Below are positions 1 to 64,000 of a stretch of DNA of 64,000 nt, piece by piece. Numbering within the stretch: position 1 is the stretch's first letter; each line of letters opens with the position of its first letter. This stretch comes from Eunapius fragilis (taxonomy: Eukaryota; Porifera; Demospongiae; Spongillida; Spongillidae), in NCBI GenBank assembly GCA_963681505.1, contig OY811972.1:2144163-2208162 (forward strand), in the 5' to 3' direction. The notes beneath the pieces were generated by a model, which saw nothing but the letters and a program-made list of their open reading frames with translations, made no database searches and had not been told where the DNA came from. A program made the translations under genes and the position numbers.

Positions 1-3
1 TAA

Positions 4-11776
<11,773 letters not shown>

Positions 11777-12231
11777 GACAGCCGTTCGACAAAAATATAT
11801 CGGTATTTTTAAACGATAGTCATTAATCTAGTAATGCTATTAATTGCGTAACTGCGCAGGGCTGGCCAGCCAATTGGGTTGCCTGATTGCATGTTCACTG
11901 GTACTATGTGGCCATGGCCTGGAGGGCCTGGGGGGGGGTAGTCTCGTACCCAGACCCCTGACGTAAGCATTATCGCATAATGTATAACGCTACGTCTAGT
12001 GGCGTTATACATTATGCGATAATGCTTACGTCAGGGGTCTGGGTACGAGACTAGGGGGGGGGGGGGGGGGGAGGGTCTGTGGCTTGTGTGTGTCGTGCAT
12101 GCTCTGGCACCGGCAGAACAGCTAATATTCTTGCATTAAGTTGTATACATTATTTAGTCTGCCGAAATTAGCTTGAGGCCCACATACGGATCGGATATTC
12201 CGGCTGGATATTGAAGTCGCAATGATTGTAT
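11777..12231. other. Upstream region of the NHR-ROCO gene
   Basis: The DNA 5' of ATG 11776 contains the hairpin element 11939-12053 and G runs. No convincing TATA box is seen. The promoter should lie here for the minus-strand gene, but it cannot be pinpointed by eye. Confidence 0.4.
11939..12053. mobile_element. Hairpin MITE, MULE-like family, 115 bp
   Basis: An almost perfect palindrome has arms of about 52 bp starting TAGTCTCGTACCCAGACCCC and an 11-bp loop. Both sides are flanked by runs of G, consistent with a 9-bp target duplication of G. It shares termini with the copies at 28247-28365, 51285-51379 and 60540-61215. Confidence 0.85.
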
Positions 12232-12316
12232 ATAGACCTTTTTCATGTGTCACAAGATAATTAACTAGATCACGTGAAACACCGGTGGCGGCCATCTTGG
12301 TGCACAGGTACTTGTG

Positions 12317-12605
12317 CAGTTATTTGGTGTTTCAAGTGTTCTGAGGTTGATAAAGAATAAAGATCTCTCGTTCCATCGAATATCTGCTGTTATTAACCAC
12401 ATTGGAGGAGAACGTGAACGCGAGCTCAGCCAAAGACGAAGAGACGGCTGCCTCGATGCTCTTTCAAGACAAGGCATAATAAAGACGACGCTAGCGAATA
12501 TTGAGTGCCTTTCAATCCGGAGAGCCAGCTGGCTACACTGTATAACAAATTCAACCAAGATTGGTTATACCGACTCTACAACTTGGTCACTGTAAAAGGA
12601 TGCGA
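12317..12605 (+). pseudogene. THAP zinc-finger domain relic
   Basis: After an acceptor-like TTGTGCAG, the frame reads QLFGVSSVLRLIKNKDLSFH then RISAVINHIGGERERELSQR. This resembles transposon THAP domains (SFHRIP, VINH, then KRRxLW). A frame change in the second half moves the expected ending into another frame (ATLYNKFNQDWLYRLYNL), and the zinc cysteines are not all in one frame. It is a broken coding remnant inside the 12232-13633 element. Confidence 0.55.
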
Positions 12606-12686
12606 ACGGCTTCAAAGCAGACGTACGTAGTTATGACACCTGATATCAGCTATGAGCGTATATTGGATATGGCGTCGCTTTGTTGT

Positions 12687-12831
<145 letters not shown>

Positions 12832-13735
12832 GCGGCTCTCTACTTGAAATGCACCCATTTGATGCTTGTATATGTTTATGTGCCAATACTGACTGCCGAA
12901 AGCGGAGCGAGAACACATGCATGTACGAAAGGCTACTCAGAAGTTGGCCAGAACCCATTATGCACTCCGATCTTGTAACTTATAGACACGTACATGTTCG
13001 CTAGGAACACTTTCGTTGGTCTCTTCTATACATATACATGCATGCAGGTGATCTCCCCATTCATATGTATCTTACTCCAAACCACGTTTCTGACTCCGGC
13101 TCTGATCGACGCTGGAACCAAAACTCAAGTAGAACAAATTGTACTCAATTTCAGCCCGGCCGGAATATTTCTGGCGCTCGTTTTCATTTGGTCCGGCCGA
13201 TCAAAATTAAAGCGACCGAAATATTTGTGCATGCATGACAGACCCAGATTTAGTCTCTGACAGGCCATGCAGCCGCTAACGACTGGTTGTATAGGCTTAA
13301 TTTTTAAACTGCATGTATAAATTGCTTCGAAATTTGTTTGCCGAACAAAATAAGATACCGAATTGCTCGCAGCCGGCCTACATTACAAGATCAACGCAAA
13401 ACGGATTATCCGAGGCCTTGATACGTACGCGTTAAAATGATATCAGTCTTGCTGATGTATCTTGCTGATGTATCTTGAGAGAAGTATATATCTATTATTC
13501 GGTATAATATCTTTGACATCAGTTTTCTGAAGCGGAATTAGTCGTTGCCTATGGTCAGCTGTGCACCAAGATGGCGGCTTACGTAAATGACGTCACGATT
13601 AATGTAACTTGGTCATGTGATGAAAAAGGTCTATTAATGAGCAAATGATCCCGAGGCTGATAATTAAGAGCAACCACATGTCCATTTAAAGGAGGAGACG
13701 CCACGTAAATAGTTGCGCAGGCCGTGCTCAAACTC

Positions 13736-14313
13736 CCGTATAAAAGGCGCTTGGATCCAACCGGAAATCACGTGAGCTCAACATCCTCAGAATGGCGTAG
13801 TTTTGTAAGCTGTTAGGATTCTCACCCAGACTTGCTGGCTACATCGTTTTTACGTTGTTAAGACGGGCAGATCAAGTACTTCTTAGTACTCTATCGCGCG
13901 CGTTTATTTGTTCTCGAAACAGACAGGTCCAGCAAAGTATTCAACACGCTGATAGTAGCGTTCCGCTTGCAACCAGGTGCAAGTAGTTGCTTCGCTTCCT
14001 CAAATCTACTCAGAAACGTTTCCTTTTCCTCTTGAGAGGAAAAGGACCCTTGCAGATGCAGTCTAAACCTAGATTACGTATCTTCTGGTGAAGAGGTCGC
14101 CATTATACGAACATGTGATCCAGTTTGTTAACTTAGTGTTACGAACTTCAAAAATGGTATTGTTGCATGAAATGGCATTCAAAACATGCATGCGTGTTTG
14201 AACTTGTACGCTGTAACTATTGTTGCCAAGCCTCTAGCTCTAAGCCACCATTTTTAATCAAAAACATTCGCACGGCCGGTTGAAATTTTTGGATCCAAGC
14301 TCCTTTTATACGG
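13736..14313. mobile_element. Miniature inverted-repeat element
   Basis: Inverted ends CCGTATAAAAGGCGCTTGGA plus TCCAA at 13736-13760 face the complementary copy at 14289-14313, with one mismatch in 25 bp. There is no coding content. The arms include a TATAAAAG string. The THAP exon at 14462 starts about 150 bp beyond the right arm. Confidence 0.65.
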
Positions 14314-14461
14314 CAACTCCTGCTTTAACCACAATGGACGAGTTGCGCGTAAGGTACAAAGAATTTAATCATCCTTAATTACATCCGGACTGCTACTGTT
14401 TGAACGGAGCTCAACGTGTATACCGCCATCCTTGGGAAAACTTGAGGAATAAACAGCTGCT

Positions 14462-14647
14462 ATGCCTGGCACATGGTGCCGAGTGTGTGACAACAGCAAG
14501 TCCGGCGATCCAAATGCCTCCTTTCACAGATTCCCCACAAACCTAGAAAGGCGGCTATCTATCCAGCTTACCGTGTTTAACGTACAGCCATTTAAAGGAT
14601 ATAAAGCCTCACCATCGCGTTTGCTCCATCAGACATTTTCCAAATAG
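14462..14647 (+). pseudogene. Truncated THAP-domain exon
   Basis: MPGTWCRVCDNSKSGDPNAS then FHRFP is the start of a THAP domain: initiator Met, C-x2-C, then FHRFP. The second half of the fold (C-x2-H and AVPTIF-like end) is absent and a stop follows after 61 codons. It could be the first exon of a THAP transposase or a decayed copy. The following 300 bp show no good continuation. The C run at 14696-14715 may disturb the frame. Confidence 0.45.
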
Positions 14648-15197
14648 CGAAGCGAATAACAACCCCGAAACTACCCTCGGGGAAAAGGTTATCCTGCCCC
14701 CCCCCCCCCCCCCCCTCGAGAAAGAACGAGAGGCCAATAAGCAGCTATTTCGACTATAGATTCTCTATTGTCAACATCAGTAACATCGGCACCATCAAGC
14801 ATGCAGCAATTCTATGACAACATCCACCTTTAAACAGTCTCCACTTTCTGTAGCTGATGTCAGAGAACAACTAGTGAGCGACTATCAAGTGCATGAGTTG
14901 CCCAACAATGTTGACGATGCCTCACAGTCTGGCGCATTACCCATCGATGGGTTCAATCTAGCTCCCTTTAGACTGAATCATTAGCGAATGCTCCAGAGTA
15001 ACTCCCCGTCTAGAAACTCAAAATACTTCCAGAAACGAATATTCACCTACAAAGATTAAATTAAGGATCGAACACGATGATTGCCTAGTTAGAGTCTAAC
15101 TGGTTTCATATTTTTTTGGCCTTCTACAACTTCCTCTGTCCAGTTGTTATTGATCTGCAGTACTGAGAGTCAAAGGAGGGCGCTCCTGTACGGAATT

Positions 15198-15395
15198 GAA
15201 AAACGAAAACTAGATCCAGAAAATCAACGTTTATGGCGTTGGTGAAGCTAAGGCTATATCTCATGACTAAACGTTACCGTTCCTTGGGCTGACAACGAAA
15301 AACGAAAACTAGATCCAGAAAATCAACGTTTATGGCGTTGGTGAAGCTAAGGCTATATCTCATGACTAAACGTTACCGTTCCTTGGGCTGACAAC
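15198..15395. repeat. 99-bp tandem duplication
   Basis: Two essentially identical 99-bp copies (15198-15296 and 15297-15395) begin GAAAAACGAAAACTAGATCC. The near identity indicates a recent duplication or an assembly duplication. The surrounding 14.65-16.2 kb has no supported gene. Confidence 0.85.
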
Positions 15396-16244
15396 TTTAA
15401 GACATAGAGACTAGCAGTCCGGACGTGACGTCACGTTCAATCAAATGTTTAATCAACATTCCATCGCTTACGCGCAACTGGTCCATTGCAGGGACGGCTA
15501 AAAACGAGGGCCAGAGTTTATTGTATTAATATTTTTAAAAACGATAATTAACGCCAGGTTGTGCATGGGGGGCCGGCCGGAGGGAGTGGGGGGAGCCAGT
15601 GTTTTCCGCAATCACCAGTGAACTAAATACTGCCAAGTATACGAACGCACGCCACCCGACTGACCCGAGTACTTATTGCCACGACACGAACGATCCACAT
15701 CCGTTTTAGCCGTCGTTTGGCAGCTGGTATGAAGTAGTAGTCCTATAGCATGACAGACTTCGTTCAGGGCGGATACAGGAACTCCGATCTGGAAGGGTGG
15801 AGTCTAACATTATTAGGAGGTCGTCAAAATATGTGCTGTAGTATGAAATATTTAACGTCAATATGCAATGGCTCATCAAAGCGAACGTAAAACCGTTGTA
15901 CCCAGCGAGTGCCACCAAGTGCGGGTCTCCAAATGCTTCCCCGCCCCCCGCCCCCCCCCCCCCCCCACCCGACAAACACGATGTGGTTGCTAAGTCAACA
16001 GTGAAATGTTTGATGGAACAAAAATCGTGCTTGCATTACTCTAGATATCATTGACAACGTTCCGAACCTTTGCATGTTTCTGAAGCGAGGTATTCGACAA
16101 AAACAGAAAGCTCGCGTGTGCCAGGCTGAAAGATCAGCTATTTCAGAGGCATAACTATGTGGTGAGCAAACCAGTGAAAAGGTTCTCAATGTGCCCCATC
16201 CATTGCCTGCCTGCTCCATTACTCCCCACTGCATAGAATGCCAC

Positions 16245-16352
16245 CACCCTTTGCATGACCATCACCACCCTTAGCATGACCATCACCACCCTTAGCATGA
16301 CCATCACCACCCTTAGCATGACCATCATCACCCTTAGCATGACCATCATCTT
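16245..16352. repeat. 21-bp tandem repeat
   Basis: Five copies of the unit ATGACCATCACCACCCTTAG plus C lie upstream of a CA-rich stretch (16459-16498). The unit keeps frames open and gives shadow ORFs on both strands. Confidence 0.85.
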
Positions 16353-16539
16353 GTCTGTCTTAGCAGCTATAGCTGGGTACATGCCTTCCTCCTCCCCAAT
16401 CAATATCCACATTTTTCAACCACATGATTCAGCGGCTCATCCCGCCCCCAGCTCTCTCCCACACACACACACACACGCACACACACACACACACACATCC
16501 ACCAGATAGAACTGTTTGATTATCAGATTGGAACTGTAC

Positions 16540-17573
16540 ATGTGATGGTGAGATCAAGACCCATAGCTGGCTCCTATTTGGGACCAAAAGTGCACCAGCT
16601 GGGCACGATCAATAGTTATACTTTATGTCCCAGACCTCTCCAGCCTAGTGTATATGCATGCATAATGAATGATTCTGGTATCAGTTGGTTGTGCCAGGTA
16701 GGGGTATGGTCTGCTTTATGGCCTGACAATATCCGCATGACCTATAACACATGCTTCAATGTCCCGATCTATGTTAGGCCACCACACATGACTTCTCCCC
16801 AGGGCTTTCATTCTGGACAGGATGGTTATGACGTCATTCCGATAGGACTTCTCATGTATATTACGACTCACAGCTAGGTGTGATTTCATGGTTAGCTCCG
16901 TCATCTTTAATTCATATGATTGTAACTCTGCTGAGACTATTTCTGGCTAGCCTTTTAGGGTAATCATGCTCAAATCTCTGTCTTGTCGGCTTTTATTTTA
17001 CAACTGTCCTGCAGTTACCGTGAAAGTTTCTATTTGCACCTTGATGAATATGCTAGCTTCTGTTTCGTCCTCTTCGTGTTCTTCACATTACAACGGCAGG
17101 CAGTCTGGACAATCCATCCAGGTAATCCAGTCTTTGTTGTGATTCGTTAACAGAAGACATTTTCTTCCATGCGTACAAGTACATGTCTTTTTACCCCGAA
17201 GATGATAGCTCAGGCCTCCTTTTCTGTCTGTGCATAGTTTCGTTCTGCACCCAACAACGTCCGTGACGCAAACGCTACTGGCCGAACACCGCCCTTGCAC
17301 CATAACTCGATGCATCTGTAGCCAGTCTAGATAAAAAGATATTGGATTATAATGTGCTAGAACCATCGTTGATGTCAACATGCCTTTGGCTGCTAAAAAG
17401 GCTTGACTACATTCTTCCGACCACTGCCATATACTATTCTTCTATTACGGTTTAGTTGCACTCACGGTCATAAAGAGGTCAAGCGTACCATCGACCCGGT
17501 TGTTACTGAAGCCGTTCCCTCCATGTCAGAATACATGTATCATGCTCCTGGTGTCCTTTTGTTTGAGCGATCT
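16540..17573 (-). mobile_element. Ty3/gypsy retrotransposon fossil, pol fragment
   Basis: This is an inverted partial copy of the gypsy element at 58.7-61.8 kb. The stretches around 16741-16880 and 17085-17560 match the complement of about 59700-59820 and 58800-59290, covering parts of RNase H and the flanking pol. It is broken and incomplete, with no terminal repeats seen. It ends where a hairpin element half (17574) begins. Divergence from the other copy suggests a moderately old insertion. Confidence 0.65.
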
Positions 17574-17765
17574 ACAAGTGTAAAGTAAATAAAAGCATTC
17601 TCTAACGAGAGAGTTGTTGGTATATAGGATTGACCAATGGTGGTGTAAAAAGCATGGAAACAAGAGTGACAGAAATTTTTACTGGAAAATTGAAATAGGC
17701 CTATATTTAGCCCATTACTCAGACATGCACTGTTATAATTATTTTGTGAGTGTGCTAAATATGTA
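17574..17765. mobile_element. Half copy of the ACAAGT hairpin MITE
   Basis: The sequence from ACAAGT through AGTAAATAAAAGCATTCTCT to GTGAGTGTGCTAAATAT matches the left arm and loop of the complete hairpin at 41534-41829. The right arm is missing. Confidence 0.75.
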
Positions 17766-19019
17766 GTATGGCAACGACGTCAAAGCCTTGCAGGATTAGT
17801 GGCAGTGTTGTGTCTCCTACACATTGTATTGCACATACTACGCGTAGCTATGTATTATATGCATGTGCGCGATGTGGTTTTAATTGAAAAAGCCTGGCAC
17901 TTAGAACGAGGCAGACCAGTAACGAGTTAGTTTACGGTAAGGTTTACAAGCAAAATATACGATTACCACTTTTTCTGGTAATGGCCAGCGCATACGCACT
18001 AAGAGAGTTGCAATGGATACCAGGCCGTCTTAAACTTTAATTGACGGCCTGGGGACGAGGTTAACGCGCGCGGTACCCTAAGAAGAGCTCTAACCCAACT
18101 CATCAGACCGGGCTTGCGGTAATATATTGCAATAATCTTCCATCCTGAATGGAGCAACATGCAGGGAAGACATTGATAAAAAGGAATTTAGTCATCTTTA
18201 GTGAGTCTGATTGGCTAAGGATCCTTGTCTTTTAGAGCCTCAACATTTGTGTTTCTCTATACGTAACAATAAACACTCATAAAATGATGGTAGCAGAACT
18301 CAGATTATTATGTCACTCTTTTTTGTGCCGACTAATAACTCTAGAAACCTCTATGAAGGTAAGCTGCATCTACCCTAGTTTAAAATAGCAAGATATGATC
18401 TTACATTTTCATTTGCTGGTGCTAGTAAAGGCAATGAAGTGGATACTCTGTCCTATTGCATAGAAGACCCATCTGAACAATTGCGTGAACAGAAAAAGTC
18501 ACGATACTATCAGCAAATTAATGTGGGCCCAAAAACATCCATCCCTGCATGCCCGTTTTTTCCTTGCACATATCAATGGACTACCCTGCTCCTATGTGCA
18601 GCAATTGATGCCTGATCAGAAGGTAGTTGGGGGCGTATTGTCTATACAATCAACATCCTCATCTTAGTAGAAGAGTCGAAGTATTCATGTGCTGGAATGA
18701 AGGTTGTAAAGGGAAGCACAATCAATTGCCATCATAAGGTGTCGCAGTGGCTGTGCAAGCCAGACTTCTTGCTCAATACAAAGATGGACATTTGTTGTTG
18801 AGTGGTATATATTTCAGAGGCATATAGCTATGTGGTGAGCAAACAGTGAAAAGGTCTACACTACAAACTCGCCATTATATACTAAACGTTAATTCGTATC
18901 ATACACAACTACGCATACAAAAAGAAGCTCAAATAGGTAGCAAACTAATGAATAGGACTGCACACACACACACATGTCTCTACGTACACTTATATCTTGC
19001 ACCACTAACTGCCTTAAAG
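17766..19019. other. Non-coding stretch 3' of the SRCR receptor
   Basis: About 1.25 kb lies between the hairpin half and the receptor stop codon. Near 18010-18055 is a degenerate end of the MULE-like hairpin family (GACGGCCTGGGGACGAGG). Near 18815-18858 is a 42-bp stretch repeated at 16141-16183. No gene is supported. Confidence 0.4.
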
Positions 19020-19209
19020 TTACATTCTTTGTGTTTGTTCATATATACTTGCATCGTCAAGAGTGGCTATGTCAACCTGCTCATAAACTGTTTTTCCTGC
19101 ATCCTCCAGTTGCACCTTCACATGGTCTGCACATGACTCATACACCACTGAGGGAACTTGGCTTTGGTCAACGTTGGGTCCTTTGGCAACCATCTTCCTC
19201 CTCGTGATC
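19020..19209 (-). CDS. Cytoplasmic tail exon with three YE motifs
   Basis: After acceptor CACACAG, phase 2 gives [11 protein letters not shown], a basic stop-transfer segment right after the membrane helix. The tail carries [15 protein letters not shown] and ASIYEQTQ, then TAA. TVYEQV fits TxYxx(V/I), the immunoreceptor switch motif pattern. A possible donor (GTATAT at 19048) inside the exon was not used because reading through keeps a third YEQ motif. Confidence 0.75.
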
Positions 19210-22200
19210 CTGTGTGAGTGCAAGCCCGTGAACTACTGCACACGTATAGTTGTGAGTAATTAGTACATACACCCGTCCTGTTATACAAATTGGAGATGGG
19301 GGGGGGGGGGGGTAAACATGAGTGGATATGTCCCTAATCTGGAGCAGCCGTCTGAATGTGGCCAATGCATGCACCTGGCATTTCAACAGAAGTCTAGTCA
19401 AGAAGCTATATGACATTATCTCAATGACACTGGACCACAGTGGATGGAATCAAATTCATATAGCAAAACGTGTTCATGCAACTGCCATTGACCTGTTCTA
19501 ACACTCTTTGTTGTGTCTAGAATGGTCACCTATGGTGTTCTTTTAATGTGTTGCTCGCATTGTTTGTAGCTATTGTTTGTTGCTATGTGCTCTCCAGCAT
19601 ACGTGGAGTGGCATGGCCATATATGGTGTTTTTTAAATTCATCTATCAGCATAGAAATAACATTGATGACTGGATGCATGGCAACATCCTAAAATGCCTT
19701 GAAACTATTTGTATTATACACATGCAGCACCGCACATGAACACTGACAGAGCTCTAAATCTGGCAGCCATTTATATGGCAAGCATTAATTCTATTTCTGT
19801 GATCCCCAGCAAGGGCCCAACTTTCCCCTGGTATTGCCACCCAAAAAATCATGACCATAAATGATACCGGCTAATTCAAAGGGCCTAGGGAATCCTGCTG
19901 AAATTCTCAAGTGGTTCCCATGTGTGGGGCTACTGTTACATAACTGAACTGATAGTTATTGTGCATTTACAATTCAGTTCAGTATTATCAAAATGCATAC
20001 TATCCTGACAATGCATCAAAACGTGTATCAATTTAAAACTATTCAATTCTAATTAAATATGATGGACTTGTTAGCAGTACAGTGTGATATACCATTAAAA
20101 ATTTTCACCAAAGGAATAACTTACATGTACGCTGCAATGGCAACCAGAATAGCTGACAGTATGCCAATGGATAGCCCTCCAATAAAAGCACCAGTAAGTG
20201 GTCCCGCCTGACTGCTGACTGCTTGTGGAGCACTCATAACTGGATACACCTTGAATGTATGACCACTAGCAGTGAGAGTTGGGGAGCCCTGCACCAGTAA
20301 CCATGCAATCAGTTGTGCTGCTAAAGTAGACCCTGTGATGTCTCCAGAAGCAGAGGAATACGATATGGTGGCAGTAAACAATAATACCTGACCGCCTGAA
20401 ATACAGGTAATGGAGTGTTTGATGTCTGCTTCATCCAAACTGATTTTATACAAGCGAGTAAGAACCCTAATGATGTTAGCCTTAATTGAGGCAACCAGAG
20501 TAGCTAGTTGAGAATACTGAAATAAAATGATCAAAAAATTATTGAATGTGGATGGGATTGTTGTGGGACATAGCAAGCACAAGCAAGATAAACCATATCA
20601 CTATCATTCAAATGAATGACAAGTGAAAACAAATCATTGCCTCACATCTCTGATCTAGATGCATTTTTATAGAGAATATTTTAAATACTACATTAGGCTC
20701 ATATTCGTGGCACCAATCATATTGTATTATCGTACAAGTACTAGTTCTATAGGGAAAATGTTGTGCAATACCTGAATCTATTATTAGCTTATAGAGTGCT
20801 ATTGATTTATTTAACGGTGTTTTTTTTCATTTTCTCCTCCTCCTCCTCCTGCTTCTCCCTCCTCCCACCTCCTTCACACTCCTCCTCCTTTGCCTCCTCC
20901 TTCTCTTCATACTCTTCGCTCTTCCTCTTCCCTCCTCCTCCTCCATCATCCCCCCTCCTCCCTCCTCCTCCTCCTCCTCCTTATCCCTCCTCCCTCTGCG
21001 TTTTTCTATGTTACATAAGGCAGGATAGGTGCAATCATTTAAAGTTCTAGAATTGATTTGTTATAATCAAACGTTTCCCTGGAGTTTTTATTACAGAGAT
21101 ATGAAGCATTGCTTTTGTTTGTAAACATCATTTATAGTGGTCCTAAGGCTTCAGTACATTGTGCGACTTTTTTTGTTGTAAATGGCGCCAGTAGTGTTTA
21201 CCATTTATGTACTGAAGTCCCATAACTGATGGGCAAATAATGCATTGCAGCATTACACAGCTGAGGAACATGGGAATGAACACAACCTGTTCTTAAACAT
21301 ATTGTGACAAAGTGTTTAGTTTAGACATATGGCTAGTGACAGGTCGGGATATACTGACCCCACAATGGTGTTGAGTGAATTGTGGAACGAAATTGGCCAT
21401 ACAAGGATAGGTGCGGGACTTAGCATTTCAAAGATCTGAGGAGCTATTCAGCTATAAGGTATTTTAGTACACTTCCTTTTAATGTGACATCATAATAAGC
21501 AGAGGTTGTCAAGCATGCAATGTGCTTACACTCAGGTATGTACACGTCCCCCCACTGGTGTACTGGAGCTCCAACTGGATGTTACCTAAGATGAAGTGTA
21601 ATATCAAACACATATCACATACCCAACAGCTCACCTTCTCCCTTGATGAGCACACTTCTCTCTGTTACCAGCACTGTGTTATCAACAGAGCACACATACA
21701 AGCCATAGGGATTGGATGGTGTTGCTGTGTCAATAGTCACCACATTGGTTCCCACGGCCACTCTCTGTCCATTCTTTATCCACCTGGAGGTAAAAAATGG
21801 TGGATAGCCCCCCTGAGAGGTACATGTCAGAACTGTGTGGCCTGTGATGCTGATGGACATCTCTGTACTTGGTATACTGATGTTATTGTATGCTACCAAC
21901 ACCTGAGGTTGAGCTGAAATTAGAAATGTTGTATAAAAACCTCCCCACATTGCAATATCTTGTTGCATACTTGCATTGGCTAGTCTGATGCGAGATGAAT
22001 CCAGCTGCATGTATGAGATACCTAATGTCCCACTGACAAAGTTGTAGTAAACAGAAGGACAATAAAAAAGAGAACTTCCAGAGCCAGGGTAGAGGTAGTG
22101 GTATGGATCAATCATGAGGCTAGCATCCAGATAGCCACTATCTAGACTGCTGACAATGGTTACATTTTGGTATGCACTGTTGGCTCCAGTCAGCAGTACA

Positions 22201-25200
22201 CCACTAGAGGTCAGTATGCCACTGGGTGCCCTCAGTCCATTGTAATACAGCATAGAGGTAACATATGGGTTGGCTATGTAGTTCCAAATGTACTCTGTTT
22301 CTGGCAATGTTGCCCAATTAAGTTGTATTGACAATGGACCTCCAGTAGTCAGTGGTATGACTTGTGAAGAAATAGGATGGTCTGATCCATACAAACCTAA
22401 TTTAATACCTTAGAATCGATGACAAGTTTCACACGAAAGGAAGGAAACATTACCATCTATTGTAGTAACTGTAAACTTCAGTCCAGCCAAAATGGGGTAC
22501 TTTCTCAGTGAACCCAAAATTCTGCCTTCACATTTCTCCTGCCTATAGCTGGTGACCACACCCATATGTTTAACTTCATAAATACCAACATCAGATTCAA
22601 CAGTATTCATGATGGTCAGAGTGGTACTGTCTGGACTTATCATGACTCGACCTCCTGCTGTTATAGGATTGCCCTCATGATACCAAGTCAGTGATCTCAA
22701 GTACTGGGTGACATTAATTTCTGTGACATTTACACTCAACACAATGCTTTGAGGTGGTACAAATGGTATGGTAGGATTGAGGCTTGAGGTGATAAGACCT
22801 GTGGGGTAAAATGGAATTGAGGTTACATATTGCAATGCCACTTACTTTGTACACTAATGTCTGCCTTTCCAACTCCAAGTGTGGATGTCCCACTGTTCAC
22901 AACACAGTAGTAATGTCCAATGCTGGGATGATTGAGGCCAATGGTCACAGTAGCATTGGAGGCCTGAGGGCTATCTGAGTATAATGCACTTGAATACAAG
23001 GCTGCCCTCCAAGTGTAGGTTACTTCAGGTGGGAGAGGAGGATTAGAGTGGCAGTAAAGAGCTACAGTTGAACCAATAGTGAAGGGACCATTGGGAGGAT
23101 CAGTGGTTACCGTGATATCATAGAACACTTCCTCTGTAAGGTGGAGTGAAATACAACACTACATCAATATCCTCAATAGCTGTATGGGTGTAAGCCATCA
23201 TTACCATTGAGGCATGATATAACAGCATCCCTGTCATGACCACAGTTGAGAGTACCAACATTTCCAAAGATACAATCTCTCACATGGGATTCACTACCAA
23301 TACATGATATGCTGCTAAGAACTGGACCAGTGTTTGTACGATAGATTCCTGATAATATTGTAACACCTAGAATAAGTGAATAAGTTAATGCATTGTACAA
23401 GCATAGGTAGGCATGCACAAACCTTTAGTATTGATGCCAAGTGATCTGCATACTATCAGTGCAGCTGTCTTGCTAACTCCAATCACACACACACTTGCCC
23501 AGAATCCATCTCTCTTACATATTTTTAACCTTCCTTCTCTGGTTGATGGACCATCAGCTAAAAGTACATCACCATTGGAGCACATGGGGGTGTTTGTAGT
23601 TGGACCATGACATGATACCCCTGCACTGTTATTTGAGGTGCTGGAAAGTGTGTTTCCAATCTTGCTACGAATATTGTAGTTTGTTAGCCTTTGAACTGAG
23701 CTGTGGGGGCATTGTCTAATGGAAGCTTCATTTCCACCGCAGTACATATAAACAATTTCAAGTAAGGTTGTTCCTTTACCAAAGTAGGATCCTCCATATG
23801 GTATTGCCCCTTATATTGGATATAAATCGATGCAGTGACTAGCTTTTAATGGTGATTGTACTCACATTGATATGGATATCCAAGCTGTCTGCACACAACC
23901 AGGGCATTATTGTAGCTCCACCCACTGTCATAGATAGCCACCCACACTCCACTATGGCACACTTCAACACGTCCTTCATTTGCAGTACTACCATCAGCCA
24001 GACGTACTTGCCCCTCTGTGCAACTTGAGCTCACTATATGGGGGTGCAGCTAAAGTGTTACACTTGAGATACAGTATTCCTACCGTAGCAACGAATTCCT
24101 ACATCATAACTATGCTCATACGATGCCATTGAATAGGTGCAGTCTGTGAGACGTGGCTCACTACCCAAGCAGAATAATGCTGTTATTACCCGTGGTCCTG
24201 TTCCATTTCCATAATATGATGAATAGTAGTAGGGACTGGCATAATACTGCGCTATACCAACTAACGAGAATATGGTTAGCTAATTAGTTCCAGTAAGGAT
24301 GTGTCTTACTTACATGAAGTGCTTCCAAACATTTGCTTGCAGGCAATGTTTGGAGCACTGCTATCCCAACTATATTGTGCATAAAATGAGGTCCATGAAC
24401 TACTGATACACATCTCCAGCCTTCCTTCAGTTGGGGTGTAGCCATCTGCCAAGCGGAGACATCCTGATTCACACAGATCTTATTGAAGAGAGGAGGGAAA
24501 ATGCACACAAAGTACCTCCCAATTGGAAATGCAGGAAGAAAACAAGTTTGCAATGAGTAAAAAAAAGTAAACTTACGAGCTTATATATCGTATATAATTA
24601 TTGGTATTGGCATGCAAACAGTTCTTACAACATTGTTATACTCCTTAATTGTATTACATTTTACCTGCCATCTACAATTTATGCGAGCTGAAAAGATATG
24701 CCGTGATATGGTTTAAGATCATGACATCTTTGCAGCTGCAACTACAAGAAATAGATTTGGAACTATTTGCAGTAATCAAGAATCAAGCTGTGCTTTACCA
24801 CTATTCGTAAATCTGTGTGGGTGATATAAAACACCATGCAAAATAATTCCTCATGGCATTTGTTTATCAATCATTTACAATTGTGACATGTGGCCTCAAG
24901 ATTAATGCAGCAATAGCACTGTATACACATACACACTGAAATACAAAAATATAGACGCTTATATATTTACAGAATCGTTCGATTACAGGTCACATGAGCT
25001 AAGGTGTAAGGTCAGACATGTACAGATGCGTGTCCCTGCTCAGTAGTCAGTGCGCAGTAGTGACGTCAGCTTGTAACCGTATTACACAATGAAAATTAAA
25101 TTAAACAGCTTTTATCAGTATTGAATGAAGTTATGCAAAGTTATCTTTGAATTGCGCATGCACAGCAATACAGCCTGGAAAAAATGATGGCGTATAAATA

Positions 25201-28200
25201 AAATTCGTTTAATTATTTATAACCTTTGAAACTTTGTCATGCCCAACAAAATACCTTTATGATTAATTTAGATTCCTCAATGATGTACATGAAAACATAG
25301 GTTTGATTATTATTTCTAATATGTCGGCATGCACAATGGCACAGCTATTCACCTTGGCACTTTACCCCACTCTCTTGTCCTCTGTGGCAGTGATGAATAC
25401 CAACAGAATATGAGGAAGAGCAACTTAGCAAACTGCTTTCTGTACCACTGCAGTATACACCATCCAACACAAATGGATTTTGACTTGGTCCAAATGAAGC
25501 AATTGAATAATATTCTGCACCTGCAGCATGTATTAAAAGATGGCATGGTAATATGACTGGAAAGGTATTTAAAATTTCATTATTAATCCAGGTATAGTAC
25601 ATACACATGTGTACTGTTTTGAACTGTGAAGTAAATGTATATGCATATTTCCTATGGGGGGCCCACCCATTCTCACCATAGACATGACTTCACTGTTTGT
25701 GTAATTTATGAATGCTTGTATATAATATTAGACATCTACAGGTTGTTAATATTCTATGGTCATTTCGCTCCATTCTATATTTTAGGAGAAGTTCCATCCA
25801 TTGAATGGAGTCTCTTCTAAAAATAGAATGGCATGAAACGGCCAGGAAAATTGCTCTGATTGTGATCATTAATATCTTGATTATAGAATAGGTAACCACC
25901 AACGATTAGCAGATTCTGGTAGCAACTGGACGTTTTCGCATACATTGCAATTTTGGTGCTGGAGAGATGCTGCTTCATTCAGTTTTACCCTGAAGGTTAC
26001 TGAACTTTGTAATGGATGAGTGTAAAGGGTATGTAAAAATACAGAACGGATGTGGCAATAAGTGCTGGAAAATGATATGTCGGTTTGTAATTGATGCTAT
26101 TTGATAATAATAATATGCAGCGAAAAGGGACCAATTGCATATTTTTTCTAGTTTATATCATATTCTAAGAGACACCTAAGCTATGTCCTCTACAACTTCT
26201 TTCTTACGCACTGGAAATTAGTCTGTCCATCATGAAGTCCTGAATTTGTAATTACGTGTACAAACATTTTAATTGCATGCTTCAACTTTGAAGTTCCTCC
26301 CAGGAAAATTTTTATAATATGTGTAAGGTCCCTTTTCAATGCCACGACCCTATATTGTTACTATACAATATCCCACAACCCCATTTTCTCATAGAATTAG
26401 CGTTCTGAATGTTTATGGGATCGTGTCTGAGAGAAGGGACCTAGCGCATATTTTTATTAGCACTAGCAGCACCAACTTTATGGCACCCTATGGGAGTGTT
26501 ATGTTCTGAACTTGGCATTCAACAAGGAGATCCCTTAGGCCCACAATTGTTCTACTTGGTTAAACACGAACTCATCCACAATATAGGACAAGGAATGCTC
26601 TCAGCCACAATTTAATTCATGGTATCTAGATGATGGCGTTCTTACAGGTACTACAAGTAAATAAAAAATCTTCTCTATGATAAAGTTAGTGGGATATAGG
26701 ATTTGAAGGCAATGGTGGTGTAAAAAGCAAGGAAACAAGGGTCTGTAATAGTAAGTGAAAATGTCATAGTCCTATATTTAGCCCGTTTGTAGCATATACT
26801 ATATGTTCGTGTGCTAAATATAGGACTATGACATTTTCCCTTACTATTACAGACCCTTGTTTCCTTGCGTTTTACACCACCATTGCCTTCAAATCCTATA
26901 TCCCACCAACTTTCTCACAGAGGTTTTTTATTTACTTGTTTCACTCATTTTTTTTTTTGTTCGTGCACATTGCGCAATGTTCAGCCACCAGTGTCATTTT
27001 GTAACCAAGCTTAGAAAGAGTTATTGGGAGAGTCCTGAATCTGCTCGCTTGGCGAAGAGAGTGCAGTACGGGAAGGCTAAGCGTACCCTGCAAAACCAAA
27101 CGAGCCATCGAAAGAGTAATACCAATAAAGTTATTCAAAGATATGTAAATGTAGCTACCTACGTTGCTTAGCGCACCGTTTCTTTTCTGGGTTCTTGATA
27201 CCGCCATTTTTACTTTAAGATATCTAATATGTTATCTAATTATGCGTCTTACGTATACCGTATAATTGATTGTTTACCAAAATATAACATCGGCTATTTT
27301 ATATGAAAGCGGCTCTTCCAGCCTATTCTGAAGATATTGGTGAAATTTTCATTGTTTTTAAAAAAGTGTTCATATCCCGAGTTATGCGTTGCCAAGAAGG
27401 AGAGACCATGTTGTGTCAACTCCAGTACAATCTGAAAAGCAGCGTCAAACATCAGTTGATGGATGGGATAAGGCTAAGCCAGCTGCCTTTGATGTTACTG
27501 TCACCTCTCCTCTTACCCCAGTCACCCTGAATGAGGCCAGCATCCATGAAGGAGCAGTAGTCTTGGCTGCCAAGACCAGGAAGCATGCAGCTAATGATGC
27601 TAGATGCCAAGCACTAGCTGACCCTATGACAAAGTTGACCTAAGTCTACAGTTGTCAGAGACATCTATGGTCACCTCAGCATCTCTCTGGTGAGGTCTGT
27701 GGCTAGGCCCATTATGGGAAGAGAGACAGTTAATTAAATCTTTTGTAGGCTGGCTATGTGTTTAACATATTGTGAATAGTGTGTGCATCTCTGTAATAAT
27801 GTAATAATAATGGTGCACCTGCTGCCAGCCGTTTAGAAATAATCAGTGTTGTAACACAGATATTCCGCCGTCATCTTCGCAACCATCTGTTCTGTCTTAT
27901 TCACAGCCTTTGTCATCTTCTGCTTTGAATACACTCTCTCAGCATTTGAATCTCACTCTTTTAATGATTTCCACCTGCTCCGTGTACAGTATCTAATACA
28001 CAGCCTTAACCTCTACAACCATCACAATTGCAACCATACATGTACAACACGAGTACCAGCCTCCGCAAACTGTTTTTCCAATATCTGCCAGGCTGACTCT
28101 TCATTCACAAACATCGTTGTCAAGCGGTCATGTGGTTTCGCCATCTACACTTGCGGCACCAACTATGGCCATTATCTGTAACAGTTCCGCTAAGGCTTCC

Positions 28201-31200
28201 ACAGAAACAAAGGTGTCGGTACAAATTTCGCCACCATCACATCAATTAGTCTCGTCCCCAGACCCAACGGACGCAGCTGCGGATGGATTACATCACCGCC
28301 TACTGTCGCGTAGCGGTGATGTAATCCATCCGCAGCTGCGTCCGTTGGGTCTGGGGACGAGACTACACATCAATCACCTTCACAACAGGTACTACAACCA
28401 CCACAAATAATTTCATCTCAGTCTTCGCTGCAGACGACATCAAAATCAAACTCTTTCAGCGTTCCATGTGTTGGAGAAGGCAAAAAACCATTCATCGAAT
28501 GTCTTTGTGTCTGAAAGGAAACCGTATTTGGTGCAAGGGTGTAGAGAGAATATTGCTCCATCCATGTGGCACTCCTATATGTCCAGTCATGCTAAAGGAA
28601 TTTTTCCTGGCGATGTCCCTATCACCTGGTTGCAGGAAAAACACCTTTATATTTGCCACCATTGTTCGTAGTTAGTTGCCTTGTCCCATCAGTCCTCACA
28701 CAGTCGAAAATGTACATCTTCTACATCATATCCATTGGCCTCCCCTGGTAGCCAGTCCAATATTTCAAACTCAAGTGCTCTTCCATCAGATGTGTTACCT
28801 TCCTTAGAAGAAGTTTTCAGCCTCACCATTCAATTTATTCCAAACTGAGCTAAGCAAGCCTTTGCAAGAGCTCTCTCCTCAACTTTACAGATGGTTGTTT
28901 CTGAGAACTCCTTATATTCCTGGTTGAAGCTATTAATGCTTCTAAAGTCTAAAGTGCATCCTTCCAAGTGTCAAGAGAGGAGGCCATCATAATAAACCAG
29001 TCCCCATTGAGGCTCTTTGTGACCTTTGGTTAAAGGACAGCTTCAGTGAATTGTGGAGGATGGCAAAGGCCTGTGCTTCACCATCCAACCGATTGCATCA
29101 TGCCAAGGATAGCTCTTCAAAACAACAGGTGGTCTCAGCAATCTCCCTTGCACAAGATGGTCTTTATGGCAAAGCATGTCAGGCATTAGTTTCAACAAGT
29201 GTTGCACCAAATTCTGAAGAGACATGGAAGTTGCTACTTTCAAAGCACCCGAAGTGTGAACAACCTACCACATCTGCAGCACCTAAATTTGATACTAGCA
29301 TTCTCAGTAGTGTTAACATAATGAGATCGTTTCCTAAACTCACTGCTGCCGGGCCTATTGGTCACCATGTCCAGCATCTCATTGATGCAGCAGAGACTCC
29401 TTTTCAGACGGCGATTCTGTCTTTTCTCGAGGCAGTTGTTCATCTTCTTGCATCAGAAAAAGCCCCATCTCAATTGTCTGTCTTCCTCGCTGGTGGAAAC
29501 CTGACTGCATTTCTGCATTGAATAAATCTAAGCCTGATTGCCCCCTGGATGTTCAGCCCATTGCTGTTGGAGAAACCCTCCGTCGCATGACGGAAAAGTG
29601 TCTTTGTGCTGCAGTGAAGTGCAAGGCAGCAGAGTTCTTTCAATCACATCAATTTTGGTGTGCCCTTTTGGCACAGAGAAAATTGCCCATGAGCTAGAGG
29701 GGTGTATTGAGGAGCATTGGTCTGATCCTGAATTTGCTGTTCTTAAGGTAGATCTGAAGAACGCATTTAACGTGGTGTCTCGTCAAGTACTCTTGGTTAA
29801 AGTTAAAAATCACTTTCCAGAGTTACTACCTTAGGCCTGTTGGTGCTATGGGCCACATCCTTTGCTATGGCACACAATGGGTCATCTGCAGTCTGAATCT
29901 GGAGTTCAGCAAAAGGATCCACTTGGACCTCTTTTTTTGACCTGGCTTTGAATTTACTGATTTCTGAAATATCTAAAGATGATGTTTGTTCACATCTTCA
30001 ATTCCATGCCTTGAATCATGATGACGGAGTGCTGGCTGGTCCCATATCTGCGGTGCATAGGGCACTGGTATTGATCAAAGCTATTGGTCCATCACTTGGC
30101 CTGTTTGTGAATGTGTCAAAATGTGAGGTCTTCAGCCAGAGTGATTTGAGCTTGTTCCAAATTGACATGAAACAGTCTCGCAATCCCAACATTGAGATAT
30201 TTGAAATTCCAATAGGTGACAAAGATTTTTGCTCAGCCTTTATTTCCAGGAAGCAGTCTAAGGCAAGACCTTGCTTGAAAGACTTGAGAAAGTTGGTGCA
30301 GTGGACCCTCAGGTTGCTGTAACACTTTTGCGTATGTGTGGTGGATTTTGTCAGCTTGCACATCTAGCCCATGTCACTCCTCCTTCACTTGCTATGACTT
30401 CTCTTCAGCTTTTTGATGAAGATGTTCGTAGATCTTTTTCATTATGCACTGTAGTTGATACAACTGATGTTGCCTGGCAGCAGGCCCAGCTAAGCCTAAG
30501 CAGAGGAGGTTTGGCATGAGGTCTCTGTCCCTACACTCACCTGCAGCATTCATTGCATCTTTATGCTCTTCTGGCTATGGCTCCCCTTCCAACCACCATC
30601 GCTCTGATGCAATACAGACATTCAATGAATCTGTATCTCCTTCTGATGCAATTCAGTCTGATGGTTTAGTTTCATCTACAGTCCATCAAAATCAACTTTC
30701 GAGCAAGATTGACATCCATCAGTTCAATAACATCCTGATCATTTCTTCTGTTGCTGATAAGGCTCGTTTGTTGTCTGTCTCGTCCCCACATGCTGCTTCT
30801 GGCTAACTTAAGTCCCTTCTGAAGGTCTTGGCCTTCATCTTGAGCCCTCAGTATTCCAGGTAGCAGTCAAGTGGTGTCTTGGTATGGACACCTCTAATGG
30901 TTCCCTGTGTGCCCTGTGCCCAAACAGTGCATTAGATCCCCTTGGTCATCATGCTACAACATGCAAAAAAGGAGGAGACATAGTTACCCGCCACAACCAG
31001 CTGCGCAATGTGTTGGCGGAGACTTGCCATAGAGCCCACTTGAGCATAAAGGTGGAGATGGGTAGCAATCTTACACCTGAGCATGACCATTCACGCCCTG
31101 CAGACATTTTGCTACCCAACTGGGCCCTTGGCAAACCAGCTGCATTTGATATTTCAGTGACATCACCGCAAAACCCCAAAATCATTTCAGTAGCGGGATT

Positions 31201-34200
31201 GTCAGCTGGGGCAGCCGCCTTGTCCACTGTTGAGTGAAAGCATGCTGAGAATGACCCCAAATGAAATGCTTTGGACTGGTGTTGTGTACGTCTGATCACG
31301 GAGTCCTATGGTGCTTGGGGAAAGGAAGCCATGGGCTTGTTTAAGATGCTTTGCCTCCCGTCTTGCCATCATATCAGACAAACCAAAGTCAGTTGTGCTG
31401 TCTGAACTGTATAGCAGGCTCAACTTGCACCTGGTGTGGGCAAATGTGACAGCAATCCTTTCCAGGTGGCTCCCATCCTAAAGTTTATTGAACTGTAGTA
31501 TTTTTAATAATAATATAAAATGTACTTGTTCCATCAGTTTTTTTCCCTCTATAAAACAATCATCTCCTGTCCTGCAGATATCGTGGTTCATGGATGGGAC
31601 AGGGGAAAGCCAGCAGCCTTTGATGTTACAGTAACTTCACCACTTACTCCCGTATCCCTGAACAATGCCAGTGCATTGGTGGGGGCAGCAGCGCATGCTT
31701 CTGAATGCAGAAAGCATGCAGCCAATGACACCAGGTGCCAGGAGTTGGGATGGTTGTGTATCCCCTTAGCTGTGTATGGCAATTGGGGGAAGGAGGCTCA
31801 GAGTGTTTTTTCCCGGCTCGCTTCTCGCTTTCCATCAGCCAGGCCACCCCCAAAACCCAAAATGTTGTCTGAAATCTATAGCCGCCTCAACATGTCCCTG
31901 GTGAGGTCTGTGGCAAGGGCCATCATGGGAAGGGAAGCTGTCCAAGGGTAGGGTAGTGGAACTGTAGGTTGATTTAATGTGTTTGTAAGTAGAACTGCAG
32001 ATTCATTAAAATAAATAGTATAGCAATAATGTGTCTGTATTGTACATGTATGTATGTATGTATGTATTTTAATAATAATACGTATAATAAATAAATAATA
32101 ATATGGAGAGAAGCCACTGCCACTATCTCCTCTGTAGCCTCTAGACTTGCCACTTCCATGTGTTGGCCAAAGTCCATCGTACTTAATGAGATCTATGGCC
32201 GACTGAATCTCCTGGGCTAATGCTACAGCTATCCTCTCTAGGATAACTCGTGTGCTGTAGAGCTGTACTTTGTATATAATCAGTGTTGTTTCTGTATATT
32301 CATGTTTTAATAAAAAATGATGTTGTTTGTGTGTGTCATTGCTGTAATGTATAATTATTAATAAAAATAATAATATAATCTAGGATAGCTCGTGTACTGT
32401 AGAGCTGCACTTTGTATTTAATAATAAAATAATAATAATAATAATAATATAATTAGCAAGTAATGGCATATGAATGCACTTATAAACCGCCTTCGACAAT
32501 TTTAAACACTATCTTGTAACACATCACTAGGTCAAAGTACATCCTGCAATATTCAAGAGATTGATGATTTAAGTTTATTAGCCGAGTGCTATAATCCATG
32601 AATGAAAGCCTCTATTGCAGACAGCTCTGGTATAGAAACGTTGGACTTTCTCAATGAATTGATGTCCTGATGAAGCCATGAATTCCATACCTGAGTATTT
32701 GACTCTAGAAGTGGCCGAACATAGGTAATGAATAGCCATAGCAGTATTGAAACATCACTAGGGTGAAAACCCTTCAAAAGAAGAGTACAGCGATGATGAG
32801 CCCTAGCAGAGAAATAACTGAGCAGTGAATATGAAACTTTAATCAGAGACGCCAAGATCGCGAATTGAAGATACTTGTTCTAAGACTACACCTTGATAGA
32901 GAATATTTAATAAGTGGTATTGTTAGGTGGCCAAAAGGATAACACTGCATTTTTGGAAAGCAATACTTAGCTGCCACTTGGAAGACCAGTTACAAAATTC
33001 AGTTTGTGAATGCAGTATTCTCTGCAATGCAACGGGTAGAATATAATTTAGTATCATCAGCAACAATTTTCACTTTAACAGATGGTACAAGAACAGTCTG
33101 GAAGATCATTGATATATATTAGAAAGAGCAGAGGACCTAGAACAGCTTCATCTTGGTTGGCAGTCATTCCTTCAGTGGGTCTGAACTGTCGTCACCTTGA
33201 GCCTGATCAGTTGTGGTGCCTTGGAATTATAATTAACACGTATTCAGGTTCTTGCTGCCCAAACTGCCCTGATCACCAGCTAGATCCACTGGGACACCAT
33301 GCAGTGACATGTAATGGTGGAGGAATGTCGTGCTGCACCCCAACAGGTTTAGGGATGTTTATTCTCAGTTCTGCCACCGAGCATGTCTGGGGACAGCTTG
33401 AAGTGGGTTGTGGTTTGGGGGCAGATAAAAGACATAGTCGTTCAGCTGATAGTCTTGTGCACAACTGGATAATCGGCAAACCAGCAGCTTTTGACCTAAC
33501 AATAACCTCACCACCTAATTCCTCTATTTTAACTGAAGCTGGAACTAGAAGTGGGTCAGCAGGATGGCAGCTGAAGTTCGGAAGCATTAATTTTGGTTAA
33601 TGATCCTAAGGGTTCAGAACTTGGCTGGGTTGCTATACCCCTGGCAGTTGAAACTTATGGTTGCTGGGATGCAGAAGCCCTGCGCACCATTTCTCGACTA
33701 GCATGCATTTTGTTTGGGCATTCAGTTGCAGTGCATCAAATTCAAAGCCATCACTACAATCTGCCAACGTTTTAGTCTAACATTAATCAGAGTGGATTCG
33801 CCTGCGCATGTCCAAGAGACTGGCTAAACCTGTTATTTTATTATAGTATCTGAGGTAGTGTATTGTACCCATTGTCACATTACTCTGCTATAAGTGATTT
33901 GGCAGTCCTAACTGACCCTCGGCTTGACGCTGTGCGTTTGGGTCTCGGGTTAAGCTACACAACGTGCGCTAGGTCCCTTTTTGCTGCCACGACCCCATAC
34001 ATAGAATCCTTGCAAAATTGTCAAATTCTTGTTGAATACTCTAATATACAGGAGCACGTCAAAATTTAAACACTCCTGCAGAAAGATAAATAAGCTACAT
34101 GTACAACCCCACTTTAAATTATGTTCTGTAGAGAGACTGTGAAGACTACAAAATAATACATATACCATAGAGAGATTGTGTGGCATTATAGGATGTCAAT

Positions 34201-37200
34201 AGCTAGCTTCTTGAACTTTGTGCATTTGAATAACATGCATGAGCAGAGACATAAGATTTGTGTGAAAACCCCCATGCATATCATAATAATGATGAATGTG
34301 TACAATTCATACATACCCGATCTTGAGTAATTCAGTTGTCTACAAACGACTTCAGCAACTCCATAGTTATAGAGATTGCACACAGACCCCCATATACTGA
34401 CTCCAGGACTGGACTGGACACATAGCTCGATTCTCCCTTCACGTGCTGTTGGTCCTCCAGCCAAACGAACTGATCCTGGTTGGCAGCCTTCAGAAAAAAA
34501 GGTTAATATAAATCATGTGGCAGCAGAACACAAGATTAAGATTGTTTTGTCACAGACATGGAGGACATGTGTCCAGTTTCAATGCACACGTGAGTATCTA
34601 GTTTAAGTAATGCACTGGTATTTCGAACACATTAACTTTCGATTGCAACTCAAGGTTGTAGAAGGGAAGCAATAGCCGGTGGGGGCTCAGGGGTGGGGGT
34701 CCATTATAATAAAAGACTTACAATTAACTCAATTAAAAGTTTGATTGCCACAACTTGCCTTGGACAGATTGTTCACTGCAGGATTCTGTTAATTGACAAA
34801 TATAAAACGCAGTATATAGGTATACTTTCTTTATCAGTTGCTGACCTGTTTGACTTTGTGCCACCTTCCCTCTACAGCTGACTCCCGCTCTTGAAGACAA
34901 GTCACATGAAACACTATTGCCATTGGAGCAGCTGGTAATATTGCTTTCGTATCCATAGCAATAAAAACGATAAGAATACGTTGGCATTATGGGATAGCGT
35001 GAATAGCGGTAGTTATTAGCTACGAGGTCTGTGGTAAGGAATTCAAATGAACACTGGAATGATATAAATCAACGTACTGGTGGTAGGGAAGCCTAGCTGT
35101 CTACAAACCACCAGTGCGTCCTGGTAGCTGAAATAGCCACCACACAATCCATTCCACTTGCCGCTATTGCATACTTCCACGTTCCCTTCTGTGCTTATGT
35201 CACCACCAGTCAAACGTACTTGACCATCAGTACAGGCCGATGCTTTGTGGGAATTAAATAGTTATCTAATAGCATGTGCACGCTATACTCTTACTTGAAC
35301 ACCTGACGCCAGCATCGTCATAACCGTAGTGATTGCAGGGAGAGTAGTCCCCGATCAGGCTCTGGTAGTCACATTGGAACAGAGATAGTTCCGTGCCCCG
35401 GCAGTTTACGTTGTTCATGTAAATTGCTTGAATTCCACTTGAATTAGAATTATATATGTAATATGTACCTTTTTGGCAGGGAGGGGGGAGCGGGGACGGG
35501 AAGGTGTGTAATGGCTCATAGAACGATTTAGTCATTGACCAAGCCGTTATATGCATCAAAGCAGACTTTCTATGCATGTGTATGCTATGTCATGAGGTTT
35601 AGCTCATTCAAGCTATAGAACGTATCCATGTAGTGATCCACGTGGCCTATTATAATTCCACAGCACATATTCAATTTTTTGAGGCGCTAACTAGGGAAAA
35701 CAATGGGTCTTAGGATAAATTAAATTGTGACTAATATATTCACAAACTGGTTCGTGACACACCAGACGGAGAGCACATATGACACATGAACACACATTTA
35801 TATACAATAACAACCGGTTTATCCGGTACTCGTCCCGCGCCCGCAATACGCATGTGCACATCCGTATATCACACCCCTGCCCACTTAGGGCACGGCTGTT
35901 TGCGGCCCATTCAATGTTGGACAATAAGACCTACGCCCCGAAATATTGAAACGATGACATCATGCATTATGACCTAACCAAGCACTTTGTATTTTCGAGC
36001 TATATAAGGTCTGTACTTGTTGCACCGACATGTAACAGCCATTTTAGTACAGACATACCATTTATCTATCCATCGTATAAATTTTGTGCCACAACTCTGT
36101 AGCGCCCGCTAGCTATAGCGCTCGCAAGCCGAGTACCTCAGTTGGATATCCTCCACAAAGAAGTGAACAGTGGACCACTGCCAATATTCCTAGGAAAAAG
36201 CTAAGCGTGATTAGGTAGCGGAAGGTTAAGACTACCTAGATAGTGTGTAGACTAAGTGCGGCCGGCTGAAATGATGGCGCTACAGATCGTCAAATATCGC
36301 TGATTTTACAAGAGTTCTAATGCCATGTCAAGCACAACGATAGGTATAGTCCTGAAAGTTCAATCTTCGTTGATTGTGGTATTGCTGCCACATCTTGTGA
36401 CACGATTTTGATAAGGTGCTCCATCACACACTGCATTTTAGCTCTGCAACTGCATCTCTTATACGTAGGCACATGTTATTCTGTGCATGCAATTATGCAT
36501 GGATGCATACGTGGATTTGACTCCTTATTCTGCAAGCCGGAAGGAGACTGACTGAATCCTGCCACGTTTATACAAGCCTAGTGCATGTAATGAAGATAAT
36601 GTTAACTAGGTGAATGGCATTAAGAGCTAAAGGTTATAAAGTCATGCAGCATTTATACTGGCATACAATGTTCAGCTGATGTTGTTAAGGCAGCAAGATT
36701 GAATCAGATGTATTAATTGATAACTAACTTTTACAGTGAGTGCATAATCGTTTCAAGGTGTCAGGTGTGAAACCTGGTAGGTCGTTGACAACCATAGTGA
36801 TGGAAATGGAAGTGCATGGTGTTTTGATATTCCAATGCTGTGGGGTACATAGTGCCTGATTCACCTGATATAAAGATCAAGTAGAAACCTTTACACCTGC
36901 AATGCATAGTACGCATTATTGTGCCTCTCCATCCTTGCAGAGGTCCCAGCTTGATCCATACCATACTTCATCACTGGGGATTTAGTTGTCATGCAGGGTG
37001 AGCCTGTAAACTATTATAGTGAGTTGATTTATAAATATCATCTTATTTAAGCTATCCATGAACCCGGTAGCTTTTCCATCAATGTGGAACATATATAGGT
37101 GTCTTCTTGTATCTTCTTTCTGCCAGAAGAATGGCAGTAAAATGGAGAGCTATCTCAACCCCCTTTGAGGTTTCTTGCCTCTGACCTCTTCCTGCATGGA

Positions 37201-40200
37201 GATATATTTTGTAGTAGAAGCCTTACGCGCCCATATACATGCATGTATGTATAAGCAAAGTTGCTTTAGATTTTTTTGTAGTTGATTTTTATGGGTATTG
37301 TGCAGCTAATGCCATTTAAATGATTGCTAGGCCAGCTGTGATTCTTGTTCTGCACTCACTGTAATCCCTGACTCCATGCACCAGTGATGCTTCTTATTTT
37401 AATCACTGATCACTTAATAGATTTTAATTGTCAGGTAGTTAGTCCATAAGTTATGCACAAGGTTCACTCTGGAGACCTTCATTACAGTGTTGTCATGCTG
37501 ACTGATGTGGTTGCTAAGGCTGGTGGATATTCCCTAATAGACATGCATGTAATGAAGAATCAAGCTATTCTTTGACTAGGTTTGTGCTGTTGTCAATATT
37601 GCAAAAAATCTAGGGTCTCAGATTCCATATACATATCAGAACATCCAGCTATAGCTGATATTTGACTTCAAGCCCTGATGTCCCTGGAACATTCACTCTG
37701 CTACGACGTTTAAATCCAAGCTAGGTATCTAGGGGGTACTAGTGCTGTGCCATAACAATAGGGATATATAATACAACTGCAAGTACATTTGCTTGATGCA
37801 GCTCCAGAGGCTGCCTATACCTTTCTATAAACATAAGCAAAGAGAGGGCACAAAAAATACTGTAGAATTGACATGGAAGTTTGTCACCTGCACGATGTAT
37901 GTGAGTGCATTGTGCAGATTGACAAGAGCATTAAATGGTGGGGGTGTGAAATATTGCTATTGTACTTTTAAAGCTTAATAGCACGCCCTAAATTAATTAG
38001 CTGGCCTGGTGAACCACTCCTTTCCACTAGCTTGAGGGCATGAAGTGTTACAAAACCAGCGGTGTATAAGCATAGCACCATATTTACTGGTCAATATGCA
38101 TTAACATCTTACTCTTATTAACAACTATTTGATACTAGCATTTGAAGTCATTGCTTGCAGGAGCTACACTATTAGCTGGGCTTTGGGGATACATGGCTGC
38201 ATCCTCCTCAGAGTGAAATGCCACACCATGCAAGGCCTGAATACTGGTATATGGTGTCCTTTTTGCTTGCTCTATTATAAGACATGCGTTTTTCACACTC
38301 TGCAATGCAGCTGAACGTGTTGGCAATGGTACTCCATTGTACGTGTCATGATTATTCATAGAAAACAGGCAGCCCTTTCAGGCCGAAAACAGCCGGCCGC
38401 GCTTAGTGGACGACATAAACCAACTACTTGAAGCTTTCACATTGCCTGTATGTCAAACTTATATGTGGGAAAATTGGCAGCTACGTGCAATTCGCGCATC
38501 TTTCATACCTATTCGATCGTGCCGTACCTCATATGCCTATGAAAACGTGGCGCGTGTATTAATTGGAAAGCGTAATTTATCGTTTCAGGTGTGTGTCTTG
38601 AAGCCAGATGATTGCTGGTACTACTGCATATGTTTATAGTAACACCAGATGTAAGCATCTTGCAAGGCACATCGTTGAACATATGATGTCGATAATGAGG
38701 CTAACCGCCATGATTTTTACACCATATACCGTAACGCTCTAATTATCAAACTAAATGTCCAGCCGCAAACAGCCGTGTGAGTTGTGGTCTTTGTTGTAGC
38801 GGCGCTGCGAGGCAGTTGACCTTCGGCCTCAAATCTGTTCATCAGGCTCTGGCAACCCATTGTTCTTAGGCGGCTGTCTGGGGCCTTCGCACGTGGTGCC
38901 CATACCCCCTCAGACTGCTCGCAACTCAAAACGCTTAGCCGGGGCCTTCACTGTGGCTTGATCGTGAAGCCTACACTCCCTCGGCACGTTCCTTACATTG
39001 CTTTCCGACGGCAGGATCTCCTTGTCCTCCCCGGCGCAGGCTCCTACGGATGACTCTAACTAATCAGGGGGCATCCACATGGTCGCTGACCATTCTCCCT
39101 CTGACTCTGTAGCACATGCCTTCACCCGCTTATTGGAAGGGGTGACTCCTCCCCGGTGGTATAGAGGGGTTGCAGTGTCATCCCGGGAAGGTTGCCGCCA
39201 TGTTTGTTTGGTGTCCTAACTATTAAACGTCATCGTTTATAAATGCGTGTCACGTACGTGAACGTACGTGCTCGACACTTATTGAAAAAATCAATGGTTA
39301 GGGCACCAAAAAACATGGCGGCGATTGTTACTGCTATTGTTATGAACCTTCCCGGGATGACACTGCAACCCCTCTATAGCCCTCCCCGGCGGCCGGTTTC
39401 ACTACTAGCGGATTTGTCAGGGCCCTTTACATAGAGATCACACTCCATTCTCCTCTGCATGACGCGCATATAAATATGCCAACACATCTCGTAGGTACAC
39501 ATCCTCTCCTCCTTGTTCTTGAATTTCTTCCTCGGTGAGAAGATCACTTTTTCTGTCTTCTCGTGAGAGGGGGCTCCCGTCGTGGTGCGCACCCTTGTCG
39601 CCATTGTAATATATTCACAAACTGGCTCGTGACACACCAGACGGAGAGCACATATGACACACGAGCATACATTTATATACAATAACAACCGGTTTATCCG
39701 GTACTCGTCCCGCGCCCGCAATACGCATGCGCACATCCGATTGCACACATATCACAGACTCACACATAGAGCGCTGACTAAGGTAAACTGCCATATTAGA
39801 ACCGGTTTTTAAACGGACTGTACAAGTCAAACGCATCGTCTGGAGGACGTTTTAGCACCACCAAGTGTCACTACTGATGGATGCGCACCATACCATCGTT
39901 TTAAAAGTTTTCCAGCACCTTTTGTTTTGTATGTCCACTCGCACCTCTGAGGAGGGGGGGGGGAGGGGGGGGGGGGGGGGGGTTCGCGATGAGTGCCAAA
40001 TTAGAACTGGGGGTGTGTCGTAGCTTTTTTTATAGTTTCAATCGTACAGACAACCAGCAACGCCGCCAACATATCTAGAAGTATCCGAAGTGAAGTTCTA
40101 AACACACAAAAAAAATACATTTGCGTTCTCTGTCTGCAACTATGTCACTTTCTGTTAGTTCGAGGGGTAGTGATTTTAAAAACGCCATGCATTGCAAGAG

Positions 40201-43200
40201 CTAGCAAAAGCCCTCCTTTTCCCCATCTTTCTATTCATAAGTCATGAGACATCGATTTTAAGCTTAAAACTTTGTTATAAGTGGTTACGCGGAAGAGCTA
40301 CTTCAAGTCAAAGAGAGGCTTCGTGACCTCCATTGAAAATTACCGGAAGTGAGTACTAAATAAGCCATAGCTTGCATGGTGGAAATTGGCATCGCTAAGT
40401 TACGGTTATAACACCAATCTACGCAAGAAAGAATGAGTTTCAAATCCCTACCTCTTCTACAGCCTCCTGAGAATCGCTGGAATTCAGCAAAACAAAACTT
40501 GTTTACCTATACTTGGTTAAATTATTGTAATAAATACTATTGGAAAATTATTGATAGATGCGCGTATATCGGGTACACAATCGGCTATGATTTTTATGGC
40601 GTTCAGATCAGTGTTGACGTGTCCTGGGCACTGCAGTTTGGCTCTACATTTACCAAATGCTAGGCCTACTTCCTTTGACCCCACGAACGGGTCGGTTCTG
40701 TGGAGCGATATCGTTTACATAAGTCCATCGTGACATCTTTACTATTAACTGGGATAGGCGCTTTCCCTTTCGCTGCCAGCCATTTCTTCCACGCTTGGCC
40801 TCCAAGAAATAAGAGGTTTACTAACTAGCTTTCGTACGTACGTGAAAACAAATTAACTACTTAGGGGCGTAGTTCGCTAAAGGGTATTATCAACTGTGGT
40901 TATAGGCTGCGGTTATTCTGACCCCCCCCCCCCCCCCCTGTTCCAATAAGGCCAACCTGTTCTAATATGGCAGTTTACCTTATAGCAATTGTAATTGCGA
41001 GTACTGATGCGCTTGGATATAGTTTAGTAATAAGTAGACTGCAACAGGGTGCATAACCTTTTTGAAATTATTTCGACTATGATTACACGTCTAATCGATT
41101 TTCCAGGTTAATAGCACCTTATTAGAACGATTTTCTTCTGTTCCTCAAGTTTATATGCTAGTTTTTATTGTCCCTATATATTTAGCTTATCTGCTTATAA
41201 ATTAACACGTTATAATGCATTGTTTGAATAGCATGCCCTCAAGAATTCGAAAAAGCAACAATTAGCTGAACCAAAAAAGCCTGTGAAACCTCAAGGGAAA
41301 TCTGGTGGAAAATCTGGTGGAACGCCGCTCCACAAACTCCAATCAAGGCATGTACGATATTCAAAATGTCATGCTGCGAACGTCTGGAAAAGGGTGTACT
41401 TAAGTATTTAGGTCCGAAGATGGCACCCTGGGAACCATATAATCAGCTGGTGGAAGAGAGTACGTCTAGCAAGATTGATTAAGCGTGAGTTTACCAAATT
41501 ATTTACATCGCCACCGAGGGTATTTCAGTGTTGACAAGTAAATAAAAACATTCTCTAACGAGAGAGTTGTTGGTATATAGGATTGACCAATGGTGGTGTA
41601 AAAAGCACGGAAACAAGAGTGACAGAAATTTTACTCGAAAATTGAAATTGGCCTATATTTAGCACATTACTCAGGCATGCGCTGTTATTTTGTGAGCGTG
41701 CTAAATATAGGCCAAATTCAATTTTCGAGTAAAATTTCTGTCACTCTTGTTTCCGTGCTTTTTACACCACCATTGGTCAATCCTATATACCAACAACTCT
41801 CTCGTTAGAGAATGTTTTTATTTACTTGTTTCATAGGTTTTTTTTCACCGTAGGCAATTAGATCAAATTGTTGCAAGTCCCAGGTCACTTCGGCTCTCTA
41901 TGGCAGGTTAAACCTGGTCCTAGTTAGAGCGAATGCCAGAGCTCTGCTGTCCCGTTCAATGGCAACTGGATGTTAGTCTCCTCACCTTCTCCGTTCCAGT
42001 GTATTGTTTTTTGTTTAGTAAAATTGCGTAGCTTAAAACTGTAAATATTGTATATGTAGTATCATTTTCAATAAATAACTTTAATAATAATAATTATAAT
42101 TATATGAATTTGTAGTATTAATTATTAGTTGTCCTCGCCCGCGCCCTCGTCTCCTGCGGGGACGTCCTCCTCCTCGGCCTCCCCGCCATGCTGCGTTGAG
42201 CCAGGGTGGCAGTGGCCATGCAGGCCAGGGAGGGAGCACAGGCGGCGGTGGTGGCGGGGGCAGCGCTGGTGGTGCCGGCGGGGGTAGCGCTGGTGGTGCC
42301 GGGGGGGGGGGGGGGGGGGGGGGGGGGTAGCGCTGGTGGTGCCGGCGGGGGCAGCGCTGGTGGTGCCGGCGGGGGCAGCGCTGGTGGTGCCGGCGGGGGT
42401 AGCGCTGCTGCTGGTGGTGGTAGGAGTGGCGGGGCTTCTGGAGGTGGCGGGGTGAAGGGAAGGAGTCGGAGGATGTATGTCATCCTCTTCCTCCTCCGAC
42501 CCCTCTTGATAAAAAAAACCAGTTAGGTCTTCAGCTGCCATCTACATGTACGTGACAGAGACAGAGAGTATGATTTTAAAATTTTTTACCTAATTCTTTT
42601 TTCAAGCAAGTTTACACGTGAATCCACATAGAGTATATTATTAAATTCTTACCTCTTTTTTCAAAGTGCACTATAATTCAGCGGGTGCATGACTGACTTT
42701 TATACCTGCAAAGCCTTAACACGTGTGCAGACTGTGCTATAATTCTATTGGTCCAATTCCATCATATTAACGGCATGTGCTAAAATTTTATTGGTCAAAT
42801 TTGAAAATGCTCCAATCTAAACATGGAGGTGTAGCCTACATGAAGTAAAGCTGGATAGTGTGGGAACCCAGGAAGTGAACTACATGACTGCATGTAGATC
42901 TGGGATAACATGGCACCATGTAGATTGATAAGGATATGTTTTCAGGTGAGTGTGGACAAGGTCTGCAGCATTATGAGTGTGGGCAGAATGTCTGATTTTA
43001 CATAAATGTGAGAGTAGAAGTACCTTATGGTGGCAGATCTAGTAACAACCTTTTGAGCTAGCAATGGATGAGACTCACAAAAGGCATCATTTACTTCACT
43101 TAGAAGCTCACTATCCCTAAGAATAGCTTTTTCAAGACCACCATTATACTCCATTAGTGCATGAGATTTGAGTTCATACAAGGAGTAGCTATATGGGAGC

Positions 43201-46200
43201 AGGATATGGTTGCAGTTATTGTCATTTCACCTATAGTTCTCAGCCCTTGCAACTGCAATTATATTCATACAGTTGCAACACATGTACATGGCAAGACAGA
43301 TAAGGAAGCCTTCAAATAAGGAAGCCTTTTTATACATCAGATTAGTAAAACAATAGACACTATTACTGTACACACAGTTGAGTCACCATGCATGCTTTAC
43401 ATGTGAAGTGAATGGTTTTGTGCAGATCCGTGCTGTACATCGTCGGGCGGGCCCTACTACCGCGTTTGGTCAGGTAGAAGGGTGACAAGCCCGACCAACA
43501 CCGCCAGACTATGCTCTACAAATGTTGCATGCACAGCTTTTTAATGTTAATACAACATGCCATAACATACCTTTGGGTGGTAGTGGTAGTGCTGTGACCC
43601 CTGCGGTACCGCGTCCTCTCGGAAGCACATTTAGCCAATCGGACAGCGGGGTCATTCCAATACCGACTCCTTTTAGATGCTTTAATGGCAGCTGAATTGT
43701 CCTCGTATTTCTGCCTGTTAGCAGCGCGGTTCCCCTCGAGGTCCTCTTCATATCGCCGCCTTTTAGCAGCACGATTCTCCTCGAGGTCCTTTTCATATCG
43801 CCGCCTTTTAGCAGCACGGTTCTCCTCGAGGTCCTCTTCATATCGCCGCCTTTTAGCAGCACGATTCTCCTCGAGGTCCTCTTCATATCGCCGCCTTTTA
43901 GCAGCACGGTTCTCCTCGAGGTCCTCTTCATATCGCCGCCTGTTAGCAGCGCGGTTCCCCTCGAGGTTCTCTTCATATCGCCGCCTGTTAGCAGCGCGGT
44001 TCCCCTCGAGGTCCTCTTCATATCGCCGCCTTTTAGCAGCACGGTTCTCCTCGAGGTCCTCTTCATATAGCCGCCTTTTAGCAGCACGGTTCTCCTCAAG
44101 TTCCTCTTTATATCGCCGCCTTTTAGCAGATCGCTTAGATTCAATATCTGCGTTGTAGCTGTCGCGTACAGAGGCCTTCTTCTTTTCGGGATCGGCCTTG
44201 TAGAGCGCTCGGGCTTTAGCTTTGTTCTCGTCTTGCTTTTGGAGGTATTCCCTCGTTGCTTAGATCTCTTCTTTTGATTACGCGAAGGCATTTTTAGAAA
44301 AACAACTTCACTAGCCAAAGTAACAACTAAACTGCGATACACAGCCAGAAATATTTTCCTGTACCAGCCTGGTACCAATATTTAGTCAGGCTGGTACCAT
44401 ACATGGGCTATGCCTGGTACAAACGCCTGGATCAGGGCAGATAGAGCAACTTCCTGTCTCGGACTGTTCTTACCAGAGGTAATCAGCCCTGGTATCAGTC
44501 GCGTACAGCCATGGTACCAGGCAATAATCAGGCTGTTATCTCATTAAAAAATCCGCACGCACCCACGCAGCGCCGGTAATATACTAGCTACATTGTATTA
44601 TTCATATACGTGACCACAAAACAATATCAAACACAGTATACGTTTAAACAGTACAACATGTTGTTCCAATCATGCTTGAAAGTTAAAACGACTTCACTAG
44701 TTCTCTGGCGTTCCACCCTCCTTGTGCTCTCCTCCTGCACAAACTTGCAGCTTTCCAAACATTCATGTACAACAGAGACAGCTCGCCGAATAGAACAACA
44801 GTCCACAGTAAAAAGTGTTCTTGTAACAGTTATTAGAGGGCAGTCATATGAATTGAGGATCGGTTGTCCACTGGAAGCGCACAAGGTATCACAACCTTGA
44901 ACTAAACAGAACCTTCTGCCTGAGCTGAGTTGGCATGCCACTAAAAAGATGGCATATTTGGCCTGCAATTGTAACAAATTAGTACACTTCTGCGTGTATT
45001 GTGCCTCATACCTGACAAGAAGCTAGTTCTATAAAATCTCCCGACCTGACAAGCTCACCATCTTGTGATATGATCCCTTTATGAGGAGACACATCGTCAT
45101 CTGCAGTGCAGTGGAAAAGCTGCACAACGGTGGAGGGATCATTGGAGCTGAGGTCTTCAATCGTAGCATATGGTAGTCCAACAGTGTCTAGCTTAAGATT
45201 CTTCAGCACTACTGATGACCTTCCAACACGCTGCAACAATGACATGCACACATAAACGAATGCTGAATTCACATTAGACACATGATTTACCTTTCGCAAT
45301 GCACCCCGCTGATAAATTCTCCGTTCACTATTTAAGTCTCTCAAAGTGATGTTATTAAAGTAGTGCTGAACAACTGGAGAGGAATACAGGCTTTGCAAAC
45401 CTTTCCCACACCTACCATAAAAAGAACAAAAAGAATAAAAAATGATTATTTGGCGTGAAAGAACAAACAGCCAACCTACCTTACACCCTCCTGAGTACAG
45501 CCGATGTCACATATGTGGCGAATGTGTTGCTGGACCGCAAAATGACGACTAATGTCACGACTAGGTGCAAGTCGATTGCTATTGATATTCTGAGCCCTGA
45601 CACTTGCATTAAAGGATTCACATCTGTCAAAAAGGATTACATGTAAACTACAGTACATCATGAAAAAACACGTTACCTTTCTGCACTAAATGCTGAACTG
45701 GGTCCGAAGTCCTGCATGCAGCTCACCAAATGAAGGAGGAGATGTACCTTTGGCTTCATCAATAATTCTGGGAGGCAGTGCTTTGCAGTTAGCACAAATT
45801 CTTCACATATCCCTTCCCATTCCGTGCTTAGCCCCTCAGTGAAGTAATTGCAGTAAGCAATACGGAACACCTAGATATATACACAATTTTGGTACATGAA
45901 GGAAGCATAACACATGGTACTGTACCTTGGAAATGCTCAAAAGAACTTTCTTTTGAGCATCGTCTAGGTACGGGCTTAAAATGAACACAGCCATTTGAGC
46001 CCAGGCCTTGAAGTCTCTCCCGACAAATGACTGGTAATAATAGCAAACATTTCCATACATTCGCACTTTGAACCCTGAGGTAGAGAACGCTTTGACCCTT
46101 GCAAGAACCTCTTCCTTCTGCACTTTAGAGAGAGTTGGCATCCAGATTTTAAGCAAGTACTTGATAGAGCCAAGTACCAATGTGTGGAGCATTTCAAGTG

Positions 46201-49200
46201 GCATGCTCCTATACGGATATACGGTGTTTCACATAAATGCTGTCATCTCACTCACACATACCTGTACATATCCACATTAATGACTAACATCGGATTATCC
46301 ACAGCTCTTAAACCTAATGCTGTTTGCATGGCATTGCGCCTCTCCTGAGTGGGCTGTGAGCGTATATCAGCAATCTGCTGCAGGCATCGCTCCAGTGTTC
46401 TCGCTTCACACACAACATGTGGTGTGACCCACTTATCAGACTGCAACAAAACACATGTAATGACACATTCAAAGTTAGTCGAATATCATACCTCACACAA
46501 GCGGCAATACAGGTTGGCAGAACTCCCAAGATGGTTCAAAAGCTCTGATGCACGTGGATTGTCACAGATAATCAGAAGCAGGGGTGCTACAACCAATACA
46601 TTTTCATTGCTGTAAGCATCAAAGACTTCAAAACCTTCATTTTCAAGAGTTGCTAGCTCTCTTGCAATTGGTTCAGCCATCTCCAAAGGTGTGACACTGT
46701 CTGAAGAGCAAATGAAGTGGATGTTGACATGTTGCATGTTTTCCTTTCTTGGAAGTCCAGCCAGGAGAAGGTAATAGCTCTCAAATTTGTGCCACTTCTT
46801 ACTCCTATTCCCACTAGTGTCATCTGAAAAGAGAATAAGAGGCACCATTACAACTTTCCGACCAGCTGCCTTCTCTTTCATGGGATGTGGTGTCAGATAC
46901 TGCACTGTAACCTATAAAATGATGAGAGCTTTAAATTGTGATTCAGTCATGTACAAAATCATGTGGCATTACCTCTGAATCAAATCGTTCAAACCTATCC
47001 TCCTCTCCATGCCATCTCACTATGCACTGTGGAGCATCAGCTAATCCATGTATGCAGGAAATAGGTAGCTCCATGTTTCCATACAGAACTGCAGCATCCT
47101 GAGTCAGGGTGATTGGGGGACCTTCACACATCCTATTGAACTGAGCACCATCAAGCAGAATATCAATTGCCACAAATATATCTGTTAATCCTTCCTAAAA
47201 GTATAAAAGAACTTGTCTGTAATGGTTACAAAAAAACCATTAATGGTTACAAAATAAAACCATACCTGTCGAAAAAATTTTGTCACCAAACCCTTTGTGG
47301 ATCCCAAATAAGGATGCTCAAATGAGACTACATCCCTAACAAATATAGAAGCTCCACAGGGCAGATTAACCATAGGGGTTCTAAATCGAGGATCTGTGTT
47401 CCAGCGACGTCCATGATACAACTCCCTAAAAGGATGGTAACCATTAGTTACAGTATCTTGTGTGTAGAGTCACATACGTATAATGACCTCCTGTACGAAC
47501 AGGAAAGCGTGTTAAAATATTTGACGTTTTTGGATTAGCGAGACCCCTCGCCACAATTTCGGTTAAAGAGATCATATAGAATGGAGTGTGTTTTGCTGTG
47601 AAGCACTGCAGCATATATGGTATTCTAAATTATATGTGGTGTGCAGGAATGCATACCTGTCGTGGCGGTAGCAAGCCAGGTAGTTTGAATGCCTTCAGCT
47701 GTTTTATGCTAGGAACAACAGCACACCCACTCTCCTTCAAGAGATACAGAATAAATGCCAGGGTAGACTCCCCCTGTGAGAAGATGTATTACAATTGGCC
47801 TGCTACAATCACAGCTGACTACTTACGACTGGTCTTGGGCCATGTATCATTAAGTACAAGAGAGCAAACACCTTGTTTGGAAATGGATGGTAGCCATTAT
47901 CATCCAAGAATAGCAACTGTTCTTCACAAAGTAAATCATCCAAATCTGAAGAATAAGAAATAAACATTTTTTTAATTTTAAATCTATGGTATCCAACCTT
48001 CTTCCTCATCATCAATGGTGTCACCTGTAAACTCAGTTTCTTGTTCGACATGTACATCTAAATCACTTGTTCTGTCTTTTTAAAAAAATATTCTATACTC
48101 AAAAGGAATTGATACATTCAATTAAACATTTACCAACGAAGAAGTGTTCATCCTCATTGGATTGGTATACTATATCCTGATCATTTACTCCCTGTAAAGC
48201 GTATTGTAAACTAAAATACAAAAACACTTGTAATTATATCAAACTTACGGCCTCTAAGGGAAACAAAGTTGGTGGTGCGTCATCGCCTTCGTCGAACAGT
48301 TTATGCGATGCGCTAGACAGATGACGTGACAAGTTGTACTGTGTGGAAAACGTGGTATCGCATATGTGGCACCGAAATACTATATAATGGTGGTAGTAAA
48401 CATTCGATTAAAATTTGCTCAATAATGTATGGACCTTACCGGCTAATTCACGGGTACCAGTGAACGCTTTACCCCCACGGTGTCTCTTCGCCATTTCAAT
48501 TTTAACCCCTTGATTTTCAACCACGCGGACAAATTATTGCGAAAATGGCTTCTTTACCTCATTCTCCAGTGCTTACCCCTGGTAGCAGCAGGTTAGATTT
48601 TTACCATCTACATTTTTGTAACCAAACACAGTTAATTGAATAGCTAGCCAAAATGCCGTGTTAATTTATGTATGCATTTTTTTGTATTCATTCTACACAT
48701 TTGTATTGGTTTATTGTGTGCTCATTAATGCGACTCATTTCTAATCGAATTCAGAGGTTCAGGACGAGGTCAGATTGTAACTCAGTCTCTTGGTGATGGG
48801 AGGTAAGAGTACTATGTCTCAGTTTTTTGTGCATGAATAACCAATCTCATAGCTGACCAAAATGGATTTGTATTGTCTAATATGCTGTTATCTGACCATA
48901 ATGCCTTCATGCACGAACTATAGAGGACGAGGTCAGACCACAATGCAGCCTCTTGGTGATGGAAGGTAAGAGTACAAGAAACACGATGTATCAGCTCTTT
49001 GTGACTAACCAATCCTAGTTCAGGACATGTGTTAGGTCTCTGCCCATACATGTAGCATGATTTTATTTTGTATTGACCAAAATGGCATTCATGCATTTGT
49101 AGAGTCTAGTATTGCTGGTCACTGGTATAATGCCATTCATGCACCATATCTATAGAGGACGAGGTCACACCACAATGCAGCGTCTTGGTGATGGGAGGTA

Positions 49201-52200
49201 AGCGTAAATTTAGTTAATGGTAAGGAGCTCTAAAAGCTCAACTAATAACTTTTACATTATGTTATATAGTCATGTGTCCAGTCAAAACTCTTGTCAGCAA
49301 GAACCAGTTGCAACGCTTTCTAGTGTCCTGGCTGAGTTCATAAAACTTAAAGAAAGCACAGATCGGCATAACCAAACCATGGCTGAGAATTATGCTCAAC
49401 TAGCCCAAAGCTACAAAAACGTCTGCACATTTGTATCAGAACTTGGAGAACAGACGTTTCAAGTGGAAACTAGTCCCTTTAAGGTATGCAATATTACTAT
49501 GGAACACCACTTACTGAAATATATGTGTACACAGGATGACTTGATTGCTGAGGCAGGGATCTTGTTCTGTAACACTCTAAGTAGAGAACCTAATAAGAAG
49601 GATGTGAAAGTATGTATGAAATTTTTTTCCTATTATATCTGAGACAATTTAACTTCAGGAAAGTGTTACAAAGGTACTGGGACCAAAACTTTCACAGTCT
49701 ACTAGAAAAGTGAAAAAATGTATAACCTTCTGCTCTAAACGCATCAGTGATCTCAGATCAGAAGAAAGGCGAAGGGTAGGTGACATGCAGAGTTTGAAAT
49801 TTAAATTGTGCATATATTACCTAAATTTATTTCAAGGTATTGGGACAAAAACCATATGAAGCGTATGCCCAACTTACCACAGATGAATTTGCTGAAAGAT
49901 TTTCAAACTATGTAAAAGCAGGCAGCAGACATCTTCCTGTATACAAGATCAACCTAGCTGTTCTGGTGAGATTTATAATTATAATTGATCCAAGTAATGA
50001 ATACATATTCTCACTACAGCGCAAGTTTGTTCGCACTAATTCTACTTGCAAGGAAAACACATTCAAACATTTCAATCAATGGTTGCTAGATACATTTACC
50101 AGAGGAAAACCATCCCAAGAGGAGATTGATAATCTGGTAGCTGAGGACACCAGTATATCATATTTTTCCAGCAACCCCGAAAACACCAGCAATGGTGTTC
50201 AAAGGTCAGAAGAAATCAGACAGGCTGAGTATACTGCCGAGGACCAGCTGTATGCTAGCTATCCCCTACCATCAGAGGGGTTTAACTAATAACACTGAAG
50301 TTTGCCACTCAGTTGTACTCATGCTGCGCTGCTTTCATACACCTATATTTATCCATGAAATCCATAAAAATGATTTGAGACAAAAACATATTGCTTAATT
50401 GTGTAGTAACATATACCTGGCAAGGGTCAAGGCAGGTGGTGAGGTGAGGTGCACGTGGATGTGTCATTCTATGCATGCATGCATACAATATCCGTCCGCT
50501 GGTTGTAAAGCGCTAGAACCGTTGACTTAATATTAGTGTACAGTAAACCGTTGCTAGAATCAAGCGCTGACATGCACGCGGCAGCAGAACTGTCTCAGAC
50601 TGTTTTCAGGAGCATACCAGACTGGTGCCAGGTTGTAAACGAACTGTTACCAGTGGGTAATCGGACTGAAGCAGCAGTCTGGACCTGAGGTAATGTGCAG
50701 TCCTGGCTCAGAATGTGATATACCATCAGGGCCGTTTCAAACTGTTACGCAGCCCTGGAACAGGCTGTAGTACCCCACCAGATCTGAACCAGGCTGTATA
50801 CTTCTGGCTGTGTAGGAACACCAAATATTTTTTGTGCAGGTTAGAGTATTTATACTGCCTAAAATTATTAATAAATATCTATTACATACATTATTAAATA
50901 GAAGTTGATATGTGTCTATATGACATGTATGGATAACGTGCCGGTAAATTTCGAAGCGATTGGTACTATTCCCGTCCTTCAAAACCGTTCCTAGCTCGAG
51001 TTATACCTTCCTAAGAAGACGACGACGACGACGACGATGGAGAATTATTTTAGGACTGGGCACGAGAAACAGGAAATTGTTTGTTTCTCTATAACCACAC
51101 CGTTTTATGACACGGTACCAACGTAGAACTGTAGGTCGTTGTACCCTCATTCTATCGCAATAAAGAGATAAGCGATCCGTTTCTCCGTTGTCCCTCCAGA
51201 CGCTAGTGAAGTTTTATTAATGACATTCATCAACCCTCAATCAATCCTATATTGAACCTGCTGCCGCAGGTTCAGATTAGACTGTAGCCTCGTACCCAGG
51301 CCCTATGTTTATATTACAGTTACGGGAGCAAAAAATAGGCTCCCGTAACTTTAATATAAATGGCCTGAGGACGAGGCTAATTAGACTGGGGACCCGATTG
51401 ATGGGTGGTCCCCAGACTGTGTTGATTGATTGTACCGTACTGTTTAATTACCCTGTTAGTATAGTAACCCATTGTCAGACAGGTGGGGAAGCCGATTTAT
51501 GCACGATTATCGACTAAAAAAAAACCCTCCCGCCTCTCCCCCCCCCCCCCCCCCCCCCCACCCACGCTTAGAAAGTATTTTAAGAACTATTTATAAATCA
51601 TTAATTTATATATCATTACATACATACATCATTAAATGCATACTTATACATCATTATCATATCCCACCATTATACAGTTGGCTACATGCAAGTCTACATT
51701 AAATGCATATGGGACATTTTATAGCAAAACCAGGCTTGTGCTTTTTTCAATAAAACCACTATAAAATAGCGTCCATTTCAAACCCACATATCCTCCGAGC
51801 TACACGACCCACGTCCTTCATATTTTTAGCGAGTTCTGTATTCTATGAGCCTTTTACATTCATTCATACATAAGTTCGGGGTTACAAAGACGTATAACGT
51901 AACAAAGGAGCGTCTCTCCAGCGTCTAAACGGTCCTGTTACTATCGGAATCTGCAGATAGTTGCATGATTATCTATAATCAAGATTTTGATGATCAAAGT
52001 CAGAGCAATTTTCCCAGTCGTTTCGCGCCTTAATTTAGAAGAGAAAACTTAACGAAGGAACGTCTCTCCGGCGTAAAAATTGCGACGTACTCAATGAAGT
52101 TCGGAATCTGCAGATTGTTGATTTTACTTAATCTATAATCAAGATACTGATGATCAAATTCAGAGCAACTTATCCGGTTGTTCTTGCCATTCTAGAGGTT

Positions 52201-55200
52201 CCATCCATTGAATGGAATACTTGTTTATAACAATTACTGAAGATTTATATGGATGAGTGCAAAGGGCTCAGTGTGCTAAAATAGAATTAAATAGGGTTAA
52301 AAATAGGAAGGACGTGGGTCGCTTAGCTCGGAAGATGTGAGTTTGAAATGATGCAATTTTATTGTGGTTTTATTGTAAATGGCACAAGCCTGGTTTGCAT
52401 GCTCCATATGGCACCATAAAGTTAAATTGGTGTGCCAATGCTTTATATGTGGCTATAGTTCATGCATACAGTAATATGAATTGCCCAGATTGCGGAGAAT
52501 GGAAATGTTATATATGATTGTTTTACTTACTTGCACCGGTTGACTGGTATCCCAACTGTCTGCACACAACAGCGGCATCATTGTTATCCCATCCAGATCT
52601 GCACACCGTACCCCACTCCCCTCCGATGCAGACCTGTACTATCCCGTAGTTGGCAGTTCCACCAACAAGCTGGACTGATCCCTGGTAGCATCCGGTGAAG
52701 GCGACTGCGAGTATATAGATGAGGGAATGGCTTCAATGGCAGTGCTTGTACTAGCAATGCATACATAGTGTTGCTGGCATGAATTTTGTAGCAACTAGTA
52801 TACATATATAGCTGCTGCAAGTGGGCGTGACATGCAGATGAAATGAAAAAACGACACTGAAGTATAGTGGGCGGTAAAAACATCTAGCTGTGCCTGCAAG
52901 TAACAAGTAAAAAGAAAGCTGCCGTTTCAATTTTGAATTCAAGATGAATATGCTATATACCATCTTCTGAATATAAAAATATGTACAGGGAACGTTTAAG
53001 TTAAACATGGTGGCACTCCATACTATTTACGCATGGGGCTTCAATAACAGCGAACAAGAGTTCTTCACGCATCTTGAATGCCATGCATGCAACATTTGCT
53101 AATACCATCTTGCATTTATACGCTACACACTGATTTGCGGCCAGACGTTGTTTTTGCAATGGCGATCTGATCGATCGGTTCAGATCCCATCTAAACGTCT
53201 CCTTTTACCCTCAAGTGAAAAGGACACGTACAGAGTAGGTTTAAAGCAGCCAGCTAGATCCTTGTACCCGATGTCAAGTGGAACGCTACTGCATGTATCT
53301 GTATCAGCTTGTTGAATGATCCAGCACGCACGTGGAGATATGTTGAGATAACGAGCGAATGCATATGATACTGCATGGAATCAGCTATAGGGCTTCAAAA
53401 CTTCCACCTTCGTTGTCAAACACTTCATAATTCATCTTACTGTGGCAGTCCTCAGTCTTTCATTTCCCTTTCCATATTTTATACTCTCCCTAACCCATGC
53501 ACCCCTGTTTACCTCCTGCACCAACCATTATCCATCTCTCTCCCTTCCCTGGTGGCACATCGGGCTCACATTCACGTATACCATCAGCCCAGCATCTGGA
53601 TGGTACTATGTTTTTGTTCAACCATGACTCATCCACGAAGACAAAGGGTCGCTGCTCATGTTCATATTGAAAGGAACACTTAGTAGTTTGCTTTTTAAAA
53701 ACATTGGCTGGGTCTTCGTTAATAACTTTAATTTGTCTATTTTACGTTTTGCAAACACTATCCCACAACGATCTCGTAACGCGTCATACGGCTCCAGTTC
53801 CAATTTGGATCGTCATCTTTAATATACACTGCAGCGAAGAAGCCAGGGTAACAGGTTGCTTTTCATGCATGCATTAACACGAGGCACAAAAAGCGGGGCA
53901 AATCAGAGCAAAATCCTCTTCATCCATATACATACCACCTTCATGCAACCCTCGTTCAGAGGGTTGTTTTATGCTGATGTTTTTATTCAGCAGTTTGCAC
54001 AAAGTAGGGCCTGCAATTCCTAGAGCACGACAAACTGTCTTTTGAACGCGTAAGCCCAACAACGAGACGTCCATGTTCCTTACTTTCCGAAACGTGTTTA
54101 CTTCATTCCTTACAAGAGTTTGGCAACATTTTCAATATTGAACTCTACATAGTGGCACTTTAAAACAGCACACCATTCACTAATAAACCACAATATTAAA
54201 AAAAAAATTCATTTTAAAAGCAGCTACTGAAACCCAATCTTACTCTAATAAGCCACAGTATTGTAAATTTACACACATAACATAGCAAGTGCAATAAAAA
54301 ATCTACAGTTTTCATTATTTATGCACAAAAGTGCAAACGTATATGTGCTACAACATAATAATAATGAGATTTATTGATGGAATAAAAATGCAGGCTTGAT
54401 ACTACAAATAATTGTATTTATCCTTATAATATAAAATAATTTAGCACTCCTTATTACGAAACGATTGCGTATGCCATATAACGATAGAAAATTCTAATTT
54501 AACGTGATGTTGCCAATAATATAGCAATGATATAATATACATGTAAACACTCAGTATTATGTAATGATTACATATATCATTTCATATCAGTTTCATGCTT
54601 TGTTTGTATTTGATACCTGGAGATGTTCTTCCAGGATTCTAAATGCATTGGTATAATTGGCGCTCATAACTGATTAACGCCGGAATACTTTTGTTTAACC
54701 AAAATAGAATTGTCCAAAATAAACTAAATGAGGCAGCCTTTGTTCGTGTGCTAAATATAGGACTCCGACATTTTCCCTTGCTATTACAGACCCTTGTTTG
54801 TTTGCTTTTTACACCACCATTGCCTCTAAATCTTATATCTCACCAACTTTCTCATAGAGAAGGTTTTTAGTTACTTCATTCATAGTTATTCCTCATATCT
54901 AATTGTACGCCTTACACTGACCGTATAGTTGATTGGAAATCATTTGCTGCTGTTCAGGACTGTAGTTTTCTGGTTTGGTATCTACAATTCTAAACTTGTC
55001 AAGATTCGACCGTAATGATACAAGCAACATTTAGTACGGTCCCAAATGTAACGGCACAATTACCAAAATATACCAATCGACTATTTCAGTAAGCACCAGC
55101 CAATTCTGAAGACATTGGTGAAATTTGAATACTTTAAATGTGTTCCTATCATGCAAGAGCTTTGCTGCGTGGTCAAGAAGAAGAAGTAGGAGGATAAATC

Positions 55201-57271
55201 CGGGCTGGGTACGAGGACGGGCAGTACCCTTTTGTTCTCTACAAACGCGCGGTTCTGCGACATACAAATAATGACGATATTACTCACTTCGCCTTCTCGT
55301 TCACAACCAGCTAAACGATCCGATCGTCAGGAGTCTCATTATAAACGGGTCGCGTGTTTTAATGATATTCATAGTCGGGGTCAAATCCAATATGGTAGTT
55401 TCTAGCGAAACATCCGATAAAAGTAAACACATCGCTGATGCAGATATGCGTATCTCGGTGTAAACCGTTCCTATCCCGAGTTTTACTCTCCCAGGCAGAA
55501 AGAATATGATTGGGAGGAGAAGAATGGGTCTGGATACGATAGCAACAACAAAAAGCTAAACTATCCGTTTCTCCGGCGGTACGCGGGATGCCATCATCCT
55601 ACGAACTCGCGTGCGTTAGCATACAATAGCGGTTCACACTCAGATAGAAACACCCGCTAATGGACCAATTAGCTAATTGCTAGCAGTTTTCCCAACAAGC
55701 TCAGTTCCTGATATTACAAACTAGCACTGCATACACATCAAGGATCTGTGGGGTGGGTGGGTTGTAGAAACCGAACGGGATATTGAAATTACTTTCATAA
55801 CATGCAGTCCTAGCCGAAAAAAAAGTGTCATGCGTTATTAGTTTAGTGAGAAATGGGTACATTCTTATACAGCAATCACTGCCTTCTTTTAAAAGATCAG
55901 CGCGCGCCCTGTATAGTTGCTGGCAAATTGTATCCCTACCTCGAATTTTAGCGGCATAATAGTTATGCAAACAGTACACTTTTATCAGTTACACCTTTAA
56001 ACCACTGATTTTCGTCCTCAGATTCGTTGTGTTATACATGATAGTAGTTTATGGACCGTAGATCTTTTGATCGTAAACAGTACACTTTTATCAGTTACAC
56101 TTTTAAACCACTGATTTTCGTCCTCAGATTCGTTGTGTTATACATGATAGTTTATGGACCGTAGATCTTTTGATCGTAAAATGAATTGACTATCGACAAG
56201 CCTCACGCGGCCAGCAACCATGTAAATGGCGTATAGAATTCACTTGGTTACTGAATAATACTGGTGTAAAAATATTACAGATGACAGTTTAGTGGCTAAT
56301 TTTTGCTTCTATAATGCATCATCCTGTTGCTACCCGCCCGTACAATAAGTGGGTTGCATGGGCTGCCATAAATAGTGATATGGTATATCGATTGATTGGC
56401 ATAGAGAGTAGCTATCATTAAACGCGTACACATATACAGTATTAATTAATCATACCTAGTAGATTATACTTGTAGGCGGGGTCATTTGGAGCGGTCTGTG
56501 AACTAAAACTACAGCATTAGTTTAGTTTTGGGCAAGTTCCAGAGTCATTTATACATGCAATAGATCCTTGTATTAGGTATGGGAGTTCAATACTAGTAGT
56601 AATAACGAGCTACGGGAGGGGCAAATCTGAAAATTGTGTACACTTTCGAGTAAACCGCTTGACCCGCCTAGTTTGGCGATGCATTATGCCTCAAGAACGA
56701 TAGATGATAACGCGAAAAAACAACTGGATACGTGCAAAGGGTATAATTTTAACCCCTATTCACCTGATGCTCCGTACGAAGGACAAATATCTTGCGTAAG
56801 GACAATTTTTGAAGCCCTTGTTATACGTGACCTCTGTGAACACTTTGTAACATCGATTGTACTTGAATAATAGGGCCAAACCCCAATATATAGCGAGCAC
56901 TTAAAGACTAACTTGCATTCAGGCTTTTCCTATCCCTATGATCACCACTTTGGGGGCAAATGAGTGGGTGGCAAACGGTTTTATAGTGAATGATATATAC
57001 CTCCAGTCTGTAGCGGAGTATATGTATCTTCCGAAGTCTCACTGAATGCAAGTGGCCACATATTAACTTTCGTGTATAAAAAGCACGCGTACAATACGCA
57101 TGCACAATATACTGAATCTGAGACCCAGCGCCGCTTTTAGCACGCATGTTCATGCAATGGTCTCAGTCGTATATACTGTACTATATAAGGAGAATGTTTC
57201 AACACACACGACGTACCAAGTTTGTCAACAGCAGTGGTTGCTATGAGCAATAGTAAGAAGATCCAATGCAT
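19020..57271 (-). CDS. SRCR(6)-Ig-SEA transmembrane receptor with tyrosine-motif tail, 19 exons
   Basis: Exons: 57217-57271, 52531-52704, 35295-35468, 35078-35242, 34876-35028, 34317-34487, 25353-25520, 24314-24478, 24084-24260, 23866-24033, 23423-23809, 23205-23366, 22846-23133, 22454-22798, 21635-22396, 21530-21585, 20125-20516 and 19020-19209. One exon (23423-23809) holds two half-domains. Joined, they give 4152 nt, about 1383 residues. Order: signal peptide, SRCR1-6 (about 19-706), Ig-like domains (about 707-1170), SEA-like region, one transmembrane helix (about 1298-1320) and a 63-residue tail. Introns up to the SEA region are phase 1, the mark of exon-shuffled modules, and most SRCR domains are split at the same internal point. 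Sponge SRCR receptors are implicated in recognition of self or microbes. The ligand is unknown. The two giant introns are the weakest joins. Confidence 0.8.
20125..21585 (-). CDS. SEA-like region and transmembrane exons
   Basis: A short exon 21530-21585 ([18 protein letters not shown]) and exon 20125-20516 ([20 protein letters not shown], then [18 protein letters not shown]) form a SEA-like membrane-proximal region. A hydrophobic helix follows ([20 protein letters not shown]). The donor GTAAGT at 20124 splits the Met codon (phase 2). SEA assignment is by position and fold-like pattern only, without the GSVVV cleavage site. Confidence 0.7.
20829..21000. repeat. (TCC)n / CT-rich tract
   Basis: Pyrimidine-rich simple sequence lies in the intron between the SEA exons. 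The frame across it is a composition artefact. Confidence 0.85.
21635..23133 (-). CDS. Ig-like exons of the SRCR receptor
   Basis: Exon 22846-23133 is an Ig domain ([19 protein letters not shown], then [11 protein letters not shown]). Exon 22454-22798 is a second, more divergent Ig-like domain ([20 protein letters not shown]) in which the usual cysteines are not both evident. Exon 21635-22396 encodes about 150 residues of unassigned extracellular sequence followed by a third Ig domain ([20 protein letters not shown], then [10 protein letters not shown]). All borders are phase 1. Confidence 0.82.
23205..25520 (-). CDS. SRCR exon cluster (SRCR3 second half to SRCR6)
   Basis: Exon 25353-25520 ([24 protein letters not shown]) completes SRCR3. 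24314-24478 with 24084-24260 form SRCR4 ([18 protein letters not shown], then [19 protein letters not shown]). 23866-24033 opens SRCR5 ([20 protein letters not shown]). 23423-23809 finishes SRCR5 and starts SRCR6 without an intron ([13 protein letters not shown], then [20 protein letters not shown]). 23205-23366 ends SRCR6 ([20 protein letters not shown]). Confidence 0.88.
26495..26652 (+). pseudogene. LINE reverse-transcriptase fragment
   Basis: The fragment encodes [19 protein letters not shown] and, after a short gap and frame change, [10 protein letters not shown], the two central RT motifs of the RLE-type LINE family found just downstream. The hairpin MITE at 26653 cuts it off. Confidence 0.7.
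26653..26939. mobile_element. ACAAGT hairpin MITE, complete copy (287 bp)
   Basis: Two inverted arms of about 125 bp run from ACAAGTAAATAAAAAATC to the complementary TTTATTTACTTGT. They include GGCAATGGTGGTGTAAAAAG and ATAGGACTATGACATTTTC and enclose a short loop. No target duplication is evident. Relatives are at 17574, 41534 and 54741. Confidence 0.85.
26960..27425 (+). mobile_element. 3' part of a basic-repeat-protein DNA transposon
   Basis: The frame encoding [20 protein letters not shown] then [14 protein letters not shown] ends at a TAG near 27170. It resembles the [20 protein letters not shown] end of the protein at 43571-44291. It is followed by about 230 bp (27190-27420) matching, inverted, the sequence 57660-57850, and similar to 54893-55190. 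This is read as the protein end plus one long terminal inverted repeat. Confidence 0.55.
27425..27800 (+). mobile_element. 5'-truncated RLE-type LINE tail (copy A)
   Basis: The tail encodes [20 protein letters not shown] then [14 protein letters not shown], the restriction-like endonuclease segment. After an internal gap and frame change it gives the ending [16 protein letters not shown]. The end is a (TAA)-type tail near 27790. The 5' truncation abuts the inverted repeat at 27420. Confidence 0.75.
27830..31510 (+). mobile_element. RLE-type LINE, longest copy (B)
   Basis: About 3.7 kb of one LINE: an N-terminal region with a zinc-finger-like end (28466-28680, HLYICHHC), a reverse transcriptase spread over 29051-30520 ([25 protein letters not shown]), then the Cys-His motif [19 protein letters not shown] and the endonuclease-like [20 protein letters not shown]. 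The tail is AT-rich (31490-31515). The frame changes several times (near 29520, 29690, 29835 and 30320) and stops interrupt it, so it is inactive. The CCHC plus PD-x(n)-D arrangement places it with R2/NeSL/Hero-type LINEs, which cut specific targets. It carries the MULE-like hairpin 28247-28365. Confidence 0.75.
28247..28365. mobile_element. Hairpin MITE, MULE-like family, inserted in the LINE
   Basis: The 119-bp palindrome starts TAGTCTCGTCCCCAGACCCA and is flanked by a perfect 9-bp target duplication CACATCAAT (28238-28246 and 28366-28374). The arms include GGACGCAGCTGCGGATGGAT. It is inserted in the N-terminal part of LINE copy B, so it is younger than that LINE. Confidence 0.92.
31560..32100 (+). 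mobile_element. RLE-type LINE tail (copy C), frame intact
   Basis: An uninterrupted 3' portion (31577-31951): [20 protein letters not shown], then [20 protein letters not shown], then [17 protein letters not shown] and a stop, followed by (TGTA)n and (TAA)n tails. The upstream part is absent (5' truncation). It is the least decayed of the tails and so probably the youngest. Confidence 0.8.
32100..32460 (+). mobile_element. Short RLE-type LINE tail(s) with (TAA)n
   Basis: A fragment with [13 protein letters not shown] then a frame change and [14 protein letters not shown] is followed by AT-rich 3' sequence. A GATAGCTCGTGTACTGTAGA segment occurs twice (about 32239 and 32384), each ending in TAATAATAA, so two nested tails are likely. 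Confidence 0.65.
32585..33090 (-). pseudogene. CR1/L2-like LINE fragment, minus strand
   Basis: The frame includes [20 protein letters not shown], then [20 protein letters not shown] and [11 protein letters not shown], the C-terminal thumb region of CR1/jockey-type reverse transcriptases (YVRPILEYxxxVWxP pattern). Upstream (about 32930-33060, another frame) is [16 protein letters not shown]. It is a decayed, 5'-truncated copy of a different LINE type from its neighbours. Confidence 0.65.
33110..33790 (+). mobile_element. RLE-type LINE tail (copy D)
   Basis: The fragment encodes [19 protein letters not shown] (Cys-His motif), [20 protein letters not shown] then AFDLTITSP (endonuclease-like) and, in a new frame, [20 protein letters not shown]. 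The frame changes near 33340 and 33590. It belongs to the same family as copies A-C but is more diverged. Confidence 0.7.
34317..35468 (-). CDS. SRCR exon cluster (SRCR1 second half, SRCR2, SRCR3 first half)
   Basis: Four exons. 35295-35468 ([19 protein letters not shown], then YDDAGVRC) completes SRCR1. 35078-35242 ([29 protein letters not shown]) and 34876-35028 ([18 protein letters not shown]) form SRCR2. 34317-34487 ([32 protein letters not shown]) opens SRCR3. All are phase 1. The donor of 34876 is GTAGAG, splitting the final Cys codon. Confidence 0.85.
35737..35868. repeat. Dispersed repeat, copy 1
   Basis: About 135 bp from AATATATTCACAAACTGGTT to CCGCAATACGCATGTGCACA is repeated in the same orientation at 39606-39743 with about six differences. 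The shared minus-strand frame ([20 protein letters not shown]) is probably incidental. Confidence 0.85.
38400..38785. repeat. Dispersed repeat of about 290 bp, copy 1
   Basis: The stretch from GCAATTCGCGCATCTTTCAT through TGCCGTACCTCATATGCCTA to CCGCAAACAGCCGTG recurs at 58408-58693 in the same orientation with scattered differences and a small deletion. No coding function was recognised. Confidence 0.8.
39161..39377. mobile_element. Hairpin element with GC-rich arms
   Basis: Arms ATAGAGGGGTTGCAGTGTCA plus TCCCGGGAAGGTT (39161-39193) are complementary to 39345-39377. A second pair, GCCGCCATGTTTGTTTGGTG / complement, lies inside (39194-39221 and 39297-39322). It is a foldback-type miniature element with no clear target duplication. 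Confidence 0.6.
39410..39603 (-). CDS. Small unidentified basic frame (start exon of an element?)
   Basis: From an ATG at 39603 the frame reads [20 protein letters not shown] then [20 protein letters not shown], lysine/arginine-rich. It lies directly downstream of repeat copy 2 (39606-39743) in the minus orientation, as if that repeat were its 5' end. I do not recognise a family, and it may be part of a repeat. Confidence 0.25.
39606..39743. repeat. Dispersed repeat, copy 2
   Basis: This is the second copy of the 35737-35868 repeat, same orientation, 3.9 kb away. It begins AATATATTCACAAACTGGCT. Similarity stops sharply at both ends, so the copies share a defined unit rather than a large duplication. 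Confidence 0.85.
39950..41533. other. Non-coding intronic stretch with homopolymers
   Basis: A G run (39951-39982) and a C run (40922-40938) flank AT-rich unique sequence. No domain was recognised in the short frames here. Confidence 0.4.
41534..41829. mobile_element. ACAAGT hairpin MITE, complete copy (296 bp)
   Basis: Nearly perfect arms of about 130 bp, ACAAGTAAATAAAAACATTC to the complementary GAATGTTTTTATTTACTTGT, enclose a short loop (CATTACTCAGGCATGCGCTG). The arms are almost identical, indicating a young insertion. It is the best copy of the family. Confidence 0.9.
41845..42095 (+). mobile_element. RLE-type LINE tail (copy E)
   Basis: A short frame [20 protein letters not shown] then [13 protein letters not shown] and a stop (about 41870-41970) is followed by an A/T-rich tail ending AATAATAATAAT. 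It belongs to the same LINE family as the 27-34 kb copies. Confidence 0.7.
42118..42541 (-). CDS. Acidic, Pro/Thr/Ala-repeat protein frame
   Basis: ATG at 42541 starts [20 protein letters not shown], then Pro/Ser/Thr-rich sequence and three or four copies of a 24-bp unit coding [10 protein letters not shown] run at 42301-42327 (poly-Pro) then shifts the frame. Two minus-strand frames end together near 42118-42125, consistent with homopolymer miscounting. A TATA-like GGTATAAAAG lies about 150 bp upstream (near 42693-42702). I do not recognise the protein. It may be an element gene or a decayed one. Confidence 0.35.
43024..44291 (-). CDS. Basic [15 protein letters not shown]-repeat protein (transposon-associated)
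   Basis: Exon 43571-44291 starts [13 protein letters not shown]. After a one-base frame change near 44250 it reads [20 protein letters not shown], then about ten 15-residue repeats (45 bp) of the type [15 protein letters not shown], then [20 protein letters not shown]. Donor GTATGT (phase 2) joins exon 43024-43188 ([20 protein letters not shown], then [20 protein letters not shown]), also phase 2. The start resembles MPSRQEKKRAKRRAKS at 57.94 kb, and the end resembles 26.97-27.17 kb, both beside long inverted repeats. DNA-binding is likely from the charge, with function unknown. The longer [10 protein letters not shown] frame across this region is a shadow. Confidence 0.55.
43700..44130. repeat. 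45-bp tandem coding repeat, about 10 copies
   Basis: The plus-strand unit is CTCCTCGAGGTCCTCTTCAT, then ATCGCCGCCTTTTAGCAGC and six bases. On the minus strand it codes the 15-residue basic/acidic repeat. Copies differ mainly in GCGCGGTTCCC versus GCACGGTTCTC variants. Confidence 0.9.
44627..48494 (-). CDS. tnp2/Plavaka-like transposase, about 15 exons
   Basis: ATG 48494 begins [18 protein letters not shown]. Exon 2 carries a C2H2 finger ([20 protein letters not shown], then H). Then follow acidic exons, [19 protein letters not shown] and [20 protein letters not shown]. The core is [20 protein letters not shown], then [13 protein letters not shown] and [20 protein letters not shown] with CRLC. 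The C-terminal part has [20 protein letters not shown]. It ends at TGA 44627. SDDTSGN, LLAGLPR and NRxAPSRD match fungal Plavaka/tnp2 transposases as I remember them. No stop or frame break was found in any recognised exon, and most junctions have clear GT/AG and matching phase. The least certain join is near 45400-45480. It excises and inserts the element by DDE chemistry, from family knowledge. Confidence 0.8.
48495..48544. promoter_or_regulatory. 50-bp divergent promoter/leader of the transposon
   Basis: The two start codons (48494 minus, 48545 plus) are separated by 50 bp of AT-rich sequence without an obvious TATA box. Both transcripts must start within or upstream of each other's coding region, so expression is presumably coupled. 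Confidence 0.5.
48545..50289 (+). CDS. Unknown partner protein of the transposon, 9 exons
   Basis: It starts [15 protein letters not shown]. Three near-identical small exons follow (about 48755-48802, 48924-48967 and 49158-49199), each giving [14 protein letters not shown]-like sequence. Then come [20 protein letters not shown] (coiled coil), [60 protein letters not shown] and [20 protein letters not shown]. The stop is TAA 50287-50289. Every junction is GT-AG with matching phase (2,2,2,2 then 0). I recognise no domain. The RGRG repeats suggest nucleic-acid contact and the helical middle suggests oligomerisation. By position it could be the second protein many CACTA elements carry, which is inference. 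Confidence 0.7.
48750..49200 (+). repeat. Triplicated small exon with intron
   Basis: A unit of about 170-230 bp, consisting of exon AGGACGAGGTCAGACCACAA.. plus a GTAAGA donor and downstream intron (AACCAAT, TGACCA, ATGCCTTCATGCAC), occurs three times. Exon identity exceeds intron identity. All three keep phase 2-2, so each adds 14-16 residues. Confidence 0.85.
50950..51245. repeat. Copy of the CCGTTCCTA-type long repeat
   Basis: CCGTTCCTAGCTCGAGTTAT, GCGATCCGTTTCTCCG and TTTTATTAATGACATTCATC parallel segments at 54980-55395, 55430-55600 and (inverted) 57470-57750. A (GAC)n run lies at 51018-51037. It is probably a solo terminal repeat of the basic-repeat-protein transposon family. Confidence 0.5.
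51285..51379. mobile_element. Hairpin MITE, MULE-like family, 95 bp
   Basis: The palindrome starts TAGCCTCGTACCCAGGCCCT and has a perfect 9-bp target duplication ATTAGACTG (51276-51284 and 51380-51388). The arms include TTATATTA.AGTTACGGGAG. It is the shortest family member here. Confidence 0.9.
51727..52396. mobile_element. Inverted-repeat element (670 bp) with GCA duplication
   Basis: Inverted arms of about 105 bp start AAACCAGGCTTGTGC, include CAATAAAACCA and CGACCCACGTCCTTC, and are flanked by GCA on both sides. The interior holds two diverged copies of a unit of about 140 bp (AACGAAGGAACGTCTCTCCG.., TCGGAATCTGCAGATTGTTG). Similar sequence occurs inverted at 25740-25960. No protein was recognised. 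Confidence 0.75.
52531..52704 (-). CDS. SRCR1, N-terminal half exon
   Basis: The exon encodes [20 protein letters not shown] then [20 protein letters not shown] and [13 protein letters not shown], the first half of an SRCR domain. The acceptor is CGCAG, the donor is GTAAGT and the phase is 1-1. The matching second half is the exon 35295-35468, 17 kb downstream across transposons. Confidence 0.85.
52705..53385. other. Unassigned intronic DNA
   Basis: About 680 bp lie between the SRCR1 exon and the transposase relic. AT-rich unique sequence with short frames only; nothing was recognised. Confidence 0.35.
53385..54075 (-). pseudogene. Tc1/IS630-like DDE transposase relic
   Basis: The N-terminal part (about 53874-54074) reads [20 protein letters not shown] then [11 protein letters not shown], a helix-turn-helix-like start. 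Then [20 protein letters not shown]. The catalytic part (about 53430-53650) reads [20 protein letters not shown], then [16 protein letters not shown] and KMNYEVF. The VDESWLN segment is the second DDE aspartate region and [13 protein letters not shown] follows as in animal DDE_3 transposases. Frame changes (near 53650 and 53760) and stops break it, so it is inactive. Confidence 0.65.
54075..54740. other. AT-rich intronic DNA
   Basis: Very AT-rich sequence with ATAATA runs has no recognised gene or element end before the hairpin half at 54741. Confidence 0.35.
54741..54880. mobile_element. Half copy of the ACAAGT hairpin MITE
   Basis: The right arm only: GTTCGTGTGCTAAATATAGG through TTTTACACCACCATTGCC to TTTTTAGTTACTTCATT, as in 26820-26939. 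It adjoins the long terminal repeat at 54893, the same arrangement as at 26.9-27.4 kb. Confidence 0.75.
54893..55395. repeat. Long inverted repeat, left arm
   Basis: It contains CACCAGCCAATTCTGAAGAC, GGACGGGCAGTACCCTTTTG, AAACGATCCGATCGTCAGGA and GGGTCGCGTGTTTTAATGA. These appear in reverse complement and reverse order at 57470-57760, and in part at 27190-27420. It is probably one end of a long-TIR transposon. A related segment follows at 55430-55600. Confidence 0.65.
55396..57216. other. Receptor intron 1 core
   Basis: It holds a related repeat segment (55430-55600), a 106-bp tandem duplication (55971-56180) and two unidentified frames: minus 55701-55979 (with [20 protein letters not shown]) and plus 56634-56870 (with [17 protein letters not shown]). 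Neither matches a family I recognise and neither has clear splice or promoter support. Confidence 0.4.
55971..56180. repeat. 106-bp tandem duplication
   Basis: Two copies start ACAGTACACTTTTATCAGTT at 55971 and 56077 and end GATCTTTTGATCGTAAA. They differ by one substitution and a 3-bp gap (GTAGTT versus GTT). Confidence 0.9.
57217..57271 (-). CDS. Signal-peptide first coding exon of the SRCR receptor
   Basis: ATG at 57271 starts [18 protein letters not shown], a textbook signal peptide, followed at once by the donor GTACGT in phase 1. The leftover G joins TC of the next exon (52704) to give V, continuing [15 protein letters not shown], the start of an SRCR domain. The intron is 4.5 kb. The assignment rests on phase and logic only. 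Confidence 0.65.
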
Positions 57272-57469
57272 GTCTTGCCCTAAACCAATGCAACTGCTTT
57301 GTGTACACAACTGGCACTAATTTGCTGACAGACAGGAAATGCCGGCAATCTATTTAGCTAAGTACGTTGTCCTTGCGCGTTACTACTAGATTACTAGATC
57401 TACAAGTGATAAAAGCTTTCTCTACGTGCTAGAGAAAGGTGGTCAGTGGTACATCGGAAGTTTCGCTAG

Positions 57470-57990
57470 ATTAGACCCCACTATGAATTCCATTAAAAAT
57501 ACGCGACCCGTCTCTAACAAGACTCCCGACGATCGGATCGTTTAGCAATCGAACTAAAAGTCAAAAATGAGCAGTGTCGTTTTTTTATTTTATGTCACAG
57601 AACCGCGCGGTTGTACAGAACAAAAGGGTACTGCCCGTCCTCGCACCCAGTCCCGGGAAATGGTCTCCTTCTGATCCTTCTTGGCAACGCATAACTCGAC
57701 ATTTAAAATTTCACCAATAGCTTCACAATAGGCTGGAAGAGCCGCTTTCATGTAAAATAGCCCATGTTATACTTTGGTAAACAATCTTTTTATGGAAGAC
57801 GCATAATTAGATAACTTATAAGACGTAATTTTAGATATCTAAAAATAAATGTTTGTATAAATAGTGATTAACTAGAGTAAACGCTTTGGTGCTTCAATCA
57901 TCGTTTGGTGTAACCTCTTTTGTTAGTGAAGTTGTTCTCAAAATGCCTTCACGTCAGGAAAAGAAACGAGCGAAACGACGTGCGAAATCC
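57470..57990 (+). mobile_element. Long inverted repeat, right arm, with start of the basic-repeat protein
   Basis: 57470-57850 is the inverted counterpart of 54893-55395 and of 27190-27420 (ATGCGTTGCCAAGAAGG complement near 57685). Just inside it, at about 57942, a frame begins MPSRQEKKRAKRRAKS then stops, matching the [13 protein letters not shown] start of the 44.29-kb gene. This places the basic-repeat gene immediately inside a long terminal inverted repeat. The element is truncated here. Confidence 0.55.
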
Positions 57991-58009
57991 TAGATGATGT
58001 TTTAGAATC

Positions 58010-58185
58010 GGTGTCATAGTCGCCAATGGCTCCCCTAAATTTTGACTCTCCAGTCATTCGCGCGTAGGCAATATGACTCCCGGTCATATATGCCTAGGCG
58101 TATTTGACTCCCCAGTCATTCACGCCTAGGCATATATGACTTCCCCCAGTCCACACCTAGGCATATATGACTCCCGGGAGTTATT
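58010..58185. repeat. Short degenerate repeat, TAGGCATATATGACTCCC type
   Basis: About five imperfect copies of a 30-35-bp unit containing CCTAGGCATATATGACTCCC and CCAGTCATTCACG lie in alternating spacing. Confidence 0.7.
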
Positions 58186-58194
58186 ACAGACTTA

Positions 58195-58425
58195 TAATTA
58201 CATTGTACATACAAGTATATGATACCTACACACGAAGTCACAACCTGGTGCCAAACATTTGGCATTGGAACAATAGGATGCAGCTTTGCATTAGACTTTG
58301 AAAACTTAGCGTTAGTTCTCTGACACTTGTCGCAGTGTTGTAATATCCTAATATCTTCATTGATGTTTTTCCAGAAGAAACGGCTGGATATTTTTTGAAT
58401 GGTTACATGCAATTTGCGCATATTT
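58195..58425 (-). mobile_element. Retroelement integrase zinc-binding fossil
   Basis: The fragment shows SRFFWKNINEDIRILQHCDK then CQRTNAKFSKSNAKL, the H2C2 zinc-binding region that precedes the integrase core in Ty3/gypsy-type elements (and in Ginger-type transposons derived from them). It is a short broken piece without terminal repeats. Confidence 0.6.
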
Positions 58426-58693
58426 CATACCTATTCGATCTTGCCGTACGTCATATGCCTATGAAAACGGGGTGCGTGTATTAACTGGAAAGCATAATTT
58501 ATTGTTTCAGGTGTGTGTCTATTGCTGGTACTACTGCATATGCTTATAATAACACCAGATGTAATCATCTTGCAAGGCACATCATTGAACATATGGTGTC
58601 GATAATGAGGCTATCCACCACATCATATACCGTAACGCTCTAATTATCAAACTAAATGTCCAGCCTCAAACACAGTGGCCGCAAACAGCCGTG
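58408..58693. repeat. Dispersed repeat of about 290 bp, copy 2
   Basis: Second copy of the 38400-38785 repeat, same orientation. It abuts the integrase fossil on its left and the gypsy fossil on its right. Confidence 0.8.
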
Positions 58694-58719
58694 GATTAAG
58701 TTAAGGCAAATCAAAATCA

Positions 58720-61700
58720 GTGCTAATCAAACCACAATGTAATTTGCAACATGCACCACCATGAATATTTAAGCAGCTGAAATACACTTTTAATTTGTAG
58801 ATCACTCAAAGGATACAAAAACACCAGGAGCATGATACATGAACTCTGACATGGAGGGAACGGCTTCAGTAACAACCGGGTCGATGGTACGCTTGACCTC
58901 GTTATGACCGTGAGTGCAACTAAACCGCAATAGAAGAATAGTGGATGGCAGTGGTCGGAAGAATTTAGCCAAGCCTTTTTAGCAGCCAAAGGCATATTCT
59001 AGCACATTATAATCCAAAGTTGTCTACAGATGCATCGAGTTATGGTGTAGGGGCGGTGTTGACGCAAGTGAGCGAAGAGGGAACAGAAAGGCCAGTAGCG
59101 TTTGCGTCACGGACGTTGTTGGGTGCAGAACGTCGAAACTATGCACAGACAGAAAAGGAGGCCTTACCTATCATCTTCGGGGTAATAAGATATCACATGT
59201 ATTTGTATGCATGGATGAAAAATTCTTCTGTTAACGGTTCACAAACGAAGACTGGATTACCTGGATGGATTGTCCAGACAGCCGTTGAAATGTGAAGAAC
59301 ACGAAGAAGATGAAACAGAAGCTAGCACATCAACATGGCACACAAATAGAAACGCTCCCGGTAACTGCAGGACAGTTGCCAAAAGAAAGCCGACAAGACA
59401 GAGATTTGAGCAAGGTAATGAGTTACCCTAAATGGCTAGCCAAAAAAATGTTGCAGCAGAGTTACAATCGTATGAATTAAAGAAGACGGAGCTAACCATG
59501 GAAAATCACACCGTAGAATATTGAACTGTTAGTTAGTAAATTAGTAAAAGGTGTGATCACGTGAGTGCGGGAGTTAGTCTCGTGAGAGTTTTTTAGTGGT
59601 ATGGTGTGAGGCATAGTGATTGCTTCTGTTAGGCAAATACACTGCAGTTTCTGTCAGGCAAATACATTACACACACCGTGCTGTGGGGGATGCGAGTCAT
59701 AATATCTCGTAAGTTACAGGAGAAGTCCTATCGGAATTACATCATAACCATCCTGGTATGTCCAGAATGAAAGTCCTGGCGAGAAGTCATGTGTGGTGGT
59801 GGCCTATAACATGATCGGGACATTGAAGCATGTGGTAGTAGGTAATGCGAATGTTGTCAGGCCATAAAGCAGTCCATATCCCCGGCTCCAATGCAACCTT
59901 GGACGTGGCCAGAGAGGCCACGGCAAAGAGTTCACGTGGACTTTGCGGGACCGGTAGGTGGGAAAATGTGTGTGTTTTTTTTGTTGATGGATGCTCACTC
60001 TAAATGGCCAGAAGTTTACGAGATGACAAGTACAACAGCGCAAAAATGACGATCGAGATTCTTAGTCACATCTTTGCATCTATGGACTGCCAGAACAGTT
60101 GGTGTCTGATAATGGCCCTCAATATGTTGCAAGAGAGTTCGAAGAGTTCATGTTAAATAATGGAATAAAGAATAATAGTGCCCCCTATCACCCTGCGACA
60201 AATGGACTAGTGGAACATTTCGTGTAGTCATTCAAAAGAGCGATGGAAACAATGATGAACAGCATGGCAACATAGATTGTCTTCTTTTTTGTTAGCATAT
60301 CATATCGTAGTACACCACACTGTTCGGGGGCGTCTCCAACCTATTTTGGGCGTCATTTTGACGTTTCATTATAACCCCCCCTCCCCTTTCATAACACCAT
60401 TGATATCCAAGGTTGTGGGACCATTTGAAAATTTCAGTACAATTTGAAAACATCACGTGTCTGACCACCCTCCCCAACACGTCAAGATGACGTTATCTTT
60501 TCCAAAATAGTTAGGAGACGCCCCTTACTTATTTGCCCCTAGCCTCGGCCCCAGACCCAACGGACGCAGCTGCGGAGGGATTACATCACCGCTACGCGCA
60601 GTAGGGTCTGGTGATATTGGCAACAAATTCGTGGCCAACCAGGTAGGAATTTCATCCTGCCAATCAAATTGCAGCAATGCACTGATTAGCATTCTTCGCG
60701 TGCACACTCACAAAGAATCAAGACGTAATCACCCTAGCTGCTGAGACCTTGGATACAAAGACGTGTCTCCGAACAGCGCTCATTCATACAAGCCTTCTTG
60801 GACGATTATGATGTGTTTGTTTGCCTCCCAACCAGTAGTGGTAGTCTGGATACTCCCCGAAGTATTTGATAGATTGAGAGGGCTTGATAGCTATAGCATT
60901 GTGGTTGTTGTTGTCCTCTGAAAGCTCTGATGAGGGAACAGGTAGAAGCGCTTAAAGGCAGAGGGTCAAGAGCAGTATGTGTGGGGGACGCTTTATACGA
61001 AGAGCTAGAACACGACGAAATACAAGAAGGTCGCTATCAATTCGTTTTTTGCAGCTGTATTCCTCACGCATGACAAATCATTACGATTATTCATCATGTC
61101 ATAAACGTATTCACCCATTTATGCGTGTGACTAATTGTTAATTATGACATTCCTCGGGCCACGAATTTGTTGCTCAGTGTCCGCAGCTGCGTCCGTTAGG
61201 TCTGGGCCGAGACTAATGTGCCCCTTGTAGTCTTTTTCTACAGAAAACTGAGGACCAAGTTGGATCTCCTACGGAGCAGATTGTGCAAGAAGAACAAAAA
61301 GAGTGGCATGAGAAAAGTACGAGAGAGAGAGAGAGAGCTGAGCCAAATAACGTTGTGTGGGCAAGAAATTTTGGGGTGGGGGAGAGATGGATATGGATAG
61401 TGGAGTTAGCAGATGGAAGAATGTGGAGACGACATATTGACCATCTGAGAAGAGCAGAGGAGTGAGTAACAAAAATCAGGGGGGAGTGAAAGTGAAATAG
61501 AAGGTGAACAAATGATGCAGTCTGCCAAGGGAAAGATAAGCGTATAGATCTGGAGGAAACAGCGGGAGTACAGATAGAGCAGGACACGCTAGAAGGAGAG
61601 AATGAAACAGAAGGAAACGGACGAAAGGGGAATAACGGATGAGAACGAAACAGATAAAAAAAGGGAGATAACTAGAAAACCAGAGGTGGCAGTAGTTAGA

Positions 61701-61790
61701 CATAGGTATGAGCTGAGAAGACCACCAGACAGATATTAAGGACGTATAGGGAACTATTAGTTGTGCAGCGCGTGATTCAGGGTATTTAGT
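58720..61790 (+). mobile_element. Ty3/gypsy retrotransposon fossil
   Basis: Recognisable pol parts in order: RNase H (about 59015-59215; STDASSYGVGAVLTQ, YAQTEKEALPIIFG), integrase core (about 59930-60240; DAHSKWPEVYE, DNGPQYV) and the post-integrase segment (about 61310-61465; VVWARNFGVGERW, DGRMWRRHIDHLR). It is broken, with several disruptions, and no intact terminal repeats were seen. A MULE-like element (60540-61215) is inserted between integrase core and tail. A related inverted fragment lies at 16540-17573. Probably moderately old. Confidence 0.75.
60540..61215. mobile_element. MULE-like non-autonomous element, 676 bp, inserted in gypsy
   Basis: The ends are TAGCCTCGGCCCCAGACCCA and the complement of GTCCGTTAGGTCTGGGCCGA plus GACTA. 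They share GGACGCAGCTGCGG with the hairpin at 28247-28365. The target duplication ATTTGCCCC/ATGTGCCCC is 9 bp with one mismatch. The longer non-hairpin interior suggests this is closer to the parental element of the small hairpins. Confidence 0.8.
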
Positions 61791-62964
61791 GTGATATAGT
61801 GTGATAAGCAGTTGACATTCTCATTCTTGCGATAGGCCTAAGTGGGTATATGTACATCACAAACATGTGTGTGCACGTGTTTTGAGTGCTGCATATATGG
61901 GTAGTGCATTGTGAGGGAGTGAAAGGTGTGTTGTATGTGAGAATTGGGCATCTTCGTGAACATGTGTCTTTGGACAGGCATGCAAGGGTGGGAGGGGAAG
62001 GGAGGATGCTTGACCTCAACGTTAACCTATACATCAATGAGGTCATAAAATGTCAGTCAGAAAATTTCAAATCAGAATTGCTGCATGGACTTGTATGCCA
62101 CATACAGTAACTTCATTGATTGCTGCAACTGACATGTGCCTTCTGTCTTTGTCCATTCCTCTCTTCTATCCACCCTCCCTACTTACTTTAGGAATACTAC
62201 TACATGTACATGATATTGATACACTTATTTGCCTCTTGCATTTCAGTCACTAGAAACCAGCCTACAGTATAGGCATAGGTGCCCAGACCTATGCAACGGG
62301 TCATACATAAGTGTAAGAAGTACCTTGTCCTCAGCCACTCCAAGATCATCTGCTATCCATCATTTGAGCAATGATGTGTACCAGAGTACTGCAGGCCTTC
62401 ACACTATGAATGAACAGTATCTCTCAAATTGTTCCCCATCCAGCCAGGTGATCCAAGATTCTCTTTGTCTGCATACTTGGCTTTGATAAACCTCTCGGCA
62501 TGGAGAGAGAAGGTGCTAACAGCATCACAAGGTGCTACTTCCTCCTGCCCTTGACCACACCCACTATATGGCTCTACTTTAGCCCATCCACATCCCTACA
62601 GTCTCCTCTCCCTCCCTTTATCAACCATTTTCTCACTTGCCCTGTCACTAACATAATGCATCCTTGCTAGCCTTTTCTTTACCCCTATCTCCATTAACAC
62701 CTTTGCTTGCGTGGATCCAGGGTAAAATGGAGAAGTGGACATGGCATGGATGATGGAGCTGCCTCCCTCATTTTCCTCACGATGTGATTTTATTATTTTC
62801 CAAAAGTGTTCATTTCAATGCAACTGTATATATATAGGTCTAAGTGTATGTTGTGTACTGTATTGTATTCAATTATTTTTTAAATTTACATAAATGGCAC
62901 TAATCCTCACAATTAATAAAATTACAAGTCTTTCAATCTAAATAATCAGATAATCTTCCTGTTT
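61791..62964. other. Region 3' of the coiled-coil gene
   Basis: No strong gene is seen. A possible plus-strand exon (62249-62486) follows a good acceptor (CTCTTGCATTTCAG) and reads SLETSLQYRHRCPDLCNGSY in a Ser/Thr-rich frame to TGA, with AATAAA near 62914. Without an upstream exon it stays tentative. The stretch just left of 62965 should be the 3' UTR of the minus-strand gene. Confidence 0.35.
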
Positions 62965-64000
62965 TCAGGATTTGTAAGCCACAAAGTTCTCTGTCTGGGT
63001 GATTGGATGTGACTCAACCTTTTGCCTGATGTCTTGGAGTTGTCGCTCTGTTTGTTCCTTCTGTTTCCTAGTGTCCTGAAGTTGTTGTTCTATTTGTTCC
63101 TTCTGTTTCCAAGTGTCTTGGAGTTGTTGTTCTATTTGTTCCTTCTGTTTCCTAGTGTCTTGGAGTTGATGTTCCGTTTGTTCCTTCTGTTTCCTAGTGT
63201 CTTGGAGTTGTTGTTCTGTCTGTTTCCGAGTGTCTTGGAGTTGTTGTTCTTTTTGTTCCTTCTGTTTCCTAGTGTCTTGGAGTTGTTGTTCTGTTTGTTC
63301 CTTCTGTTTCCTAGTGTCTTGGAGTTGTTGTTCTGTTTGTTCCTTCTGTTTCCTAGTGTCTTGGAGTTGTTGTTCCGTTTGTTCCTTCTGTTTCCTAGTG
63401 TCTTGGAGTTGTTGTTCTGTTTGTTCCTTCTGTTTCCTAGTGTCTTGGAGTTGTTGTTCCATTTGTTCCTTCTGTTTCCTAGTGTCTTTGAGTTGTTGTT
63501 CTGTTTGTTCCTTCTGTTTCCTAGTGTCTTGGAGTTGTTGTTCTGTTTGTTCCTTCTGTTTCCTAGTGTCTAGGAGTTGTTGTTCTGTTTGTTCCTTCTG
63601 TTTCCTAGTGTCTAGGAGTTGTTGTTCTGTTTGTTCCTTCTGTTTCCTAGTGTCTAGGAGTTGTTGTTCTGTGTATTCCTTCTGTTTCCTAGTGTCTTGG
63701 AGTTGTTGTTCAGCTTGTTCCTTCAGTTTCCTAGTCGCTTGGAGTTGCTGTTTTGTTTGTTCCTTCAGTTTCTTAGTCGCTAGGAATTGTTGTTCTGTTT
63801 GTTCTTTCAGTTTCCTAGTGTCGTGAAGAAGCTGTTCAGCTTGTTCCTTCTGTTTCCGAGTGTCGTTGAGTAGTTGTTCTGTTTGTTCTATCTGTTTCCT
63901 AGAGTCGTAGAGTTGCTGCTCTGTTTGTTCCTTCAGTTTCCTATTCACTTGGAGTTGTTGTTCAGTTTGTTCCTTCTGTTTCATAATGTCTTGGAGTTGT
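62965..64000 (-). CDS. Repetitive coiled-coil protein, C-terminal part (5' end outside window)
   Basis: A minus-strand frame is open from the right edge to a stop at 62965 and encodes more than 20 copies of a 14-residue (42-bp) unit such as QLQDTRKQKEQTEQ, then DIRQKVESHPITQTENFVAYKS-type unique sequence. The 14-residue period equals two heptads, with Leu/Thr/Gln core spacing, so a long coiled-coil rod is expected. The Met at 63984 is internal; the frame continues past 64000. No other domain is visible. The plus-strand LFCLFLLFPSVLE frames are antisense shadows that mimic membrane segments. Confidence 0.7.
   Translation of the reverse strand, partial: QLQDIMKQKEQTEQQLQVNRKLKEQTEQQLYDSRKQIEQTEQLLNDTRKQKEQAEQLLHDTRKLKEQTEQQFLATKKLKEQTKQQLQATRKLKEQAEQQLQDTRKQKEYTEQQLLDTRKQKEQTEQQLLDTRKQKEQTEQQLLDTRKQKEQTEQQLQDTRKQKEQTEQQLKDTRKQKEQMEQQLQDTRKQKEQTEQQLQDTRKQKEQTEQQLQDTRKQKEQTEQQLQDTRKQKEQTEQQLQDTRKQKEQKEQQLQDTRKQTEQQLQDTRKQKEQTEHQLQDTRKQKEQIEQQLQDTWKQKEQIEQQLQDTRKQKEQTERQLQDIRQKVESHPITQTENFVAYKS

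What the first reader, a model, noticed from the sequence alone, without database searches (positions are those of the whole stretch)
44340..50812. Structurally whole two-gene Plavaka/tnp2-like transposon in an animal intron
Matching 15-bp inverted ends, subterminal repeats, and two divergent multi-exon genes with no broken exon. The core motifs ([22 protein letters not shown]) are, as I recall, best known from fungal Plavaka elements. An unbroken copy in an animal suggests recent activity or horizontal transfer.
Basis: partly seen in the sequence, partly recalled or inferred. Interest (0 to 1): 0.78.

Follow-up and report, generated by a model that had tools for sequence, protein, structure and literature searches.

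The report
Young two-gene TA-targeting animal transposon

Summary
Window 44340-50812 is a 6473-bp DNA transposon with near-identical 15-bp inverted ends, subterminal repeats and two divergent genes with open inferred exons: a 987-aa transposase with a C2H2 finger and a 327-aa partner. Empty sites show that insertion duplicated a 2-bp TA. A second full-length copy, 99.3% identical, lies at an unrelated site; five 3.3-kb derivatives share breakpoints: recent mobility. Relatives in the genome keep the catalytic residues under purifying selection; the partner gene lies head to head with the transposase in 9 of 9 places where both were found. The Plavaka profile PF18759 matches neither the transposase nor the relatives scanned, while a Plavaka-type control hits it at 2e-71; the exon-10 sequences hit the CACTA/tnp2 profile PF02992 weakly, below its cut-off. 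I place it in the CACTA-Mirage-Chapaev (CMC) group, near animal CACTA-related elements with 2-bp duplications, on a very long branch from three ordinary EnSpm copies of the same genome. It sits inside another multicopy repeat; an intron was not shown. Recent horizontal transfer is unsupported. Whether the lineage is already in Repbase could not be checked.

The parts
44338..44339 (.). left copy of the TA target-site duplication
   Evidence: empty sites L053-L056 have a single TA here
44340..44354 (+). left terminal inverted repeat CACAGCCAGAAATAT
44340..44600 (.). left subterminal repeat region (5 matches to CAGCCTGGTACCA with <=3 mismatches)
   Evidence: shuffle control in the same call
44627..48494 (-). 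transposase gene, 17 exons, 987 aa; start codon at 48494, stop ends at 44627
   Evidence: splice model; relatives by six-frame search and tblastn
48249..48379 (-). exon 2: C2H2 zinc finger (residues 20-44)
   Evidence: PF00096 1.2e-5, 25.9 bits, over its cut-off of 25.2
46492..46911 (-). exon 10: first and second catalytic Asp (D386, D473) and C(2)C (C492, C495); weak tnp2 match
45677..45870 (-). exon 13: H(3)H (H693, H697)
45480..45623 (-). exon 14: catalytic Glu (E717, in CESFN) and NRLAPSRD
   Evidence: by-eye alignment with FEHFNG of a local EnSpm protein
48495..48544 (.). 50-bp gap between the two start codons, presumably a shared divergent promoter region
   Evidence: promoter role inferred
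48545..50289 (+). partner gene, 9 exons, 327 aa, no Pfam family
48755..49197 (+). three short repeat exons (48755-48802, 48924-48965, 49156-49197) coding an RG-rich unit ending LGDG
50553..50812 (.). right subterminal repeat region (motif matches at about 50618-50635 and 50784-50796)
50798..50812 (-). right terminal inverted repeat (reads CACAGCCAGAAGTAT on the minus strand)
50813..50814 (.). right copy of the TA target-site duplication

Best explanation
A young, structurally whole autonomous DNA transposon of the CACTA-Mirage-Chapaev (CMC) group, from a TA-targeting lineage that has long lived in this animal genome. The transposase (N-terminal C2H2 finger, then a DDE domain with C(2)C and H(3)H) recognises the CACAGCCAGAA ends, cuts the element out and inserts it at a TA, which is duplicated. 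The partner protein (RG-repeat N-terminus, conserved C-terminal part) probably binds the subterminal repeats and assembles the ends, as TnpA does in plant En/Spm (recalled); the two genes are read outward from a 50-bp gap. Shown: ends, TA duplication by empty sites, recent copies, short derivatives with shared breakpoints at several sites, conserved triad, conserved head-to-head gene pair. Inferred: cut-and-paste chemistry, splicing, the partner's role, and that this copy still works.
For: Empty sites: the window flanks joined at one TA match 40 of 40 scored places across the junction at 97-99%; 4 of 4 fetched have a single TA, and 2 of 2 at a second insertion. 7 of 7 copies with both ends read have TA at both ends; TA is about 7% of dinucleotides here. 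C14 copy: 47 mismatches in 6452 aligned bases plus 47 gap columns, unrelated flanks. Five 3.3-kb copies share breakpoints at element position 2222 and at 5940 or 5951 and differ in flanks. Exon 10: 11 relatives 63-90% identical to the window, no stop in the stretches used; dN/dS 0.10-0.14 in the 3 of 11 comparisons where dS is not saturated, median pN/pS 0.29 over 66 pairs. D, D, C(2)C, H(3)H, E kept in most relatives that cover the sites. Partner gene head to head in 9 of 9 places (window and C14 included) where both were found within 15 kb. PF02992 weakly hit by 12 of 12 exon-10 sequences, best 4.4e-5, and by 3 of 3 near-full relatives, best 5.4e-6; hhalign to a local EnSpm protein 79.6%, E 1.5e-5.
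Against: PF02992 stays below its cut-off (17.8 and at best 26.2 of 28.6 bits). The hhalign match is 79.6%, not decisive, on a shallow alignment (Neff 1.7). The TSD is 2 bp, not the 3 bp of EnSpm in PMC12730594. Between the two young copies the transposase codons differ by 14 nonsynonymous and 6 synonymous changes: no sign of selection since they parted; the C14 copy has a stop at transposase codon 732 and a frameshift in the partner. The 3.3-kb derivatives are 96-97% identical to the window on the transposase side but only 86-88% at the right end, so they do not descend simply from this copy. 19 of 28 partner-gene clusters had no transposase in the partial list I used. L001 has the family's inner sequence but CA, not TA, outside. 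No transcripts, no transposition assay, no structure.
Confidence: 0.83

Rival explanations
1. A Plavaka transposon, either native to animals or recently acquired from a fungus.
For: The general build (DDE with C(2)C and H(3)H) is shared by the whole CMCT group, Plavaka included (PMC12730594, passages). A 2-bp TSD is compatible with Plavaka. Plavaka transposases are reported in Amoebidium, a relative of animals (PMC11244446, passages).
Against: PF18759 not matched, nor anywhere in the genome (its 14 control genomes also gave nothing, so that search alone says little); positive control at 2.3e-71; hhalign of A1 to the Plavaka-type fragment 0.8%. Termini are not TGT..ACA or CATCA..TGATG.
Confidence: 0.04
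2. An ordinary EnSpm/CACTA element like the others in this genome.
For: CAC..GTG termini, subterminal repeats, weak PF02992 match, hhalign to one local EnSpm protein.
Against: 150 PF02992 matches over the cut-off are listed for the genome (150 of 305 candidates scored), and none of those listed lies at the window or C14 copies; a tree of 12 exon-10 sequences and 3 local EnSpm separates the two sets by about 5.8 changes per column with 100/100 support, with a warning about long branches; TSD 2-bp TA.
Confidence: 0.25
3. A recent horizontal arrival from another phylum.
For: Two copies 0.73% apart and one copy with both genes open show recent activity.
Against: Relatives down to about 40% identity per exon in the same genome, with purifying selection and the same gene pair, fit long residence. 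No other animal or fungus could be searched; the viral and prokaryote collections gave nothing.
Confidence: 0.1
4. Two host genes (a domesticated transposase and its neighbour) rather than a mobile element.
For: Both genes are open and old relatives are under selection.
Against: Empty sites, TA duplication, several copies with unrelated flanks, the other full-length copy broken.
Confidence: 0.02

Closest known systems
TRC elements (SmTRC1 of Schistosoma mansoni and its animal and fungal kin; PMC1636069: outline, passages and section 5 seen)
   Same: Animal CACTA relatives with spliced transcripts, a Transposase_21 domain, a 2-bp TSD shown by paralogous empty sites inside repeats; their box A motif [LVI]-D-x-[LM]-H-x3-L-G corresponds to [10 protein letters not shown] here.
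   Different: TIRs start CCC, here CAC; box A has Glu for Asp here; SmTRC1 makes further proteins by alternative splicing, here there is a separate divergent gene; a 2-bp repeat flanked 7 of 14 SmTRC1 copies, here TA flanks 7 of 7 copies with both ends read.
EnSpm/CACTA transposons (including local PF02992 copies L050-L052)
   Same: CAC..GTG termini, subterminal repeats, homologous core around LPR, second Asp and C(2)C.
   Different: Below the PF02992 cut-off, SDDTSGN in place of N(V/I)DWF, 2-bp TA instead of a 3-bp TSD, very long separating branch.
ENS1_Cis of Ciona savignyi and CMC-NA MITEs (PMC6004678, passages); Spongebob of Hydra (PMC4298943, passages)
   Same: Animal CACTA elements with 2-bp TSDs; ENS1_Cis has CAC..GTG ends; Spongebob ends CCCAGCCAACATTGAC resemble CACAGCCAGAA.
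   Different: Transposases could not be compared; the passages say that Spongebob's exact transposase was hard to find.
Sly1-1 of Neurospora crassa (PMC4592977, passages)
   Same: CMC transposon with a transposase gene and a second gene of unknown function; the Chaetomium globosum homologues are adjacent and divergently transcribed.
Plavaka (PF18759; PMC12730594, passages)
   Same: DDE transposase with C(2)C and H(3-4)H, as in all CMCT.
   Different: Different core motif, termini and profile; no match.

Membership tests
[quoted passage not shown]
   D386, D473, C492/C495, H693/H697, E717; kept in most relatives that cover the sites. Assigned by motif alignment, no structure.
CMC/CMCT group | CA..TG termini and 2-5 bp TSD | tested here: met
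   CACAG..CTGTG and TA; definition from PMC12730594
Plavaka | match to PF18759 | tested here: not met
Plavaka | termini TGT..ACA (A) or CATCA..TGATG (B) | tested here: not met
   CACAG..CTGTG; definition from PMC12730594
EnSpm/CACTA | Transposase_21 PF02992 over its cut-off | tested here: inconclusive
   17.8 bits of 28.6, best relative 26.2; hhalign to a local EnSpm protein 79.6%
EnSpm/CACTA | CAC..GTG termini | tested here: met
EnSpm/CACTA | 3-bp TSD | tested here: not met
   2-bp TA by empty sites; animal CACTA with 2-bp TSD are in print (PMC1636069, PMC6004678)
Chapaev | 3-4 bp TSD with CAC..GTG termini | tested here: not met
   termini fit, TSD is 2 bp; definition from PMC4079192 (passage)
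TRC (animal CACTA-related) | 2-bp TSD | tested here: met
TRC (animal CACTA-related) | CCC at the TIR ends (suggested from 3 species) | tested here: not met
   CAC here
TRC (animal CACTA-related) | box A motif [LVI]-D-x-[LM]-H-x3-L-G | tested here: inconclusive
   [10 protein letters not shown] in the window protein, VEVLHTKLLG in L010: Glu for Asp; compared by eye with the motif
ESTA | TA TSD | tested here: met
   definition from PMC12730594
ESTA | groups with ESTA transposases in a tree | not testable with these tools
   no ESTA sequence on hand
Mirage | groups with Mirage transposases; 2-bp TSD (recalled) | not testable with these tools
   no Mirage sequence on hand

The most novel reading that the evidence does not exclude
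A separate, so far unnamed CMC lineage, as distinct as Plavaka or ESTA, defined by SDDxSGN transposases with a C2H2 finger, insertion at TA only, and a co-inherited head-to-head partner gene, that has persisted and diversified in animals beside ordinary EnSpm.
Probability: 0.35. Interest if true: 0.55.

Novelty: new member of a known kind. Interest (0 to 1): 0.36.

Why it matters
It gives a two-gene copy with both genes open, short derivatives and paralogous empty sites for an animal branch of the CACTA-like group, in which the role of a second protein is little known outside plants (recalled). The pairing of transposase and partner across divergent relatives makes the question 'does the second protein act in transposition?' directly testable. 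It also corrects a likely misfiling as a fungal-type element and removes the need to invoke horizontal transfer.

Tried and rejected
Plavaka: rejected on the PF18759 comparison with its control and on termini. Searches for relatives elsewhere: viral contigs and genome contigs gave none; these collections hold viral, bacterial and archaeal contigs only. PDB by sequence: nothing credible. Partner gene: no Pfam family at E below 0.19. Rfam on the window: no match at gathering scores. Papers: 56 hold the 11-mer CACAGCCAGAA; the 10 listed are unrelated by title. Searches with sponge, EnSpm and CACTA wording listed, by title and start of abstract, no description of this lineage; searches list only 12 of 64 and 12 of 132 papers. 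Considered and dropped: a 3-bp TSD (flanks ATA and TAG differ), host genes, contamination (the element is nested in a repeat with 40 or more other copies, on a 17.6-Mb contig).
Full report
What is there. The window lies at G000:C2:2144163-2208162 of a 219-Mb genome in 24 contigs that has 7 matches to the Wnt family PF00110, best 1.4e-39, with none in 14 control genomes; that Wnt is confined to animals is recalled. At 44340-50812 there is a 6473-bp element. Its ends agree in 14 of 15 bases (CACAGCCAGAAATAT and CACAGCCAGAAGTAT), with TA outside each. The motif CAGCCTGGTACCA, with up to 3 mismatches, occurs 5 times in the left 260 bp and 3 times in the right 260 bp, against 1 in the 5953 bp between and a shuffle maximum of 2.

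Genes. On the minus strand 17 exons from 48494 to 44627 encode 987 aa; on the plus strand 9 exons from 48545 to 50289 encode 327 aa; all introns are GT-AG and no exon has a stop. I chose the frames from the sequence, without RNA. Independent support: relatives elsewhere in the genome match piece by piece, breaking at many of the same exon borders, for the transposase and for the partner. The transposase has a C2H2 finger (PF00096 1.2e-5, over its cut-off) and a weak Transposase_21/tnp2 match (PF02992 0.002, 17.8 bits of 28.6). D386, D473, C492/C495, H693/H697 and E717 fit the CMC pattern and recur in most relatives that cover them. The partner has no Pfam family (best E 0.19; its relative in L060 none at E<=1); three of its short exons repeat an RG-rich unit.

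Mobility. Joining the window flanks at one TA gives a 194-bp query; 40 of 40 scored matches (of 1040 candidates) run across the junction at 97-99%, and the four that I fetched show one TA and no element. A second insertion gives the same with two fetched empty sites. Seven of seven copies with both ends read (window, C14 and five pairs) have TA at both sides. Of the first eight places of CACAGCCAGAA (L001-L008), four have TA outside (L002, L003, L006, L007); L001 has the inner sequence of a related family but CA outside; L004, L005 and L008 look like chance matches and have no TA. TACACAGCCAGAA occurs 67 times against 0 for the reversed control; by eye, 12 pairs of these face each other within 10 kb, not all of them inspected. 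So the usual target is a TA, duplicated on insertion.

Age and copies. The C14 copy (6478 bp) differs by 47 mismatches in 6452 aligned bases (0.73%) and 47 gap columns, and lies in unrelated flanks. It has a stop at transposase codon 732 and a frameshift in the partner; substitutions are 24 in 3948 coding and 23 in 2504 non-coding positions, and the differing transposase codons are 6 synonymous and 14 nonsynonymous, so no selection is seen since the copies parted. Five copies of about 3.3 kb share breakpoints at element position 2222 and at 5940 or 5951, with about 0.55-0.6 kb between that does not match this element, and sit in different flanks beside TA. They are 96-97% identical to the window on the transposase side and 86-88% at the right end, so they come from a related element or a recombinant, not simply from this copy. 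Position 2222 lies downstream of the codon for D386, which they therefore lack; they must have been moved in trans, or duplicated otherwise (inference). A search with the left 249 bp gave 25 matches, 8 of them (the window included) nearly whole at 95-100%.

Relatives in the genome. A search with the transposase gave 117 exon matches, 46 of 1353 candidates being scored, so a lower bound, down to about 40% identity. Eleven exon-10 relatives align at 63-90% identity to the window; dN/dS is 0.10-0.14 in the three of 11 comparisons without saturation, and pN/pS has a median of 0.29 and a maximum of 0.41 over 66 pairs. L020 was left out for a stop and L037 trimmed before one. The partner gave 47 matches. 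From 50 of the 117 and 32 of the 47 matches, typed into a script, I formed 38 and 28 clusters; 9 of 28 partner clusters (window and C14 among them) have a transposase within 15 kb and 9 of 9 are head to head, one of them 10.2 kb away; 19 have none in that list. The pair is therefore an inherited unit, not an accident of this copy.

Which family. Plavaka termini in PMC12730594 (passages) are TGT..ACA or CATCA..TGATG. EnSpm is nearer: CAC..GTG ends, PF02992 in 12 of 12 exon-10 sequences below the cut-off, hhalign 79.6% to a local EnSpm protein over LPR, the second Asp and C(2)C. But 150 PF02992 matches over the cut-off are listed for the genome (150 of 305 candidates scored), none at the window or C14 copies, and a tree of the 12 sequences with 3 of these separates them by about 5.8 changes per column with 100/100 support (the program warns of long branches). 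Animal CACTA relatives with 2-bp TSDs are in print: SmTRC1 (PMC1636069), ENS1_Cis (PMC6004678), Spongebob (PMC4298943); and a two-gene CMC element whose homologues are divergently transcribed is known in fungi, Sly1 (PMC4592977) (passages, and for PMC1636069 also the outline and section 5). I file the element under CMC and, in mechanism, with these animal CACTA-related elements; its exact branch is open.

Mechanism. Shown: ends, TA duplication, recent copies, derivatives with shared breakpoints at several sites, conserved catalytic residues, conserved gene pair. Inferred from the family: transposase binding to the ends, double-strand cuts, insertion into a TA with a 2-bp stagger. Inferred with less weight: the partner binds the subterminal repeats as TnpA does in En/Spm (recalled from plant work), and the 50 bp between the start codons hold a two-way promoter.

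Setting. The insertion lies in a repeat with at least 40 other copies that ends at about 51277-51282. Whether that repeat lies in a gene's intron was not tested. Horizontal transfer from fungi is not needed: divergent relatives of many ages live in this genome. I could not search other eukaryotes, so neither transfer nor prior description in Repbase is excluded.

Noticed in passing
window 43516-44259 and 50815-51280: The host repeat of the insertion: 40 listed other copies at 97-99% over 194 bp, right end near 51277-51282, with a hairpin GAACCTGC..GCAGGTTC at 51254-51273; next to it a minus-strand ORF of 45-nt tandem units ([15 protein letters not shown]). The window copy lacks one G near 44251 that four other copies have.
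   Followed up: partly
window 41534-41829: A 132-nt inverted repeat, 99% complementary, with 32 nt between the arms; possibly a young hairpin element.
   Followed up: no
window 39160-39378: A perfect 34-nt inverted repeat around 151 nt, beginning TATAGAGGGGTTGCAGTGTC, possibly a small transposon.
   Followed up: no
window 58116-59295 and 38482-38771: Retroelement pieces: integrase zinc-binding (PF17921) on minus and RT RNase H (PF17919) on plus; pieces of 38482-38771 recur at 58404-58672 at 91-96%.
   Followed up: no
G000 C20:1117375, 1142165, 1175309, 1206675: Four related copies (83-84% to the window's left end) spaced 25-33 kb in the same orientation, possibly an array duplicated together with its surroundings.
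   Followed up: no
G000, whole genome: 150 ordinary EnSpm/CACTA (PF02992) matches over the cut-off are listed, many in frames open for 800-1000 aa, so classic CACTA elements are abundant too.
   Followed up: partly
L002 and L003 (G000 C1:335072-338082 and C1:1057272-1060282): Two right-type ends of the related family with the same 20 bp outside; partner-gene pieces lie near both (in L002 with stops; C1:1056006 beside L003), so either one insertion was duplicated or a larger repeat carries it.
   Followed up: no
G000 C2:14690063-14695090: A relative of the transposase (14690063-14691898) and, 3 kb on, the weakest listed PF02992 match over the cut-off (14694866-14695090); perhaps two neighbouring CMC elements.
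   Followed up: no
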